From: Phycisphaerae bacterium
Lineage (GTDB): Bacteria; Planctomycetota; Phycisphaerae; JAJVII01
Length of the DNA stretch: 64,000 nucleotides
Direction of reading: 5' to 3'
Assembly: GCA_022072085.1 (NCBI GenBank)
Contig: JAJVII010000050.1
Location: 1-64,000 of the forward strand
Shown: piece after piece, positions 1-64,000 of the stretch
How positions within the stretch are numbered: the stretch's first letter is position 1
Layout: each line of letters starts with the position of its first letter
Notes under the pieces: model-generated
The model's input: the letters and a program-made list of their open reading frames with translations, nothing else
Told to the model about the DNA's origin: nothing
Databases searched by the model: none
Program-made: the position numbers and the translations under genes

Positions 1-212
1 TCGTCCTGGGCCGCCGCCGCAGCCTGGGCCGCCGCCGCGCCCGCCGCCGGGGCTGCTGGCAGGTGGACCGCCGGGGCCGCGACCGGGGCCACCTGGACCA
101 CCGCGCCGCCGCGCTTGAGGCTGACCCGGTCCTCGCCGGTCCGGATGTCCATTTCGGTCAGCTCGTTATCGACCATCAGCTTAACCAGGTCCTGGATCTG
201 TTGAATGTCCAT
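1..212 (-). CDS. accB: Biotin carboxyl carrier protein of acetyl-CoA carboxylase, N-terminal part
   Basis: The reverse strand reads an open frame from ATG at 212 off the left edge (70 codons visible). It begins MDIQQIQDLVKLM, then has NELTEMDI and GEDRVSLKRG, which is the characteristic N-terminal helix and short strand of AccB. An Ala/Pro-rich linker follows, as expected before the biotinyl domain, which lies outside the window. AccB carries biotin between the AccC carboxylase and the AccAD transferase in the first step of fatty acid synthesis. accC would be expected further left. The gene is divergent from the propeller gene at 465. No strong ribosome binding site is visible upstream of the ATG. 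The missing biotinyl domain is the main limit on certainty. Confidence 0.82.
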   Translation of the reverse strand, partial: MDIQQIQDLVKLMVDNELTEMDIRTGEDRVSLKRGGAVVQVAPVAAPAVHLPAAPAAGAAAAQAAAAAQD

Positions 213-464
213 AGGCAAGTCTCGGGTTCCAGGTTTCGGTGTCGGTTTCGTTTCGCCGCCGCCGGGGGCGCCGTCCGCCCGGCTGCCGAGGCCGGTCCGG
301 CCTCTTTCGAACGCAAGAGTCTAGCATTTCCCCCCGCCTTTGCCACCCCCAATCTGCCGCCGCCCAGGCCCGGCCATGGCCTCGGCCGGGCCCTTCTCTC
401 GCCGCTTGACCCGGCGGTGGAAGTGAGAGTCTAATCAAGGGGTCAATCCATGAGGAGCCCCGCC

Positions 465-2099
465 ATGCCCAAGGTTTCATCCCTGGTCGGCGTTGTCCTG
501 ATTGCCCTGGGGGCCTGCGCCTCGGCCCGGGGCGGGGATTTCAACCAGTGGCGGGGCCCGCAGCGCAACGGCCTGGCGCCTGGCGGACCGCAACTGGACG
601 TGCGCTGGGACAAGTCCGGGCCGCCGCTGCTGTGGCAGAGCGAGGAGATTCCCGGCTCGCTGGAATCCGGCTCCGGCTGCGTCAGCGTCGCCGCCGGCCG
701 GGCCTACCTTTACGTCCAGTGGAAGTACCAGCAGGTGCTCGCGACGCGGACCGTGTCGCGTCTGGCCCTGGAACGCCTCGGCTGGACCAGCCGCGAAATC
801 CCGCCGGACCTCCTCAAGGCCATGGAAGAAGCCCGCACCTGCCCCGAGTTGGAGAAGCTGGAAGGGCAGCCCCGGGTGGACTGGATCAAGAAGTGGGCCG
901 ACGAGCATGTCACGACCGCTCCGGAGAAGAAGGCCATCTACTCTTTCGCGGTGCGGCGGCTGACCCAGGGCAAGGACGCCGTGCCGATGGAGTTCCTCGC
1001 GAAACTGGCGACGATCCAGAACAAGGAATTCCCCAGCCAGGCCGCCCTGGACGCCTGGTTTGCCGACAACCACATACCGGCAGCGCAGAAGGCGCTGGTC
1101 GTTCCGCTGATCCCCACCGCTGTCGGCAAGTCGTGGGACACCCTGGTCTGCCTGAACGTCGCTGACGGCAAGGTGATCTTCAAGAAGCAGTTCGAGGGCG
1201 CCGGGCCCTATGGCAGCTATCCCTACGGCGCCTCCAGCACGCCGACCGTCGTGGACGGGCGGTGCTACTTCACCGGCTCCAAGAATGATGTCTACTGCCT
1301 GGACGCCGTGAGCGGCGAGGAGATCTGGCAGATCAACCCGCAGGCCAGAGGCCGCGGCATCAACCACTCTTCGCCCGCGGTGGCCGACGGCAAGGTGTTC
1401 GTGGCGGCCGGCGAATTGATCGCCCTGGACCAGGCCAAGGGAACGGTTGTCTGGCGGCAGCCGGCGGTGAGGAGCTTCGAGAACTCCCCGGTCCCCTGGC
1501 GCAGCGGCGACAAGATGTTCCTGCTGTGCAACACCGGGCAGAGGCTGGCGACCGTCTATTGCGTGGACTCGGCGGACGGGCACGTCGTCTGGACAGTCCC
1601 CGGCGGCAGCAGGTCCACCGTCGCTGTCGTCGGCGACCACATGGTCACCAGCGTGGGGCCCTCCTACGGCGACAGCAGCCGGTTTGGTCTGGCCGCCTAC
1701 AAGCTGTCGACGGACAAGCCGGAGAAACTGTGGGCGAACACGGACTTCCACGGCCTGGACGCCAGCCCGGTGATCTACAACGGCTACGTCTACGCCATCG
1801 GCGAGACGGCCATCTGCATCGAGTTGGCCACCGGAAAGGTCGCCTGGGAACAGAAGACGCGGACCGGCGGGGAGATTTCGCCGGTGGTCGCCGACGGGAA
1901 GATGTTCACCACCGGCGGCGGGATGGCGATGGCGTTCCGGGCCACGCATGAAAAGTGCGACCTGCTGGCCTCGGCCAGGATGCCGGTCTGCAAGTACATC
2001 GCGGTGACCATCGCCGACGGCCGGCTCTACCTGCGGCAGCCGAAGAACGTGGCCTGCTACGACCTGACGCGTCCCACCGCGACCACCCAGCCGGACTGA
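465..2099 (+). CDS. Exported PQQ-like beta-propeller lipoprotein
   Basis: About 544 residues. The start at 465 is preferred over an in-frame ATG at 450 because GAGGAG lies just upstream of 465. The N-terminus MPKVSSLVGVVLIALGAC is a lipoprotein-type signal with an LGAC lipobox. The mature protein starts with NQWRGPQRNG, typical of planctomycete PQQ-like proteins, and contains propeller-blade motifs such as DGRCYFTGSKNDVYCLDAVSG and DGKVFVAAGELIALD, ending with DGRLYLRQPKNVACYDL. A helical insert of about 130 residues sits after the first blade. Such proteins usually act as outer-surface scaffolds; whether PQQ is bound cannot be told. It is convergent with the calpain gene, with a hairpin between them. 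Confidence 0.8.
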   Translation: MPKVSSLVGVVLIALGACASARGGDFNQWRGPQRNGLAPGGPQLDVRWDKSGPPLLWQSEEIPGSLESGSGCVSVAAGRAYLYVQWKYQQVLATRTVSRLALERLGWTSREIPPDLLKAMEEARTCPELEKLEGQPRVDWIKKWADEHVTTAPEKKAIYSFAVRRLTQGKDAVPMEFLAKLATIQNKEFPSQAALDAWFADNHIPAAQKALVVPLIPTAVGKSWDTLVCLNVADGKVIFKKQFEGAGPYGSYPYGASSTPTVVDGRCYFTGSKNDVYCLDAVSGEEIWQINPQARGRGINHSSPAVADGKVFVAAGELIALDQAKGTVVWRQPAVRSFENSPVPWRSGDKMFLLCNTGQRLATVYCVDSADGHVVWTVPGGSRSTVAVVGDHMVTSVGPSYGDSSRFGLAAYKLSTDKPEKLWANTDFHGLDASPVIYNGYVYAIGETAICIELATGKVAWEQKTRTGGEISPVVADGKMFTTGGGMAMAFRATHEKCDLLASARMPVCKYIAVTIADGRLYLRQPKNVACYDLTRPTATTQPD

Positions 2100-2332
2100 C
2101 CGCGATCGCCCCGCCGCCGGCTCGTTCGTCTGGGCGATCGAGGCGTTCGACGGCGAGTACCGCGTGACGGCGGTCGCCCGATTTCTGGTCCGCGAGGCCC
2201 CGACCACGCAGCCGGAGCGGAGTATCCATTGCCGGCGGAATCCGAAGGGGGAAGGATGCGTGTAGCGTACCTTTCCCGTCGCAAGCGATGGGGTTTGGCC
2301 GGGGAGCCCCCGCCGGTCCCGACTTCGCTCGG

Positions 2333-2379
2333 CACTCAACGCTCAGCACTCAGCACTCAGCACTCAACACTCAGCACTT
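2333..2379. repeat. Degenerate CACTCAG heptamer array
   Basis: Six consecutive 7-base units read CACTCAA, CGCTCAG, CACTCAG, CACTCAG, CACTCAA, CACTCAG, followed by CACTT. The array is non-coding and lies between convergent genes. Period-7 arrays with other units occur at 14094, 16575 and 27660. Confidence 0.85.
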
Positions 2380-2390
2380 CCTGTCAATGA

Positions 2391-2421
2391 CAAGGCCCGA
2401 GGCGTTGGGCCCCGGGCCTTG
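2391..2421. terminator. Hairpin between convergent genes, possible bidirectional terminator
   Basis: CAAGGCCCG at 2391-2399 pairs perfectly with CGGGCCTTG at 2413-2421 over a 13-base loop. The position between two converging genes fits a bidirectional terminator. No T-run follows on either side, so an intrinsic mechanism is uncertain. Confidence 0.5.
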
Positions 2422-2450
2422 CGGATCGCAGCGCACGGGCCGCGGACGGG

Positions 2451-5387
2451 TCAGGCCATGCTCGCCACGGCCGACGTGAAGTAGGACTGAACCTGGGCGA
2501 CCGAGAGGGTCAGCAGGCCGTCGCTGGGGTTGGAGTCCCAGCTCCTGCCGTCGGTGCCCCAGGGGTTGTAGACGGTGACCATCTGCTGTCCATCCACGAC
2601 GCTGACCGACTGGACCATGTAGGCGTGGTTGCCGACGATGGGCCCGCCGCCGGAGTAAGTGCTGCCGATCGTGACGGCGTGTCCGGCGTCCAGCCAGGAC
2701 TGAAGGTAGCTGAACAGCGAGCTGGACGAGGCGGCAATGCCCGAGGTGACGGTGTTGGTCACCTGGGTGTAGACGGTGGACATCCAGCCGCCCTCGATGG
2801 AGGGATAGCTGTTCTGCCCGTAGCGGAACTGGGCGTAGGCCTTCTCGACCAGCGGGACCCACAGTTCGTTGTCCGCGCCGCCGCGGGCGTAGACCAGCCC
2901 GCCGCCGCTGTTGACCGGCAGGTCGGCGTCGATGCGGAGGTAGGTCGCGACCCCGCCGCTGTAGAACCGCACCGCGTAGGTGCCGTCGCCCAGCGAGGTG
3001 ATCATCTGGTTGATGACGTTGGGGTCGGACTGGGCCAGGCTGGCCAGGCTGGCCAGCAGGTAGCAGTCGCCCAGCGAGCCCTGGGTGATGTCGTTGTACT
3101 GCGGGCCGTCGCGGAACAGCGGCGTGGAGGCGAAGTTCTTCCAGGCCTTCGCGTAGCTGTTGACGGTCGGGTCGACCAGGTTCTGGCCGGCGATGTCGGT
3201 CGAGACGTAGTTGGCCGACGAACTGTCAGTCGTCGCCGGCTGGTAGAAGGAGGCGACCTTGTGGAGGTTGCCCGCGGCGTTCTCGGCCGACGTGGCATCG
3301 GAGTAGACGTCGGTCGAATCGCCCCAGTAGCTGTCCGTGCCGTCGCCGCCGATCAGCGTGTCCTTGCCGCCGCCGATGGCGACCAGCAGGTCGTCGCCGG
3401 CGCCGCCGTCGAGGGTGAAGGCCCCGGCGGCGTTGTCGAAGAGCTGGTCGTTGCCGTCGCCGCCGTAGACCGTGCCCGAGAGCGTGACGGAGTTGGCCAG
3501 CCGGATCCAGTCGTTGCCGCCGAAGCCGTAGATGATCAGCCCGGAGACCGACTGCGAGAAGGTCAGCGTGCTGCTGGCGGTCTGGAGAACCAGGCCGCTG
3601 GCGGTCTGCGAGAGCGTAATCGTGTCGTTGCCGTTGGTGCCGACGACCTGGAGCCGCTGCACGCCGTTGGAGTCGGTGACCACCTGGGCGGTGATGGTGC
3701 TGCCCGGGATGGGCGTGGGGTCGGGCGTCGGCGTGGGATCAGGGGTCGGCGTCGGGTCGGGCGTGGGCGTGGGGTCGGGCGTGGGCGTGGGGTCGGGCGT
3801 CGGCGTGGGATCAGGGGTCGGCGTCGGCGCCGGGCCGGGCTTGGTCGAGACCGAGACGCTGTAATCGCCCGTCGTCTCCCCGCCGGACAGGGCCGACAGG
3901 TAGTAGCGCTGCCCGGCGATGACGGTGAACGAGACGGTCGCGGTCGTGCTGGACCCGCTGTCGCTGGCCAGCACGTTGCCCGACGTGTCGTAGGCGATCA
4001 GGTTGCTGTCGAGCGTCGAGCCGCGGGCCTTCGGCTTCATCGTGACGCTCATCGTGCCGGTCTGCGTCGCGACGAAGCTGAGCATGTCGACGTCCTGGCC
4101 GTAGTTGATGCGGCCATTCAGCGACAGCGAGCCCTTGCTGTTGAGCGACAGCATCTTGGCCGCGTCCATCGTGTTGCCGTAGTCGTCGATCTGCGTCGAG
4201 CGGGCGCTCAGGTCGTAGTCGCCCGCGGATCGCCCGCGGCTGGAGGAGACGCGGACCGTGTAGGTCATGCCCGCGGCGGCCTTGAGCGTGACGGCCGAGT
4301 CCTTCGTGTTGCGGCCGGCGTTGTCGTTGACGGCGACGCGGCGGTTGCGGCTGTCGCGAATCTCCAGATAGGTGTCCAGGCCGCCGGCGGTCCCGGTCAG
4401 GCTCAACGTGATCGTGCTGTCGGAGGTCACCGCCAGTTCGTAGACGTCCACTTCCTTGTTTGTCGCGATGCGGCCGCTGATTTCGGCGTCACCGTTGACG
4501 GGCAGGTCCAGCGACGGCGGCTCATAGGGCGCCGGGTCCGGGTCGGGCGTCGGGTCGGGATCGGGCGTGGGGGTCGGATCAGGCGTGGGCGCGGGCGGCG
4601 GACCGATCTTCGTCGACACATCCACCCGGAAGTCGCCCACGGCGCTCTCGCCGCCCAGGACCGACACGTAGTAGGTCTCGCCCTTGGCGACGCCGAAGTT
4701 CAGCGACGCGCTGCTGCCGCTGCCAGTGTCGCTGGCCACCACATCGCCCGCGCTGTTGTAGATGACCAGGTTGAAATCGGTCGTGTCCCGCCGGTTCTTC
4801 GGCTGGACGTTCACCGTCATCGTCCCGTTCTGCGTGGACACCAGCGAGATCATGTCCACGTCGCCGGCGGCGTTCAGGCGGCCGTCCAGCCGACCGGCGC
4901 CGCGGCTGTTCAGGCCCAGCGCCCTGGCCGCATCGAGCGTGTTGCCCATGTCGTCGATGCGCTGGGACGCCAGCAGCAGGTCGTAGTCGCCGGTCGAGCG
5001 CCCGCGGCTGGACGAGGCCTTCACGAAATAGGTCGTGCCGGCCGACGCGTTGAAGGTGATGGCCGAGTCCTGCGTGCCCCGGGCCGCGTTGTCGTTGTTG
5101 GCGATCCGCCGCCCGCGCCCGTCGTAGATTTCCAGGTAGCTGTCCAGCCCGCCGCCGGTTCCCTTCATCTGGACCGTGATCTTGCCGTCGCCGTCGGCGA
5201 CGAAGCTGAAGACGTCGACTTCGCGAGTGCTCGCGATGTCTCCGTTGACCTCGACCGTGCCGTTGCCCGGCAGGTCCAGCGGGGTCGCGGCCGCGACCAG
5301 GGCAGCCAGTCCGCCGCCGCTGAGCAACTGCCGATTCTCCAGGGTTTCCAGCACGACCGGCCGAGCGTGACGCTTATTCTTCATCAT
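2451..5387 (-). CDS. Secreted calpain-family (C2) cysteine protease with PPC and RTX-like domains
   Basis: About 978 residues from the [10 protein letters not shown] start. Further in-frame codons extend upstream, but the motif [14 protein letters not shown] should sit near the true N-terminus; it is the export-associated motif of planctomycete giant proteins. Order of parts: a pair of PPC-type beta domains, a Pro-rich linker, a second near-duplicate pair, a TPTPDP repeat linker, RTX-like glycine/aspartate repeats ([25 protein letters not shown]), then a calpain domain. The catalytic residues are visible: Cys about 775 in [10 protein letters not shown], His about 921 in GNHAYMV, and Asn about 941 in YNPWGTDG. 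It is predicted to be an active, calcium-stabilised, cell-surface or secreted protease. No clear ribosome binding site precedes the start. Confidence 0.85.
3711..3830. repeat. Tandem repeat encoding a TPTPDP linker
   Basis: Within the calpain gene, an 18-base unit is repeated about six times with silent variation and encodes (TPTPDP)n. It separates the second PPC pair from the RTX-like region. Such tracts are prone to copy-number change by slippage. Confidence 0.85.
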
Positions 5388-5778
5388 CCGGATCCAACGA
5401 AGGGCCTCTGAAAATGCCGGTTGAGTGCGGCCCAGACAATCCAACCGGCGGCGGTGAATGCCTCCGGTCAAACGTAAGATTTGCAAATTCCAGCGGCAAA
5501 TTGGGGAAGGTGTTCTAACAGGAGCGTCTCTGAGCGGCCGTCAGCCCGGCTGTTACCGGACTCTGCATGGGAAATGTGCGAACTTGGGGACGTTCAAAGT
5601 CGCCGATGCGCTCGCAAACCCGTCGGCGGGCGGCCGCTGTCGATCGCGGGGAATGCCAGCGCGGCCTGGACGCGGGGCAATCAACGGCGCGGCGCCGGTC
5701 GATTCGCTCTTGTTGCGGACCAGCGGCGAGCGCTAAAATCAGCGTTCGGCCGGCTTCGGCCGGCAGGGACTTGAATAC
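5388..5778. other. Intergenic region between divergent genes
   Basis: A 391-base gap between the calpain gene (-) and the acetyltransferase-like gene (+); promoters for both are expected here. No convincing short gene is seen. A small GGCCG-rich palindrome lies at about 5746-5765 just upstream of the GTG start at 5779. Confidence 0.5.
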
Positions 5779-6966
5779 GTGGGCATCCGTGTCATCGGCA
5801 ATCTGAAGGCCTTCAGCCAATTCGCTCCGCGGTGGCGACGGCTGCTCGCGGCGTCCGGCACGGCCAATCCCTTTGTCAGCGTGCCCTGGGTCGAAGGCTG
5901 CTGGGCCTGCCCGGAAAACCGCCAGGCCGTCGTCGTCGTGGAGGGCGACAAGCCCGATGGCGAGCCGGTCGCGGGGTTCGTCTTCACCTGCCGCTGGATG
6001 ATGTGCCGGACCAACGGCTTGCCCGCGCGGACGCTGACGCTTCGGCCGCGGATTCGCGCCGCGCTGCCGTTCGCGCCGGCGGCGGTGGCCGTGCGGCGGT
6101 TGTCGGCCGATGAGTTCGACCGGGTTGTCGCCCGGGCGATGCGTCACTTCGGCGCCTGGACGGTCGACCTGTCCCACTGTGCGCAACTGGAGACGATCGC
6201 GCCGCTGTCGGACTGGCAGGAACAGGGCGGCTACCTCGCCTATCCGCGCCAAGAGACGCCCGACGTGATCGTCGCGATCGGCTCCTACGACGAGTACTTC
6301 AGGTCGCGCACCACCAAGATCCGGTGGCATGTCCGCAATCGCTACAGGCGGCTGAAGAAGGCCGGGCTGGACTGGAAGGTCCAACGCTGCTCGCCCGCAA
6401 CGCACTCCTGGCCGCAGGTCGAGTCCATGATTGTCCACATCTCAGACAAGTCCTGGCAGCGGACCAGTCGGGTCGGTCCGATGCACCCGGAGGTGGTGCG
6501 GCACACGTTGAACCTGTTTGGCGGAATGTACGCCGAGGACCTGCTGGACGCGTACGTGATGAGCATCGACGGCCAGGCGGCCGCCTTCGACATCGCGGTT
6601 GGCCGCCGGGACACGCGCTACGTCCTCATCGTCGGCTACGACCCGAAGTGGCGGGAGTATGAACCCGGGAAGCTGACGCACTTCGCGATCATGGAACAGG
6701 CCGAGGGCGGGCCCTTCCGGCAGATGAACCTGGGCTTCATGGGGTCGGTTTCGAAGACCCAGTACAAGCAGTATTGGATGACGCACACCGAACCGGTGCG
6801 CTGTCTCCAGTGCATCCGCCGGTCGAGTCCGCTGGGCCTGGCCGACCTGCTGCGGCGGGAAGCGCCGGCGGTCGGCGCTCTCCCTCGCGTCCTGTTCGGC
6901 TGGCTCAACGGTCTGCGCGTCCGGCGGGCGGCGCGCTCGTCGAGTGAGCCGGGCGGCGATCAGTGA
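5779..6966 (+). CDS. GNAT-fold acetyltransferase of the BioF2/CelD type
   Basis: 395 residues starting at GTG. Recognisable parts are NPFVSVPWVEGCW near the N-terminus, a central basic segment IRWHVRNRYRRLKKAG, and a C-terminal GNAT core with DAYVMSIDGQAAAFDIAVG, VLIVGYDPKWREYEPGK and FRQMNLGFMG. This pattern fits the Acetyltransf_6 (CelD/BcsL, FemAB-like) group, whose members act in polysaccharide or cell-envelope modification. The substrate cannot be inferred. Its 3' end overlaps the convergent gene at 6960 by 7 bases. Confidence 0.7.
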   Translation: MGIRVIGNLKAFSQFAPRWRRLLAASGTANPFVSVPWVEGCWACPENRQAVVVVEGDKPDGEPVAGFVFTCRWMMCRTNGLPARTLTLRPRIRAALPFAPAAVAVRRLSADEFDRVVARAMRHFGAWTVDLSHCAQLETIAPLSDWQEQGGYLAYPRQETPDVIVAIGSYDEYFRSRTTKIRWHVRNRYRRLKKAGLDWKVQRCSPATHSWPQVESMIVHISDKSWQRTSRVGPMHPEVVRHTLNLFGGMYAEDLLDAYVMSIDGQAAAFDIAVGRRDTRYVLIVGYDPKWREYEPGKLTHFAIMEQAEGGPFRQMNLGFMGSVSKTQYKQYWMTHTEPVRCLQCIRRSSPLGLADLLRREAPAVGALPRVLFGWLNGLRVRRAARSSSEPGGDQ

Positions 6967-8696
6967 GCGTCGGACTGCTTGCGGGCAGCCAGGAACTCGT
7001 CCACCGACTTGCTGAAACGCTCCATGTCGCCGTACTTGTTCTGCCAGGTCGTGTACATCACGCCGATGACGCCGTCGACCTTGTCGGCGTCAGCCAGCCA
7101 GGTCTTGATCCGCGTCGGGTCGCCGTCGTAGTAGCCGGCGAGAATCTGTCTGTTGCCGCGGCCGGCAAACCAGGCCAGGTTCTTCGCGCGGGCGGCGAAA
7201 TACCAGTTGATCACCACGACGTCCTTGTCCAGGCCCTCCCAACTGCCGGCCAGCGTGCCCTTGACCAGGTAGTAGTCGGCGTGGGCGTTGTGGCTGGGGT
7301 CGAACAGGTCGCTCCAGACATACAGCGGCACGCCCGGCCGCTGGGTGCGGGCGATCTGCGTGCAACGCTGAAGATTCCAGGCCATCCACTGTCCGGTCGT
7401 CCACCCCTTGGCGTCGGCCAGCGCGTCCCACCCGCCGACGCGATACTCGTCGTGGCTCATCATGTATCCGGCCGCCGAGTCGCCGAAGGCCTCGTCCACG
7501 CGCCGCATCTGGTCGCCCAGCAGGTCATAGAGCTTCGGCTCGGTCAACTCGCAGCTCATCTGGTGGTTGTAGACGATCGCGGGGTGGTAGTAGGAGGCCA
7601 GGACGCGGTCGCCCTCCTTCAGCGCCGAGCCGGGCGGCAGCGTCACCTTCGGCGGCGCGTGCCAGGCCTGGTACTCGCCGCCGTAGGGCTCCCGGCCGAG
7701 CTTCGGGTCGGCGATGCGGGCGAAGTCCTTGCCTTCGACGTATGTTGTCTTGCCGTCGGCGCTGGTGATCTTCAGCGGGCAGCCGTCGCGGCGGAGGACA
7801 TTGACGAATCCCCCGGGCTCGAGCTTCGCGTCGTCGAACCAGAGCGTGCCGCCCTTGCCGCCCCACACGCCGAGGTAGAGGTTCACCTCGCGGTTGTCCA
7901 GCGTGTTGAACGCCACGTCGACGCGCGTCCAGTCCTGCGTCGGCTTGAGGCCCAGGCTCTGCTGCTGGAGCGAGCGGCTGCCCGCCAGCACCTGGATGCG
8001 GACGTCGCTCGCGCGCTCGAAGCCCTCGGTCCTGACCCAGACGCTCAGATGGTAATAGCGGAACGGCTGGACCGCGAGCTTGCGGCTGATCCGTCCGTGG
8101 CCGTGGTCGGGGCTATGCTTGGCGATGTCGGCGATCCGCGCCGAGGCCGCCCCGCCGTGCTTGACGTTGCGGTCGAGGCCGGCGTCGGGGTCCTGCCAGT
8201 CCCAGCCGGTGAACACGCCGCGGCGGCTGACCGACTCGAACTCCCCGCCGGCCAGCGACAGCGGGTCGTCGGGCACGAGCTGCCCGCCGCGCACCACGAA
8301 CGGCGCGTCGCGCACCGGCAGGCCCGAGGCGAGGTTCGGGTCGTGTCCCAGCAGCCCGTTGGAGTAGCCGATCGGGAAGATGCAGGGGACCAGGTCGAGC
8401 TTGAGCCGTTTGGCCTCGGCCTCCACCTTGCGCAGGTTGGCGAAATAGTTCGGCGGCACCTCGCCCAGCTTGTTCAGCTTGTAGTCGGCCAGCATGATGC
8501 CGTTGTAGCCGGCCCGGGCGGCCTGCTGCATCAGGTCCACAACCCGCGCCGCCTGGGCGTCGACCTGGAGATTGGTCGAAATGTAGATCCAGCGGTGGCG
8601 GATCTCCACGCCGGCGTCGGCTGTACGGGCGGCTGACAGCGCCAGCAGCGCCAGCAGGATCCCGACATGCCGAGGGCCGATCGCGCGAACGTTCAT
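6960..8696 (-). CDS. Exported glycoside-hydrolase-like protein with inserted carbohydrate-binding module
   Basis: 578 residues. AAGGAG sits about 8 bases before the ATG. A signal peptide (IGPRHVGILLALLALSAAR, then TADAG) is followed by a TIM-barrel-like start (WIYISTNLQVD, AGYNGIMLADYKL), a beta-rich segment at about residues 200-330 that resembles a jelly-roll binding module (YYHLSVWVRTEGF, TLWFDDAKLEPGG), and a resumed barrel with YMMSHDEYRVGGWD, VPLYVWSDLFDPSH and VINWYFAARAKN. The carboxylates in SHDEYR and WSDLFD are candidate catalytic residues, but no family assignment is certain. It sits with other carbohydrate genes and its end overlaps the acetyltransferase gene by 7 bases. Confidence 0.6.
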   Translation of the reverse strand: MNVRAIGPRHVGILLALLALSAARTADAGVEIRHRWIYISTNLQVDAQAARVVDLMQQAARAGYNGIMLADYKLNKLGEVPPNYFANLRKVEAEAKRLKLDLVPCIFPIGYSNGLLGHDPNLASGLPVRDAPFVVRGGQLVPDDPLSLAGGEFESVSRRGVFTGWDWQDPDAGLDRNVKHGGAASARIADIAKHSPDHGHGRISRKLAVQPFRYYHLSVWVRTEGFERASDVRIQVLAGSRSLQQQSLGLKPTQDWTRVDVAFNTLDNREVNLYLGVWGGKGGTLWFDDAKLEPGGFVNVLRRDGCPLKITSADGKTTYVEGKDFARIADPKLGREPYGGEYQAWHAPPKVTLPPGSALKEGDRVLASYYHPAIVYNHQMSCELTEPKLYDLLGDQMRRVDEAFGDSAAGYMMSHDEYRVGGWDALADAKGWTTGQWMAWNLQRCTQIARTQRPGVPLYVWSDLFDPSHNAHADYYLVKGTLAGSWEGLDKDVVVINWYFAARAKNLAWFAGRGNRQILAGYYDGDPTRIKTWLADADKVDGVIGVMYTTWQNKYGDMERFSKSVDEFLAARKQSDAH

Positions 8697-8717
8697 GCAA
8701 CGGTCTCCTTGTCCGCG

Positions 8718-9785
8718 TCAGGACTGTTGCCGGCAGCGGTTCTCGCTCCTGTGCCGGGCGCCGTAACGGACGGCCTCGTCGAGGAAGGCGTCGATGTTCT
8801 CGAACGGCGTGCCGGCGACGATGCCGTTGCCCGCGGCGATGCACATGCCGCCCTCGGCGGCGTCAAACGTGTCGATGAGGAACCGCACCTCCGCGCGCAC
8901 CTCGTCCGGCGTGCACTCCTGGAGCACGTGCTGGACGTCGATGCCGGCCAGGAACGCGATGCGGTCGCCGAACAGCCGCGCCGTCCGTCGCTCGTCCATC
9001 GTGTGCTTCTGCACCGGGTGAAAGATGCTCACGCCAGCGTCGGCCAGGTCGCCCAGGATGTCCTCGTTGTTGCCGCAGGAGTGCAGCCAGAAGTGCATCC
9101 CGCACTCGCGGCAGGCCTGGCCGACCCGGCGGTAGTACGGCAGCAGGAACTCGCGGAACGTTTCCGGCCGCATCATCAGCTGACGCTGGTTGCCCAGGTC
9201 GTCGCTGGTCCAGAACCCGTCGGGTCGCATCTCGCGCGCCGCCCGGCGGATCAGCCGACAGTACACGTCGCACAGTCCGTCGTGCAGGCGGTGGATGTTG
9301 CCCGGCTCGGTGTAGTAGTCCACCATCAGGTTTTCCATGCCGCGATAGCCCCACGGCCGCTCGAAGAACAGCCGCCAGAAGCCCCACAGCAGATAGCGGT
9401 CGGTCTCTCGGGCAGCCTGCGCCCGCTCCTTCACCGAATCCAGCAGTCCGGGCTGATCGGGGTCGGGCATGCGGGCGAAGAACTCATCCAGCAGGTCCCA
9501 GCTCGGCAGGTACATGCGGGCGTCGTGGGCGACGCCTTCGCCGGCGGGTTTGTGCCAGGGCAGGCCCCAGGTCCCGGCGTCGAAGAACCGGTCGGGCAGC
9601 CAGAGGTGTTCCACGTCGGTCGGGTAGCGGTCGAAGTGGGCCAGCCGATCGCCGTATTGCTCATCCAGCCCCTCGCCCCACCACTTGGCCCTCACCAGCG
9701 GGATGCGGACCGGGCCGCGCCGCTCGACCGCCTTCACGACCTCCGCCCGAAGCAGCGGCTGGAACAGGTCAGATTCCTCGCCCAT
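8718..9785 (-). CDS. Uroporphyrinogen decarboxylase-fold protein
   Basis: 355 residues. The start at 9785 is chosen because AGGAGT lies 8 bases upstream; an in-frame extension to 9911 has no such site. Sequence such as FFERPWGYRGMENLMVDYY, GFWTSDDLGNQRQLMM, FREFLLPYYRRV and FLAGIDVQHVL is typical of the UroD/corrinoid-methyltransferase superfamily. HSCGN supplies the His-x-Cys metal ligand motif found in MtaA-like members. Planctomycetes carry many such paralogues near sugar-degradation genes, and they are not haem enzymes. It lies directly upstream of the glycosidase-like gene at 8696 and is probably co-transcribed with it. The substrate is unknown. Confidence 0.75.
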   Translation of the reverse strand: MGEESDLFQPLLRAEVVKAVERRGPVRIPLVRAKWWGEGLDEQYGDRLAHFDRYPTDVEHLWLPDRFFDAGTWGLPWHKPAGEGVAHDARMYLPSWDLLDEFFARMPDPDQPGLLDSVKERAQAARETDRYLLWGFWRLFFERPWGYRGMENLMVDYYTEPGNIHRLHDGLCDVYCRLIRRAAREMRPDGFWTSDDLGNQRQLMMRPETFREFLLPYYRRVGQACRECGMHFWLHSCGNNEDILGDLADAGVSIFHPVQKHTMDERRTARLFGDRIAFLAGIDVQHVLQECTPDEVRAEVRFLIDTFDAAEGGMCIAAGNGIVAGTPFENIDAFLDEAVRYGARHRSENRCRQQS

Positions 9786-9941
9786 CGCGGCTGACTCCTG
9801 ACTCTGGAAAGGAATCCCCCTGCGCCGACATGGTATACCCCGCAGGCCGCACGGGTTCAACCCCTCTCGCGTTGGCGCGCGGGCAGCGGCGCGGTATGAA
9901 CGGGGGCGCACGTCCGCTCCCGCGATTTCAAGGAGGCCCGC

Positions 9942-11291
9942 ATGCGACTGCTGCTGCTCCTGGCCGTCATGCTGATCTTCACGCCGGCGACCGCGCGGGC
10001 CGACGACCCGCCGGGGTTGGCCACGGGCCTGTCAGCCGACAAGGCCCTGGCTGCCGACGCGATCGACGCCCGCATCCTCGCCTGCCGCACCGCCGACGCG
10101 ATGCTGACCGTGACCGACGCCGCCGGCAAGCCGCTGGCCGACGCCGATGTGGTCGTCCGCATGGTGCGGCACAAGTTCCTGTTCGGCGCCAACGCGTTCA
10201 TGGCCGACCACTGCCGCACGCCCGCGGAGCAGGAGACTTACCGTAAGGAATTCGCCGACCTGCTGAACTACGCGACGCTGCCGTTCTACTGGGGCATGTA
10301 CGAGCGCGAGGAAGGCAAGCTGTGGGACGTCAAGCTGACCTACATGGCCCGCTGGTGCGCGTCGCAGGGCATCCGGGTCAAGGGCCACCCGCTCTGCTGG
10401 CACAACGTCTATCCCAAGTGGCTGGCCGGCCGGAGCGACGACGAGGTCTGGCGGCTCCAGCTTGCCCGCGTGAAGCGCGAGGCGGCTGCCTTCGCCGGCA
10501 GGATAGACACCTGGGACGCGGTGAACGAGGCCGTCATCATGCCGAACTTCCGCGCGCCCAACGGCATCAGCAACGAGTGCAGGAAGGTCGGCCGCGTCGA
10601 ACTGCTCAAGCAGGTCTTCGACACGGCCCGCAAGGCCAACCCCAAGGCCACGCTACTGCTGAACGACTACGACACTTCAGCCGCGTACGAGAAGCTGATC
10701 GAGCAGAGCCTCAAGGCCGGCGTGCCGATCGACGTGATCGGCATCCAGTCGCACATGCATACGGGCTACTGGGGGGCGTCAAAGGCTTGGGAGGTGACCG
10801 AGCGGTTCGCCCGGTTCGGCAAGCCGATCCAGTACAGCGAGCTGACGATCCTGTCCGGCCATCTCAAGACCGACCGCGACTGGGAGAGCATCCAGCCCGA
10901 CTGGAACACGACGCCCGAGGGCGAGAAGCTCCAGGCCGAGCAGGCGGCCGAGCTTTACCGCGTGCTGTTCAGCCACCCGGCGGTGACGGCGATCACCTGG
11001 TGGGACTTCTCCGACCAGGGCGCCTGGCAGGGGGCGCCGTCCGGCCTGGTGCGCAAGGACATGACCCCCAAGCCGGCCTACACAGCGCTGCACAAGCTGA
11101 TCCGCGAGCAGTGGTGGACCGGCCCGCTCAAGCTGCGGACCGACAAGGAGGGGCGCGTCAGCTTCCGGGGCTACCTTGGCGACTACGAGGTCTGGGCGGG
11201 GCAGGGCAAGGGCCAGTTCCGCCTGGAACTCCCGGGCAAGGCCGCCGTTGCCGCGACGGTCCAGTCGCGCGAGGCGTCGCCGGGGAACTGA
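9942..11291 (+). CDS. Secreted GH10 endo-1,4-beta-xylanase-like protein
   Basis: 449 residues with AAGGAGG ahead of the ATG and a signal peptide MRLLLLLAVMLIFTPATARA. A short N-terminal beta domain (residues about 50-85) precedes a GH10 barrel: FYWGMYEREEG, VKGHPLCWH, WDAVNEA with acid/base Glu about 196, LLLNDYD, VIGIQSHMH, QYSELTI with nucleophile Glu about 300, and TWWDFSDQGAW. All signature residues are present, although the nucleophile motif is SEL rather than the usual TEL. It is predicted to cut xylan or a related beta-1,4 glycan outside the cytoplasm. It is flanked by two UroD-like genes on the other strand. Confidence 0.85.
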   Translation: MRLLLLLAVMLIFTPATARADDPPGLATGLSADKALAADAIDARILACRTADAMLTVTDAAGKPLADADVVVRMVRHKFLFGANAFMADHCRTPAEQETYRKEFADLLNYATLPFYWGMYEREEGKLWDVKLTYMARWCASQGIRVKGHPLCWHNVYPKWLAGRSDDEVWRLQLARVKREAAAFAGRIDTWDAVNEAVIMPNFRAPNGISNECRKVGRVELLKQVFDTARKANPKATLLLNDYDTSAAYEKLIEQSLKAGVPIDVIGIQSHMHTGYWGASKAWEVTERFARFGKPIQYSELTILSGHLKTDRDWESIQPDWNTTPEGEKLQAEQAAELYRVLFSHPAVTAITWWDFSDQGAWQGAPSGLVRKDMTPKPAYTALHKLIREQWWTGPLKLRTDKEGRVSFRGYLGDYEVWAGQGKGQFRLELPGKAAVAATVQSREASPGN

Positions 11292-11303
11292 GAGCGGCGA
11301 CGG

Positions 11304-12380
11304 TCACCGGCCCGATCGCGCCGACGCCTTGTCCACGTCGCGCAGGAAGGCCCGGGCCTCGGACTCGGTTTCCATGCTCAGCGTGATGAGCAACCCCTCC
11401 GGCCCCAGCGCCTCGATCAGCCCCAGCGCTTCGCCCGGCGAATCGACCGACAGGTGCAGGCTCTTGCCCGCGGCCCGGATCCGCTTGAGCAGGTCGATCC
11501 ACCGCGTCTGCGGCTCGTTGCCCGCGCCGCAGACCCATTGGATCGCCTGGAGGTTCTTCATCGCCAGCAGGGCGTCGAGGTGCTTGATCTCGCCCGGCCC
11601 GTCGAGATGGTAGCAGACGTGCTCGGCCTGGCAGCCGGCGTCGTCAAGTTCCTCCAGCAGGAACTCCCGGAACATCCGCGGCGAGATCAGCACGATGAAG
11701 TCGATCTGCGTGCAGGCGTACACGCCCGTCGAGAAGCAGCTCAGCCAGGTGGTCGTGCCGCCCTGGGCCTTCGTCCACTCGATGTTCTCGGCGAACCGCT
11801 CGCGTCGGAACTCGCGCAGGAACGCGACCGCGCGCTTCACCTCGTCAGGCCGCTCGATCATGTCGATGCAGAGCTGCTGCGGATCGCGGATCGCCGCCAG
11901 CGTGTCGCCGGCGTTGTGGATGTCGGTCACGCCGACGATGGCCTCGCCGGCCAACTGCTCCATCGCCGCCAGCGTCGCCATCCTGACCCACTGGTAGTAT
12001 TCGTTGGATGGGTCGAACTTCAGCTCAGGGATTCCGCCGTCCGGCGCCGCAGCCAGCGGGTGCGTCCAGCTCGTGTTGGGTCCAAACTCGACGCGGCAGC
12101 CGAGATAGGCCGCCAGCGTCTCGGGTCCGATGTTGGGCCAGTAGCAGGGGAACGACTCGCCCAGCCAGGCGGTCGCCGCGGCCTTGCGGCGGATCAGGTT
12201 GAACTGTGCGTCGACGTCCATCCAGTACCGGGCGTCGGCGTCGGGCAGCCGCTGCGCGCCGTTGCGGCGGCACCTGACCCCGACGCAGCAGCGGTCGATG
12301 ACCTCGCCCTGCCACCACGCCATCAGCCGTTCGACCGCCCGGGGCCAGTCCGGTTTGAACTTCAGGGGTTGGACGCTCAT
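11304..12380 (-). CDS. Uroporphyrinogen decarboxylase-fold protein, second paralogue
   Basis: 358 residues with AAGGAG 8 bases before the ATG. Motifs include WLGESFPCYWPNIGPETLAAY, DIHNAGDTLAAIRDP, MFREFLLEELDDAG and YHLDGPGEIKHLDAL, which match a UroD-like subgroup common in planctomycete and Verrucomicrobia sugar loci. It lacks the HSCGN motif of the paralogue at 8718, so metal binding and substrate probably differ. Convergent with the GH10 gene, 12 bases apart. A small-molecule methyltransferase or decarboxylase role is possible but cannot be shown. Confidence 0.72.
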   Translation of the reverse strand: MSVQPLKFKPDWPRAVERLMAWWQGEVIDRCCVGVRCRRNGAQRLPDADARYWMDVDAQFNLIRRKAAATAWLGESFPCYWPNIGPETLAAYLGCRVEFGPNTSWTHPLAAAPDGGIPELKFDPSNEYYQWVRMATLAAMEQLAGEAIVGVTDIHNAGDTLAAIRDPQQLCIDMIERPDEVKRAVAFLREFRRERFAENIEWTKAQGGTTTWLSCFSTGVYACTQIDFIVLISPRMFREFLLEELDDAGCQAEHVCYHLDGPGEIKHLDALLAMKNLQAIQWVCGAGNEPQTRWIDLLKRIRAAGKSLHLSVDSPGEALGLIEALGPEGLLITLSMETESEARAFLRDVDKASARSGR

Positions 12381-12448
12381 GCTGAGAACTCCTTCGCTGG
12401 GCCGACAGTCTACAGGGAGGCCGCCGGCGACGTCGAGGGCCTGGCCGA

Positions 12449-14044
12449 TCAGCTTCCCGCCGCGAACTGGAGGAGCAATCCGCCGAAGCAGGCCAGCAGG
12501 ATGCCCAGCTTGGCCAGCCCGATGACCACGTTGAATCGGCGGAAGCGGGCCGGCTCAGCCAGCCTGCGGAGATGGTCGCAACGCCCCTGGATCGATCCGT
12601 GCCGCCAGGTGTGCTGGTTGCGGTCCATGCCGTTGATCTGGGCGATCCGCAGCAGGGCCGCCGAGTAGACCTCGATCGCCGCCGGGTGCGGGACCGCTGC
12701 CAGGTCCACGCGGCGCGCCGCCGGCGGGGCGTCGCCAGGGTCAGTCGGCACGACGACGACTGTCTCGTCGCCACCGGGTCCGGCCTCGACGGCCCACGCC
12801 GCCGGCATGAGGTTCGCGTGGGCCAATCCGTCCAGCGAGATGGCCTGCGCCCCGGTCAGGTCGGCCTGCCGCTCGAAGCGACGCGACAGCCAGCCGAACA
12901 GCATTCCGCCGCCGACGGCGACGAGAACCCAGTAGCCGGCCTCGACCGCCGTGGAGATCGCCGGACGCGACGCCTCCAGGCGCGAGAACCATTGCGATTG
13001 CAGCAGCGTGCCGGCCGTCAGGTCGATCCAGAACGCGCCGGCCGCCACGAACAGCAGGTAGTAGAAGATGTGGTGGTGGGTCACGTGGCCCAACTCGTGG
13101 CCGAAGACGCCCTCGATCTGCTCGTCAGGCAGCGTCTCGATCAGTCCGTCGCTGAGCAGCACGTAGCGCAGCCGCCCCCACAGGCCCATCACCGCGGCGT
13201 TGGAGACCATTCCGCCGGTCCGCCACAGGAGGATCCGCCGGACCTTCACGCCAAGCCGCGACAGCGACGACTCCAGCCCGCTGCGGAGCGGCCCGTCATC
13301 CAGCGGCCGCGTCGACAGCACCGCCGCCAGCATCACCGGCGCGACCATGAAGACGCCCAGGACGATCCCCAGCAACGCCACGCCGTAGATCGCTCCGCGC
13401 TGGCCTGCGTCCAGCCCCCAGCGTTCGAGCAGTCGGCTGACGGATGGAAACAGCCGGTCCAGCCCGGCATGGATCAGCAGGATCGCCAGCAGCGGCACGA
13501 GCACCAGCAGCAGGTGGAAGCGGATCTGAAACGCCATGAACCCGCCCAGGCCCCAGACCGGCCGACCGCCCGCGGCGTGCACCGGCAGGCCTGCCTCCAG
13601 CCGGCGCTGGATGTCCATCAGCCGCAGCCGCACGTCGACCAGCCAGGCTGACGCCCAGAAGCCCATCAGCATCGCGACGAACGGCGCCCAGACGGTCATC
13701 TCGGCGACCAGCGGCCAGCCGCGCAGGTGCAGGGCGCTCAGCACGACCGCGGCCCAGTCGGCCCAGTAGAGTTGCGCGCCGAACAGGACGATCATCGCCC
13801 AGGTCAGCAGCATCAGCCCGCGGCGGTATCGGCGGCGGTTCATGCTGCCGTCGCGATCCAGCCGCCGCGCCGCCGCCATGTTGAACAGCAGCGCCGCCAG
13901 CACGAACGCCAGGCAGCCCGCCAGCACGACCAGTCCGCGGGTCAGCGCGTCGGCGTGGAGCTGGAGGTCGTGCGACAACTGCATGGCCTGCGGGTCCATG
14001 GCCATCAGCGTCATGGCCAGCGAGATGACGGCGAGCACCTGCAT
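12449..14044 (-). CDS. M48-family membrane zinc metalloprotease
   Basis: 531 residues. The catalytic motif HELGH occurs at about residue 315 in VFGHELGHVTHHH, followed by a membrane segment FYYLLFVAAGAFWIDL and then the typical QADLTGAQA segment (RFERQADL) that carries the third ligand region. Several hydrophobic helices occupy the N-terminal half. The order fits Ste24/HtpX-like M48 proteases, which degrade or process membrane and exported proteins. The N-terminus MQVLAVISLAMTLMAM could be a signal anchor. No strong ribosome binding site is seen. Confidence 0.82.
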   Translation of the reverse strand: MQVLAVISLAMTLMAMDPQAMQLSHDLQLHADALTRGLVVLAGCLAFVLAALLFNMAAARRLDRDGSMNRRRYRRGLMLLTWAMIVLFGAQLYWADWAAVVLSALHLRGWPLVAEMTVWAPFVAMLMGFWASAWLVDVRLRLMDIQRRLEAGLPVHAAGGRPVWGLGGFMAFQIRFHLLLVLVPLLAILLIHAGLDRLFPSVSRLLERWGLDAGQRGAIYGVALLGIVLGVFMVAPVMLAAVLSTRPLDDGPLRSGLESSLSRLGVKVRRILLWRTGGMVSNAAVMGLWGRLRYVLLSDGLIETLPDEQIEGVFGHELGHVTHHHIFYYLLFVAAGAFWIDLTAGTLLQSQWFSRLEASRPAISTAVEAGYWVLVAVGGGMLFGWLSRRFERQADLTGAQAISLDGLAHANLMPAAWAVEAGPGGDETVVVVPTDPGDAPPAARRVDLAAVPHPAAIEVYSAALLRIAQINGMDRNQHTWRHGSIQGRCDHLRRLAEPARFRRFNVVIGLAKLGILLACFGGLLLQFAAGS

Positions 14045-14093
14045 TCAGGCAAGCGTAGAGAAGGCCCGCCGCAAAGGCAAGCCGGGACCGACA

Positions 14094-14121
14094 GGCCAGG
14101 GGTCAGAGGCCAGAGGCCGGG
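14094..14121. repeat. Degenerate GGYCAGR heptamer array
   Basis: Four 7-base units: GGCCAGG, GGTCAGA, GGCCAGA, GGCCGGG. Non-coding, immediately left of the REP-like palindrome at 14151. Confidence 0.6.
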
Positions 14122-14150
14122 GGCTCGTGACCGGCGGTCGCCTCCTCTCT

Positions 14151-14190
14151 CTCTCCCTCGTCTTCGAGGGAGAGGGCCGGGGCGAGGGTG
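14151..14190. repeat. REP-like palindrome with G-rich tail
   Basis: CTCTCCCTCG (14151-14160) and CGAGGGAGAG (14165-14174) form a perfect 10-bp stem around a 4-base loop, followed by GGCCGGGGCGAGGGTG. This matches the widespread intergenic REP-type pattern of a CTCTCCC/GGGAGAG hairpin with a G-rich flank. A single copy is present in the window, with no transposase beside it. Confidence 0.6.
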
Positions 14191-14320
14191 TGGAGTCGCG
14201 GTAGCCGTCGCGTCAACTGGACGCGGCCCGTCCGCGCCGGCGTGCATTCGCCGGGCCGGCGCGATATGATGGGGTCACTGGCGGGCGGTTGCCCGCCCAC
14301 ACAACACCGGGAGTCACATC

Positions 14321-14773
14321 ATGAGCTGCGCGGACAAGGCGGTCGGACTTTTTTCCGGGGGATGCAACTGCTCACAGGCGGTTCTGGCGGCCTGCTCGCA
14401 GGGGCGCGGGCTGGACGAGGCGGCGGCGCTGCGCGTGGCGTCGGGATTCGGCGGGGGCATCGGCCAACGCGGCGAGTCCTGCGGCGCGCTGACCGGCGGG
14501 CTCATGGCCCTGGGCCTGGCGCTGGGCCACGACCGCACCGCCGGACCCGAAGCCAAGCAGCGAACCTATGGACTCGTGCGGGAGTACATCCACCGCTTCC
14601 AGACCCGCCACGGCTTCACCGACTGCCGCGATCTGCTAGGCCTGGACCTGTCGACCGACGAGGGCCGGCAGTTGGCCAAGGAACGCAACACCCACGCCAA
14701 CGTCTGCCCCAAGTTCGTGCGGACCGCCGCCGAGGTGTTCGAGCAGATGGTGGCCGAGGCGAAGCAGAAGTAG
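14321..14773 (+). CDS. C-GCAxxG-C-C family protein
   Basis: 150 residues, GGGAG ahead of the ATG. The spaced cysteine pattern is complete: CNCSQAVLAA, then GFGGGIGQRGESCGALTGG, then TDCRDLLG and NVCPKFVRTAAEV. This family is named for that motif and is thought to bind a metal or redox cofactor through the cysteines; some members are annotated as redox-active proteins. No operon partner is obvious, since the next gene is on the other strand. The family assignment is clear; the function is unknown. Confidence 0.85.
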   Translation: MSCADKAVGLFSGGCNCSQAVLAACSQGRGLDEAAALRVASGFGGGIGQRGESCGALTGGLMALGLALGHDRTAGPEAKQRTYGLVREYIHRFQTRHGFTDCRDLLGLDLSTDEGRQLAKERNTHANVCPKFVRTAAEVFEQMVAEAKQK

Positions 14774-14805
14774 CCCGGCCCGCTTCCCGTTCGGCCCGCA
14801 GCCTG

Positions 14806-15981
14806 TTATTCCTTCGCCTTCTCGACCTTGCTCAGGTCGATCCGCAGCGCCCATACCGTCGGCGGGGCGGGGTCGCCGGTCACCAGCAGCAGGCATTTCT
14901 GCGCCGGGTCGTACTCCATATTGAAGTCCATCCCGCAGCCGAACGGCAGCGTCGCCGTGGGCGCCTGCGTCCAGGCGTCGGCGGCCAGGTCGTAGCACCA
15001 GGTCTCGGAGACCGTCCTGGGCTTGGCGCCCTGCTCAGCCTCCGGCGTGCGGTCGATCACGACGACGGTCATGCCGATCGACGGGTCGAAGGCCATCGGG
15101 TTGTGCTGGTCCTTCGGCGGGCGGACGCCGGGCGTGGGCATCAGCTTGATCTCGCCCGTCTTGACGAAGTAGGCGTCGATGTCGTTGGCGTTGGTCTGAC
15201 GGCCGAAGGTTACCATCGCCTTGACCTTCGCGTCGTAGACCGAGTTGCTGTGCCAGCCGGGCAGGTTGACGCTCTTGGTCTTGCGGGTCCAGGTCCGCGG
15301 CTGGCCGCCCAGTTCCCACACCCCGTCCGGCCGATAGCCGAGCACCACGTTGCGGTCGGTGTCGAAGCAGGCCGACTGCGGGAAGAAGTGCACCGCGTCG
15401 CAGGGCAGGGGGGTCCACTTGTCAGTCTTGAAGTCGAGCACCCAGGTCGGGAACTTCTTCACCTTCGGCCACAGGTCGGTCATCGAGTTGGAGAAGCGGC
15501 CCGGGATCATGTGCCCCGGGTAGCAGGCGACGACCATCTCGTCGCGGCTGGGGTCGTATTCGACCGTGCCGAAGGTGTGCGTTGCCCAGGGGTGATCGCC
15601 GTCGGCGCCGGCGACGGGGAGGCCCGCGTCGGTCACCTTGTAGGTCGCCCGGGCGTCCGGCGGGTAGAGCTGCGTCCAGCGTTCCGCGACCGGGTCGAAG
15701 AAGAACGGCGTGTTGTACCAGTTCTTGCCATGCGTGTTGGACCCGAACAGGATCAGCCGGTCGCGTTTCGTGTCCATGCACGATCCGCCGTGGGCCTGCC
15801 GCTGGAAGCGGACGTCGCCCTCGCCCTGCTCGTGAAACTTCAGCCAGACGTTCGGCGGCATGTCAGCCAGCCGCTTGTTGACGACCGGCCGATCGGCCGG
15901 CGCGGTCGTGGGCTGATCCTCAGCCAGCGCCGAAAGCGCGGGGCCAATCAGGACGGCGATCAGGACGGCGGCGGTTCGCAT
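14806..15981 (-). CDS. Exported beta-propeller-like protein of unknown function
   Basis: 391 residues with AGGAG before the ATG and signal peptide MRTAAVLIAVLIGPALSALA. Repeated segments of the form DTKRDRLILFGSN, EYDPSRDEMVVACYPG, DFKTDKWTPLP, DTDRNVVLGYRPDGVWELGG and DAKVKAMVTFG resemble Kelch or galactose-oxidase-type blades, each about 45-50 residues apart. No catalytic residues can be named. It lies 17 bases downstream of the zinc-ribbon membrane protein and is probably co-transcribed with it. Confidence 0.6.
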   Translation of the reverse strand: MRTAAVLIAVLIGPALSALAEDQPTTAPADRPVVNKRLADMPPNVWLKFHEQGEGDVRFQRQAHGGSCMDTKRDRLILFGSNTHGKNWYNTPFFFDPVAERWTQLYPPDARATYKVTDAGLPVAGADGDHPWATHTFGTVEYDPSRDEMVVACYPGHMIPGRFSNSMTDLWPKVKKFPTWVLDFKTDKWTPLPCDAVHFFPQSACFDTDRNVVLGYRPDGVWELGGQPRTWTRKTKSVNLPGWHSNSVYDAKVKAMVTFGRQTNANDIDAYFVKTGEIKLMPTPGVRPPKDQHNPMAFDPSIGMTVVVIDRTPEAEQGAKPRTVSETWCYDLAADAWTQAPTATLPFGCGMDFNMEYDPAQKCLLLVTGDPAPPTVWALRIDLSKVEKAKE

Positions 15982-15998
15982 GAGGGTCTCCTAGTCGT

Positions 15999-16526
15999 TC
16001 AGTCGTGAGAGCGGTCCTCGGCTTCGCGGCGGCGGGCGGGGCTGAAGAGGTAGAACATGGCCGAGCCCAGCGACAGCCAGATCGACAGGCCGATCATCGT
16101 CCAGAAATATCGCCCGATGTGGAACAGCCGCGGGAACAGGCCGATCCGGTAGTAGTAGGCCGCCAACCCGATCGCCAGCGCCGAGCCGACCACCGAAGGC
16201 CAGATCGGCTCCCGCCGCGCGGGCAGCGCCAGCAGCAGCAAAGCCGCGCCGACGGCGGTGGTGATCCAGCCCTGGAGCGTCGGCCGCGTCGAGATGCACA
16301 TCGCCGCCAGGAGCATGAACCCGCCCGCCGACAGCAGGCCGACGTAAGTGCGGCGGCGCAGCGTGGTCAGCCAGCGGCGGCGTTTGGCGGCCGACGTGCG
16401 GACGCGGTGGACGGCCGGGGCGGGCGGCGGGGCGGCGGCGCTCTTCAGCGGCGCGCCGCAGGTGGTGCATGTGGTCGCGTCGGCGTCGTTGCCGGCGCCG
16501 CAGTTGCGGCAGGTGATTCGCTGCAT
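15999..16526 (-). CDS. Zinc-ribbon membrane protein
   Basis: 175 residues with GAGG ahead of the ATG. The N-terminus has two CxxC pairs (ITCRNCGAGN and TTCTTCGAPL) forming a zinc ribbon, then a Pro/Ala linker, a basic patch and about four hydrophobic segments (VGLLSAGGFMLLAAM, ITTAVGAALLLLALP, VVGSALAIGLAAYYY, MIGLSIWLSLGSAMFYLF). The architecture matches many uncharacterised zinc-ribbon membrane proteins. Confidence 0.65.
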   Translation of the reverse strand: MQRITCRNCGAGNDADATTCTTCGAPLKSAAAPPPAPAVHRVRTSAAKRRRWLTTLRRRTYVGLLSAGGFMLLAAMCISTRPTLQGWITTAVGAALLLLALPARREPIWPSVVGSALAIGLAAYYYRIGLFPRLFHIGRYFWTMIGLSIWLSLGSAMFYLFSPARRREAEDRSHD

Positions 16527-16574
16527 GGAACCTCACAGAGAGCCAGGGACTTCGCGGCGTCGTTGCACCGCGGG

Positions 16575-16627
16575 ACAATGTCGAATGCCGAATGTCGAAT
16601 GTCGAGTGAATGACGAATCACGAATGC
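16575..16627. repeat. Degenerate CGAATGT/CGAATGC heptamer array
   Basis: About seven 7-base units related to CGAATGT run through the gap between the zinc-ribbon gene and the NagB-like gene. Related inverted sequence (TTCGTCATTCGCCATTCC) lies at about 16694-16711, so the gap is weakly palindromic. The same GAATGAC-type unit recurs at 27660-27719. Confidence 0.75.
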
Positions 16628-16725
16628 CCGGCCTTCGCGTTGAAACGACCTGCGGGCCGCTTCAAACGCGACGCGGACCATTCGTCAGTCGGGCTTCGTC
16701 ATTCGCCATTCCCGGCCCGGCCGGG

Positions 16726-17655
16726 TCAGTGCATCTCCGCGGCTACCGTTCCGATCGCCGGGCGGTAGAAATTAAACTGCACGTTGGGGTGTTCCGCAAG
16801 CAGGCTCATCGGGACGCTGCTGTCGGCGATGCCGCGCGAGATCATCAGCGTGGTCAGCCGCATGCCGAAGGGGTTGTCGTGCACGCCGGCGTGCCAGATG
16901 GAAACCTTCTCGGCCTTCCACGTCTCGACGGGCCCGACGCTGGCGGCCTGGGCGGGGACCATGGCCACGTTGCCGCCGCCGGAGGTGCGTGCGTTCTGGA
17001 TGATGGTGACCGGGTGCAGGTCGACCACGCGGGTCGCCAGCTTGCGATATTCCGCCGGCGGAGGCGGGGCGTCCTTCCACTTGCCCGCGCGCGGCAGGGG
17101 GTCGTTGAACGCCCAGTGCTTGATCTCGCCCTGGCCGCCCTGCATCACCACGCAGCGGACCTGGTCGTAGAGCTTGGAGTAGCCGGCCAGGTCGCCGGTG
17201 GGGAAGTGCAGGTGGTCCGCCGGCATCCGCAGCCGCCGGTCGATGCGGTTGAAGCAGAGTTCCATGTCGGCCCGGGCGAAGCTGAGCGGGTGATCGACGG
17301 CCACCGGCCGGCCGGCCTGCACCCACTCATCCATGCCCCAGAAGTGTGCGTCGTGCAACTCGAGGCCGAGGCTGTTGACCAGCCTGGCCACCAGCGGCAA
17401 CTGCTCGGTCGGCCCGATGGGCCCGCAGATGCCCGCGGGGTTGTCCGGTGTCGCCTGCCGCCAGGCGTCGATGTACTCCAGCGCCTCAGCCAGGTAGAAG
17501 TCTTCGATGGTGTCGTATATCTTTACGACAAACCCATCCCGACCCATCTTGGCCAGATCCTTGGCGGTCAGTCTCGCCGCCTCCGCCAGCAGGTCGGCGT
17601 CGAGCGTCGTGTAGTCCCACCATGCAGGGGCCAGCTTGCTCAGAGGTCGTGCCAT
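16726..17655 (-). CDS. Glucosamine-6-phosphate deaminase/isomerase-like protein (NagB family)
   Basis: 309 residues with GGAG before the [22 protein letters not shown] matches the phosphate-binding loop region and [13 protein letters not shown] the conserved FWGxDE segment of the NagB/6-phosphogluconolactonase fold. The C-terminal half contains [16 protein letters not shown] and [12 protein letters not shown]. Neighbouring PIG-L deacetylase and Gfo/Idh oxidoreductase genes on the same strand suggest amino-sugar catabolism, where deacetylation would precede deamination to fructose-6-phosphate. Exact substrate is inferred. Confidence 0.7.
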
Positions 17656-17676
17656 GGTTCGCTCCGAAAATCGATG

Positions 17677-18125
17677 GCCACGGATTTCACGGATTACACT
17701 GATTCAAGAGAGATCTTGAGACAAAGCGCTTCCGATAGAGACTTTCCATGCCGAAGTTCAACAGCAGCCCTACGGGCAGATTGCTCGCCTTCAGATAGTT
17801 CAAGACCTGGGCTACGAAGACGGGCGCGTTTTCCGCCGTCGCTTTCAACTCGATCAACACGGTGTCGTTGACGACCATGTCGGCGAAGAACTTGCCGACC
17901 GGAACGTCTTTGTATTGAACGGGCAATTCCGCCTGGCGTTTCACCTTCAGTCCGCGGCGCCCGAGTTCATGCTCCATCGCCAACTCGTACACCGACTCGG
18001 CGTATCCGCACCCGAGGACCGAATGAACCTCGCAGGCCGCCGCGAGGATTTCCCCGGTGAGCTCCTCGTACGCCAGTCTCGCCATCACGCCCCCTTCCGA
18101 CAGTGTAATCCGTGAAATCCGTGGC
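17677..18125. mobile_element. Inverted-repeat-bounded element carrying a GxxExxY gene
   Basis: Positions 17677-17701 and 18101-18125 are perfect 25-bp inverted repeats. Each arm is made of degenerate 9-base units (CACGGATTT, CACGGATTA, CACTGATT). The only gene inside is the GxxExxY gene, whose stop codon at 17687 lies within the left arm and whose ribosome binding site lies between its start and the right arm. The unit of 449 bp interrupts a same-strand gene cluster. No transposase and no obvious target duplication are seen. Confidence 0.65.
17687..18088 (-). CDS. GxxExxY family protein
   Basis: 133 residues from GTG 18088, or 132 from the adjacent ATG 18085; GGAAGG lies just upstream. The defining motif is in [13 protein letters not shown] (G-x-x-E-x-x-Y). 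[15 protein letters not shown] is a PD-(D/E)xK-like nuclease core, and [15 protein letters not shown] with VGLLLNFG completes the family pattern. The family is widespread in environmental bacteria, often in several copies, and has no established function. Here the last codons (QCNP and stop) are encoded by the left inverted repeat, which suggests that gene and repeats move or are copied as a unit. Confidence 0.88.
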
Positions 18126-18134
18126 TAAGCCTCA

Positions 18135-18935
18135 TTATCCCAGCTCCGCTTCGTAAGCCGAATCGATGCAACAGGTGGCGCCGAGCAGGTCGCTCAGGGG
18201 GTCGTCGAATTCGCCGGCGAAGCCGAGGTGGCTGTGGCGGCGCCAGCCCTCCGCCAGTTCGAACCGGCCGCTCATCGAGCCGACCTGGCGGGCCATGCGA
18301 GTCATCTCATCGAGGTAGGCGTCCATGCCCTGGCTGACGTCCAGCCACTCCTTCTGCGAGCGGTGGCAGGCGAGCATCGCGCTCTTGCGTTCGATGACCG
18401 GGCCGATGTCCACGAACTGCCCGGGGCGGACCCGCCGCCGCATCCCGTCGCGCAGGCCGTGCGGCAGGGCGTGATAGAGCACGCACGCCCCGTCGGCCGG
18501 CGGCGTCGGCGGGTCGGTTGCGAAGTTGCGCATGCCGCGGCAGAAGGCGGCCGTCACCAGCAGCCGGCAGGCGTTGGTGTGGTCCTCCATGTAGTCCTGC
18601 GGCGAGGGGACCAGCATGATCGTCGGGCGCACCTGCCGCACGACCGCAGCCACGCGGGCCAGCGTCGGGGCGTCGTAGAAGATCGCGATGTCGTCGCACA
18701 GCGGCCCGTGCCAGGTCGCCCCGGCCAGGTCGGCCGACGCCCGGGCCTCGGCCCGGCGCGCCGCGACGATCGCGTCGCGGCCCAGCGTGGCCGTGCCGCA
18801 GTGGCCGTTGGCGATGTTGAACATGTGGATGCTCGCGCCCGCGTTGCGCAGGCGGAGCAGCGTGCCGGCCATCATGAACTCGATGTCGTCGGGATGGGCG
18901 GCGGCGGCCAGGACGACGGGGTCGGCGGGGGGCAT
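18135..18935 (-). CDS. PIG-L (LmbE-like) zinc deacetylase
   Basis: 266 residues with AGGAGG ahead of the ATG. AAAAHPDDIEFMMAGTL carries the HPDD zinc-binding motif (residues 14-17) and DYMEDHTNAC supplies the later histidine. PIG-L enzymes remove acetyl groups from N-acetylglucosamine conjugates. The 10-base gap to MarC upstream and the NagB-like gene downstream support an amino-sugar cluster. The intended substrate is unknown. Confidence 0.85.
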   Translation of the reverse strand: MPPADPVVLAAAAHPDDIEFMMAGTLLRLRNAGASIHMFNIANGHCGTATLGRDAIVAARRAEARASADLAGATWHGPLCDDIAIFYDAPTLARVAAVVRQVRPTIMLVPSPQDYMEDHTNACRLLVTAAFCRGMRNFATDPPTPPADGACVLYHALPHGLRDGMRRRVRPGQFVDIGPVIERKSAMLACHRSQKEWLDVSQGMDAYLDEMTRMARQVGSMSGRFELAEGWRRHSHLGFAGEFDDPLSDLLGATCCIDSAYEAELG

Positions 18936-18945
18936 GTCGGCCCTC

Positions 18946-19587
18946 CTAACGGATCAGCCCGACGCCGGACAGGGCGTTGAGCAGGAACTGGAAGGCGATT
19001 GCGGCCAGGATCAGGCCCATCACGCGGGTGACGATCCGGATGACGATGGGGTTCATCCAGCGGGCCAGCCGGGCGGCTGCCAGCAGGATCCCCAGGCTCA
19101 GCACCATGATCGCAATGATGCACAGGTGCAGCGAGAGGGCCTGCGTCAGGCCGTCGGCCTTCTGCTGGAGGAGGATGACGGTCGAGATCGCGCCGGGGCC
19201 CGCGAGCATGGGCAGGGCCAGCGGCGTAATGGCGATGTCGTCCTTCTCGGCGCCGGCGTCGGCATCCTCGGCCGTCTGCTGCACCGGCGAGTGGCGGGCC
19301 CGCAGCATGTCCAGGGCGATCAGCAGCAGGATGATGCTGGCGGCCATCTCCATCGCGGGCATCGAGATGCCCAGGAAGCGGAACAGCAGCCGCCCGGTCA
19401 GCGCAAAGACGACCAGGCATCCGCAGGCGACCAGGCAGGCCAGCGCCGCCATCCGGGCGCGGGCCCGCTCGCTGTCGTTGGGCGTGATGGCCAGAAACAC
19501 CGGCACCAGCCCGATGGGATCGACGATCACGAACAGCGAGCTGAACGCCAGCAGGATGTATTCGTGAAGCTGCATGGCTGCCTGCAT
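18946..19587 (-). CDS. MarC-family integral membrane protein
   Basis: 213 residues if started at ATG 19587 (an alternative ATG is at 19575). Six hydrophobic segments with the family hallmarks SLFVIVDPIGLVPVFLAITP near the N-terminus, ALPMLAGPGAISTVILL in the middle and IVTRVMGLILAAIAFQFLLN near the C-terminus. The name refers to an old, disproved link to multiple antibiotic resistance; the function is unknown. A polar loop with acidic residues separates helices three and four. Confidence 0.85.
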   Translation of the reverse strand: MQAAMQLHEYILLAFSSLFVIVDPIGLVPVFLAITPNDSERARARMAALACLVACGCLVVFALTGRLLFRFLGISMPAMEMAASIILLLIALDMLRARHSPVQQTAEDADAGAEKDDIAITPLALPMLAGPGAISTVILLQQKADGLTQALSLHLCIIAIMVLSLGILLAAARLARWMNPIVIRIVTRVMGLILAAIAFQFLLNALSGVGLIR

Positions 19588-19613
19588 CGGCCGCCGCGAG
19601 CGGGCGGCGCGCG

Positions 19614-20480
19614 TTACCGGGCGACCTTCTCCCGCCGGCCGCTGGCGACCGACTTCTGCATCGCCTCCAGCACGCGGATCGGGGCCAGGAACCGCTCGTG
19701 GTCGATGGGCTCCACGCCGGTCCTGAACATCTTGACGAACGTCTGGGCTCCGGCGAGGTAGGGGTCCGCGTCGCCCTTGGGGGCGTAGCTGAACTGGCCG
19801 CTCGCCGAGCCGGCGAAGAACTGCCAGCCGCCGGCGTCCTTGGCCTGGAGGTAGCTGGTCACCAGCGGGCCGTTGCGGTACTCCATCGTCACGGTGTGGT
19901 CGGCGCCGCTGTAGCGGTTGACCTGGACCGTGGCGACGTCGCCGCCGAGCAGGTCGATGACCGCGTCCACCTGGTGGATCGCGTAGAAGAACACGCCGCC
20001 GTACTTGCTCTTGATGTCGCACGGGCCGGAGGTGACCAGCCGACGCAGCGGGCCCAGGGCGGCGATCTTCTTCTTCATCCGCCGGAAATCGCGGCCCATC
20101 GCCACGGTCGAGAAGCTGACCACGGGCACGCCGGCCTTGCGGGCCCGGGCCAGGAAGTTGCGTCCCTCCGCGACGCGCCAGCAGAAGGGCTTGTCGACGA
20201 ACATCGGCAGCCGGGCAGCAAGGAACGTCTCGGCCGCCGGCAGGTGGTGCTTGGCGTGGCGGTGGTCGATCATCACGCCGTCGATCATGCCGATCATGTC
20301 CCTGGGCCGCTTGACGATGACGGGGATCTGGCCCTTCTCGGCCGTCTTCGTCGCGAACTCGTCGGTCTCGCCCCACAGCGCGACGACGCGGGCGCCGGGA
20401 ATCTTCTTCTGCACGTTGATGCTGGTGGCGATGGCAGCGGCGTGCGAGTTCTCGGCCCCGACGATTCCGATGCGGATCAT
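19614..20480 (-). CDS. Gfo/Idh/MocA-family oxidoreductase
   Basis: 288 residues with AAGGGA upstream. The N-terminal Rossmann segment IRIGIVGAENSHAAA shows a variant GxGxxx nucleotide loop, followed by LPMFVDKPFCW, the EKP-like motif of this family with D in place of E. HQVDAVIDLLGGDVATVQVN and TVTMEYRNGPLVTSYL form the C-terminal sheet. These enzymes oxidise or epimerise sugars with NAD(P). It is first in a likely minus-strand cluster with MarC and PIG-L. Confidence 0.8.
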   Translation of the reverse strand: MIRIGIVGAENSHAAAIATSINVQKKIPGARVVALWGETDEFATKTAEKGQIPVIVKRPRDMIGMIDGVMIDHRHAKHHLPAAETFLAARLPMFVDKPFCWRVAEGRNFLARARKAGVPVVSFSTVAMGRDFRRMKKKIAALGPLRRLVTSGPCDIKSKYGGVFFYAIHQVDAVIDLLGGDVATVQVNRYSGADHTVTMEYRNGPLVTSYLQAKDAGGWQFFAGSASGQFSYAPKGDADPYLAGAQTFVKMFRTGVEPIDHERFLAPIRVLEAMQKSVASGRREKVAR

Positions 20481-20596
20481 GGCCTGTCCCTTCTTTGGCG
20501 AAGTGGTGACGACGGATCGTGACTACCCGAGCGACAGATTACCGTCGCCGGGCGTCGGATGGAAGGGGCAGGGCGGTCCGGCCTGGAAGCGGCTTC

Positions 20597-21064
20597 TCAG
20601 TCGGCCATCCCCAGGTCCGTCAGGTGCGTGTCCAGCACCATGCCGATTTCTCGCTTGTCGTGCCGGTCGATGTATCCGAGCACCATGCGGACGCGGGAGC
20701 AGCAATCCGACAGCACCAGCCGGTCTTCCAGCCGGCAGTCGTCGAGCATCGCGCGCAGGTTGGACAGGATCGGCTTGAGTTGTCGGTGCTCGTCGGCGAG
20801 CTGGTCCACCCGAGGCGCCATCGTCGGCCGAGCCTCGATCACCTGGGCCAGGTAGCCGCCAACTTCTTCCAGGTCGAAGTGGCGCAGCACGTGAGCGTGG
20901 AACTGCTCGAACGTCGACTTCAGCCGGTCCAGCCATTCCTGTCGCCCGCCCCGCGGCTCGTGCGACAGATCCTCCAGCTCCTGCGTCATCTTCTCGACCA
21001 GCCGGTGCTCATCCAGCAGCCAGCGGGCCGCTTCCAGGAATTTTGGGCTCCGCGTGTTGACCAT
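20597..21064 (-). CDS. Hemerythrin-like HHE domain protein
   Basis: 155 residues from ATG 21064, chosen because AAGGAG lies 7 bases upstream. The helical protein has histidines at family positions: LLDEHRLVEKM, FHAHVLRHFDLEE and LADEHRQLKPIL, giving the HxxE-type ligands for a di-iron site. Likely roles are oxygen or nitric oxide sensing, or iron storage. It is monocistronic in appearance. Confidence 0.75.
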   Translation of the reverse strand: MVNTRSPKFLEAARWLLDEHRLVEKMTQELEDLSHEPRGGRQEWLDRLKSTFEQFHAHVLRHFDLEEVGGYLAQVIEARPTMAPRVDQLADEHRQLKPILSNLRAMLDDCRLEDRLVLSDCCSRVRMVLGYIDRHDKREIGMVLDTHLTDLGMAD

Positions 21065-21238
21065 GACGTGCTCCTTGCTGCGACGGTGTGTTGCCGAGTC
21101 CGACCGGCGGCACGCATGCGCCCCGCGCACGCGAACCCGCGGTTCCGTTCGATTGGCACGCACAAGATGAATCCGGCCGGGCCAGCCGCCCGGGCATGCG
21201 TCGATGTGAACCGTCCGAATCGTCGCGGCTGCGGACGC

Positions 21239-22867
21239 TCAGTGTCCGTGTCCGTTGCCACCGTTGCCGTTGGTGCGGCCGTTGCTGCCGGACCGCGCCC
21301 ACATGACCAGCCCGCCGGTCAGCAGCAGGCCGAGCATCGCGACCGTGCCGAACAGCAGCCAGTGCGACAGTCGCCAGCCGGCCGAGGCGGTCGCGGCGTC
21401 TTCGGGGGCGCCGAACGGCGTCCAGGCGACGTTGCCGCCGTTGGGTCCGCCGCGGGCCATCAGCAGGTCACGGCCGAAATCGCGGGGCTGCATCGTGCAA
21501 GCGCAGTTCTGGAAGACCATCTGCACGAAGTCCCACAGGTCGTTCTCGTCCACCGGCTTGTTGATCACGTTCAGCGCCCGCCCCATGCCCATGATCGGCA
21601 CGAGCGTCGGATTGGCAGCCTTGGGGTCGCGGTCGATCTGCTTGAGCAGGTATTCCTCTCGCACGTCGCGCGGGTCCAGTTCGATCGTCGGCACCTTCAC
21701 GTGCAGATTCTTCTCCGCGTCGGCCCCGACGGCTGCGCAGGCCTTGCGCATGGCGTCGGTCGCCTGGGCGTCGGTTCCCCTGACCAGCAGGAACACCAGC
21801 GCCACTTCGCCCTCGCCGGCGCGCGGGGCGTTGGGGTCGGCCACGCCCGGCTCGGCTCCGAAGACGCCTTCACCGTCAGGCCCCGAGGCGCCCTGGGGGC
21901 CGGCGGCTGCGTCGGGCGGCTCCTGTCCGGGCGTCGCGGTCACGGTCATCTGCTCGGGCTCGTCGCTGCGCGGACCCAGCAGCGTCGTGGCGACCTTGTC
22001 GCGGATCGGCGAGAAGCAGATGCGCTTGAGTTCGTCCACCGACGGGATGCCTGCAAGCGTCGCGACCGTCTCCTGGTCCTGGTTCACCAGCGCGATCCAT
22101 GGCAGGAGTTTGAGTTGGAGCTGGGCGATCAGGTCCGCGTTCTCGCCCGGCTGCCGCACGTCCACGAGCGTCGCGACGTTCAGCAAGGCCAGCGGGCTGG
22201 CCGCCAGGGCCTTCGCCCACTCGCGGGCCAGCGTTTCGGTCGGCGTCGGGTCGGCCTTGGGGTGGTCGGGGTCGTTGGCCTTCAGTTCTTTGTCATAGAT
22301 GATCACGATCCGCGCGGGCATGTGCTGGGGGTCGAGGGCGAGCTTGCTGGGCGCTCCGAACGCCGGCAGTTCGCCTTCCTTCAGCGGGGTCAGGCGGTCG
22401 CGGGCCTCGGCCAGCGACGCGAACCGCGCCGGAACTTCGCGCGGCCGATAGTACGACCCCGCGTCCGGGTCGGGCGCCTCCGACAGCGTCATCGGCTTGC
22501 CCTTGCCGTCCAGCATGACGACCAGCGGGTAGCCGGACAGGCCCATCTGGTCGAGCAACTGGCGGTTGAAGCTCGGCAGCGACATATTGAACGCCGTCGG
22601 CACGAGGTTGATCTCGACGTTGAGGAAGCCGCCCTCGTCCAGCGGCTTGGAGGCCTCGGCGATGCGGGCGTCCCAGGCGGCCGGGTCGAAGTTGCCCGGC
22701 TGCCACGCGGCTACCAGCGCGAAGTATTCACGCTGCCACTGCGTGCGGGCGACGACAAAGACCGGATCGTCGCAGGCGTCGCCGGCCAGCGGGGCCAGCA
22801 GCGCCGTCGCCGCCAGGGCGAGGATTACGGTCTTGAGAACCGGATGGCGGGCGGTATGCTTGCTCAC
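21239..22867 (-). CDS. Exported, C-terminally anchored thioredoxin-like protein
   Basis: 542 residues. The GTG at 22867 is preferred: GAGGTG lies upstream and a signal peptide (VLKTVILALAATALLAPLAG) follows at once. MGLSGYPLVVMLDGKGKP is typical of the thioredoxin-fold strand around the cis-Pro, but no CxxC is present nearby, so redox activity is doubtful. A middle linker rich in Gly, Pro and Glu, a second domain ending in NCACTMQPRDFGRDLL, and a C-terminal helix LSHWLLFGTVAMLGLLLTGGL suggest anchoring in the membrane. It is divergent from the ABC transporter genes and may act in the same envelope process. Confidence 0.55.
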   Translation of the reverse strand: MSKHTARHPVLKTVILALAATALLAPLAGDACDDPVFVVARTQWQREYFALVAAWQPGNFDPAAWDARIAEASKPLDEGGFLNVEINLVPTAFNMSLPSFNRQLLDQMGLSGYPLVVMLDGKGKPMTLSEAPDPDAGSYYRPREVPARFASLAEARDRLTPLKEGELPAFGAPSKLALDPQHMPARIVIIYDKELKANDPDHPKADPTPTETLAREWAKALAASPLALLNVATLVDVRQPGENADLIAQLQLKLLPWIALVNQDQETVATLAGIPSVDELKRICFSPIRDKVATTLLGPRSDEPEQMTVTATPGQEPPDAAAGPQGASGPDGEGVFGAEPGVADPNAPRAGEGEVALVFLLVRGTDAQATDAMRKACAAVGADAEKNLHVKVPTIELDPRDVREEYLLKQIDRDPKAANPTLVPIMGMGRALNVINKPVDENDLWDFVQMVFQNCACTMQPRDFGRDLLMARGGPNGGNVAWTPFGAPEDAATASAGWRLSHWLLFGTVAMLGLLLTGGLVMWARSGSNGRTNGNGGNGHGH

Positions 22868-23063
22868 GGCAGCACCTCGTGCGAGTGGACTGAAAACGGA
22901 GCGACACCGCCCCCGCGGGCGCAGTGCGTCGCTCCAACAACCTATTATATACCCCCGGCCGGGCGTTTTTGTTCCCCTTGTTTCTGTCACGGCCGATTTC
23001 CGGGGGGCGTAGGAAATCAGTGGGGATTCGGCGTATCCGCCCCTGAGAGCAGGAGCCTGAGTC

Positions 23064-24452
23064 ATGTGGACGCGCATCATCTTCAAGGAGCTGTGGCGGC
23101 GCAAGTGGGGGTTCCTCTTCAGCGTGGTGGCCGTGTCGGCCGCCGCCGCCGTCCTGGTGCTGGTGGTCACCGTCTCCGCGAGCATGCAGCAGGCGTTCAG
23201 AGGGGCGACCCTGGCGACCAAGCAGAACCTGATGGTGGTGTCGGCTGACGCCGACCCGCAGAAGTTCTATCGCGGCGACCTGGGCAGCGCGACGATGCCC
23301 GAGAGCGTGATGGACCAGTTGACCGACCGAAGCCGCGTCGTGCAGATCACCATGGAGCCGAAGTACCGCGCGGACGTCGAGCACATGGAAGTGATGAAGA
23401 TCGACGACCCGCGCTACGTCAACCGCGAGCCCGTGCCCCGCAACGTCTACTACTACCCCGTCCCGGACCTGGGCAGCCACTTCCAGGCCGAGTTTCAGAC
23501 CGTTGCCACGATCACGCTGGGCGGCAGGACCTTCGACGGCGCCCTGCTGACCGGCCAGCGCGAGGAGGAAGGCCGCCGCACCCCCAGCCCGGGCGGCGAG
23601 AACAGGGAAGCCGGCGGCGAGAAACGCGAAGGCGGCGAGAAGGGCGAGGGCGGCGGGGAGAAGAAGCAGCTGGTCACCCCCGCGCCGCCGGGCCATGCGG
23701 CCCTGGGCAAGGCCATCGCCCAGGCCCTGGGCGCCAAGGTCGGCGACACGATCGAGGCGGCCTCGCGGCAGCCGGCGGCGACGCGGACATTCAAGATCGC
23801 CAGCATCAAGCCGGCAGCCGGCACGATGGACGACGTGCGCGTCTACGCGGCGCTGGACGATGTGCAGAAGATGCTCAACGCGCCCGGGCGGATCAATCGC
23901 GTGATGATCCTCAGCTGCAAGTGCGACCAGTTGCTCACCTCGCAGATCGCCGACGTCTTCCAGGCGTCGCTGAACATGAATCCCGGCGGGCAGGCCGACC
24001 CCGTCCGCGCCAGGGTGCTCATGTTCAAGGACATCGCCGACGCCCGCGACCGCGTCCGCAACGTCTCGGACAAGATCGTCGGCGTGATGACCCCGACCGT
24101 CGCGGCCATCTGCGTGCTGCTGATCGGCGGATACTTCTACTTCAACGTCCGCGAGCGGCAGCAGGAGATCGGCGTGATGCTGGCCGTCGGCCACACGCCC
24201 GCGCCGATCATCCTGATCCTGCTGGCCAAGCTGCTGATGGTGGCGCTGCTGGGGGCGCTGATCGGCGGCGTAGGCGGCATCTACGTCGCCCGGGCGATGC
24301 GGGCGCCGCTGAACCTGCGGGCCCTGGTCGAGCCCTGGGACCAATGGTGGCAACTGCTCGTCGGCGCCCTGGGCGTCGCGGCGCTGGCCAGCGTCTGGCC
24401 CCTGCTCGTCGCCGGCCGCACGCGGGCCGCCGACATCCTGCGCAACTCGTGA
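23064..24452 (+). CDS. ABC transporter permease, FtsX/MacB type
   Basis: 462 residues with CAGGAG before the ATG. An N-terminal helix (GFLFSVVAVSAAAAVLVLVVTV), a large extracytoplasmic domain with TTGQ-free MacB-like fold, and three C-terminal helices (VMTPTVAAICVLLIGGYFYF, LAKLLMVALLGALIGGVGG, WWQLLVGALGVAALASVWP) are visible. NVRERQQEIGVMLAVG is the conserved coupling segment before helix three. A charged Gly/Glu/Lys-rich insert is encoded at 23559-23668. It pairs with the ATPase gene 56 bases downstream, probably for lipoprotein or lipid extraction. Confidence 0.82.
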   Translation: MWTRIIFKELWRRKWGFLFSVVAVSAAAAVLVLVVTVSASMQQAFRGATLATKQNLMVVSADADPQKFYRGDLGSATMPESVMDQLTDRSRVVQITMEPKYRADVEHMEVMKIDDPRYVNREPVPRNVYYYPVPDLGSHFQAEFQTVATITLGGRTFDGALLTGQREEEGRRTPSPGGENREAGGEKREGGEKGEGGGEKKQLVTPAPPGHAALGKAIAQALGAKVGDTIEAASRQPAATRTFKIASIKPAAGTMDDVRVYAALDDVQKMLNAPGRINRVMILSCKCDQLLTSQIADVFQASLNMNPGGQADPVRARVLMFKDIADARDRVRNVSDKIVGVMTPTVAAICVLLIGGYFYFNVRERQQEIGVMLAVGHTPAPIILILLAKLLMVALLGALIGGVGGIYVARAMRAPLNLRALVEPWDQWWQLLVGALGVAALASVWPLLVAGRTRAADILRNS

Positions 24453-24508
24453 ACCCGACGTCCCGGCTGGGCCGGAGCAACGGAGTCTTTCCTGTGAGCG
24501 AGACAGCC

Positions 24509-25219
24509 ATGACACAGACGGGAACCCGGGCTGTGGCGCCGCCGCCAGCCGCCGGTCCGATGGTGACAGCCGAGAACCTGACGCGGACCTACATCAAGGG
24601 CGCCGAGCGGATCAACGCGATCGACGGTGTGAACCTGACCGTCGCGCCCGGCGAGTTCCTGGCCATCAACGGGCCCTCGGGCTCGGGCAAGACGACGCTG
24701 CTGTTCGCGCTGGCCGGCCTGATCCGTCCGACGTCCGGGACGGTGCGCGTCGCCGGCGTCGAGGTCAGCTCGCAGAGCCCGGCCGCCACCGCCCGGTTCC
24801 GCGCCGAGCACATCGGCTTCATCTTCCAGACGTTCTACCTGGTTCCCTACCTGACCGCAGCCGAGAACGTGATGCTCGCCCAGACGGCCTCGGGCAGCGG
24901 GGCCGACGCCGCGGCGGCCGGTGAACTGCTCAGCCGAATCGGGCTGGGCGAGCGGCTGAGGCACAAGCCGTCGGAGCTGTCAGCAGGCGAGCAGCAGCGC
25001 GTCGCCTTCGCCAGGGCGGTGGTCAATCGGCCACCGCTGCTGCTGGGCGACGAGCCGACCGGCAACCTCGACCAGAAGCGCGGGCGCGAAATCCTCGAGT
25101 TGATCGCCGACTACAACCGCGGCGGCGGTACGGTGATCCTGGTGACCCACAGCGACACGGTCACGGAGTTCGCGTCGCGGCGGATCGACCTGGTCGACGG
25201 GCGGATCATGGGCGGCTGA
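24509..25219 (+). CDS. ABC transporter ATP-binding protein, LolD/MacB type
   Basis: 236 residues from ATG 24509; an in-frame GTG at 24494 with GGAG upstream is an alternative. Walker A is GPSGSGKT, the Q-loop lies in GFIFQTFYLVPYLT, the signature is LSAGEQQR (A for the usual G), Walker B is LLLGDEPTGNLD and the switch His is in VILVTHSD. FYLVPYLTAAENV and the overall length fit the lipoprotein-export/MacB subfamily. It energises the permease encoded just upstream. Confidence 0.88.
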   Translation: MTQTGTRAVAPPPAAGPMVTAENLTRTYIKGAERINAIDGVNLTVAPGEFLAINGPSGSGKTTLLFALAGLIRPTSGTVRVAGVEVSSQSPAATARFRAEHIGFIFQTFYLVPYLTAAENVMLAQTASGSGADAAAAGELLSRIGLGERLRHKPSELSAGEQQRVAFARAVVNRPPLLLGDEPTGNLDQKRGREILELIADYNRGGGTVILVTHSDTVTEFASRRIDLVDGRIMGG

Positions 25220-25248
25220 TCGCCGACCCGAGGGGCGCATCGCCGACG

Positions 25249-25452
25249 TCAGGGGTCTCGCATCACGATCGATTGGCCGACCGAATGCTGCGGCTGCCCG
25301 TCGGGCAGGTGAATCTGCGCGGGCGTGTCGCGGACAGGCATCGGGTCGTCGATGGAAGGGGTGACGCGGCTGGGCCAGAAGGCCAATACCACCAGCAGAG
25401 TGGCGGCTGACGCCAGCAGCAGGTAACACAAGGCGCGCAGCTTCTCCGACAT
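25249..25452 (-). CDS. Small single-span membrane protein
   Basis: 67 residues. AGGGAG lies about 8 bases before the ATG, which supports a real gene. One hydrophobic helix (LCYLLLASAATLLVVLAFW) follows a short basic N-terminus; the rest is a Pro-rich tail that would face the periplasm. No family is recognised. It is convergent with the ABC transporter. Confidence 0.5.
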   Translation of the reverse strand: MSEKLRALCYLLLASAATLLVVLAFWPSRVTPSIDDPMPVRDTPAQIHLPDGQPQHSVGQSIVMRDP

Positions 25453-25535
25453 CAGGCATCTCCCTGGATTCAGCGTATGCAGCGTCCGCCAATAGTTTCC
25501 AATTCAACGCTTCGATGGGCAAATCAGGGCGGGAG

Positions 25536-26195
25536 TTATGGCGAAATCGCGTCTTGCGGGGCAGCCCCGGCGTCCGCCACGCCCGACCGCCGCATCGCAC
25601 GGTCGTGCAGCCGCGAAAGCAGGGCCACCGCCAGCAGCGCTCCGATCAGGGCCATGAGCATGTCCTTCTGCGTGTCCCAGACGTCCCCCTGCGTGCCCAG
25701 GAACGCGTCAGCCGACGCCCCCATAATCATGGCGGCGGCCCACTCGACCAACTCGTAGCAGGCGCTGATCGCCAGGCACGCGCAGACGGTGAGCGTCGCC
25801 AGCCAGCCCCGCCTCAGCGGCGAGGTGCGGACCAGCAGTTCGCGGATGATGATCGCCGGGACGAAGCCCTGGGCGAGGTGGCCGAGGCGGTCGAAGTAGT
25901 TGCGATGCAACCCCAGCCGGTCGCGCAGCCAGTTGAACAGCGGCTCGTTGGCGTAGGTGTAGTGCCCGCCGACCAGGAGGATGGTCGCGTGTGCCAGCAC
26001 CAGGACGTAGACCAGCAGCGAGAACCTGAATCGCGGGTAGGTGATTGCGAGCGCCGCGACGCCCAGCAGCGCCGGCGTTACCTCCAGCCACCACGTCGTG
26101 CGGTCAGCCGGGGCGATGGCCGACCAGATCAGTTCGCCCGCGAAGGCGGCTGCGAGCAGAGCGATCCACCGTCGGCGGGCGGTCGAGTCAGCCAT
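25536..26195 (-). CDS. DUF2238 (YjdF-like) integral membrane protein
   Basis: 219 residues with about six hydrophobic segments. Family hallmarks are HYTYANEPLFNWLRD, NYFDRLGHLAQGFVPA, CYELVEWAAAMIMG and FLGTQGDVWDTQKDM. The conserved acidic and histidine residues face the membrane and the function is unknown. No clear ribosome binding site. It is followed on the same strand by the small membrane protein at 25452. Confidence 0.85.
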   Translation of the reverse strand: MADSTARRRWIALLAAAFAGELIWSAIAPADRTTWWLEVTPALLGVAALAITYPRFRFSLLVYVLVLAHATILLVGGHYTYANEPLFNWLRDRLGLHRNYFDRLGHLAQGFVPAIIIRELLVRTSPLRRGWLATLTVCACLAISACYELVEWAAAMIMGASADAFLGTQGDVWDTQKDMLMALIGALLAVALLSRLHDRAMRRSGVADAGAAPQDAISP

Positions 26196-26235
26196 GCCGT
26201 CATGGTATCAGAGAAAAGTGGACCAGGTCCACTTT

Positions 26236-27567
26236 TCAGAAGGTCAGGGGGGTGTCGAGGTAGCCGATGGCGGCGCGGACCTGGCGGCCGTCCACCGCGG
26301 CCGGGGCGATGCCCGCCCGCCGGGCCAGGGCGACCGCGACGCCCGCCGCCTCGCCCAGCCCGTGCATGTTGGCCATCACGCGCACTGCGGCGTGGGCCTC
26401 GAAGTCGGTGCTGACCGCCCGGCAGGCTACCAGCAGGTTGGCTGGGCCTTCGGGGACCAGACAGCGGAACGGCACTTCGTAGTAGCTGCGCGGGATGAAC
26501 TTCTTGCGGTCAGCCGCCTCGGCGTGCTGGTCGCGGCCGCCCTCGGGGTTGTGCACGTCGATGAAATACCCGCTGCGCATGATCCCGTCGTCGAACCGGG
26601 CCCCGGCCCGCACGTCGTCACCGGTCATGCAATATCGCCCGCGAATCCGCCGCGTCTCGCGCACGCCGATCTGCGGACCCATCGCCGCGAGTCTCGCGTC
26701 GCGGAACCACGGCGCCTCGGCCCGCAGCCAGTCGACCAGCATCCGTACCTGGGTCCGTCCCTGCTGCTCGGCCTGGCTCATCTCCCAACTGCTCAGCCCG
26801 CTCAGCCGCACGACCCGCGTCGCGTTGAAGTGCAGCGACCGCGGCAGCGGATACTCGTAGAAGCCCAGCCGGTCGCGCTCGGGCAGCTCCAGCCGCCCTG
26901 CGTCGCGGGCCGCGGCGAACAGCTCGTTCACCCGGGCCCGGCCGGCGAACAGCCCCGCGTCCAGCAGCGCGTCGGTGTCCACGCCGGTCATGCGGAACTT
27001 GGTGGTCATCGGCTGGGTCAGCCCGTCGCCCGGCCGGCCGACGTCGAACGGCACGCCGGCCAGCGCCGCCAGCTCCGCGTCGCCGGTCGAGTCGATGAAC
27101 GCGTCGGCCGCCAGCGTCTGCTCGCCCTCGCGCAGGCGGACGCGGACGGCTTCGATGCGGCCGTTGCCCGCAGCCTGCACGCCGGAGAGCACCGCGTGGA
27201 ACAGAACCCCCACGCCGGCGTCGGCGAGCAACTGGTCGTAGACGATGCGCAACTCGGCCTCGTTGAACGCGTCGTAGAACCGCGTCTGGTCCGGGTCGAA
27301 GAGATACCGGCGGACCGCGTCGCGGGCCCGCAGGCGTTCGAGCACCTCGGCGAAGACGCCCTCGACGATGTCGCCCGCGCCGCCGGTGTCGGGGTTGACG
27401 TAGCAGTTGCCCGCGAAGGGGTTGACCATCGCGGCGGTGGCCATCCCGCCGGCGAAGCCGTACCGCTCGACCAGCAGAACCCGGCAGCCACCGCGTGCGG
27501 CGGCGACCGCGGCGGCCACCCCCGCAGGCCCGGCCCCGACGACAATGACATCCCAGCGATTGCTCAT
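26236..27567 (-). CDS. FAD-dependent oxidoreductase (FAD_oxidored family)
   Basis: 443 residues from ATG 27567. WDVIVVGAGPAGVAAAVAAA is the GxGxxG FAD-binding motif, followed by VLLVERYGFAGGMATAAMV, typical of the FAD_oxidored (PF12831) group. FIDSTGDAELAALAGVP is the second conserved block and NLLVACRAVSTDFEAHAAVRVMANM the C-terminal one. Such enzymes are abundant in planctomycetes near polysaccharide genes. The cytoplasmic location and substrate are inferred from family and lack of a signal. Confidence 0.85.
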   Translation of the reverse strand: MSNRWDVIVVGAGPAGVAAAVAAARGGCRVLLVERYGFAGGMATAAMVNPFAGNCYVNPDTGGAGDIVEGVFAEVLERLRARDAVRRYLFDPDQTRFYDAFNEAELRIVYDQLLADAGVGVLFHAVLSGVQAAGNGRIEAVRVRLREGEQTLAADAFIDSTGDAELAALAGVPFDVGRPGDGLTQPMTTKFRMTGVDTDALLDAGLFAGRARVNELFAAARDAGRLELPERDRLGFYEYPLPRSLHFNATRVVRLSGLSSWEMSQAEQQGRTQVRMLVDWLRAEAPWFRDARLAAMGPQIGVRETRRIRGRYCMTGDDVRAGARFDDGIMRSGYFIDVHNPEGGRDQHAEAADRKKFIPRSYYEVPFRCLVPEGPANLLVACRAVSTDFEAHAAVRVMANMHGLGEAAGVAVALARRAGIAPAAVDGRQVRAAIGYLDTPLTF

Positions 27568-27882
27568 GAGCCCATGCTTACCGGCTGGCCGGGCGACTGT
27601 AAAGGGCGGGGGAGGAACACGGATTGCACGGAAAAGACGGATTTCACGGGGGGGCGAGGGAATGACGAATGCCGAATTTCCGAATGACGAAAGAATGACG
27701 AAACGCGAATGACGAATTGGCGCCCCACTCTTTCTTGGAACCTCTATTCCTCCGTGAAATCCGTATCCTCCGTGCAATCCGTGTTCCTCTTCTCTTTGCG
27801 TTTGCGGTTTGCAATTTTGGCGCGGGGCGGGAAAATACCCGACCGGCCGAGGCGCGGACCGGCCTGCGATGGAGTCATCGAC
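27568..27882. other. Intergenic region occupied by an inverted-repeat element
   Basis: A 315-base divergent gap between the FAD oxidoreductase (-) and a lipoprotein gene (+). Most of it is the inverted-repeat element at 27611-27790. The promoter of the lipoprotein gene must lie inside or beyond that element. Confidence 0.55.
27611..27790. repeat. Imperfect inverted-repeat element without a gene, containing GAATGAC heptamers
   Basis: 27611-27650 and 27751-27790 match as inverted repeats at about 35 of 40 positions. The arms use degenerate 9-base units (CACGGATTG, CACGGAAAA, GACGGATTT), the same pattern as the arms around the GxxExxY gene at 17687. The 100-base interior contains GAATGAC, GAATGCC and related heptamers at 27660-27719, and no credible reading frame. 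It could fold into a long hairpin. Confidence 0.75.
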
Positions 27883-28809
27883 GTGTCGCCTCTCTTGCGA
27901 CGAATCCTGATGCTGACGTGCATGGCGATGGCGGCTGCCTCGACCGGCTGCCGGCGCAACCTCGAAACCTGGTCGGGCAGCCAGAAGTATGTGAACCTGC
28001 ACGCGGCGGCCTTTACCGCCGGCGGGCACGGCCTGCTGCTGGTCGCTCCGCGGCGCGGCGATGTGAACCAGCCCAACTCGGCGGCCTACTACTACCTCGA
28101 CCTGCGAACGCTGGCTGGTCGGCGGCTGGGCTACGGGCAATACGCCCTGGGCGAGGCGCTGCCCTGCCCGTGGTCGGACGAGGCGGCGATCCCCACCTAC
28201 ATCGAACCGGCTGACCCCGCCGCCCTTGGCTTGCGGACCGGGTATGACATCTACGACTTGGCCGCCGGGCGGCTGGAGCGGCGGATACTGGCTGACGATC
28301 CCGCGCTGTTCGTCGCCCGGCCCGGTCAGGGCGAGCGGACGCTGGTTCCGTCGGCGGCGCCGGTCCAGACCCAGGCCGACGGAGCGGCGGGGTCGGCGGA
28401 CCTGGGGGCGATCTGGCGTCGGCTGACCCCGCGCGGGCCTGCGCCGACGCCGGCGCAGTTGGCCCAGGCGGCTGCCTTCCGCCTGGCCTGGGTGACGCGG
28501 CGGTCGGTCCTGACTCCGCCGCTGAAGCAGGCGACCCGGCAGGGCCAGAGGTTCTACGTGCTCCCCTCGCCCGACGGGCAGCACGAGCTGGTGCTGCGGT
28601 TCCAGGCCCCCGGCGACGACGCGGACCGCTCGGCGGACCCCGACGGCGACGGCTACGCCTACGGCTACATCGAGGACACCAAGACCGGCCGCCGGACGAT
28701 GCTGTTCGACACGACGCCGACCGAGCAGGCGATCGGCGACGTGGGCACGGGCCTGCTTACAGGCCCGCAGTGGCTGTTCGAGCAGCCGGCCAAGTGGTTC
28801 GGCAAGTAA
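27883..28809 (+). CDS. Lipoprotein of unknown function
   Basis: 308 residues from GTG 27883 with GGAG upstream; an ATG at 27910 is an alternative. The N-terminus ends in AAASTGCRRN, a plausible but weak lipobox. The mature part has GGHGLLLVAPRRGDV, YYLDLRTLAGRRLGYG and FYVLPSPDGQHELVLRF, suggestive of beta strands that read out formatted values. No domain is recognised. Confidence 0.5.
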   Translation: MSPLLRRILMLTCMAMAAASTGCRRNLETWSGSQKYVNLHAAAFTAGGHGLLLVAPRRGDVNQPNSAAYYYLDLRTLAGRRLGYGQYALGEALPCPWSDEAAIPTYIEPADPAALGLRTGYDIYDLAAGRLERRILADDPALFVARPGQGERTLVPSAAPVQTQADGAAGSADLGAIWRRLTPRGPAPTPAQLAQAAAFRLAWVTRRSVLTPPLKQATRQGQRFYVLPSPDGQHELVLRFQAPGDDADRSADPDGDGYAYGYIEDTKTGRRTMLFDTTPTEQAIGDVGTGLLTGPQWLFEQPAKWFGK

Positions 28810-28828
28810 CGACAGAGGTGAAGAGCAT

Positions 28829-28985
28829 TTTTCATAATTCAGTTCGCCGCTGAGGCGCAGAGACGCTGAGGGAAGGGACTTGGATGAAAGCGGGCATCGG
28901 AAGCAATCGAAGAACTCGAACGCGACGATTTCCATCTACCCTTGTCCCTCTGCGACTCAGCGTCTCAGCGGCCAATTATGAAAGA
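28829..28985. repeat. Second gene-less inverted-repeat element, period-8 units
   Basis: The left arm (about 28829-28877) and right arm (about 28938-28985) are inverted copies sharing TTTCATAATT and CCGCTGAG, with a small indel. The arms consist of units such as CGCTGAGG, CGCAGAGA, CGCTGAGG. The 60-base interior has no gene. The right arm ends just before the ribosome binding site of the next gene. Confidence 0.7.
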
Positions 28986-29002
28986 TCCCGAGGTGAACTG
29001 AC

Positions 29003-29842
29003 GTGATCGGACGCTCGGCCATCGCGATCGGACTGGCGCTGCTGGCGGTGCTGTCGGGCTGCCGCAAGAGCGACCCGCGGCCGGTCCACCTGCCCTGGTG
29101 CTACTGCTGCGTCGTCGATGCGACCGGTTCGCCGGTGGGGGTGTGGGTGAACGGCCAGCCGGTGATCGGACCGGCCGGGACCGCCACCTACTTCGTGATC
29201 CGCGGGCGGAACGAGGTGCGCGTGACGGCCGGTCCGACGACGGCGCCGGACGCGGACGAGGGTCGGCTGGCGGTGGACTTCTGCCGCTACGACGAGGCGA
29301 TGGCGCCCAACGTTCCGGTAGAGTCGCGGGTCGCGTGCGGCCGCGGCGCCCTGGAGGTGTCGTTCGAGGTCGAGGCCAAGCTGCGAGCCCGCTGGGTGTG
29401 GCAGGACGCCGACGACCTGGGCCCGCTGACCGACGCGGACCGGGCGGCCATGCTGGCAATCTATGACGACCTGGTCGCGGGGCTGCGGGCCCGCGACGCC
29501 GGGCGAACGCGGGCGATCCTGCTGGAGCGGTCGATCCGCTGGAGCGACGGGCCCGCGGCCCCCGAGGCGCCGTGGGGCGAGCGGATGTGGCACGACGAGG
29601 CGGCCGCCGGACTGATCGGCCGAGTGCTGGCCACCGCGGACTATGCGTTTCGCGAATCGGACCGCGCCGGGCTGACGTTCACCGCGGGCACGCGCGTGTC
29701 GGTGCTGCACCGCGCCGACGGCGGGCCGCTCTTCGTCGCCGGCCACGCCGAGCCGGTCGTCGCGGGCCAATCGCTGTCGCCGACCGAATTCTACTTTCTC
29801 CGCCGCGGCGGCCGGTGGCTGCTGATCTGGGCGGCGTGCTGA
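29003..29842 (+). CDS. Lipoprotein of unknown function
   Basis: 279 residues starting at GTG, with GAGGTGA upstream. The N-terminus IGRSAIAIGLALLAVLSGCRKS is a clear lipoprotein signal with lipobox LSGC. The mature protein has a beta-rich N-terminal part (VDATGSPVGVWVNGQPV) that resembles a small Ig-like or PEGA-like fold, and a helical middle (ADRAAMLAIYDDLVAGLRARD). No family is recognised. Confidence 0.6.
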   Translation: MIGRSAIAIGLALLAVLSGCRKSDPRPVHLPWCYCCVVDATGSPVGVWVNGQPVIGPAGTATYFVIRGRNEVRVTAGPTTAPDADEGRLAVDFCRYDEAMAPNVPVESRVACGRGALEVSFEVEAKLRARWVWQDADDLGPLTDADRAAMLAIYDDLVAGLRARDAGRTRAILLERSIRWSDGPAAPEAPWGERMWHDEAAAGLIGRVLATADYAFRESDRAGLTFTAGTRVSVLHRADGGPLFVAGHAEPVVAGQSLSPTEFYFLRRGGRWLLIWAAC

Positions 29843-29897
29843 CCATCGCGCGGAGAGTTCCGGCAATGGGACGCATCTTGTGATGAAGGATTCACCG

Positions 29898-31589
29898 ATG
29901 ACCAGGCGTGTTCGCGTTTCGCTCAACGGCAAGTGGAACTACGTGCCCGATCAGTATCGCGGCGGGGAGAAGCGGGCGTACTTCGTGCGCACCCGGCCGG
30001 ACATGACCGCGCCCGGCAAGGACCCCGTGGACCACGACATGGCCGGCGTGGCGACGATCCCCGTGCCCGCGTCGTGGAACATGGCCGACCCGACGCTGCA
30101 CTACTTCGAGCAGCAGCTCTGGTATTACCGCACGTTCCGCCGACCGCGGATGGCCCGCGGGCAGCGGGCGTTCCTCTGCTTCGAGGGCAGCTACTACCGC
30201 ACGCGGGCCTGGCTGAACGAGGCCGACCTCGGGCCCGAGCACATGGGCGGCTTCACGCCGTTCGAGTTCGAGATTACCCGGCAGCTCAAGGCCGGCGAGA
30301 ACCAACTGGCCGTTCTCGTCGACGCCGCCCGCGACGCCGACCGCTGCCCGACGACCGTCACCGACTGGTTCACCCACGGCGGGCTGACGCGCGACGTGTT
30401 CATCGAGGTCCGGCCGGCGAAGTTCGTCACGAGCTGGTACATCCAGCTCGACAAGCGCGGCCGCAACCTCGTCGGCGAGGTGAGCGCGACCCACGGCGGA
30501 ACAGCCGTCGTCTCAGTGCCGGCGCTGGGCGTCGAGGCCCGCGTGAAGATCGACGCCAAGCGGCTGACCGGGAAGCTCAGCGTCCCGGCGCCCAGGAAGC
30601 TCGTCCGCTGGTCCACGGACAACCCCAAGCTCTACCCGGTGACCGTCACGTTCGGCGACGACGTGCTGGCTGACCGCGTGGGCTTCCGCACCATCGAAGC
30701 CAAGGGCGGCGAGGTGCTGCTCAACGGCGAACCGATCTTCCTCAAGGGCATCAGCGTTCACGAGGACCACGTCACGCGCGGCCGATCGCTGACCGACGCC
30801 GACCGCGAGGACATCTTCCGCGAGGCCGGGGCGCTGGGGCTGAACTTCCTGCGTCTGGCGCACTACCCGCACAGCCGACGGATGGCCGAGATGGCCGACC
30901 GCAAGGGCATCCTGCTGTGGGAGGAGATCCCCGTCTACTGGCGGATTCTCTGGACCAACCCCAAGACCTACGCCGACGCGAGCAACCAGCTCGCCGAGCT
31001 GATCCGCCGCGACCGCAACCGGGCGGCGGTGATCCTCTGGTCGGTTGCCAACGAGACGCCGCCGGACGTGAAGGGCCGGACGGAGTTCCTGGCCAACCTG
31101 GCCCGGCTCGCGCGGCGGCTGGACCCGACGCGGCTGACGACCGCGGCGCAGTTCCACGTGCGCGAGGGGGGCAAGCTGGTCATCAGCGACCCGCTCGCGG
31201 AACATCTGGACGTGCTGGGCGTCAACCAGTATGGCGGGTGGTACGGCCCGCGTGCCCAGGTGGACGCGATGGCCGACTTTGACAACGTGCACTACCCGGA
31301 TAAGCCGGTGATCGTGTCGGAGTTCGGCGGCGGCGCCAAGGCCGGCCATCGCGGGCGGGAGAAGTTCAGCGAGGACTACCAGGCGCTGCTCTACCGCCGC
31401 CAGCTCGCGGCGATGAACAAGGCCCGCGGCATCCGCGGCATGACCCCGTGGCTGCTTTTCGACTTCCGCTCGCCGATGCGCGAGAACCGCCACCAGCGCG
31501 GCTTCAACCGCAAGGGCCTGGTGGCTGAGGACCGGCGGACCCGCAAGCTGGCGTTTGAAGTCTACCGAAGGTTCCGGCCGAAGACCTGA
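29898..31589 (+). CDS. GH2-family beta-glycosidase
   Basis: 563 residues from ATG 29898, chosen because AAGGA lies 7 bases upstream; ATG 29883 and GTG 29880 are alternatives. The jelly-roll domain starts VRVSLNGKWNYVPD, the Ig-like domain follows, and the barrel contains IFLKGISVHEDHVTRGR, NFLRLAHYPHS, SVANET with acid/base Glu about 386, and VSEFGGG with nucleophile Glu about 475. This resembles beta-glucuronidase or beta-galactosidase. No signal peptide is visible, so it should act on imported oligosaccharides. Confidence 0.85.
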   Translation: MTRRVRVSLNGKWNYVPDQYRGGEKRAYFVRTRPDMTAPGKDPVDHDMAGVATIPVPASWNMADPTLHYFEQQLWYYRTFRRPRMARGQRAFLCFEGSYYRTRAWLNEADLGPEHMGGFTPFEFEITRQLKAGENQLAVLVDAARDADRCPTTVTDWFTHGGLTRDVFIEVRPAKFVTSWYIQLDKRGRNLVGEVSATHGGTAVVSVPALGVEARVKIDAKRLTGKLSVPAPRKLVRWSTDNPKLYPVTVTFGDDVLADRVGFRTIEAKGGEVLLNGEPIFLKGISVHEDHVTRGRSLTDADREDIFREAGALGLNFLRLAHYPHSRRMAEMADRKGILLWEEIPVYWRILWTNPKTYADASNQLAELIRRDRNRAAVILWSVANETPPDVKGRTEFLANLARLARRLDPTRLTTAAQFHVREGGKLVISDPLAEHLDVLGVNQYGGWYGPRAQVDAMADFDNVHYPDKPVIVSEFGGGAKAGHRGREKFSEDYQALLYRRQLAAMNKARGIRGMTPWLLFDFRSPMRENRHQRGFNRKGLVAEDRRTRKLAFEVYRRFRPKT

Positions 31590-31688
31590 AGCGGCGTCCG
31601 GCCCTGTCGCGGCGACCGCGACAGCCGGCTGTCGGCGGTGTTAACAGGGTAGACGCCCGGGGGGGCAGGCAGCCTTAAGGGGACTACG

Positions 31689-32987
31689 ATGAGCACCACG
31701 ATGCGCGGGACCGGAAGAATGCGGTTCGCACTGCTGGCGGGGGGATTCCTTCTGGCATGGGCCGGTCTGACGGTCGCTGCCGATCCGCCCGCCCCCGTAT
31801 CCGACAAACCCGACGAAACCGTGAAAAAGGACGAGAATCGCCCGGCGGCCGATCCGCGCGAGTTGGAGCGGCTGGACCGCGAGATCGCCTTCTACGAGAG
31901 CCGGGTCAAGATGCACAAGGACTCCCTCAAGCGGCTGGACGACTCCTACCGGCGGACCAGCGACAGCCGGTCTCGTCAGCGGATTCGCCAGCAGGCTGAC
32001 GACGAGATGAAGGACCTGGAGAAGGACAAGGCCAAGTTGGCCGAACTCCAGGACCTGCGCAAGAAAGCCGGCGAGCCGGCCAAGCCCGACGTTGCACAAC
32101 TGCTGGCTGAGGAGATCGGCCGGGCCCGCCGCGAGGAGGACATGTATAAGGGGATCGTCCAGCGCACCCGCGAGCAACTGGCCGGGCCCGTGGACGTGCT
32201 GACGGAGAAGCGGCTGAAAGAGACGATCGAGCGCGAGGAGAAGTCGCTCAAGGCCGTCCAGGACAAGCTGGCCGTGCTGTTCCCGTGGCAGAAGGCGGCG
32301 TCGGCCGACGGATTCCCGGCGCTGTTCGCCGATCCCGTGCCCAGGCAGGCCGCCCGCGCCAGCGGCTGGCCGGTCCCGCGGGCCGCAGAGCACCACTCGC
32401 TCAAGGAGCGGCTGGCGGTGTTCGAGAAGTTGGCCAAGAGCCGTTCGGGCTACTACAGGCCGAGCGACCGCCCCGGGCTGCACGGCGGTCAGGACTGGCG
32501 CGACCGGCAGGTTGACGACGAGCTGAAACTGCCCGAGGGCATCCTGCTGGCGGTGAGCCCGGCCGAACTGCTCTCGCTGGTTCCGCTGTCGGCGCGGCAC
32601 GACTGGTCGCGCATGAAGGACTGGACGCCCGAGATCATCGACAAGTGCAACGCCTGGCTGAAGGAGAAGGGCGTCCCGGTCCGCTACGAGGCCGAAGGGG
32701 CGATCCGCCAGCTCTACCCGGTGGCCGGCTACTTCGACCTCTGGAACGTCGAGGTCGATCACTACGCGATCGTGGAGAAGGCGCTGATCCCGGTTCGCAT
32801 CGAAGCGCCGGTGAAGGGCTCTCAACTGGCCGGCCTGCTGCCCGGCTGCCGCGTCCGCGTGGTGGGCTGGGCCGACCCGGTCGTCAGGACCGACGGCGAG
32901 AAGCCCAGGCAGCTCAACGTAGTGCTGCTGGAGTTGACCGCGACGCGGACGCTGGAGATGATCGCCCCGCCGCCGGCTGCCCCGTGA
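31689..32987 (+). CDS. Exported coiled-coil protein of unknown function
   Basis: 432 residues. AAGGGG lies near the ATG and a signal peptide (FALLAGGFLLAWAGLTVAA) follows a basic N-terminus. Residues about 55-200 are highly charged and helical (LERLDREIAFYESRVKMHKD, RQQADDEMKDLEKDKAKLAE), consistent with a coiled coil. The C-terminal part (VPVRYEAEGAIRQLYPVAGY, LLPGCRVRVVGWADPV) is beta-rich. A structural envelope role is a guess. Confidence 0.55.
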   Translation: MSTTMRGTGRMRFALLAGGFLLAWAGLTVAADPPAPVSDKPDETVKKDENRPAADPRELERLDREIAFYESRVKMHKDSLKRLDDSYRRTSDSRSRQRIRQQADDEMKDLEKDKAKLAELQDLRKKAGEPAKPDVAQLLAEEIGRARREEDMYKGIVQRTREQLAGPVDVLTEKRLKETIEREEKSLKAVQDKLAVLFPWQKAASADGFPALFADPVPRQAARASGWPVPRAAEHHSLKERLAVFEKLAKSRSGYYRPSDRPGLHGGQDWRDRQVDDELKLPEGILLAVSPAELLSLVPLSARHDWSRMKDWTPEIIDKCNAWLKEKGVPVRYEAEGAIRQLYPVAGYFDLWNVEVDHYAIVEKALIPVRIEAPVKGSQLAGLLPGCRVRVVGWADPVVRTDGEKPRQLNVVLLELTATRTLEMIAPPPAAP

Positions 32988-33085
32988 CTGTCCGGTGGCG
33001 AGGCTGGATTACGCCCTGGCCTGGTCCTACCATCTGGACGACAGATGCACGCGACCGGCGCCCGACCCCTGACCCCCGGTTCCCC

Positions 33086-33532
33086 ATGTCCCGACGCCCG
33101 ACGTATGAGCTGTCGATCGACGAGGAGCGGCGGATCTACTTCGAGGGGATCCGGCTGTTCAACGCCGGCGAGTTCTTCGAGGCCCACGAGACCTGGGAGG
33201 ACGCCTGGTACGTCGCCGAGGGCGCGAAGCGCTATTTCTATCAGGGGCTGATCCAGGTGACTGTCGCGTTCGAGCACTGGCGCCGCGGCAATCCGCGCGG
33301 GGCGCTGTCGCTCTATCAGACCGCGCTGACGAAGTTCGAGCGGCTGTCCCCCGCCCAGCGGCGCGGCTTCCTGGGCATCGACGTGGACGACCTGCTGCGC
33401 CGCTTCACGCGGGCGATGGCCCCGCTGCTGGAGGCCGACCCCGACGACCGCGCCGCCGTCGCCATCGAAGACTACCCCGACCGGCTCTTCAAGATCGCCA
33501 TCGACGGCGACCCCTTCGCCGCGGACGGCTGA
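33086..33532 (+). CDS. DUF309 family protein
   Basis: 148 residues from ATG 33086. FNAGEFFEAHETWEDAWY and FYQGLIQVTVAFEHWRRGN match the conserved core of DUF309, small helical proteins with a buried EAHExWE motif. Function is unknown. It is convergent with the esterase gene, 23 bases apart. A longer in-frame extension to 33045 or beyond lacks support. Confidence 0.82.
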   Translation: MSRRPTYELSIDEERRIYFEGIRLFNAGEFFEAHETWEDAWYVAEGAKRYFYQGLIQVTVAFEHWRRGNPRGALSLYQTALTKFERLSPAQRRGFLGIDVDDLLRRFTRAMAPLLEADPDDRAAVAIEDYPDRLFKIAIDGDPFAADG

Positions 33533-33555
33533 TCGCCCGGTGCGGCACGGGCCGC

Positions 33556-35346
33556 TCAGCGGCTGCGCCTGTTGCTCAAGAACCACTCATAGAGCTTGGG
33601 ATCGCTGTAGGTCGGGGTCCAGGCGTCGTGATCGACGCCGGGGTAGACGGTGAAGCGGACCGGCGCCTCCAGCTTCCGCAGCGCGTCGACCATCACCTGC
33701 GACCTGGCCAGCGGGACCGTCGCATCGACGGCGCCGTGAAACACCCACGTCGGCACGCGCTTGATCCGGTCGGCCCACTTCGCGTCGCCGCCGCCGCAGA
33801 CCGGGGCGATGGCCGCGAAGCGGTCGGGCAGTTCGTACGCCAGCCGCCACGTGCCGTAGCCGCCCATGCTCGAGCCGGTCAGGTAGACGCGATCGGGATC
33901 GACGGGATACTTCGCGAGCATCTCGTCCAGGAAGACCTTGAGCGCCCCGGCCATAATGCCGTTGGCCCACCATTGGTCGGCTGGGCACTGCGGCGAGATG
34001 ACGATGAACGGGAAATCCGCGTGGGCCTTGGCGAAGCGGTTGATCGAGTCCTCGACCAGTTCGACATTGTCGCCGCGCCCGCCGGCGCCGTGCAGCGAGA
34101 GGATCATCGGCAGCCGCTTGGCCTGGCCGACCTCAAAGCCCGCCGGCAGGAACAGCCAGTATCGCATCATTGGCAGGGCCTTGTCGGCAGGCTGCCAGAC
34201 CTGCGGCCGCAGGCCGCCGATTGCGGGCCAGCGGCCCTCCAGGACCGGCGTGGCGATCTGATCGGCGTCAGCGAACTGGCCGCGAACGTAACTGCCCGCG
34301 CGGACCAGCCGCTCGGCTGGGCTGTCGAACAGCCACCCGCGCAGAATGTTCTCGCGGTAGACCGTCAGCGCATCCAGGCAATACTGCCCCTCGGCTGCGT
34401 CGGCGCCCCACCGGCTGCGCGAGTCCCGGAGCTTGGAGATCGCCGACTCCAGCCGGGTCAGTTCAGGCCGAAGCCACTGCCACTCGGCCGACGCATCGCC
34501 GACCTGTACGCGATAGGCCCCCGGGACGACGTGCTTGAGTTTGACCTCCGCTTCATGGGCGGCCGGAAGCACGCCGCGATAGAGCACCGCGCCGCTGGGC
34601 GAGGTGATGACCAGCGGCAGTTCGTCGTTGCCCGCCAGCAGGCCCTCCTTGCCCGGGCGCTGACAGAACAAACGGAACTCGCCTTTGGGCACCTTGCCGA
34701 TCTCGTGGCTGGGGCTCAGCAGGACGCGGGCCTCGTCGGCGATGAACAGCCCGTTGTCGAAGCGCGTGGCAGACGGGATGTAGTCGGGCATGGGTGAGAG
34801 GAAAAGGTCGCTGACCTGTGCGCCCCACTCGCGCTCGCGGATCGCCAGCGTGTGCCGCCCGCTGCCAAGCACCCACGCAGGCCCGCGGACGTAGGTCCAC
34901 TCGCCCTGATTCCCCGTGTTGCCGAACAACTCCCAAGGCCGGTCGTCCACGCGGACCCAGAACGAGTTGCTCCCGCCGTCGGGGAAGAACACGCGGGCGT
35001 AGAGCCGCCAGTCGCCGGGGTAGCGCAGGTCAATCTGGAACTCCGCACGGCCGCCCGCGACCGAGTCCTGGCCGACCGGCGCCCGCGGGCCCGCCCCGAC
35101 CGGCGTGGTCAGCCAGGCCTGCTCGTCCTTGTGCATCAGCACCATCGGCTGGACGACGCTCCCAGCGTCGGCGGCGCGGGCAAAGACGGTCTGGCCGATC
35201 GGCACGAAGTTCACCTCGACGGGCGACGCCGACGGCGCGGCGGCTGTGGCCGGGTCCGGGTCGGCCGGCGCCTGACAGCCCGCGAGCGTCCCCAGCGCCA
35301 TCGCCAGCAGTGCCCCCGACGCGAGAAGGTTCCCGTTGTGTCGCAT
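33556..35346 (-). CDS. Lipoprotein alpha/beta hydrolase (esterase)
   Basis: 596 residues from ATG 35346. LLAMALGTLAGCQAP is a lipoprotein signal. A beta-rich N-terminal region of about 300 residues (YPGDWRLYARVFFPDGG, WVRVDDRPWELFG) resembles a carbohydrate-binding domain. The C-terminal hydrolase has LPMILSLHGAGGRG, VYLTGSSMGGYGTWR with nucleophile Ser, WVFHGAVDATVP with the acid, and YPGVDHDAW with the His. This fits the planctomycete phospholipase/carboxylesterase or feruloyl-esterase-like group. Confidence 0.82.
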   Translation of the reverse strand: MRHNGNLLASGALLAMALGTLAGCQAPADPDPATAAAPSASPVEVNFVPIGQTVFARAADAGSVVQPMVLMHKDEQAWLTTPVGAGPRAPVGQDSVAGGRAEFQIDLRYPGDWRLYARVFFPDGGSNSFWVRVDDRPWELFGNTGNQGEWTYVRGPAWVLGSGRHTLAIREREWGAQVSDLFLSPMPDYIPSATRFDNGLFIADEARVLLSPSHEIGKVPKGEFRLFCQRPGKEGLLAGNDELPLVITSPSGAVLYRGVLPAAHEAEVKLKHVVPGAYRVQVGDASAEWQWLRPELTRLESAISKLRDSRSRWGADAAEGQYCLDALTVYRENILRGWLFDSPAERLVRAGSYVRGQFADADQIATPVLEGRWPAIGGLRPQVWQPADKALPMMRYWLFLPAGFEVGQAKRLPMILSLHGAGGRGDNVELVEDSINRFAKAHADFPFIVISPQCPADQWWANGIMAGALKVFLDEMLAKYPVDPDRVYLTGSSMGGYGTWRLAYELPDRFAAIAPVCGGGDAKWADRIKRVPTWVFHGAVDATVPLARSQVMVDALRKLEAPVRFTVYPGVDHDAWTPTYSDPKLYEWFLSNRRSR

Positions 35347-35769
35347 GGCTGGATTCCCCGTTGGTTTGAGTGCGGTCGAGCCGGACCCGCCCCGTCGGCC
35401 TCGCCGCGGCGCCCTGGCAACCTTCATCCCACGAGTCGCGCGATCCGACAATGTCGGAATTGCGGAAGTCTGTATCGGCCTGTAATGGCCTGTATTTCGC
35501 GCTGGTGCGCAAGATGCGTGGCCGACCGGGGTTCGGCCGGCGCGTCGGCCGAGCCCGGCCGTTGCCCGTACACGCAATCGGCCGGGTCGCCTCGACTCCG
35601 GGTCGACTGATCGGCCGCGTGCGTGCCAGACGCCTTAGAATGCGTTTAACGCGAAAGCGGAAGCAGGCGGTGCGATTGCCCCCCTTGCAGGGGCTTGTCG
35701 CGGTCTGCTAGAATCAACCGGTTCGGCTGACGTCGATGCGACACACGCGCCCTGCGAGGGATTCCGTCC
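35347..35769. other. Intergenic region upstream of uvrA
   Basis: A 423-base divergent gap. It contains the promoter at 35685-35714. The rest holds no credible coding sequence and no SOS-box-like palindrome that I can recognise. Confidence 0.5.
35685..35714 (+). promoter_or_regulatory. Candidate sigma-70 promoter of uvrA
   Basis: TTGCAG at 35685-35690 and TAGAAT at 35709-35714 are separated by 18 bases, close to the sigma-70 consensus and spacing. The start codon of uvrA is 56 bases further on. Confidence 0.5.
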
Positions 35770-38634
35770 ATGAGCGACCAGAGCAAGTCGATCATCATCC
35801 AGGGGGCTCGCGAGCACAATCTGGACAACCTCAGCGTGGAGATTCCGCGCGACCTCATGATCGTGCTCACGGGGCTTTCGGGCTCGGGCAAGAGTTCGCT
35901 CGCGTTCGACACCATCTACGCCGAGGGGCAGCGGAAGTACGTCGAGAGCCTGTCTGCCTACGCCCGCCAGTTCCTTGAACAGATGCAGAAGCCCGACGTG
36001 GATCACATCGAGGGGCTGCCCCCGACGATCGCGATCGAGCAGCGCTCCGGCGGGTCCAACCCGCGATCGACCGTTGCGACCACCACCGAAATCTACGACT
36101 ACCTGCGGCTGCTCTTCGCCCGGGCGGGCGAGCCGTTCTGCTACAAGTGCGGCAAGCCGATTCGCCAGCAGACCACCGGCCAGATTGTCGATGCCGTGCT
36201 CGCCCTGCCGCCCGGGACGCGCATCCAGGTCTGCGCCCCGCTGGTCCGCGGGCAGAAGGGGCAGCACCAGCAGGTGCTGGCGCGGATCGGACGCGAGGGC
36301 TTCGTCCGCGTCCGCGTCGACGGCGAAATCCACGACGTCAAGAGCGTGCCCGAGCTGGACAAGAACAAGAGCCACACCATCGAGGCCGTCGTGGACCGGC
36401 TGGTGGTCAAGCCGGAGATTCGCACGCGGCTGGCTGACAGCGTCGAACTCTGCTGCTCGCTGTCGGACGGGTTGGCGCTCGTGCTCTCGCAGGCGGGCGA
36501 CGACGAGCGGGCCGCCTGGAGCGAACAGATTTTCAGCGAGCACTACGCCTGCGTGGACTGCGGGGTGAGCCTGGAAGACCTCGCGCCGCGGATGTTCAGC
36601 TTCAACTCGCCCTACGGCGCCTGCCCCGCGTGCGACGGGCTGGGGACGATCCTGGAGTTCGACCCCGACCTGATCGTACCCGACCCCGAGCGGACGCTGG
36701 CCGACGGGGCCATCGACGCGTGGCGCAAGGGCGGCAAGCGGATGAACATCTTCTACAACCGGATGCTGCGGCAGTTCTGCCGCCACCTGGGCGTGGAGAT
36801 GACGACGCCGTTCAAGCTGCTGCCGGTCAAGGCCCGGCGGATCCTGATGAGCGGCACGGCGGGTCGCGACGAGAAGGAACTCGGCTTCGCGTTCGAGGGC
36901 GTCGTGCCCAACCTGGAGCGGCGCTTCGGCAAGACCGACAGCGAGTACGTCAAGGCCCGGCTGGCCGGCTATCTCAGCGAGCAGCCCTGCGAGAGCTGCC
37001 ACGGCGCCCGGTTGCGCCCGGAGAGCCTGGCGGTGCGGATCAACGGCATCAACATCCACGAGGCGACGCGGATGAGCATCGCCCGGGCCAGCGAGTTCTT
37101 CAGCACGCTCTCGCTGGACGCCGAGCGGGCCGAGATCGCCCGGCAGATCCTCAAGGAGATCACCCAGCGGCTGGGCTTCATGGTGGACGTCGGCGTGGGC
37201 TACCTGACGCTGGACCGAACCAGCGCGACGCTCTCGGGCGGCGAGGCCCAGCGGATTCGCCTGGCCACGCAGATCGGCAGCGGGCTGGTCGGCGTCTGCT
37301 ACGTGCTGGACGAGCCCTCGATCGGACTGCACCACCGCGACAACGCCCGGCTGATCGCGACGCTGCGGCGGCTGGTCGAGATGGGCAACACGGTCCTGGT
37401 CGTCGAGCACGATGCGGACACGATCCTGGCGTCGGACTGGGTGATCGACATGGGCCCCGGCGCCGGGCGGCACGGGGGCAAGATCGTGGCCGAGGGGGCG
37501 CTGGCCGACGTGCTGGCCAACCCGCGGTCGATCACCGCGAAGTACCTCACCGGCCAGTGCCAGATCGAGACGCCCGCGGAGCGCCGGCCGTTCAACCCGA
37601 AGAACTCGATCCAGATTTTCGGCGCCGGCGAGAACAACCTCAAGTCGATCGACGTCGAGGTTCCGCTGGGCGTTTTCGTCTGCGTCAGCGGCGTCTCGGG
37701 CAGCGGCAAGAGCACGCTGATCAACCAGACGCTCCTGCGGGCGCTGAAGCGGCGGCTCTACGGCAGCCGCGGACGCCCGGGCCGATACGAGCGGCTCAGC
37801 GGCGTGAGCAAGATCGACAAGGTGATCGAGATCGACCAGAGCCCGATCGGCCGAACGCCGCGATCCAACCCGGCGACCTACACCGGCGTGTTCGACCTGA
37901 TCCGCAGCGTGTTCGCCAAGACGCGCGAGGCGAAGATACGCGGCTACAAGCCGGGCCGGTTCAGCTTCAACGTCAAGGGCGGGCGATGCGAGAGCTGCCA
38001 GGGGCAGGGCACCAAGAAGATCGAGATGCACTTCCTGCCCGACATCTACGTCACCTGCGCCGAGTGCAAGGGCAGCCGCTACAATCGCGAGACCCTCGAA
38101 ATCCGTTATCGCGGCAAGAACATCGCCGAAGTGCTCGACATGCGGGTCGAGGAGGCGCTGGGCTTCTTCGAGAACTTCCCCAAGATCCGCCAGCTCGTCC
38201 AGACGCTCAACGACGTCGGGCTGGGCTACATGCAGCTCGGCCAGTCGTCCACGACGCTCTCGGGCGGCGAGGCCCAGCGGGTCAAGCTGGCCAGCGAGTT
38301 GGGCAAGACCGCGACCGGCCAGACGCTCTACATCCTCGACGAGCCGACGACCGGACTGCACTTCGCCGACATCCACAACCTGCTCAACGTGCTTAATCGG
38401 CTGGTGAGCATGGGCAACACGGTGGTCGTGATCGAGCACAACCTGGACGTGATCAAGTGCGCCGACTGGATCATCGACCTGGGCCCCGAGGGCGGCGAAG
38501 CCGGCGGGCGCGTCGTCGCCACCGGTACGCCCGAACAGGTGGCCGAGAACCCCGACAGCCACACCGGCCGATTCCTCAAGGCCCATTTGGGCGGACAGAC
38601 CACTTCCGGCCCGCCGGCCAAGGCGGCCAGTTGA
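35770..38634 (+). CDS. uvrA: Excinuclease ABC subunit A
   Basis: 954 residues, close to the family length. Two ABC modules are visible: Walker A motifs GLSGSGKS (about residue 35) and GVSGSGKS (about 640), and two LSGGEAQR signatures (about 488 and 830). Zinc-finger cysteines occur in CYKCGKP, CVDCG, CPACDGLG, CESCHGARL, CESCQGQG and CAECKG. DEPSIGLHHRDN and DEPTTGLHFADI are the Walker B/D-loop segments. UvrA dimers find bulky DNA lesions and load UvrB in nucleotide excision repair. Its stop overlaps the next gene's start. Confidence 0.97.
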   Translation: MSDQSKSIIIQGAREHNLDNLSVEIPRDLMIVLTGLSGSGKSSLAFDTIYAEGQRKYVESLSAYARQFLEQMQKPDVDHIEGLPPTIAIEQRSGGSNPRSTVATTTEIYDYLRLLFARAGEPFCYKCGKPIRQQTTGQIVDAVLALPPGTRIQVCAPLVRGQKGQHQQVLARIGREGFVRVRVDGEIHDVKSVPELDKNKSHTIEAVVDRLVVKPEIRTRLADSVELCCSLSDGLALVLSQAGDDERAAWSEQIFSEHYACVDCGVSLEDLAPRMFSFNSPYGACPACDGLGTILEFDPDLIVPDPERTLADGAIDAWRKGGKRMNIFYNRMLRQFCRHLGVEMTTPFKLLPVKARRILMSGTAGRDEKELGFAFEGVVPNLERRFGKTDSEYVKARLAGYLSEQPCESCHGARLRPESLAVRINGINIHEATRMSIARASEFFSTLSLDAERAEIARQILKEITQRLGFMVDVGVGYLTLDRTSATLSGGEAQRIRLATQIGSGLVGVCYVLDEPSIGLHHRDNARLIATLRRLVEMGNTVLVVEHDADTILASDWVIDMGPGAGRHGGKIVAEGALADVLANPRSITAKYLTGQCQIETPAERRPFNPKNSIQIFGAGENNLKSIDVEVPLGVFVCVSGVSGSGKSTLINQTLLRALKRRLYGSRGRPGRYERLSGVSKIDKVIEIDQSPIGRTPRSNPATYTGVFDLIRSVFAKTREAKIRGYKPGRFSFNVKGGRCESCQGQGTKKIEMHFLPDIYVTCAECKGSRYNRETLEIRYRGKNIAEVLDMRVEEALGFFENFPKIRQLVQTLNDVGLGYMQLGQSSTTLSGGEAQRVKLASELGKTATGQTLYILDEPTTGLHFADIHNLLNVLNRLVSMGNTVVVIEHNLDVIKCADWIIDLGPEGGEAGGRVVATGTPEQVAENPDSHTGRFLKAHLGGQTTSGPPAKAAS

Positions 38635-40226
38635 TCGCGGCACGGCGCCATCTGATATGGGCCGGGTTGATCGCGGCCGTCGCGCTGGCGGCCGGGGCGG
38701 CGCCGCCGCTGGCGTGTGCCCGCTACGGCATCGGCATGACCCCGGACTCCGTCATCTACCTGACCACGGCGGACAGCCTGGCCCACGGGCGCGGGCTGGT
38801 AGACCAGTCGGGCTCGCGGCTCACCATCTGGCCGCCGCTCTATCCGGCCCTCGTGGCCGCCCCGACGGCGCTGGGCATGGATGTCCGATCGGCGGCGGTG
38901 CTGGTCAACGCCCTGCTGGCGGCGCTGCTGACCGGGCTGGGCGGGGCGTGGGCGTGGCAACTGACCGGCCGCGGGGCGATGGGCGCCGTGACGGCGGCAA
39001 TGCTGGCGGTCGCCGACCCGGTCGCGGCGGTGTCGTCGATGGCCTGGAGCGAACTGCCGTTCCTCGTGCTGGTGCTGCTGTTCTGCTGGCAGTGCACGCG
39101 GCTGGCGCAGGTCGACCGGCGGCGCGATCTCAACGTACTGCTGCTGGCGCTGGCAGCCGGGGCGGCCTGCCTGGCGCGATATATCGGCATGACGCTGATC
39201 GCCGCCGGGGCAGTTGCGCTGCTGGTCGATCCGTTGCGGGGGCGGTGGCGGCGGGTCGCGGAGTCCGCCCTGTTCTCTGCGGTCGCGTGCGGCGTGCTGG
39301 CTGCGTGGCTCTGGCTGAACTACCTGGCGACGGGCCACTCCGGCACGCAACGCTGGCCCGGGCACGTGACGCTCGGGGACAACCTCGTCCGCCTGGGCAG
39401 GACGATGGTCGACTGGTTCCTCCCGCTGGGACTGGGCGGATGGATTCCCGGCGCCGCGGCGCTGGTCGTGCTGGGCGGTGGGCTGATCGTGGCCAGCCTG
39501 CCGTTGCTGCGGCGATGGTGGCGGAGCGAGACCGGCCGATCCCGGCGCGCCCCGCTCCCGCCGGCGGCGCCGCTGCTGCTGTTCATCTGGGTCTACCTCG
39601 GGGCGATCCTGCTGGCCGCGTCGCGCTACTACCTCGACCCCCTCGGCGACCGGCTGCTGTGTCCGATCGCTGTTCCGCTGACGATGCTGGTCGTCCTGGG
39701 GCTGGACAGTCTGACTCGTCCCGGGCGGGGCGGCGACGTGCCGCGGCGGTTGGGCGGAGTCCTGGCGTTGATGTTGATGCTCTACCTGGCCGGCGCGACA
39801 CTGGAGCGGAGCGGCGAGGTCCGCAGCCGGCGGGCGAGCGGCGCCGGTGGGTTCAACACGAAACTGTGGCACAGGTCGGCCTCGCTGAACTGGCTGCGCG
39901 ATCATCGCCCCGACGATGGCGACCTCATCAGCAACGGCCCCGACGCGGTCTGGGTGGTCACCGGTCAGACCTGCGACTTCAGCCCGCGGCGCGGGCCCGA
40001 CGGCGGGCTGAGCGCCGATCGGCTGGCCCGGTTCAATCGGCGCTACCAACTTGGCCCGCACTACCTGTTCTGGCTCGACCCGGCCAGGCGGGAGAGCTAT
40101 CTCTGTACGCCCGAGGAACTGGCCAAGTGGTTCGAGGTCACCGAACTGCAATCGCTGGGCGACGGGCGGCTCTACCGCATCGCTCCGCGTTCCACGCCTG
40201 CGCCCAGCACGGCGCCGTCGCCGTAG
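38631..40226 (+). CDS. Polytopic glycosyltransferase-39-like membrane protein
   Basis: 531 residues from TTG 38631, which overlaps the uvrA stop as TTGA, suggesting translational coupling. The N-terminal helix is followed by MTPDSVIYLTTADSLAHGRG, where the aspartate lies in the first periplasmic loop as in GT39/ArnT-like enzymes, and by about ten hydrophobic helices (VNALLAALLTGLGGAW, LPFLVLVLLFCW, LIAAGAVALLVDP, AALVVLGGGLIVASLP). It probably transfers a sugar from a polyprenyl donor to an envelope acceptor. No functional link to uvrA is known. Confidence 0.65.
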   Translation: MIAARRHLIWAGLIAAVALAAGAAPPLACARYGIGMTPDSVIYLTTADSLAHGRGLVDQSGSRLTIWPPLYPALVAAPTALGMDVRSAAVLVNALLAALLTGLGGAWAWQLTGRGAMGAVTAAMLAVADPVAAVSSMAWSELPFLVLVLLFCWQCTRLAQVDRRRDLNVLLLALAAGAACLARYIGMTLIAAGAVALLVDPLRGRWRRVAESALFSAVACGVLAAWLWLNYLATGHSGTQRWPGHVTLGDNLVRLGRTMVDWFLPLGLGGWIPGAAALVVLGGGLIVASLPLLRRWWRSETGRSRRAPLPPAAPLLLFIWVYLGAILLAASRYYLDPLGDRLLCPIAVPLTMLVVLGLDSLTRPGRGGDVPRRLGGVLALMLMLYLAGATLERSGEVRSRRASGAGGFNTKLWHRSASLNWLRDHRPDDGDLISNGPDAVWVVTGQTCDFSPRRGPDGGLSADRLARFNRRYQLGPHYLFWLDPARRESYLCTPEELAKWFEVTELQSLGDGRLYRIAPRSTPAPSTAPSP

Positions 40227-40514
40227 CCCCTATCGGCTGCGCGCGCACAAGACCACCAATTCCGCCGGCCCTGACTGCCAGCAATCAACTGCCGGTGCGC
40301 GATGATGCATCTTGAACGGGGAACATCCGCAGGAGAACGCCCATGCAGCATGAACATCGCAGCCTGGTCACGCCGCGGATGGCGCTGAGGAAGATGGCTT
40401 GATTGGCTGAAGTCCTTACCGCTGGTCAGAATGTCCCCCCGGCCCCCTGCCTGGAGCCGTGCCCGCTCAGCATCTCTGCGCCTCGGCGGCGTAACACATG
40501 GCAATAGGCGCCCT
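40227..40514. other. Intergenic region with a very short ORF and possible repeat relics
   Basis: A 288-base convergent gap. A 19-codon frame at 40343-40402 (MQHEHRSLVTPRMALRKMA) has a good GGAGA site upstream but no recognised relative. CGCTGAGG near 40383 and CTCTGCGCCTCGGCGGCG near 40476 resemble degraded arms of the element at 28829. Confidence 0.35.
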
Positions 40515-41084
40515 TCATCTGCGTCCATCAAAGGCGGCCGCGTATCGTGACGACGGTTGGATCAGGGCCGGCTGGGTCGTCGTCGGGACGCCGCCGGCGC
40601 CCAGGCGTTCGTCCAGCCAGTCCGCGAACGGCGTGCGGTAGTCCCACTGGGCGACCTTGCGCCCGGTGGCGTCGGTGAGCACGGCAAACGGCGTGCCCTC
40701 GCCGCCGTAGCTGAAGAAGAGTTCCCGGTTGGCCGGGTCCGCGTTCACGTCCAGGTCCGCCAGCACGACGCGCCCGCGGGCGACGTTCTCGAACGGCTTG
40801 CTCTCCAGCACGTCGCGCTTCAGTTGTATGCAGGGCGGGCAGTCCACCTGCGAGAAGATCATCAGAACCGGCAGGTTCTTTCGCCCGGCCTCAGCCAGGG
40901 CGGTCTTGCTGTCGGTGGACCAGGGCAGTTCCGATCGGATCGGCCCGCCTCGGCTGCGCATCACCAGCACCACGCCGACCCCGACGACCAGCAGCACGGC
41001 GACCGCGATCAGCCCGCGATCGGGGCGGCCCGGCGGCCGGGACGGCGATGGAAGATTCTCGTTCTGAACGGGCAGGTCAGCCAT
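40515..41084 (-). CDS. Membrane-anchored thioredoxin-fold protein
   Basis: 189 residues from ATG 41084, which has GAGAGA upstream. A single N-terminal helix (LIAVAVLLVVGVGVVLVM) anchors a periplasmic thioredoxin domain with active site VDCPPC in LPVLMIFSQVDCPPCIQLKR, and GGEGTPFAVLTDATGRKVA carrying the cis-Pro. This resembles the C-terminal domain of DsbD or the thioredoxin_7 group. It probably reduces or forms disulfides in exported proteins. The C-terminal tail is low complexity. Confidence 0.75.
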   Translation of the reverse strand: MADLPVQNENLPSPSRPPGRPDRGLIAVAVLLVVGVGVVLVMRSRGGPIRSELPWSTDSKTALAEAGRKNLPVLMIFSQVDCPPCIQLKRDVLESKPFENVARGRVVLADLDVNADPANRELFFSYGGEGTPFAVLTDATGRKVAQWDYRTPFADWLDERLGAGGVPTTTQPALIQPSSRYAAAFDGRR

Positions 41085-41224
41085 AGGGATCTCTCGCGGG
41101 CGCGAATCTCTCATACATCATAGCATCCCCCCGTCGCGGGTTCGACGCGCCGGTTATCGCGGGCCTGGGCGATTGCGATTGCCGGGGGTTGTGCGGCGGC
41201 GGCCGCCGACGTTACAGTGCCCGC

Positions 41225-41884
41225 ATGGACGAATCCTCCAGGCCGCCCCGGTATCTTCGGCCCTATCACTTCGCCGAGCGGGTTCACGGCGCTGACTTCC
41301 GCACGACGTTATGGGCCAGCCGCGAGAGCCAGCGCATTCGCTTCCAGGTGATGGCCGAGACGTTCCCCCTGGCCGGCAAGCGCGTGCTGGACGCCGGCAG
41401 CGGGATGGGCGACTTCCTGGCCTATCTCGAAGAGGTCGGCCAGGCGCCCGCGTCCTACGTGGGCGTCGATGCGCTGGGCCAGGTGGTGGCCGAGGCCCGC
41501 GCCCGGCCGTTCGCCACGCCGGCGCAGTTCGTGCTGGCCGACCTCGTCGAGCAGCCGGAGGTGCTGCGGACCGGCGACCCGCAGGTGATCTGCATCTCGG
41601 GCACGCTGAACACCTACACGCCGCGGCTGTTCTTCAAGGTGCTCGACGCCGCCTGGTCCGCCGCCGGCGAGTGCCTGCTGTTCAACTTCCTGAGCACCTT
41701 CCACGACCCCAAGTTCTCCCCCGGCGGCGACGTGGCCCGCCGCTTCGATCCGCTGGAGGTCCTCCGCCACGGCCTGGCCTTCACGCACCACGTGATCCTC
41801 CGCCACGACTACTACCACGGCCACGATTGCACTATGGCGTGGTTAAAAGAAGGTCAATGGCTAAATGAGAAAAAATCCCCGTGA
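41225..41884 (+). CDS. Class I SAM-dependent methyltransferase with phage-altered 3' end
   Basis: 219 residues from ATG 41225. RVLDAGSGMGDFLAYLEE is the SAM-binding motif I and YVGVDALGQVVAEAR motif II, with VICISGTLNTYT as motif IV. The host-like sequence ends at about HDYYHGHDCTMA; the remaining residues WLKEGQWLNEKKSP are encoded by AT-rich DNA. This suggests integration into the 3' end of the gene, with the phage supplying a substitute C-terminus. The acceptor substrate is unknown. Confidence 0.72.
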   Translation: MDESSRPPRYLRPYHFAERVHGADFRTTLWASRESQRIRFQVMAETFPLAGKRVLDAGSGMGDFLAYLEEVGQAPASYVGVDALGQVVAEARARPFATPAQFVLADLVEQPEVLRTGDPQVICISGTLNTYTPRLFFKVLDAAWSAAGECLLFNFLSTFHDPKFSPGGDVARRFDPLEVLRHGLAFTHHVILRHDYYHGHDCTMAWLKEGQWLNEKKSP

Positions 41885-42149
41885 TTTTCGGCATAATGGC
41901 TCACAGGTTTAACTAGTTTAACACCGTGCCCACCGCCAACCACAGAACGCCGACAGGTCAACCGCCGACAGCATTCAAAACAGGCGATTAGGCATTATCG
42001 GGCAGGTCGCCCCAAGAATCCCCACAGGATGGCGGAGACCTTTGTATTTCCCGTTGCAACCGCTAAGCCCGGTGTTATCATCTACGCCATACCGCAAGAA
42101 TTCTCCAAGACCGGATTGCACAGAGCTTGATATGAGAAAGGAACCAAGA
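41885..42149. other. Phage left-end non-coding region
   Basis: A 265-base AT-rich region between the methyltransferase end and the first phage gene. No convincing gene, tRNA or clear promoter is seen. It may contain integrase or attachment-related sites. Confidence 0.4.
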
Positions 42150-42455
42150 ATGAGCAAGCCGAAACGGAGCAAGGGAACGCACATTGACGGGGAATCTATA
42201 CAGAAGCTCATTACATTTCTTGAAGGCGAAGAGGCGAGAAGCGGGGATCGGCCAACTTGGTTGGAGGTCAATAAGTCATTCCGTGCCGAAAATGATACCG
42301 GCGCAGTTTTGGAAGTTTCCTATTACATGGAAGACGACGGCACGATTAGACCGGACATATCGGCTTCGTTCAGTGATGAGGCTGTGTTCATTCGGCTCTC
42401 TACCCAATCGGTCAAGGCGTTTTCCGAGATAATTAAGGCGTTGCCGCCGCATTGA
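42150..42455 (+). CDS. Small phage protein of unknown function
   Basis: 101 residues from ATG 42150, chosen because AAAGGA lies 7 bases upstream; an in-frame ATG at 42132 is an alternative. The protein starts MSKPKRSKGTHIDGESIQKL and is otherwise acidic with alternating helix and strand (VLEVSYYMEDDGTIRPDIS, QSVKAFSEIIKAL). No family recognised. It is first of three plus-strand genes at the phage left end, opposite to the late operon. Confidence 0.5.
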   Translation: MSKPKRSKGTHIDGESIQKLITFLEGEEARSGDRPTWLEVNKSFRAENDTGAVLEVSYYMEDDGTIRPDISASFSDEAVFIRLSTQSVKAFSEIIKALPPH

Positions 42456-42542
42456 CAAGCGAAACGGACGAACTATTTGACGGGACAAGAGTTCCATGTC
42501 TCAAATCACAATTCTATGCACTCCTAAACCGAAAGGGAAATA

Positions 42543-42956
42543 ATGCCCCGCCGCCCCAACCTCAAGAAAATGGACTTGACCGCACTGCAAACGATGCTCG
42601 CCACCACGCGCAGTCAGGTTGTTGCCATCGAGGATGAGTTGCGTTCCCGCTTGGACGCTCTGCGGGCGCAGCTCGACGGCAGCCCAGCCCCAGCCACGAA
42701 GACAAAGACCAATAAGGCGAGTGCCAAGAAGACCAAGACCCGCAGAACCAATCGCAGCCGCCAGCAACTCGAAGCAGCAGCCAAGCGTATTGCCGACCTA
42801 ATCACGAAGGCGGGGGCGGATGGTGTCAGCGGGGCAGACATCAAAGCCAAGGTCAATGACTTCCCGAACATTCGCGGCGCTCTCGAAAAATATTGCCCCG
42901 ACTTCAAATTCGGCACGAAGGGCCAGAAGACCAAAATGGTCTATATCGCGAAATAG
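42543..42956 (+). CDS. Putative DNA-binding protein with coiled coil and winged-helix-like end
   Basis: 137 residues with AAAGGGA before the ATG. Residues 10-45 form a likely coiled coil (LTALQTMLATTRSQVVAIED), then a Lys/Thr-rich basic linker (TKTKTNKASAKKTKTRR), then a C-terminal domain with ADLITKAGADGVSGADIKAK and NIRGALEKYCPDFKFG, in the style of a small winged helix. The layout recalls H-NS/MucR-like or Lsr2-like silencing proteins but no family motif is certain. Confidence 0.5.
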   Translation: MPRRPNLKKMDLTALQTMLATTRSQVVAIEDELRSRLDALRAQLDGSPAPATKTKTNKASAKKTKTRRTNRSRQQLEAAAKRIADLITKAGADGVSGADIKAKVNDFPNIRGALEKYCPDFKFGTKGQKTKMVYIAK

Positions 42957-43046
42957 CTTCGTCCGTTGGTGAAGCCCGCATGGGCGGACAATCTATCTGT
43001 TTGACGCGCGATGCTGGAGTCATTTGACTTCCAAGTGGGGATCGCT

Positions 43047-44015
43047 ATGAGCAAGAAGAAATACCAGATTTTTGTAAGCTCCACCTTCCAAGACTTGATC
43101 GGCCATCGTCAGGGGGTTTCAAACGCTTTATTGAAAGCGGATCATCTTCCTGTCGGGATGGAAACATTCCCAGCGGACGACAAGGATAGTTGGGAAGTCA
43201 TCAAACGGGTTATTGACGACTCCGACTATTATGTTGTCATCATCGGAGGTCGATACGGCACGACTGACGAAACGGGCATGAGTTATACAGAGCGTGAATA
43301 CGATTACGCAGTATCAAAGAGCATTCCCGTATTGGCATTCATTCACAAGAAACCGGAAGACATTCCATACAAGCATACTGAAGCCGATGAAAGCAAACGC
43401 ATTAAATTAGAAGCGTTCAGGAAGAAGGCTCTTCAACGAGCGTGTCGATACTGGCAAGATGAAAAAGACCTCATGACAGAAGTAATGGCCAGTCTGATGC
43501 AGGTAAGCAGCATGACAGATCGCCCGGGCTGGGTGAGAGGAGACCAAGTAAGAACCGGCGAAGATGCAAGAGTCTTGTCGGAATTGAATCAACAGGTTGC
43601 CTCATTACAGCGGGAAAATGCTGCGCTCCGTCGGCAAACAGGAAAGATTACATCGCCAATCGAACAGTTTATTTCTGGATCACGGCAATGGGCACTTCAA
43701 TGGCTCACTGTGAAGCCTAGAAACCAATACAACTCAAAGGGAATCGTAAGTCTTTTCAAAGAGATTCAAGACGCTGCAATCAAAGCCGCCACAGAAATTG
43801 ATAGGGATGAGGATGCGGCCTTGTATAAGGATTTCGTATCCCTTATAGACCGAACGGCCGACTTAACAGAGGGTGGCGTTGTTAGAAGAGGTATAGGGAG
43901 GCAGCTCGACGATGCGGTGTCGGCGCGTATGAGAATGGCTAATGAGATTGGCGAGGAAATCATCAATGATGTTTTGCACATCTGCGAATACATCAGAGTT
44001 CTGCGCGATGACTAA
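43047..44015 (+). CDS. DUF4062 domain protein, candidate superinfection-defence moron
   Basis: 322 residues from ATG 43047 with GGGGA upstream. Residues about 5-95 form the DUF4062 domain: YQIFVSSTFQDLIGHRQGV, ADDKDSWEVIKRVIDDSDYY, VVIIGGRYGT and SYTEREYDYAVSKSIPVLAF. This fold is related to TIR/SEFIR-like domains and is found at the N-terminus of NTPases linked to immunity. A coiled-coil segment (LSELNQQVASLQRENAALRR) and a helical C-terminal domain follow; no NTPase is fused. It lies on the strand opposite the late operon, at the phage edge, a common position for lysogenic-conversion genes. The defence role is inference. Confidence 0.75.
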   Translation: MSKKKYQIFVSSTFQDLIGHRQGVSNALLKADHLPVGMETFPADDKDSWEVIKRVIDDSDYYVVIIGGRYGTTDETGMSYTEREYDYAVSKSIPVLAFIHKKPEDIPYKHTEADESKRIKLEAFRKKALQRACRYWQDEKDLMTEVMASLMQVSSMTDRPGWVRGDQVRTGEDARVLSELNQQVASLQRENAALRRQTGKITSPIEQFISGSRQWALQWLTVKPRNQYNSKGIVSLFKEIQDAAIKAATEIDRDEDAALYKDFVSLIDRTADLTEGGVVRRGIGRQLDDAVSARMRMANEIGEEIINDVLHICEYIRVLRDD

Positions 44016-44263
44016 TTTCTCTTGTCTAATTTCTTTTCAATCGTATCCAATCTGCGGTCGGTCTCCCTCCGAAAGTCGCGTAGCTCTTGGAGCAACACGG
44101 CATTTGTCTTTTCGGTCTGTATGATTCGCGTCTCCAAGACATCCGCCCGCGCCTCTGCCCCCTGCCAAACCCAGTATGTGAAGCCAGCCAGTGCCAGAGC
44201 AACAGGCAGGCAGATAGACAATAGCCACACGCCAAGGCGAAAATGTTTGTGGTCGCAGGTCAT
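44012..44263 (-). CDS. Small single-span membrane protein with coiled coil (holin- or spanin-like)
   Basis: 83 residues. One helix (LSICLPVALALAGFTYWVW) is followed by a charged coiled coil (IIQTEKTNAVLLQELRDFRR, ETDRRLDTIEKKLDKRN). It is the last gene of the late operon, where lysis genes often lie. The topology fits an inner-membrane spanin or a small holin. Its end overlaps the DUF4062 gene by 4 bases and its ATG overlaps the preceding stop as TAATG. Confidence 0.5.
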   Translation of the reverse strand: MTCDHKHFRLGVWLLSICLPVALALAGFTYWVWQGAEARADVLETRIIQTEKTNAVLLQELRDFRRETDRRLDTIEKKLDKRN

Positions 44264-44502
44264 TAGGCCCCCCGCAGTCGCCTGTATCGTTCCTGTGGCG
44301 AAAGGGTCTTGAGGCCCAGCGCAGCTATTTGGGATTGCACCTGTTCAGCAGTGCCAGATAAGACTGTAAGGGCGTTAGGCCCGCCCGCTGTTTGTCCCTC
44401 TGCGGCAGTCGCCATGATTTCCAAGTTGGCGTTATAGAGGCAAACCATTTCGCCAGCTTCGGGGGAATATACAACCGCATTTCCAATTTGTCTTGTATTC
44501 AT
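44263..44502 (-). CDS. Small phage protein of unknown function
   Basis: 79 residues. MNTRQIGNAVVYSPEAGEMV begins a beta-rich protein ending in GLKTLSPQERYRRLRGA. It lies between a tail-associated gene and the membrane protein gene, coupled by TAATG. No family recognised. Confidence 0.5.
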   Translation of the reverse strand: MNTRQIGNAVVYSPEAGEMVCLYNANLEIMATAAEGQTAGGPNALTVLSGTAEQVQSQIAALGLKTLSPQERYRRLRGA

Positions 44503-44511
44503 GTTTTGTCC

Positions 44512-45093
44512 TTACGGGTGCGATCCATTAACCTGAACCGTCCAACCCCACCCAGTTAAAGTGTCGTAATTTGCCCACCCTGCCGCTGATGGTTCCCCAT
44601 TCGTTCCGCCTGACCAATCCACATAACCGCTTCCGCCGAGATTCTCGGATGCTACACATGCGGCGAGCAATGCGTCAACCTGATCGCTTGTTAATGAACC
44701 TGTTCCAGAGTTGTTTCCACCATACATCAAAATTGCGGGGGCTTCCAAATATCCGATTGTCACGCCCGCAAACGTCATAGACATAAGCGATACGGTTCCA
44801 CAACCCGTGATGGAGGGTATGTAAGTTCCCCAATCGCAGTCTGGCGTTGCAAACATCCCGTGCCCGTTGGTCGTCAAGAAGTTGTCAGCATCAAAATGAA
44901 TTGGGGGGTAGTGTCCATTTGTGCGATATTTAAAAACAAAATCGCCCGCATACCCGACTGTATCACGCAAAATAATGTTGTCTATGTCAGGCATAACAGA
45001 TAAGTCGGCATCAATCTTGGCGGTAATGAAATCGTATTGCCCGTCGGTTGCATTAATAATCAATTCTCTGTAGGGTTTTCCTGATATAATCAA
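44512..45093 (-). CDS. Phage tail-associated protein with repeat-type C-terminus
   Basis: 193 residues. The N-terminal part (KPYRELIINATDGQYDFITA) is unlike known families. The middle (LRDTVGYAGDFVFKYRTNGH, FAGVTIGYLEAPAILMYGG) is beta-rich. The C-terminal 55 residues (LTSDQVDALLAACVASENLG, then GYVDWSGGTNGEPSAAGW, then TGWGWTVQVN) follow a motif I recall in phage tail and surface proteins of leucine-rich type. It is close to the tail-fibre genes, so a distal tail or adhesin role is likely. Confidence 0.45.
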   Translation of the reverse strand: MIISGKPYRELIINATDGQYDFITAKIDADLSVMPDIDNIILRDTVGYAGDFVFKYRTNGHYPPIHFDADNFLTTNGHGMFATPDCDWGTYIPSITGCGTVSLMSMTFAGVTIGYLEAPAILMYGGNNSGTGSLTSDQVDALLAACVASENLGGSGYVDWSGGTNGEPSAAGWANYDTLTGWGWTVQVNGSHP

Positions 45094-45094
45094 A

Positions 45095-45652
45095 TTACAC
45101 CTCCACCCCGACGCTTGCGAAGCCGCTTGTATCTCCGCCAGCGGATTTGATTGTCAGATACTTTCCTGCCGTTGTCTCTGGTGGAACAGCCCACGCTATG
45201 GATATGCCGCCGTATTGAGCAAATGTCCAACTGGCTATGACGGTCTCATTCGTTCCTGAGCCGTCATCGTCGTAGCAGACGCTTACGGTTGTGCCGTTGG
45301 CGGATGCTGTAATGTCCAACGACAACAGGTAGGACTTTTTAGAAGTGGTTGCGGTTGCCAAAGTCTGGCGGTTGCCGCTGGTGCAACTGACCGCAACAGG
45401 TGTCTTGCCGGTAGCGGTGTCTGACACGGCCAACGCCTCAACAGCAGACACAACGCCTGCAATGTCGTCTGATGTTGCGGGATCAATAACTGTCTCGGAA
45501 CTGTTGACGAGCCCGACATTTCCAATATTGGCGTTTGGTTGCTCTGCCAGAGGGGACATAATGACCCCTAGGTCGTTGCCATTAACATCTACAGCGTGAT
45601 ATTCCCCAGTGGCGGGGTCGAGTCTCTTACCATTTGTTGTTATAAGCGTCAT
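45095..45652 (-). CDS. Phage tail-associated structural protein
   Basis: 185 residues from ATG 45652, chosen because GGAGG lies 5 bases upstream. The sequence is rich in Thr, Ser, Gly and Val with alternating strands (SYLLSLDITASANGTTVSVC, TVIASWTFAQYGGISIAWA), typical of phage baseplate or fibre decoration proteins. No family recognised. It lies in the distal tail block. Confidence 0.5.
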   Translation of the reverse strand: MTLITTNGKRLDPATGEYHAVDVNGNDLGVIMSPLAEQPNANIGNVGLVNSSETVIDPATSDDIAGVVSAVEALAVSDTATGKTPVAVSCTSGNRQTLATATTSKKSYLLSLDITASANGTTVSVCYDDDGSGTNETVIASWTFAQYGGISIAWAVPPETTAGKYLTIKSAGGDTSGFASVGVEV

Positions 45653-45674
45653 AATACCTCCACCTGTATATATG

Positions 45675-47000
45675 CTAGTCGTCAGCAAATGGCGGACGGT
45701 CTTTGTAGGTATGGCCTGCTGGCAACGGAATGCTGTATTTCCAAGACATGTATCCTTCTACGGCCTCTCTGTCGTGGCTAGACGCCACTGATGGCAATAG
45801 CAAAAGTTCTGGGCTGTCAAAAATGCCGCCAGTGTTAGTTGCCTCTCTGGCCCCCCAGTTAAAGGAAGTTGTGGTTGTTGCTGTCCCCGGACTTCCAGTG
45901 TTTGCGGTGGAGAGTGATTGGGCGACGCCGTTAAGCCATAACTTGTGTCCTGTATTTGTGCCGTCGTAGCGATGATTGGCGATCCGCCATACGCCATCGC
46001 TGCCCCAGTTCGCGGACAACGCCTTCAAATTCATCACGCCTCCCTTATAAGACCGGAGTGTATATCCATTCGACTTGGTTAAGTAGAACCCATCATATGT
46101 GTTGCAGTTAGAACTATGCTCATAGAGTAAGTTGGCCGTAGATGACGAACCCGAAAACGGCATGTAAATATCAAATGCGCCTATGCCGATACTTGATACA
46201 TGTAGGCGGTCGTCATTTGTAAAGCGTATTAGCGGGAATGCCCCTGTGTCTTTATACAGCGGTCTCTGATTGCCTGATGCTGTGAGCGTGTAGCCATTTC
46301 CAGACGCATCATCTAACGATGTAATGTAATCGCCGTCGGATAGTAAGTCAGATAAGTCCTCTGCCCGCCACCATGCAAGTAGTGTTGATAATAGGGCAGG
46401 AGTCCATAGGGCAACGCCAGCCGAGATAATCACGCTGCCCCCATGCCCGACAATGCCGCCACTCAACCCGCTGCAATCGACGAATGCGTTGTCAATTGTC
46501 TTTGGCAAATCCCCGCCAGAGACATAGCCATCTGGTGCATCCCCAGTGGCGGCAAAGACGGTGAAGAGGTCGCCGAAGTCATCAACATCAAGCGTTGTGA
46601 TTACGACGTTGTATGTTCCGCCAGAGCAAACACAGAGCCCCCCTGTTGGCGGGTCGCTTTCGCAAAATACCAAGAGGTATAGGTCAAGCGTCCGTGTATC
46701 CGTCGGGCTTCCGCTGCAATCCCCAGCTCCTGCATAGACGGCTATGGTAATCGTGCCGATTACCTTATGATATGTGAGTCCATACGGGATAAGGTGATAC
46801 TGGGTTGTGTCCATTGTGCAGCCGGTAATCTTCATCGGCGCTGTATCGCCCAACCAAGGGCCTACGAAGCAAGTATCGGTGCAAATGGTCGGCTCGTCGC
46901 TTATCTGGCCATCTACGCCAGCGGGACAGCAACAGCAGACAGCATCTCCAGCACCATCTATCAACGCTTGGCCCGCACTGTTTAAATATAAAGCCCCCAT
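45675..47000 (-). CDS. Phage tail protein with LamG/concanavalin-like lectin domain
   Basis: 441 residues from ATG 47000, overlapping the previous stop as TAATG; an in-frame ATG at 47024 is less likely. The N-terminus contains a four-cysteine run (AVCCCCPAGVDG) and more cysteines (ICTDTCFVGPW, SGGLSGGIVGHGG). The C-terminal 230 residues form a LamG-like lectin: LLAWWRAEDLSDLLSDGDYI, LDDASGNGYTLTASG, NHRYDGTNTGHKLWLNGVAQ and FNWGAREATNTGGIFDS. Such domains bind glycans, so this is the best candidate receptor-binding protein. Confidence 0.65.
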   Translation of the reverse strand: MGALYLNSAGQALIDGAGDAVCCCCPAGVDGQISDEPTICTDTCFVGPWLGDTAPMKITGCTMDTTQYHLIPYGLTYHKVIGTITIAVYAGAGDCSGSPTDTRTLDLYLLVFCESDPPTGGLCVCSGGTYNVVITTLDVDDFGDLFTVFAATGDAPDGYVSGGDLPKTIDNAFVDCSGLSGGIVGHGGSVIISAGVALWTPALLSTLLAWWRAEDLSDLLSDGDYITSLDDASGNGYTLTASGNQRPLYKDTGAFPLIRFTNDDRLHVSSIGIGAFDIYMPFSGSSSTANLLYEHSSNCNTYDGFYLTKSNGYTLRSYKGGVMNLKALSANWGSDGVWRIANHRYDGTNTGHKLWLNGVAQSLSTANTGSPGTATTTTSFNWGAREATNTGGIFDSPELLLLPSVASSHDREAVEGYMSWKYSIPLPAGHTYKDRPPFADD

Positions 47001-47458
47001 TAGCAAGTCGCAGTATGCCCCCATTCCAAGACGCCAGAGGATGAATTAAAATGTAAGAAGGCGTCATAGTCGGGCAGGGGGGGCAGTTGTATCGGTGTTA
47101 TGGTGTAATAATTGACCGTGTCATCATCCTGATACACATACCAAACCCAAATCGGCGTGTCGGTTGCAAGCCAGCCATCCCCGCTGGCGTTCTCTGCAAG
47201 ATTCATGCAGTCGCCCGTTAGATATTCGCCGTCTCCCTCGTCGTATGCCGTCCAGTCGCCCCCTGACTCATAGGCGGTCGTGAATGGATAGGAGTTGTCT
47301 GTCGGCGCATCCGAGACGATGGCCCAGAAGCCTTGAAGCTCCTTGCCGAGTAGTCCAGTAGTCGTAGGAGGTGGAACGATGCCCGAACGCTCTGCGGCAC
47401 GGGTTGCATTGACTATGCGCTGCGCGGTCTGTTGGTTGAACAAATACCCCTTGGCCAT
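47000..47458 (-). CDS. Phage tail-associated protein of unknown function
   Basis: 152 residues. It opens with a helical MAKGYLFNQQTAQRIVNATR and continues with a beta-rich domain (LTGDCMNLAENASGDGWLAT, VWYVYQDDDTVNYYTITPIQ). It lies between the tail protein at 47467 and the lectin-like protein, with which it is coupled by TAATG. It may be a baseplate adaptor. Confidence 0.5.
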   Translation of the reverse strand: MAKGYLFNQQTAQRIVNATRAAERSGIVPPPTTTGLLGKELQGFWAIVSDAPTDNSYPFTTAYESGGDWTAYDEGDGEYLTGDCMNLAENASGDGWLATDTPIWVWYVYQDDDTVNYYTITPIQLPPLPDYDAFLHFNSSSGVLEWGHTATC

Positions 47459-47466
47459 ATCCCCCC

Positions 47467-48513
47467 TTATGTAAGCAGCCCCGACAGGTCAGAGAATGGA
47501 ACCGCGTTGTAGGGCTTGAAAGTCAATTCGGCTGGCGTGTCGGTCGGGTTGGTCTTCTTGGCCCCGCTGCCGTTCAGTGGATATGGCTTCTCGACTTGCT
47601 TTGGGGGCGTGCCTGTTGTGATCGGTATGGCCTTGCCTGACCCGTTAAGCTGGTAATAACCTACATCCGCAAAATGGTCATCCCAATCTGGCTTGAACTT
47701 GAAATTAATTTTAACAGTCCTGAAGTCCTCTCCGTTGCTGGTTTGCACTCCACCGATGGACAAGGCTATTTTGGCCTGACCAGCCGATATGCTTACCCCG
47801 TCCAATGTAAATGAGTCGCTATTGACCGCATTGCCGAAACTCAAAGCGTAAGACAAGTCAAAACTTGTCGCAACATTCTTTGTGCAAGTTGCCGTTATGA
47901 CCCCTTTGTCTCTTTGTGGCTGTGCATCAAACGGAGTGCCAGCAGAATTAACGACTGGGTCTCCATCAGCATCAAAGAAATAATCCTCTGACTCTGTTGA
48001 AAAATCCCACTCAATGACCGCTGGCATATACAGGGGCAGTTGTATTTGGTCGGAGTAGTCGCATTGCACCTCCCAGTAATAGCGGTCGGCCTCTGCTCCA
48101 AGGCTGCGCGTCCGTTTGGCTTTGCAGAGCATTGAAGATGTTGATGGATGCTCATCATAGTAGTCGGGCACGCCTGTCGCTTCGCTGGCCGTGTATGCGT
48201 TAAGTGGCGTGTTGCTGATGACCAGCCAATAGGTTGATGCCCGCTGCTCTGATATATCGCCGTCTTGCAGCGACTTTGCATCCTGTTGCCTTACGCCTGT
48301 CGTAATGCCCCCGAGTCGCATTACGAGGTCTTCGGACATTCCAGACAAGCGGGCCTCTAATGCCAGCAGTTGGCTTTCGCTGGTGGGCTTCACTGTGGTC
48401 TGTGCCCCTGCCAATAGCTTTGTCCGCTCTGCATCTCTGCGGGCATTTCGCTTGGCCCTGTAATCCGCAATGTCGGGAACGGTATATTTAATTAATGGTT
48501 TAGTCGTCTTCAT
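47467..48513 (-). CDS. Phage tail protein following the tape measure
   Basis: 348 residues. The N-terminal 60 residues are charged and helical (DYRAKRNARRDAERTKLLAG, LLALEARLSGMSEDLVMRLG), the rest is beta-rich (YYWEVQCDYSDQIQLPLYMP, SFTLDGVSISAGQAKIALSI). Its place directly after the tape measure fits a distal tail or baseplate hub protein, but no family motif is certain. Confidence 0.5.
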   Translation of the reverse strand: MKTTKPLIKYTVPDIADYRAKRNARRDAERTKLLAGAQTTVKPTSESQLLALEARLSGMSEDLVMRLGGITTGVRQQDAKSLQDGDISEQRASTYWLVISNTPLNAYTASEATGVPDYYDEHPSTSSMLCKAKRTRSLGAEADRYYWEVQCDYSDQIQLPLYMPAVIEWDFSTESEDYFFDADGDPVVNSAGTPFDAQPQRDKGVITATCTKNVATSFDLSYALSFGNAVNSDSFTLDGVSISAGQAKIALSIGGVQTSNGEDFRTVKINFKFKPDWDDHFADVGYYQLNGSGKAIPITTGTPPKQVEKPYPLNGSGAKKTNPTDTPAELTFKPYNAVPFSDLSGLLT

Positions 48514-48521
48514 TCCATCCT

Positions 48522-50771
48522 TTACATACTTACAACTGCATAGTTAGGGTTGCTGTCCCATTTGACCATCAGCCGTCGTATCCATGCAATGTCTGATGCC
48601 GTGTCATCCGCCTTGGCTGCTGCCTGTCCAGCCGCAGCGCCGCCAGCACCAGCAGGGCTTGCAACGGGAGTAGCAACAGGGGCATTGCCGCCTTTGGGGG
48701 TCGGCAGGGACAATCTTCTACTGGCCCCAGCGACGGCAACGCCTGACCACATGGCGGCACTTCCCCACTTGGTCAGTTTGGCAAGTCTTAATTCGGGATT
48801 GACCGACACGCTGACGGCCAAGTCTTGTGGATTCACTGTCGGCTTAATCTCTGGGGCGATTGGCTTCTTGGCGAGGTCGGTAAGCGGTTTCGGCGGTTTC
48901 ACAGAGTCGGCCCCGCTCTGGATTGCCTTCTTGACGGACTTGCCGACATCAGCCGCCTTCTTATCCTGCTCGTCAAGATACTTGGACAGGTCGTTGCCGT
49001 AGTCGCCAGCCAACTTGTCCAACTGCTCGCCCAGCACCTTTTCCGTTTCACTTGGGATTCGCTCTGCAATCTGCGGCATGTCCTTTAACCGACTCTCAAA
49101 GCCGTCAGTTAATGGTGTCCATATCTCCGAGAATGTCGTCTTGCCAGTTATGAGCTTCGGAATGGACTTAATCAGCTTTACAATGTTCTTGACCAAGTTG
49201 GTAAAAATGGTCTTGGTGAAGTTGAATACATCAATGAAAACATCCTTCCAGTGTTTGCCAAACCATTTCAGCATTGCGGGTATAACTGTCGTGAATGTAT
49301 ATTTTAACTGGTTCCAAGTCTTGACGACAAAATAGGCGACTGCGACCCCGACAAGTTTAAGCGTGTCCTTCCAGTGTGTGATTGCATAAGTGGCGACTTG
49401 GAAGCCGAGTTTAACACCGTTGGCCAGCCACTTGACCCAACCCCAAATCGTGGCGAAGAATCCCGCTGTTCCGCTGGCTGTGTCCGCTGTGTGCCCGAGT
49501 ATCAGGTTGCATCCCCAGTCCCATGCCGCAACTATCCCGCTCCAAATGCTCTTGACCACTTCCCACACTGCGCCGAACACTGTGGCGGTGAAGTTATAGA
49601 CGGCCATGAAATTGGCAACGGTCGTATCAACTATCTCTCCCCAGTATGCCCCAATGAAGTGAGCAATCCCGCTGACGATGGGTTGAACGAAACCGACTAT
49701 CGAGCCCCACACATTGACCCATACAGCCCATATCTGTTGTGCGACGGATGCAAACACGGCGAAGACGGCTGGCAGGGTCGTTGTCAGGAAGTTCAGACCC
49801 GCCATTACAAAGGGTCTAATCGCCGTCCAGACTGTGCCGACGCTGTTGATGATGAAGTTCTTAATACCAGTCAGGGCGGGCTTGATGAAGTTTAGACCAT
49901 TGACTATTACATTGCCGACAACTGCCAGCCCGTCGGCGATTGACCCGAACAGGTTGCCGACGCCGAAGGCACTTTCAACGCCCCGCACTATATCGGCGGC
50001 AGTGTCCAGCAGCGTATCGCCCATGCGTCGGAACTGGTTGCCGACCGTCTGCTCCTGTGCAGCCAAGATGCCGTGAAACTTTCCACCCTGTGCCGTCATG
50101 CTCGCCAGCGCCGCTTGCAGGTCGGCCATCCCGATCTTGCCATCAGTGGCGAGCTTCTTAACTCCGTCTGTTGTCGTGCCGAAATGCTTGGCCAGAGCGT
50201 CCAGCATGGGGATGCCCTGACTGGCGAAGCTCATGAACTCACGGGAACTGATGCCGCCTGCTGCCCCCGCCTTGGCAAAGATGTCTGCAAGCCCGCCAAT
50301 GTCGCCCCCTGTGCCAGCCGCTACATCGCCAAGATTCTTCAGGATTGGTTCCAACTGGTCGGCACTGACGCCCGCTGCCAGCAGCTTACGGCTTGCCAGT
50401 TGCAGAGAGGTGAAGGACATGCCGGAAGCAGTGGAGATGTCCCGCAGTTTGGCAATGATGACACGGGCATTTTCGGCAGAGCCCGCAAGGCCAGTGAAGG
50501 CGACTTCGGCCTTGTCGATTTCGTCGCTGTAGCCGAAGACCCGCATTACGCCAGCGCCGACGGCTGCAATCCCCTTCATGCCGATTTGCAGTGCCGCACC
50601 AGCCCCAACCAACTTGCCGAAACTGCCGAGTAGTCCAGATGCTTTACCGCCAGCGTCTTTCAATGCAGCGCCAGCCCTATTGACTGCTCCTGTAGCCCCC
50701 TTGAACGCTTTTGACAGGTCGCTAAAGTCGCCCGTCATTCCAACATTTAATTTTGTGAGTTGCTTTGCCAT
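48522..50771 (-). CDS. Tape measure protein
   Basis: 749 residues. LNVGMTGDFSDLSKAFKGAT starts a typical N-terminus, followed by the TIGR02675-type tape measure segment YSDEIDKAEVAFTGLAGS, GMSFTSLQLASRKLLAAGV, DIGGLADIFAKAGAAGGIS and ASQGIPMLDALAKHF. Several hydrophobic helices lie in the middle and a coiled, Lys-rich tail follows. The tape measure sets tail length; by the usual ratio of about 0.15 nm per residue it suggests a tail of roughly 110 nm. Confidence 0.9.
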   Translation of the reverse strand: MAKQLTKLNVGMTGDFSDLSKAFKGATGAVNRAGAALKDAGGKASGLLGSFGKLVGAGAALQIGMKGIAAVGAGVMRVFGYSDEIDKAEVAFTGLAGSAENARVIIAKLRDISTASGMSFTSLQLASRKLLAAGVSADQLEPILKNLGDVAAGTGGDIGGLADIFAKAGAAGGISSREFMSFASQGIPMLDALAKHFGTTTDGVKKLATDGKIGMADLQAALASMTAQGGKFHGILAAQEQTVGNQFRRMGDTLLDTAADIVRGVESAFGVGNLFGSIADGLAVVGNVIVNGLNFIKPALTGIKNFIINSVGTVWTAIRPFVMAGLNFLTTTLPAVFAVFASVAQQIWAVWVNVWGSIVGFVQPIVSGIAHFIGAYWGEIVDTTVANFMAVYNFTATVFGAVWEVVKSIWSGIVAAWDWGCNLILGHTADTASGTAGFFATIWGWVKWLANGVKLGFQVATYAITHWKDTLKLVGVAVAYFVVKTWNQLKYTFTTVIPAMLKWFGKHWKDVFIDVFNFTKTIFTNLVKNIVKLIKSIPKLITGKTTFSEIWTPLTDGFESRLKDMPQIAERIPSETEKVLGEQLDKLAGDYGNDLSKYLDEQDKKAADVGKSVKKAIQSGADSVKPPKPLTDLAKKPIAPEIKPTVNPQDLAVSVSVNPELRLAKLTKWGSAAMWSGVAVAGASRRLSLPTPKGGNAPVATPVASPAGAGGAAAGQAAAKADDTASDIAWIRRLMVKWDSNPNYAVVSM

Positions 50772-50781
50772 CCTGTTCTAT

Positions 50782-51347
50782 CTATTGCTGTCGCGCAGCA
50801 TTCTGCATGGCGTATAAGCGCATTGCCTTTTCTTTGTATTCCTCTGGTGTCGGCGGGGGCCTGAACTTCAACAGGTAATCGCTTTCGCTCAACCGCTCTT
50901 GGCATTGTGATTGCAGCACTGCCCATGTAATACGGGCCTGTGCTGCGTTGATTAAGTCGTCAGGGAAAGCGTGATACTGGAAATACAAAACCCAATCGGA
51001 GTATTCCGACTGGGTTAAGTGAGAGTGCATGTCATCAACGGTGCGAAATCCAAGAGTCAATGCAAGGTGTCGCTGGAAATCATCCTCTGGGCCTAATCTT
51101 TTTTTTCAACAACAAGCCCGTTTAGTTCGGCAATCGCTTCGCCCAGCACCTTGACGGCAGACAACGGCATATCATCTACCTGCTCAACCGTGATAGTCGG
51201 CTCTACACAACTGGCGGCAATCATGCGGGCGGTAATGGTTTCCTCTGACGGGTTGCCCTCTCTGATTTCCCGTGCCTGCTTGTGGGACAACTCCCGTATT
51301 ATAATGCTCTCGCCGTCGATGGCAATGGTTAGGGTCTTTCTCTGCAT
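50782..51347 (-). CDS. Tail assembly chaperone GT-type fusion, made by programmed -1 frameshift
   Basis: The frame starting at ATG 51347 stops at 51093 (TAG). Just before it lies A8 (51099-51106 on this strand), read GAA AAA AAA GAT. A slip of -1 there continues in a frame that is open through RLGPEDDFQRHLALTLGFRT and on to the stop at 50782, giving about 188 residues. The downstream part has no good start codon or ribosome binding site of its own, only a TTG at 51060. YSDWVLYFQYHAFPDD resembles the T domain (DUF4035-like) of tail chaperones. The G/GT pair upstream of the tape measure is a classical siphophage arrangement. Confidence 0.8.
51093..51347 (-). CDS. Tail assembly chaperone, short (G) form
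   Basis: 84 residues with strong AAAGGAGGAG before the ATG. It begins MQRKTLTIAIDGESIIIREL and ends GLVVEKKD. It is the unshifted product of the same start used for the fusion; in lambda-like phages the short and long forms occur in a fixed ratio and coat the tape measure during assembly. Confidence 0.75.
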   Translation of the reverse strand: MQRKTLTIAIDGESIIIRELSHKQAREIREGNPSEETITARMIAASCVEPTITVEQVDDMPLSAVKVLGEAIAELNGLVVEKKD

Positions 51348-51359
51348 TGGTCTCCTCCT

Positions 51360-51794
51360 TTAAGACATTGAAATGGTCGTGTGATACTGGGCGATGGTCT
51401 GAAGTGCGAAGCCGATTTTATACATATTGCCTTCGTTCTCCGTCTTGGTTTCAACCTCGGGCTTCGTGACCCAGCCTTGAAACTCATAGCCAGAGCCATC
51501 GGTGAATAACTCGATTACATAGACCAGCGTGCGATTAGTGAAATACCCCCAGAGCGTATCAAAGCCATCGCTGGTATAGACGCCTTCAAGCTCGTAGCTG
51601 CCAGCCTTGAAAATGCCGGGCGCTTGCTCTTCGCTCATGTTGGGGCTGTCGTTATTTGTTATATTAACCATCCCGAGTTCTGCATCGGGGCTCTTGACAT
51701 CTTTGGTGTAGAACACTTGGGTATAGGTCTCGCCGTCGGTGGAAACATATACCTTGGAACCAAAACCAAGAACAGCAGGCGTAAAGTCAGTCAT
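51360..51794 (-). CDS. Major tail tube protein
   Basis: 144 residues from ATG 51794, chosen for GGAGGT 5 bases upstream. FGSKVYVSTDGETYTQVFYT, ELGMVNITNNDSPNMSEEQA, YELEGVYTSDGFDTLW and GYEFQGWVTKPEVETKTEN match the tail tube fold of lambda gpV and HK97-type phages. It lies directly upstream of the G/GT chaperones, as expected. Confidence 0.75.
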   Translation of the reverse strand: MTDFTPAVLGFGSKVYVSTDGETYTQVFYTKDVKSPDAELGMVNITNNDSPNMSEEQAPGIFKAGSYELEGVYTSDGFDTLWGYFTNRTLVYVIELFTDGSGYEFQGWVTKPEVETKTENEGNMYKIGFALQTIAQYHTTISMS

Positions 51795-51827
51795 ATTGAC
51801 CTCCAAAAAGTTCTACCTTATATATCC

Positions 51828-52223
51828 CTATACAAAATAATTTATGCGCACTGAAAGAATTGCGAGTTGATTTGGCTTCTGCCTGCCCGCCTCTGTCGGC
51901 TCTGGCATAGTCGCTTCATTCTCAATGAAAATGCTGCCTATTACCGTGCCGTCGCTGACTGTCCCGCTGTATCCAGACAGTGTTTCCCTGACTGCGGCCT
52001 TCAGTGCGTTGGCTGCTGTCGCGGTCTGTGCAATGCAGTTGATTTGCAGATTGGCTCTGTCTATCCCTACTTCGCCGTCGTTGGAATAGTCCAGCGGCCC
52101 GCCAGCAATGCCGTTGATTGTTATTTTGGGCGGGTCTCCACTAGGCACGTTGGCCAGTGTGATAGATACGCTGGATAGGGTGTCGTTTGTCTTCAAAAGT
52201 GTCGCTATGGTCTGCTCAATCAT
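51828..52223 (-). CDS. Putative tail terminator / minor tail protein (DUF3168-like)
   Basis: 131 residues. MIEQTIATLLKTNDTLSSVS is the typical start of a DUF3168/gpU-like protein; IDRANLQINCIAQTATAANA is the conserved strand-helix. It sits between the gp10-like gene and the tail tube gene, where the tail terminator is normally found. It overlaps the gp10-like gene by 4 bases. Confidence 0.6.
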   Translation of the reverse strand: MIEQTIATLLKTNDTLSSVSITLANVPSGDPPKITINGIAGGPLDYSNDGEVGIDRANLQINCIAQTATAANALKAAVRETLSGYSGTVSDGTVIGSIFIENEATMPEPTEAGRQKPNQLAILSVRINYFV

Positions 52224-52690
52224 GTGCCCCCTGTTTCATCAACCGCCCGCTCAATTCCGTCTCTTACGCTGTCTTCGTAGATTGTCAGGCATTGCCCCTG
52301 TGTCGCTTGGGCTGCTCTGGTCAAGAAATCATTTGCTGGCACTGCCTTTCCCTCTGGCGTGATATGCCCGTTGATGACGAGGTGCAAGTGGCGGGCCGCT
52401 CTGGGGCCTTGGTCTTTCGCTGTGGCCTTTGTCCCGTCTTCCAAGACGCTTGTATCACTACCGACGATGGCAGAGACGCGCATGCCGCGTTGATTTACTT
52501 TGGAGTCAATGGACTTCTTCAACGCACCTGTATCCTTCGGGCATTGGGCCTTGGCCTCTTTGCGCATCGGGCGGATTGCCTTGGTTGCGGCAGATCGCAG
52601 TATCTTCTTGGCGGTCTTCTCACTGGCCAAATCTTTTAGTTGGGCTTCCAATTCTTTCAGCCCGTCGATCTTAAACTTCCAGTCCGCCAT
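52220..52690 (-). CDS. HK97 gp10-like tail completion protein
   Basis: 156 residues from ATG 52690, overlapping the previous stop as TAATG. GLKELEAQLKDLASEKTAKK, AIRPMRKEAKAQCPKDTGAL and KKSIDSKV are the hallmark of the HK97-gp10/putative tail component family, which caps or connects the tail at the neck. Confidence 0.82.
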   Translation of the reverse strand: MADWKFKIDGLKELEAQLKDLASEKTAKKILRSAATKAIRPMRKEAKAQCPKDTGALKKSIDSKVNQRGMRVSAIVGSDTSVLEDGTKATAKDQGPRAARHLHLVINGHITPEGKAVPANDFLTRAAQATQGQCLTIYEDSVRDGIERAVDETGGT

Positions 52691-53091
52691 TATCCCCCTA
52701 TCCGTTCCACACAAATCATTTCCAACTGCCTGCCCCTCTCTTCAATGTTGCGGGGCTCGCCCAACAACTCAAATATTCTGTCCGTGCCTGACCACTTGCC
52801 TGTTGTGGTGTTCCAAGTGGCAGAGCCAAAGACGATACAATCTTTACGTTGTGGCGGATTGCTCCAAGGGCGCATCTTGATGTAGTGGGTTGCTTCGCTG
52901 AATACCTCACTGTCTTCTTTGATTAGCAACTCGCTTACCCGCAGTGGTTCAATGCTACACCAGCGGGCAGATGTGTCGGCGGTATAGATGACGGTCGGCT
53001 CTACGCCTGTGCCTGATGTGCTTCGGCGTTGCACGGTTGCACGGTGTATCAACTCCCCAGCTCCGGCTATTCGCATTGCTTTATCTGGCAT
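52690..53091 (-). CDS. Head-tail adaptor (head closure) protein, SPP1 gp16-like
   Basis: 133 residues. AGELIHRATVQRRSTSGTGV, ARWCSIEPLRVSELLIKEDS and ATHYIKMRPWSNPPQRKDCI match the phage head-tail joining protein family. It overlaps the end of the preceding GT9-like gene by 25 bases; a later ATG at 53076 is an alternative start. Confidence 0.72.
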   Translation of the reverse strand: MPDKAMRIAGAGELIHRATVQRRSTSGTGVEPTVIYTADTSARWCSIEPLRVSELLIKEDSEVFSEATHYIKMRPWSNPPQRKDCIVFGSATWNTTTGKWSGTDRIFELLGEPRNIEERGRQLEMICVERIGG

Positions 53092-54032
53092 ACCTTATCT
53101 ATGAGTGTCGGGATTATCTTTTGCGGGGCGTTGATAAATGGCAGGAATGTAAGCGGGTAAGGGCAGCGGTTGCGCATCAGGTCAATAAACGACTCCTGAC
53201 CGTCATTGCGGAACACCAGCATGGGGCAAGCTCCTACCTCGGCACACAAATGGGCAGAGCCCGTATCGGTGGAGACCCACAAGCGGGCGTGCTGCATCAA
53301 CTCTATGGCTGCATCAGTATCCCCGTCTGTGTGCAGCAGCTCCCCCCGCAGGTGAAATGAAGTCGGGAACGCCCCCACTGTGGCAAAGGTCAAGCCCTCT
53401 GCCGTTAGTGCATCGGCAATCGCTTGCCATGATGCGGGGGCAATGTTGCGTTGCTTCTCAAAGTCCCGTTGCCTGACGCCGAGTAGGACATCGGCCCGCA
53501 TCCCCCGCAGTCGTGGCTTGAAGGGAATGCGAAACTCTGGGCAGATACAGACCTTCTCTTGCCGACTGGTCAGCCCGCCAGCGGGGATCGGGACGGCGTC
53601 AGGATGGCGGGCGATGATGGCTGGCCAACTCAAATGCCCTTGCTCTGGGCGCTCGCCACTGCCAGCCCGCTTGCCGTCAGGGATAGGGTCAGTCCAGTTG
53701 AAATCAAACTCGTCAGCATCAGGATACAACACCTCTTCGCCCCGACGGGAACAGACAATCTTGTATGACGCCTTGGAAAAATGGACATAGCGGATGTGCG
53801 ACAGTATCATGTGTCCAAACTCTCCGCAGTGGGGCAGGAATAGACACCGCTGCCCATACCCCTGATTTAACTTATCCTCCAACTGGCGCAAGAACTCTGG
53901 TGGAGTGTCGCTTACCTCGGCCAAGCCTTTTCTTATATATTGCTTGGCAATGGCAATGGGAAGGTCATATATCTGGCCTCGCGCGTAGCATTGTTCAACA
54001 GTCGCAATGGTCGTTGTGAAGCGTAGGAACAT
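53067..54032 (-). CDS. GT9-like glycosyltransferase with phage N-terminal module
   Basis: 321 residues; ATG overlaps the previous stop as TAATG. Residues 1-40 (FTTTIATVEQCYARGQIYDL, then PIAIAKQYIRKGLAE) repeat the module found at 54589 and 61169. The rest resembles glycosyltransferase family 9 (heptosyltransferase): LFLPHCGEFGHMILSHIRYV, ITPA-free substrate half, then AIELMQHARLWVSTDTGSAH and LCAEVGACPMLVFRND, the nucleotide-sugar site of that family. It lies between head-tail connector genes, an unusual place. It might modify a virion protein or the host surface. Confidence 0.68.
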   Translation of the reverse strand: MFLRFTTTIATVEQCYARGQIYDLPIAIAKQYIRKGLAEVSDTPPEFLRQLEDKLNQGYGQRCLFLPHCGEFGHMILSHIRYVHFSKASYKIVCSRRGEEVLYPDADEFDFNWTDPIPDGKRAGSGERPEQGHLSWPAIIARHPDAVPIPAGGLTSRQEKVCICPEFRIPFKPRLRGMRADVLLGVRQRDFEKQRNIAPASWQAIADALTAEGLTFATVGAFPTSFHLRGELLHTDGDTDAAIELMQHARLWVSTDTGSAHLCAEVGACPMLVFRNDGQESFIDLMRNRCPYPLTFLPFINAPQKIIPTLIDKVCQIKQCE

Positions 54033-54589
54033 TAGGCAAGTGCGGTATTATATCGCGAATAAATATAATCAAGTCCAGTCGGGATACTCTGGTCATCGGC
54101 TTCCCTATACCGATACATATGTGCAACATGCGCCAGTATCGCCCGCCTAATGTCTGCTGGAACATCATCGGCACTGTCGCCATAGCCAGCGGTATAGACG
54201 ATGCTCACGGGGGCAACTGTCGATTGATAGAGTTGCACATAGTCGGTGTTGCCGACATGCCAAATTTTGTAAGTGGCGTCATTCCCAGCGTAATCCTGAA
54301 CGCTCACGACTGATTGCAGCGGCGGGCGATAGAGAGGCAATCGGGTATAGGGCGGGATCGGGAGCCCTTCCAGCGGAACATTGCCAGACTCTGGATAATA
54401 GACGGCTGTAATCGTGCGAGTGATTAACGACAACTGGCAGGCGTTCTCGGCATAGGCGGTCGCATCCGCAATCGCTTCGGTCAGCCAGTCCGTCCAAGTC
54501 GCAGTGTCATCAACCGAACATTGGAACGCCGCTTGTGCTACGGTAATAGGGTATGCTGCTGGCGGTGTTGTTATGCTCCACTGGCCCAT
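54032..54589 (-). CDS. Head-tail connector protein, HK97 gp6-like
   Basis: 185 residues from ATG 54589 (TAATG overlap). ITVAQAAFQCSVDDTATWTD, WLTEAIADATAYAENACQLS, LPLYRPPLQSVVSVQDYAGN and DDVPADIRRAILAHVAHMYR are the standard phage gp6-like connector pattern. It forms the ring below the portal. Confidence 0.85.
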   Translation of the reverse strand: MGQWSITTPPAAYPITVAQAAFQCSVDDTATWTDWLTEAIADATAYAENACQLSLITRTITAVYYPESGNVPLEGLPIPPYTRLPLYRPPLQSVVSVQDYAGNDATYKIWHVGNTDYVQLYQSTVAPVSIVYTAGYGDSADDVPADIRRAILAHVAHMYRYREADDQSIPTGLDYIYSRYNTALA

Positions 54590-54969
54590 TATTTGACCTC
54601 CTTCGGCAGACAAGTTGTTTCTATCTCCATATCCGTTGCAACTTGCACGGTGTCCTTATCAGTCCTGTATTCCTTCTTGCTTGCCTCTATGTGATACTCG
54701 CCCCTTGGCAGGCATAGTATCAATTGGCCATTACTGCCAGTGTGCCCTATCACGGCTATTTGGCCTTTGCATTTCACCATTACGTCAGGCAATGGGGATA
54801 TGCCGTCATCTACAATGATTTGGACATAACAAAAATCTGGCGCATCATAGGGCTCTGCAAGTGCGCCCCCCAAAATCTTATGGGCCTCACAATCTGGCAG
54901 GTCGTAGACTTTTCCTTTGCGATACAATCCATTCATGGTTGCAACGGTTGTATTAAAAAGCAACTGCAT
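54589..54969 (-). CDS. Small two-domain phage protein: repeat module plus CarboxypepD_reg-like fold
   Basis: 126 residues. Residues 1-38 (LFNTTVATMNGLYRKGKVYD, then LPDCEAHKILGGALAE) are the module shared with the GT9-like protein. The rest (CYVQIIVDDGISPLPDVMVK, CKGQIAVIGHTGSNGQLILC, LPRGEYHIEASKKEYRTDKD) fits a carboxypeptidase-regulatory-like/PEGA beta domain. It is in the head gene block and may decorate the capsid. Confidence 0.6.
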   Translation of the reverse strand: MQLLFNTTVATMNGLYRKGKVYDLPDCEAHKILGGALAEPYDAPDFCYVQIIVDDGISPLPDVMVKCKGQIAVIGHTGSNGQLILCLPRGEYHIEASKKEYRTDKDTVQVATDMEIETTCLPKEVK

Positions 54970-55126
54970 TGCGTCTCCTTATCTGTGTTTGGGTATGTGG
55001 TAGGTTGTCGGCGGGGAGTGATACATCATCATCAAAGACAGGGCGGGCAATACCCAGTCGGCATAATGCGTCCGCCGTCTGTCTTCGTAATTCCAAAAGC
55101 GTTGTGCCGATGAATACGCGTCTCAT
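54953..55126 (-). CDS. Possible very small phage protein
   Basis: 57 residues if started at ATG 55126 (MRRVFIGTTLLELRRQTADA). It lies between the terminator after the capsid gene and the two-domain protein gene, which it overlaps by 17 bases. No ribosome binding site is seen. An ATA-free longer form to 55195 would run through the terminator and is unlikely. Confidence 0.3.
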   Translation of the reverse strand: MRRVFIGTTLLELRRQTADALCRLGIARPVFDDDVSLPADNLPHTQTQIRRRNAVAF

Positions 55127-55153
55127 ATCTGTATGTAGTAGAGCAATAAGAGG

Positions 55154-55178
55154 AAAAGGCCCGCATTTCTGCGGGCCT
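55154..55178 (-). terminator. Intrinsic terminator after the major capsid gene
   Basis: A 9-bp perfect stem (55157-55165 with 55170-55178) and 4-base loop, followed on the minus strand by TTTT. It is 35 bases downstream of the capsid stop codon and would reduce expression of the connector and tail genes relative to capsid. Confidence 0.8.
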
Positions 55179-55212
55179 CTCCCCGAATCCCCCAAACCAA
55201 TGTAAGGAGTTT

Positions 55213-56373
55213 TTAGGATGCAGCGTGCTTCAGGAACGCATATCCAGCGGACATGCCAAAGTCTGCATTTACAAACTCTCTGTATCCTGTCTGGTCGGGT
55301 GCAGCAGGATAATCCTTATAAATGGCAATTCGGCGGTTGTCGCACTGGCGGATATGCAGCGAGCCACCAGAGATAAACAGGCCGCTTACTGCGCCTGCCG
55401 CTGGTGAGTCCATATCTGTATCAATGACGACTGGGCAGCCCTTCAGCTTGGCAACTGCTGGGCTCTGGATAGAGTCCATCATGTTGATAAGCGGTCGGCT
55501 CTGGTCGTCAGTGAGACTTTCTAAAACTTGTAGCAATCCATCCGAGACGATAAACGCGCCATCGGCTCGGAACTGTGCGCCCAATTTATGGAACCACTGG
55601 ACAAACTCGGCATAGGTAATGCCGTTGGTTGCACTCGTGGTTATGGTGTTGCCAGCAGCCTGATAAGTAAGGGCCTTGGTATGGAATGCACTATTCTGGG
55701 CGAGTTCAACGCGCTTGTCCAAGATGGGCAGCATATACGATGCCAAATCGTAGGGCAGGGCTCCCAACTGGGTATTGGAATACCATAGAGTTTTGCTGTC
55801 AAACAAAGTCGCGCCAAGGGCGATTTGGCTTACGGTCGGATCAGCGGCCGTATCGCTGTCGTCATCCTCTTCGGTCTCTTGGCCAGCGTTGGAGCTGTCG
55901 TCCATAACGGGCAACGATATAGTCTGTGTGCCCGCTCCACCGATAATCGGTTGGCCAGTTGCCTGCGCGGCAGCTACATACGCATTCCACATTCTGCGGA
56001 CTATGACAGGGGTTGCGACTTCCTGCGGCAGTAAAGCGCCAGAGCCAGAGCCAGTCGTAATGACGAATTGGTCGCGGTTGGCAACTCCACCACTGCGGAG
56101 GTAGGCGTTGAACGCTTCACGAGTCGGGGTCTGCCTAACTTCCAATTCGGCTTTGCTCTGCTTCGGTTCAATATCGACCATCGCGCTGTAAGCAAGTCCA
56201 GCTTTGTCCCTTTCGGCGTCAATGGTCTTGCGGCAAGCCAGTATTTCGGTTTTGGCCTTGTCCCACTGTGCCAGTTCTTCGCTATTCAGTTCTCTTCCTT
56301 CATCCTTGGCCTTCTTAAAAATCAACTCCGCATCATGCGAGAGTGTTTCAATCTTCTCTCTTAAATAACTCAT
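55213..56373 (-). CDS. Major capsid protein, HK97 fold
   Basis: 386 residues. The first 90 residues are a charged helical delta domain (EKIETLSHDAELIFKKAKDE, GRELNSEELAQWDKAKTEIL) that the prohead protease would remove. TREAFNAYLRSGG, GALLPQEVATPVIVRRM, SSNAGQETEEDDD and the late segments FVQWFHKLGAQFRADGAFIV and YREFVNADFGMSAGYAFLKH are typical. A terminator follows closely, as is common for highly expressed capsid genes. Confidence 0.92.
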   Translation of the reverse strand: MSYLREKIETLSHDAELIFKKAKDEGRELNSEELAQWDKAKTEILACRKTIDAERDKAGLAYSAMVDIEPKQSKAELEVRQTPTREAFNAYLRSGGVANRDQFVITTGSGSGALLPQEVATPVIVRRMWNAYVAAAQATGQPIIGGAGTQTISLPVMDDSSNAGQETEEDDDSDTAADPTVSQIALGATLFDSKTLWYSNTQLGALPYDLASYMLPILDKRVELAQNSAFHTKALTYQAAGNTITTSATNGITYAEFVQWFHKLGAQFRADGAFIVSDGLLQVLESLTDDQSRPLINMMDSIQSPAVAKLKGCPVVIDTDMDSPAAGAVSGLFISGGSLHIRQCDNRRIAIYKDYPAAPDQTGYREFVNADFGMSAGYAFLKHAAS

Positions 56374-56401
56374 AATCCCCCTTCGGATTATTATTAAATG
56401 T

Positions 56402-57091
56402 TTAACTAACGCACTGGATACTCTGCCCAGCGTCTATATCTATGAGCATCAATTCAATTTCTTTCAATTCAACTTGCATTCTGTTTCTTTCGGGGGTCGC
56501 AGCGGCAACCATTGGCATCATTGGCATTTCGTCGCTTTCTTTTTCCTCTGGCTGGGGCTCTTCTTCCTCTGCCTCTTTGGTGTCTATTTCCGTATCCTCA
56601 AAGGCGGGAATACCCGTTATGCTTACTTCATCAAATACGAAAGATGAAAAAGTCCTGACCACTTGCCCGTTTTCCTCTGCCTCTGAAAATTGCATACCCT
56701 CAAACATCATGCCAAACGACATCCCGACTTGGCTTTCCCCGTCTGAAGTGCGGAGGTGTTCAATAAGGGCGACTGTATCCCGCGCCCAAGTCGTATCGGG
56801 CAATGCTATTTCACACTTCAACCCGTAATCGTCGGAGGTCAAAGCAAGCGTGTTGTTCTCTGTGCTGGCGATAATCTTACTGAAGTCGTGGTCGCACAGA
56901 GCCAGCACAGTATCGGTAGGATGCGCGGAATTAGGGGCCAGCTTGACGACATATCCGCCCCTGTCGCTACTCAATGTATTCCAAACCATTGCATATCCTG
57001 TCAAAACGGTCGGCTGGCTGTCATCAACAGAGAAGCGGATACGCTCATTAGAAAAAGTAAAATGCTGTCTGTCTTCCTATGTATTGCTCAT
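56402..57091 (-). CDS. Prohead protease (HK97 family) with in-frame amber at codon 5
   Basis: The frame begins ATG AGC AAT ACA TAG at 57091; past the TAG (57077-57079) it continues EDRQHFTFSNERIRFSVDDS, a convincing family N-terminus, then TVLTGYAMVWNTLSSDRGG, ALCDHDFSKIIAS, VGMSFGMMFEGM and FDEVSITGIPAFEDTE. The TGYA, HD and SITGIPAF segments carry the serine-protease core. A Glu-rich linker and short scaffold-like helix end the protein. Translation from TTG 57004 would lose 24 conserved codons. Readthrough, a decay mutation or a non-canonical start are the options. It cleaves the capsid delta domain. Confidence 0.72.
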
Positions 57092-57098
57092 ATCTTAT

Positions 57099-58745
57099 CT
57101 ATCCTTTAATCAGGTGAATTACACTTGGCGGGGCTGCGTTCTCTTCCCTGACGATGCCAGCGAACCAGCGGCGTAGGGCGTCGGCATATCGCTGGCCGAT
57201 GACCTCTGGCTCTGGAAGCGTCAGCCCCAGCCGCGTCAATGTCGCGTGTATCGGGGCCAGCACTTGACGGACATAGCCCCGCTGTTGTTCGGCAAAGACG
57301 TTCCCCCATACAACAAAGTCGTCTTTGCCCCTGTGTCCCTCTGTTGCCTTGCGGGTCTTGGTTTCCACCTGCTCGGCAGCGGCCCCCAGCAGGTCGGCAA
57401 AGTCGTCAAGGGTAGGGCGGGCTTGCTCCAATGGGGCTGACGGCTTGGCCGACAACTGCTCATCGTCTTGGTCTGCGGGCTCTGGGGCTGGCTGTGGGGC
57501 AAGCGGGACCGTGTTGGCGGGGACGTGCGGGACAGAGCCCAGCCCGTTAGGCAGGGGGGGCAAGCCGAGTATCGCCCGCTCTTCGTCGATACAGGTAATG
57601 CCGTTCAATAGCCGTTTGTTGCTCGTCTCGGCTTGGCTGGCGTGATCGCCAGTCAGCAGCTTGGCCGTATCGACATGGACATAGACGCCCGCTTGACGTT
57701 CCGCGCGAGTCAGCAGTTTGCGGCTGCATTCCTGCTCAAACGGCATGATGCGGAAAGCTAGAGAATATTTGACAACCTCCATTGAGAGTTGCTCGATGTT
57801 GGCCCATGTCGCTTTGGTCATGTCGCCCAGCACATAGGCGGGGAGACCCAACATACGAGCAACATCGCCTATGGCAAACTGCCTGTTCTCTACAACCTGT
57901 TGCGTATCCAGTTGGGCAGTAAGTGGAGTTGGCTTCAGCGAAGAGACAACCATCCATTTATGCGCCTTGCCCGCCCCTGAATACTCATTACGGATTTTAT
58001 CTGTTATGTCGGTGATTTGCTCTTTTGTCATCGGCTTTTCACTGGACAAGAAGCCGCCGAAAATGCCGCCATGCTCGTAAAACTCGCCGACATATTTTTC
58101 AGTCTGTTTTGCAGTGCGCAGGGAGCCCGTCATCAGCCTAATGAGCCCCAGCGGTCGCATACCGTCAAACGATAGTGCGGGCATGTAAAGTATTTCGTCA
58201 TCGCCAAAAATCAAATAGCGGGAGTTGGGCCTATTCGCGTCTTGTGGCTTTTCGAGGTCAAGCGCGAACCATTGCCGCCCCTGAAATCTAAATGGGTGCA
58301 TTCTGTCTGGCGGCAGATTAAATAGTTGCACTTGCCTGCCAGTCCGATCAATGCCAGCATATGCCGCACTCCAAATGAGGTAGTGAAGAAAGTAAGTCGT
58401 CAAGAATGTAATCGGCGTCTGCAATCCGTTTGGCTCGTGATTCAACACCCAATCAAGCGGATGTTTATACAACCGCTTTGGTGCGCCCTCTTCCCTCTGC
58501 AAGATATATTTGGGAAGCCCAGCGACAGCATAGGTAATGAAATTTACTCCCCGATACAGGGCGGGGATGCTCAACGCCGTATATTCATTTATCGTCTGTG
58601 TCTGCCCGCCCGCCAGAGGGTCAATGTTGGCTTGCCCTTTAAGAATGAAAACCTGCGGCTGGCTCTGGCCGTCAGGTGTTCCCGTCAAATCCAGCGTTTC
58701 TAAATCTACATTATCACTGGATACACTGGTTATGTTCTCGCTCAT
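57099..58745 (-). CDS. Portal protein, HK97 family
   Basis: 548 residues. TINEYTALSIPALYRGVNFI, YAVAGLPKYILQ, HPLDWVLNHEPNGLQTPITF, EILYMPALSFDGMRPLGLIR and QFAIGDVARMLGLPAYVLGD are the standard blocks of HK97-type portals. A C-terminal extension of about 120 residues (Pro/Ala linker, then LDDFADLLGAAAEQVETKTR) is longer than in HK97. It forms the dodecameric DNA gate. The stop is TAG, 8 bases before the ATG of the protease frame. Confidence 0.92.
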   Translation of the reverse strand: MSENITSVSSDNVDLETLDLTGTPDGQSQPQVFILKGQANIDPLAGGQTQTINEYTALSIPALYRGVNFITYAVAGLPKYILQREEGAPKRLYKHPLDWVLNHEPNGLQTPITFLTTYFLHYLIWSAAYAGIDRTGRQVQLFNLPPDRMHPFRFQGRQWFALDLEKPQDANRPNSRYLIFGDDEILYMPALSFDGMRPLGLIRLMTGSLRTAKQTEKYVGEFYEHGGIFGGFLSSEKPMTKEQITDITDKIRNEYSGAGKAHKWMVVSSLKPTPLTAQLDTQQVVENRQFAIGDVARMLGLPAYVLGDMTKATWANIEQLSMEVVKYSLAFRIMPFEQECSRKLLTRAERQAGVYVHVDTAKLLTGDHASQAETSNKRLLNGITCIDEERAILGLPPLPNGLGSVPHVPANTVPLAPQPAPEPADQDDEQLSAKPSAPLEQARPTLDDFADLLGAAAEQVETKTRKATEGHRGKDDFVVWGNVFAEQQRGYVRQVLAPIHATLTRLGLTLPEPEVIGQRYADALRRWFAGIVREENAAPPSVIHLIKG

Positions 58746-58762
58746 ATAGAGTATTTAGCCAT

Positions 58763-60346
58763 TCACACAAAGAAAACCTGTGGCGCAGCGTCAATCTCCT
58801 GTGCTGTGTCTTGGAGTCGTGCGCGACTTATTGCAATCACTGTCGCAACCAAGGCGTCTATTGAATACTTCGGACTCCCTGCATATTTCGTGCGGCCCGG
58901 CTTGACCAATCTGTAATTGTCGTGTCGGTCGTGCTGTATCTCTGCCGATGCTGCCTGCCATCGCAAGGCGGGGCTCTGCGGAAAGAGAATGCTCTTTTCA
59001 ATCAATCGCTTTTCCAACTCCTTGCACGCTGGCGACATCGTTAGGAATGTTTGATACGCTGGCACTGTCGTTAAGCCCGCGTCTTCCAAGTGCCTGACCA
59101 GCGGGCCAGCGTTGTAGGGGTCGTATGCGGCTTCAATGACGGGGCATCGCTGGGCGAGGTCAAGGAGATCCGCCTCTATCCTCTCCATATCCACCGTCGG
59201 CCCGTCTGTGCCGACGATATACCCCTCGTCTATCCAGCGGGGAAACGGTGTCCCGTGTTCCCTCTGGCGCTTCTCCGCAGTGGCACGGGGCATGTAGAGG
59301 CGGGGCACTGCAACCCAGCAGTCGGCCAGCGGGTAGAGTGCGACCACTGCCGACAGGTCATGCACGATAGAAAGGTCGATCCCGATGTAGCACGGTTGCC
59401 CGTCGAGGTCAGGAAGCTCCCCAGTGCAAGCATCGTAAGCCGACAGGTCAAGCCAGCGGGTCGTTGCTTCAACAATTTGGCAGAGGTAGAAGCGACGGAA
59501 AGCATTCTCCGCCGCTGGGCTGCCTTTCGCCTTGCGGCATTCATCGGCCAAATACTTTTCGCTTACCGTCGCACCTAATGACGGGTTTGCCTCGCGCCAT
59601 GCTTCGGGCGTATCCCATTGTTTATCTGTGCTATAAATGATTGGGTAAAATGTAGGGTCATACTCGGGGGCATCTGGTTTCATTTCACCAGTCAAATACC
59701 TACGGGCTTTGTTGTGCAACTCCATACACACTGTATCTGTATCGCCAGCGTTTGGGGCAGTCGTGATACAGACAGTCAAAGGTTGTGTGCGGGCTCCTTG
59801 CGAGGTCGTCAGGGCGTCGTATAGGTCTCTGCTGCTGGAGGTGTTCCACTCCCATAACTCGTCAAGTGAAAGACCGTGAATGTTTTGCCCAACTGCCCCT
59901 TTATGCTCACCGCTCCACGGTTCAAGTATGCTGTCCCGATACTCCATACTGTGTTTGTATATCTGTATCCGCTTTCGCAATGCGGGGCTGGCCTTTACAA
60001 ACTTCACGCAATTCTTAAACGCAATGTTGGCCTGTTTGCGGGCTTGGCCTAATGCGTAGCACTCCGCCCCCGCTTCACCATCGGCGCAAAACAGGAAGAG
60101 CAAAATACCGCTGCTGATTAAACTTTTGCCATTCTTACGAGGCAACTCGGCGTAGATTGTCCTATACCTGCGCGAGCCGTCGGCATTCTTCCAACCAAAG
60201 ACATCCCGCAGTAATTGGCGTTCCCAAGGCAAGAGTTTTATCAACTGTCCAGCGAAAGGCGCTTTCCACTGACGCAATTGCTCCTCAAAGAAACGGCATA
60301 CTCTGTCGGCTGCTGCGTCATCAAAGTAGTAGGTGTCATCAGTCAT
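58763..60346 (-). CDS. Terminase large subunit
   Basis: 527 residues; the ATG overlaps the TerS stop as TAATG. The Walker A-like motif is ELPRKNGKS at residues 67-75 and GLSLDELWEW contains the Walker B acidic pair. CITTAPNAGD is the coupling motif. The nuclease half begins CYIGIDLSIVHDLSAVVALY and contains IEAAYDPYNAGPLVRHLEDA. This fits the Terminase_1/P27-partner type (HK97-like), which packages DNA into the prohead. Confidence 0.92.
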   Translation of the reverse strand: MTDDTYYFDDAAADRVCRFFEEQLRQWKAPFAGQLIKLLPWERQLLRDVFGWKNADGSRRYRTIYAELPRKNGKSLISSGILLFLFCADGEAGAECYALGQARKQANIAFKNCVKFVKASPALRKRIQIYKHSMEYRDSILEPWSGEHKGAVGQNIHGLSLDELWEWNTSSSRDLYDALTTSQGARTQPLTVCITTAPNAGDTDTVCMELHNKARRYLTGEMKPDAPEYDPTFYPIIYSTDKQWDTPEAWREANPSLGATVSEKYLADECRKAKGSPAAENAFRRFYLCQIVEATTRWLDLSAYDACTGELPDLDGQPCYIGIDLSIVHDLSAVVALYPLADCWVAVPRLYMPRATAEKRQREHGTPFPRWIDEGYIVGTDGPTVDMERIEADLLDLAQRCPVIEAAYDPYNAGPLVRHLEDAGLTTVPAYQTFLTMSPACKELEKRLIEKSILFPQSPALRWQAASAEIQHDRHDNYRLVKPGRTKYAGSPKYSIDALVATVIAISRARLQDTAQEIDAAPQVFFV

Positions 60347-60687
60347 TAGTCGTTAAAAAACTCGTCGCCATCATCGGCGGGTGCTGGTCTATCAAATGCT
60401 GGCTGCAATCCAAACATCTTGGAGAGTTTCACGATGGCCTTACGCTCTTCGTTCAGCACGGCGATAGAGGGATTGACGAAAAGCCTACCGTTTTGACAGA
60501 CGAGGTTTATCCCGTCAGCGTCAATAGACCGCTGGGCCTGATAATAAAGTTGCCAAGCATTGCAAAGGATGGCCAGAGTATCCAAGTCTGGTTTAGTCAG
60601 GTCAGGCAGTTGGCGGATAAGTTCTCTCCACTTCTTCTTTCCGTCATCGCCCAACCACTGCGGGACTTTGGGGGTAGTGGTCTTCAT
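60346..60687 (-). CDS. Terminase small subunit, P27 family
   Basis: 113 residues from ATG 60687; a longer frame to 60714 is possible. PQWLGDDGKKKWRELIRQLP, LTKPDLDTLAILCNAWQLYY and PSIAVLNEERKAIVKLSKMF GLQP are the P27 family pattern. It recognises phage DNA for packaging together with TerL. Confidence 0.82.
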   Translation of the reverse strand: MKTTTPKVPQWLGDDGKKKWRELIRQLPDLTKPDLDTLAILCNAWQLYYQAQRSIDADGINLVCQNGRLFVNPSIAVLNEERKAIVKLSKMFGLQPAFDRPAPADDGDEFFND

Positions 60688-60785
60688 ATAGGTATTTAGG
60701 GGTAAAAGGGGCAAAATCTGCGCGGAAGTGCAAAACAGACGGGTTGCGGTCGGGGAGATTTCAGGCGCGAAAGTTTCAGGAGGGG

Positions 60786-61172
60786 TTATATCCCTGATGC
60801 GTCGCGCAGTTCCTCAACAGTCAATCGGCTGTGGCAAGAGGCGCACAACGCCATGAGGTTGTCATCGTCCAGCAGTGCCCCGCCTTTGCTCCGCGCCGTC
60901 TTATGATGCACTTGACTGGCCAGCGTCGATAGGCCCAGCTCTTGGCACTGCTCGCAAAAGGGATGGTTGGTCAGGTAGTCGGCCCGTGCCCGCTTCCAGT
61001 CCCGCGAGTCAAGAAACCGCTTGGATTCCCTGACGGCTGGCGACTGGCGATAGGCCCGCTCACGGTCGGCGTTGATGCTGCTGGCGATCCGCTCGGCTCG
61101 TGGTTGGTGTCGGGGGCAGTAGCGGCCATCCTGTATCAGTGCGGGACATCCAGCCCAACGGCACGGCTTCAC
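60786..61172 (-). CDS. HNH endonuclease
   Basis: 128 residues from GTG 61172, which overlaps the previous stop as GTGA. An N-terminal zinc-finger-like part (CRWAGCPALIQDGRYCPRHQ) precedes the HNH core: FCEQCQELGLSTLASQVHHK, then GGALLDDDNLMALCASCHSR. HNH proteins next to terminase genes take part in packaging cleavage of HK97-like phages. Confidence 0.85.
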   Translation of the reverse strand: MKPCRWAGCPALIQDGRYCPRHQPRAERIASSINADRERAYRQSPAVRESKRFLDSRDWKRARADYLTNHPFCEQCQELGLSTLASQVHHKTARSKGGALLDDDNLMALCASCHSRLTVEELRDASGI

Positions 61173-61420
61173 GGGGCCTCCTCTGCCAAGCCCGCATCTA
61201 TCCATGCCGCCGCGACTGTTGGGTCAATGCGGTATGTTCGCTTCGCCCTGTAAGTGGCCGTCATTGTCGCGACGGTTTCCAACATCCGAACATTCGGCGT
61301 TGGCGGTGGATTAGTTGTCGCTATGCCACCGTCAATCCAATGGTCGGCTTCGGGCTGCTGTATCAGATATGCCCTGTCGCCCAAATAAATATTTGTCAGG
61401 GTTGCCAGCGGACACAACAT
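61169..61420 (-). CDS. Tandem copies of the small phage module
   Basis: 83 residues from ATG 61420 (GAGG upstream). It consists of two copies of the same unit, LATLTNIYLGDRAYLIQQPE to DGGIAT and ETVATMTATYRAKRTYRIDP to DAGLAE. The module also starts the proteins at 53067 and 54589. A small beta-rich domain of this kind is common in phage head proteins; here it stands alone, next to the HNH gene. Confidence 0.6.
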   Translation of the reverse strand: MLCPLATLTNIYLGDRAYLIQQPEADHWIDGGIATTNPPPTPNVRMLETVATMTATYRAKRTYRIDPTVAAAWIDAGLAEEAP

Positions 61421-61486
61421 CAATACATCCTCACTGACCCACTCGGAATCAAACGCCGTGCAAAATGATTTGGAAAACCCGCCCAC

Positions 61487-61711
61487 CTATTGAACCTGCT
61501 CAACAATCAAATCAACATAGTCGGGATACTGCTTGGCCCGCACAACCCGATAGAGTCGCCCGCCAGTTTCAACGGGGTCTCTGTAGCCACCGCAATCATT
61601 TACAAATCTATTCCAAATCGTCTTGCCAATCCAGTAGAGGTCTTCAATAGGAATCAGCGCAGACTGCGGAGTTAAGTAGATACCTTCTCTATATCTGTAA
61701 TATTTTCCCAT
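61487..61711 (-). CDS. Small phage protein of unknown function
   Basis: 74 residues from ATG 61711. MGKYYRYREGIYLTPQSALI, PIEDLYWIGKTIWNRFVNDC and YRVVRAKQYPDYVDLIVEQV suggest a small alpha/beta protein. It is the first gene after tandem terminators, so it probably starts the late operon with the module and HNH genes. The longer frame to 61834 would cross the terminator. Confidence 0.5.
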   Translation of the reverse strand: MGKYYRYREGIYLTPQSALIPIEDLYWIGKTIWNRFVNDCGGYRDPVETGGRLYRVVRAKQYPDYVDLIVEQVQ

Positions 61712-61725
61712 ACTGTATATATGCA

Positions 61726-61774
61726 AGAAAAGAGAAACCCCCGTCAGAAGGATTTCCGCTCGAACTGACGGGGG
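61726..61774 (-). terminator. Intrinsic terminator, second of two in tandem
   Basis: CTGACGGGGG (61765-61774) pairs with its complement at 61738-61747 in a perfect 10-bp stem, followed on the minus strand by TTTCTCTTTTCTT. It separates early from late genes. Confidence 0.82.
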
Positions 61775-61811
61775 CACAGGTGAAGTCATACAGGCAGGAG
61801 GGAAAGACCTG
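61735..61811 (-). ncRNA. Candidate small phage RNA between tandem terminators
   Basis: On the minus strand TATAAA (61818-61823) could serve as a -10 element; the expected start near 61811 would give an RNA of about 75 bases with one hairpin (61792-61798 with 61808-61814, partly) and the terminator at 61738-61774. The -35 region is weak. No protein is encoded. Confidence 0.25.
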
Positions 61812-61833
61812 CCTACATTTATATAGTGTTGCA

Positions 61834-61870
61834 AGAAGAAAAACCCGCCAGCGATATTCTGCTGACGGGT
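61834..61870 (-). terminator. Intrinsic terminator, first of two in tandem
   Basis: GCTGACGGGT (61861-61870) pairs with 61843-61852 with one mismatch and an 8-base loop, then TTTTTCTTCTT on the minus strand. It follows the gene at 61913. Confidence 0.78.
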
Positions 61871-61912
61871 CTTACAAGGATAAGCGTATAATTATATATT
61901 AGTGTGATGTCA

Positions 61913-62179
61913 TTATTCTTGTCTGTCAAGGTCGGATGGCTTCATGCCTATGCGATCCATCATCTGCTGTAAAGAGCGGGGATGAACTGCTTTGGTCAGA
62001 CAAACCCGCAGTCTTTGCACTTTCATTTCTTGGCTGTCTCTTAAAGCGTCTGCAAGCACATGTGTTGCTCGCTCTAGGAGCGACTCGTCGTAGGCATCCC
62101 CCACCTTTGCATCAGCAACCGACTTGTAGTAGTCGCGCAAAGCGTCTCGCAGGAGTTTCTTGTCTGCATCAGTCATCAT
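61913..62179 (-). CDS. Small helical phage protein of unknown function
   Basis: 88 residues. It is highly charged and helical (DADKKLLRDALRDYYKSVAD, SLLERATHVLADALRDSQEM, PRSLQQMMDRIGMKPSDLDR). The start could be 62179 or 62176; no strong ribosome binding site. It is the last gene before the tandem terminators and probably belongs to the early operon with the NTPase gene. Confidence 0.5.
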   Translation of the reverse strand: MMTDADKKLLRDALRDYYKSVADAKVGDAYDESLLERATHVLADALRDSQEMKVQRLRVCLTKAVHPRSLQQMMDRIGMKPSDLDRQE

Positions 62180-62535
62180 GATACACCAACTTTCTGCCCC
62201 TATGGGGCGGTAATGGTCAATTGTCTTTCGCCAATTACATTACGACGGTCTACGGGTTTGTAAAGGTGAGTTTGGGAGAATCTTAAACTGGATTGCGGTA
62301 TTGTTGTATGGCTTTACACCAATAAGAGGCGTAGGGCGGGGCAGGGCAGGGGCGTCATTAATAAAGTAATGAAACTGGCGGACGACCTACATCATATCTG
62401 CCGGATACGTTAATAACTCTGGTGGATACAATCCTGTTTCCATAATAATTAGTTGGGCTACGTGTTTCCACTCCCCACCCCCATAGGGGGGTGGGGAAGA
62501 TGGAAAACTGACGCATCTGCCGTTAAATACTAATG
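62180..62535. other. Phage intergenic region with hairpin and repeated TGTTTCCA
   Basis: A 356-base AT-rich gap after the replication NTPase gene. It contains a strong 11-bp hairpin at 62472-62497 and two copies of TGTTTCCA (62435, 62463), a third lying at 62541 in the end of the NTPase gene. No gene is seen. A terminator and promoter for the gene at 62179, or an origin, could lie here. Confidence 0.5.
62472..62497. terminator. GC-rich hairpin after the replication NTPase gene
   Basis: TCCCCACCCCC at 62472-62482 and GGGGGTGGGGA at 62487-62497 form a perfect 11-bp stem with a 4-base loop. It lacks a T-run, so it may be a terminator or a structural element. Confidence 0.5.
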
Positions 62536-63999
62536 TTAGGTGTTTCCACCAGTGTTCTTAGTGGTGGAAAACCGCTTTCGGTTATTTTCGCCAGAGTCAA
62601 TACTGATAACTCCCGCAGATTGTAGTTTAGTCAAAGTGCGGTGCATCTTGCCTGACGACCAACCCAGTTCATTCCGCAGAGCTTCATAGGTGTCTGCCCC
62701 GCATCGTATCGCATCAGCCAGCGTGTCCATGTCGTCGGCTGACTTCACCGCAACCTCCTGCTGGCGTTTTTCAGCGGCCGTTGATGCGTAGGTCAGGGCC
62801 AGCGAAGTATCCCCGTTGCCGACCTCGACGGAATGACCCGTAATGATGTATGGGGCAAACGGGGCATCATCTTTACTTTTTTCGCACCTGACCTCTATGC
62901 CTTCAAGAATGCTGCTTCCCCGCATCTCAATGGCAAAGTCCGCAGCGCACAACAGGGCACTTGAACCGCGTGCCCCCTTGCCCGTGTCCTTGCCCGTATG
63001 ATGGACTACGGCAACTGTGCATCCCGACAAGATGGATTGCAGGCGGGCCATCGCGTCGGTGAAGGCGGTCATATCCTCTGCCGAGTTTTCATCCCCGCCA
63101 AAGTTTCTGTTGAGCGTATCGACCACGACCAAACCGGGCCGCATGTCTCCCCACTTATTTTTAATCATTTCGGCCAGTGTGTCGGGCGCGGTCAGGTCGG
63201 TTGCAAAATGGAAGCTGTGGGCAACCAATAAAAAAGTATCAGGCACGGGGGTCTCATGTGTCTGTATCCAAGCCCTAATGCGTTTGGACAGTCCGATGTG
63301 TGCTTCGCTGGCCACATAGACAACGGGCGTCGGTCGGGCTGTTGTGAAGCGTCCAAGAAAGGGCGTGCCTGTGGCCAGCGACAAACCGGCATCAATCGCC
63401 CAGAAGCTCTTGCCCGTGCTGTAAGGCCCGTAGATGACCAGATAAGCCCCTTGGTGCGCGTGGCTCCCGATCAACCACTGACTGGCGGGTAGTGCCCATA
63501 GCTCGGGGATTGTGTAGGCTTGTCCCTGTTCCGACTTCCCGCCCTGTCGCCAGTTCCTTATCGCCCCGTCAAGGTCGGCCCCCGTGCGGTCGGTAGGTCT
63601 CTCCTTGTATCGCTCCATCGCCGAATAGACGGCTGCCGCCCGACTAATCTTGCAAAAATAATCAATCAGGTCGGCAACATACCCTAAATCGTCCGATGCG
63701 ATTTCAGCCGACAAGATGCGGTCAAGCGACTCCAGTTCCTCATGCAGTCGTAATGCTGCATTTGAGTCAGTGCTTTGCAGCCACCTGACTTGTATTTCAT
63801 TTTTTATGATTGCAACAGACGGCAACGCCCCATGCCGCCGGTAATAGTAGCAAAGGAATGTCCAGAGGGGTTTATGCGTGCGAACTACAAACGCTCTGGG
63901 GTCAATGTCCTGCGCCCGCTGCATCAGGTCGGGGTTGGTCAAGACGGCATGTATTAACCACTGTTCCCGTGTGGCAATCGGGATGCTCTGAGGTTCCAT
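62536..63999 (-). CDS. RepA/DnaB-like RecA-fold replication NTPase
   Basis: 487 residues, complete; the ATG is at the right edge. Residues 10-60 (EQWLIHAVLTNPDLMQRAQD) resemble the DnaB N-terminal domain. Walker A is GPYSTGKS (191-198), Walker B is in GLVVVDTLNRNFGGDENSAE, and VAVVHHTGKDTGKGARGSSA is the RepA-type motif 3 region. A C-terminal winged-helix-like part (ADTYEALRNELGWSSGKMHR, TLTKLQSAGVISIDS) may bind DNA. This fits an AAA_25/RepA-like helicase or loader of phage replication. Confidence 0.82.
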   Translation of the reverse strand: MEPQSIPIATREQWLIHAVLTNPDLMQRAQDIDPRAFVVRTHKPLWTFLCYYYRRHGALPSVAIIKNEIQVRWLQSTDSNAALRLHEELESLDRILSAEIASDDLGYVADLIDYFCKISRAAAVYSAMERYKERPTDRTGADLDGAIRNWRQGGKSEQGQAYTIPELWALPASQWLIGSHAHQGAYLVIYGPYSTGKSFWAIDAGLSLATGTPFLGRFTTARPTPVVYVASEAHIGLSKRIRAWIQTHETPVPDTFLLVAHSFHFATDLTAPDTLAEMIKNKWGDMRPGLVVVDTLNRNFGGDENSAEDMTAFTDAMARLQSILSGCTVAVVHHTGKDTGKGARGSSALLCAADFAIEMRGSSILEGIEVRCEKSKDDAPFAPYIITGHSVEVGNGDTSLALTYASTAAEKRQQEVAVKSADDMDTLADAIRCGADTYEALRNELGWSSGKMHRTLTKLQSAGVISIDSGENNRKRFSTTKNTGGNT

Positions 64000-64000
64000 C

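Follow-up and report, generated by a model that had tools for sequence, protein, structure and literature searches.

The window, i.e., the whole 64,000-nucleotide stretch of the Phycisphaerae bacterium contig that was analysed, contains a GxxExxY gene framed on both sides by an inverted repeat. The features of this locus are as follows.

17677..17701, plus strand: left arm, GCCACGGATTTCACGGATTACACTG, a 25-nt perfect inverted repeat with 0 occurrences in shuffles; it contains the word CAC-GG-AT / CACTG three times and holds the GxxExxY stop codon
17687..18085, minus strand: GxxExxY gene, 132 aa, a predicted PD-(D/E)xK nuclease by family, fold and residues (D69, E79, K81, Q93, Y97)
18056..18058, minus strand: codon of Thr10, the residue predicting word base n2 (here G), by covariation
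18065..18067, minus strand: codon of Glu7, the residue tracking word base n1 (here G), by covariation
18101..18125, minus strand: right arm, the exact reverse complement of the left arm

As the first-pass annotation of this DNA had stated, the two arms are identical over 25 bp (25 of 25 positions), and they are separated by 399 nt. Its placement of the stop codon within one arm was likewise correct, since the minus-strand reading frame runs from the ATG at 18085 to the TGA at 17689-17687 and therefore ends inside the left arm. A GTG at 18088 was considered as the start codon and dropped in favour of the ATG, because the latter aligns with relatives. The start codon lies only about 15 nt from the right arm, an interval that includes the ribosome-binding site GGAAGGGGG. 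The further claim that the arms enclose the gene and its ribosome-binding site alone holds in the window, where GxxExxY is the sole gene between them and no known transposase is enclosed, but it does not hold generally, since the distance between arm and gene can exceed 100 bp at some loci. The 21-nt core of the arm occurs exactly twice in the window and not once in 100 dinucleotide shuffles, even when three mismatches were allowed. It is to be noted that the arm is not a unique 25-mer; it consists of about three iterations of CAC-GG-AT at 9-nt spacing. Short words were also seen elsewhere in the window, namely a gene-free inverted set of related words at 16577-16704 (GTCGAATGC, GACGAATCACGAATG ... 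CATTCGTCAGTCGGGCTTCGTCATTC), about 1 kb from the GxxExxY locus and probably of another word family, and, at 28956-28970 of the minus strand, a solitary tandem word, CGCTGAGACGCTGAG.

The encoded protein is an ordinary, full-length member of the GxxExxY (TIGR04256) / PDDEXK_3 (PF13366) family, matching TIGR04256 with 132 bits (cut-off 35) over positions 1-116 of 116, and PF13366 with 126 bits. Its AlphaFold2 model (pLDDT 92.5) has a core fold with D...ExK and QxxxY, and a fold search of the PDB placed it nearest to Cas4 SSO0001 (4ic1) and the lambda-type exonucleases (LHK-Exo, 3syy); sequence searches for solved relatives returned none that was convincing. The triad D69, E79 (or D) and K81 is complete in 195 of 198 family proteins, and QxxxY (Q93-xxx-Y97) is also conserved. 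Such near-invariance of the catalytic residues indicates strong selection for catalysis in this predicted nuclease. The PD-(D/E)xK-like core noticed at first pass was, therefore, borne out by PF13366, the model, the fold search and the conserved residues. Compared with Cas4, lambda exonuclease and MGME1-type enzymes, the fold and QxxxY are shared, whereas GxxExxY is much smaller and has an extra N-terminal helix carrying the word-matching residues described below. In the searchable open-access literature, the family is named only in passing, and its partner DNA, function and flanking repeats are not described; searches with the repeat sequences or the family names found nothing relevant, and older cyanobacterial small-repeat work may describe some arms.

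The assembled genome (5.49 Mb, 72 contigs) contains six GxxExxY genes, and inverted arms were seen by eye just outside all six, each with its own word (CACGAAG, CACAGAG, CACAGAT, CACGGAT at two genes, and CGCGAAT). Arms were scored by local alignment of the upstream DNA against the reverse complement of the downstream DNA, in a first set of 35 genes from the Phycisphaerae genome and related ones, and in a second set of 83 loci, made up of 80 public-genome loci and three viral contigs; 663 controls came from frames displaced along these loci. In the second set, 60 of the 83 loci scored above the 99th percentile of the shifted controls, and a score of at least 34 was reached by 50 loci as against a single control (1/663). 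Overall, flanking inverted arms (score of at least 30) were found at 156 of 198 distinct GxxExxY genes, with about 1% of the 663 controls being comparable; the other 42 genes had no clear arms at the score used. The word regex covers a single class of words. Thus, the check proposed at first pass, namely whether flanking inverted repeats go with other GxxExxY genes, gave a positive answer both in this genome and across the family. The 198 genes come from at least ten phyla, and the carriers of clear arms, placed in phyla by their record titles, include Planctomycetota, Verrucomicrobiota, Cyanobacteria, Chloroflexota, Acidobacteriota, Bacteroidota, Pseudomonadota, Desulfobacterota, Spirochaetota, Neomarinimicrobiota and Gemmatimonadota. 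These sequence comparisons strongly support the view that the arms belong to the GxxExxY gene family.

The common arm begins with 5'-(A)ACC, continues with about three words of the form C[AG]C-n1n2-A[GT] with 1-4 nt between them, and ends in GA-rich DNA. Each word is 7 bp long, the words stand in tandem without an internal palindrome, and the inner word-to-word span has a median of 426 bp. The spacers between words matched between the two arms of a locus in 44 of 76 cases, against 21 expected from arms of the same word at different loci, which suggests that an arm is copied or paired as a whole. No arms were found at L062, a divergent GxxExxY that has lost its catalytic residues. Unusual arrangements were noted at two plasmid loci: on plasmid 1 of Gemmatirosa kalamazoonensis (L416), each side of the gene has a complete inverted arm pair and not a single arm, and on a plasmid of Fusobacteria bacterium ZRK30 (L419), the gene-flanking repeat AGATTTAATCCGTGTACCTAT is direct and not inverted. 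In Stieleria tagensis (G048), three short matches (L164, L166, L168) cover only the first 27 or so positions of the GxxExxY profile and are possibly remnants of decayed genes.

The words were then compared with the proteins that they flank. For 144 genes with a clear word (at 80% identity, 86 effective sequences), the word was compared with each well-filled protein column in turn. For n2, residue 10 stood out with 0.63 bits (z = 29 relative to shuffled labels), followed by the column next to it (z 6.8). Thr10 occurred with n2 = G in all 54 of 54 genes, Ala10 with n2 = A in 32 of 33 and Val10 with n2 = A in 6 of 6 (Ala and Val together, 38 of 39), while Ser10 occurred with either G or A; mixed arms were found with 72% of the Ser10 proteins versus 17% of the Thr and 12% of the Ala proteins. 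A tree from which the N-terminus had been left out contained 13 independent pairs differing in n2, and residue 10 had changed accordingly in all 13. Residue 7 tracks n1 less strictly than residue 10 tracks n2: Asn7 occurred with A in 68 of 73 genes, all 13 scorable CAAG words with Asp7, and Glu7 with n1 = G or A. In the window, the protein carries Glu7 and Thr10 and the arm word has GG. Covariation between arm and protein, which the first-pass annotation had listed as something to look for, is therefore evident from the strength of the residue 10 signal and from the 13 contrasts.

The code was derived on the collected set and then applied to unseen plasmid loci, in which the residues were placed by eye. 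At the six loci with recognisable words, residue 10 agreed in all six (Thr-G four times, Ala-A once, permissive Ser once), and so did residue 7 (Asn-A three times, Glu-G three times), with two of the six having only one word per side, in one case in direct orientation. In the AlphaFold2 model, residues 7 and 10 lie at the start of the long N-terminal helix (residues 2-24), in positions i and i+3, and this helix may enter the major groove. Since the gene lies between inverted words, and one or two of its residues predict letters of the word, the nuclease and its repeats give the impression of a matched pair. That the arm word is matched to the protein, and that the match can be read at residues 7 and 10, is strongly supported by the covariation; recognition of the arms by the GxxExxY protein is well supported on the same grounds, and the protein presumably binds them.

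A case of joint change of arms and protein was found in Nostoc, where one GxxExxY gene has valS on one side and a transporter gene on the other; the left flanks are about 91-95% identical. Four types, A to D, occur at this site, with the words CGCAAAG, CGCCAAG, CGCAGAG and CGCGAAG; from type to type, the two arms switch in step with the protein, and the outermost AACGAACCGC is constant. The proteins of types B and C are nearly alike except at the N-terminus, LAYAV versus LTGEV, and this difference is what the residue code predicts. Across Nostoc, the gene is present in few copies, mostly at a small set of shared sites. When genome-wide word counts were compared with the type resident at valS, they were 26 versus 6 for type A (medians; p = 1e-4), 55 versus 3 for type B (p = 4e-4) and 29.5 versus 15 for type C (p = 0.016), with no excess of matching words for type D; these p-values are optimistic because the genomes are related. 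As the highest B count was inflated by a MITE carrying an arm, the test was redone without that genome (G052), which gave p = 0.0016 for type B; the MITE check covered G052 among the high type-B genomes, which also include G094, G101 and G089. The counts support a tendency of gene-free dispersed arms to match the resident type. Their use as direct proof of spread in trans was discarded, since the biggest signal (G052, 160 hits) was a conventional MITE. Most of the loci L260-L276, and L279, in this genome are copies of that high-copy MITE, which has the ends TAGGACTTACGCA...TGCGTAAGTCCTA and 5-bp target duplications, and holds one GxxExxY-type arm (word CGCCAAG), which thus hitch-hikes inside a transposon of conventional type.

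The Phycisphaerae genome, too, is rich in gene-free arms. In a sample of 1.09 Mb (20%), 143 tandem same-word arms were counted versus 15 on the reversed sequence, and five of the six commonest arm words in the sample were words of the six resident genes. Of 101 sampled arms, 70 are paired with an inward-facing arm 28-187 nt away and 6 with an outward-facing one, and 25 have no partner; the gene-free inverted pairs often lie between genes, and the dispersed element copies are roughly 66-93% identical. Several elements with the AGAT word enclose an element with the GAAT word (L364:7597-7768, L375:5941-6142, L391:13230-13388, L396:3712-3870), as if one element had inserted in another, or as if the composite had spread. 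Among the Nostoc loci that were read, single arms predominate, and at fixed single-arm sites the word differs between species, often across all three iterations. Some Nostoc arms are in frame within conserved proteins, namely SufD, ChlH, Lnt and an ROK-family kinase, and the arm in SufD shows up as a gap of 7 residues when this protein is aligned to E. coli SufD. At the individual loci (L204, L207, L209, L211, L225), in-frame arms lie inside or at the end of lnt, chlH, sufD, the ROK kinase gene and xseA, adding peptides such as NEPQRRRGRRE or TNRRGAESAEEE.

Presence of GxxExxY is patchy between related genomes, and the search for empty sites that had been suggested at first pass yielded two insertions with empty counterparts, both in other species or genera. 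In Sphingomonas parapaucimobilis, the gene and its arms lie between fabD and fabG, a junction that is uninterrupted in S. paeninsulae and Methylobacterium bullatum; in Bacteroides finegoldii, they follow radA and are absent in Parabacteroides distasonis. No target-site duplication was visible in these occupied/empty comparisons, in which the distances are too large to read one. The empty fabD-fabG and radA sites had no arm in the aligned stretch, and the classical homing pattern is therefore not seen there. Within Nostoc, a joined-flank search at valS and eight gene-free sites gave no clean empty site, the listed sites being occupied or split; seven Nostoc genomes without the element at valS hold 1.7 kb of other DNA there. 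Almost every site tested in Nostoc is occupied. No gain, loss or movement was seen at strain level. A phage or plasmid vehicle was considered and rejected, with 3 loci in IMG/VR, 0 in phage records and 8 plasmid records, several of them large replicons; the family is thus rare in phages, viral contigs and plasmids. At one locus, in Ramlibacter sp. Leaf400 (L136), the element is bordered by an imperfect duplication, about 25 bp long, of the start region of the downstream gene, possibly a long target duplication or a chance match. The original suggestion of a self-spreading element was upheld in part, in that the arms are general and co-vary with the protein, and two insertions have empty counterparts, but the term 'self-spreading gene' is too strong, because the gene stays at a few fixed sites in Nostoc and high numbers are a feature of the arms rather than of the gene.

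One protein family, one arm architecture, the residue-to-base code and the joint switching at valS together lend strong covariation support to a reading in which GxxExxY would be a sequence-specific nuclease, matched to the arms framing its own gene and to arms dispersed in the same genome. The two variable bases of each word would be read by residues 7 and 10 (numbered as in the window protein), at the start of the N-terminal helix, and the approximately three words per arm would recruit several protomers. The nuclease may then nick or cut at or beside the arms, whereupon host repair or recombination might copy arms elsewhere, either one at a time or as inverted pairs, which on occasion would enclose the gene, and non-matching arms at old places might be overwritten; we infer this route of spread and rewriting. 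On this view it would be the arms that propagate, with the gene supplying an enzyme that mostly stays where it is, much as RAYT does for REPINs. We consider this full reading, with a matched arm-specific nuclease, dispersed propagating arms and a mostly resident gene, to be probable.

REPIN/RAYT systems, in which a distinctive enzyme gene has repeats beside it and a dispersed population of inverted repeat pairs exists (PMC3116915), offer the best analogy. As in REP/REPIN-RAYT, the enzyme gene is mostly single-copy and resident, with its own repeat type adjoining and matched to the enzyme type, and there are many gene-free copies as singlets and inverted doublets; by this analogy, an arm-specific nuclease with a population of matching arms fits better than a self-spreading gene. 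GxxExxY is nonetheless not a member of that class, because both enzyme class and repeat architecture are unrelated: RAYT is an HUH/Y1 tyrosine transposase and GxxExxY a PF13366 PD-(D/E)xK nuclease, the REPIN repeat unit is an imperfect palindrome and the arm consists of three tandem 7-bp words without one, and only GxxExxY shows a visible residue-to-base code. Insertion sequences and MITEs share inverted ends with or without an enclosed gene, but their ends lack the iterated words, which here also occur as single arms, and no target duplication was seen. The small nuclease gene and the suggested copying by host repair recall homing endonucleases, in contrast to which there is no intron or intein, and the recognition words flank the gene and are not disrupted by it.

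Other explanations have to be weighed against the matched, arm-spreading nuclease. A domesticated host system, in which specific arm reading now serves chromosome organisation, repair, gene-end regulation or autoregulation, would have its arms kept by selection and its words changed by recombination, with no nuclease-driven spread; this would suit the genes and single arms at orthologous sites across Nostoc, the frequent intergenic position of gene-free pairs and the strong selection on catalytic residues. The one-word bursts in some genomes, the nested elements and the in-frame arms in essential genes look like spread, however, and occurrence among related genomes is patchy, so that we hold domestication to be unlikely, though deserving of serious attention. 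Should the arms owe their spread to a different enzyme, such as RAYT or an IS transposase, or to general repair, the GxxExxY gene would only ride between two of them, much as the arm in the G052 MITE rides in a conventional transposon; this appears improbable, as the word tracks residues of the enclosed protein and switches with the protein at one site, and L062, the one clearly degenerate member, has no arms around it.

A role in defence or self-marking, with the nuclease attacking DNA that lacks or carries certain words and the arms marking self DNA, might be read from a conserved nuclease beside its own recognition words and from word types that differ between strains at one site. It is still harder to credit, considering that no modification or immunity partner gene is enclosed and that the family is nearly absent from phages, viral contigs and plasmids. 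Lastly, although gene-free inverted pairs are often intergenic and terminator-like, the idea that the arms are terminator-like hairpins or chance repeats beside an unrelated gene is already contradicted by the residue-to-base code, as well as by the 1/663 controls and the joint switching of arms and protein, and is scarcely tenable.

If the matched-nuclease reading holds, a very common protein family of unknown function gains a partner DNA and a testable activity, the class of dispersed 'CACAGAGGCACAGAG'-type repeats in many genomes is accounted for, and a natural, readable protein-DNA recognition code would be available in a nuclease of only about 130 residues. Nuclease and matching arms look like a new minimal repeat system, a pair that spreads and is rewritten in genomes, and, should spreading or rewriting of the arms indeed be the work of the nuclease, this would be a second, independent REPIN/RAYT way of life with a different enzyme. 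On balance, we lean slightly towards an undescribed chromosomal repeat-spreading class, present in at least ten phyla, in which a Cas4-like nuclease with a one-residue-to-one-base code in its N-terminal helix would spread, pair and rewrite its own arms genome-wide and acquire new specificities via residues 7 and 10.

Very short dispersed, apparently mobile repeats in Nostoc were reportedly described by Elhai et al. in 2008 (cited in PMC4390886 and PMC3116915), and some of these small repeats might coincide in part with the present arms. SDR5, one such small repeat, inserts inside HIP1 sites (PMC4390886), which differs from what was seen with the GxxExxY arms. In the Phycisphaerae genome, arms with the CAAG word are common (18 tandem hits; for example, L366:182-303, L371:7287-7424 and L393:11574-11732), although CAAG is absent as a word of its six genes; by the code, they would go back to a gene with Asp7 and with Ala or Val at residue 10 that has been lost or is missing from the assembly.
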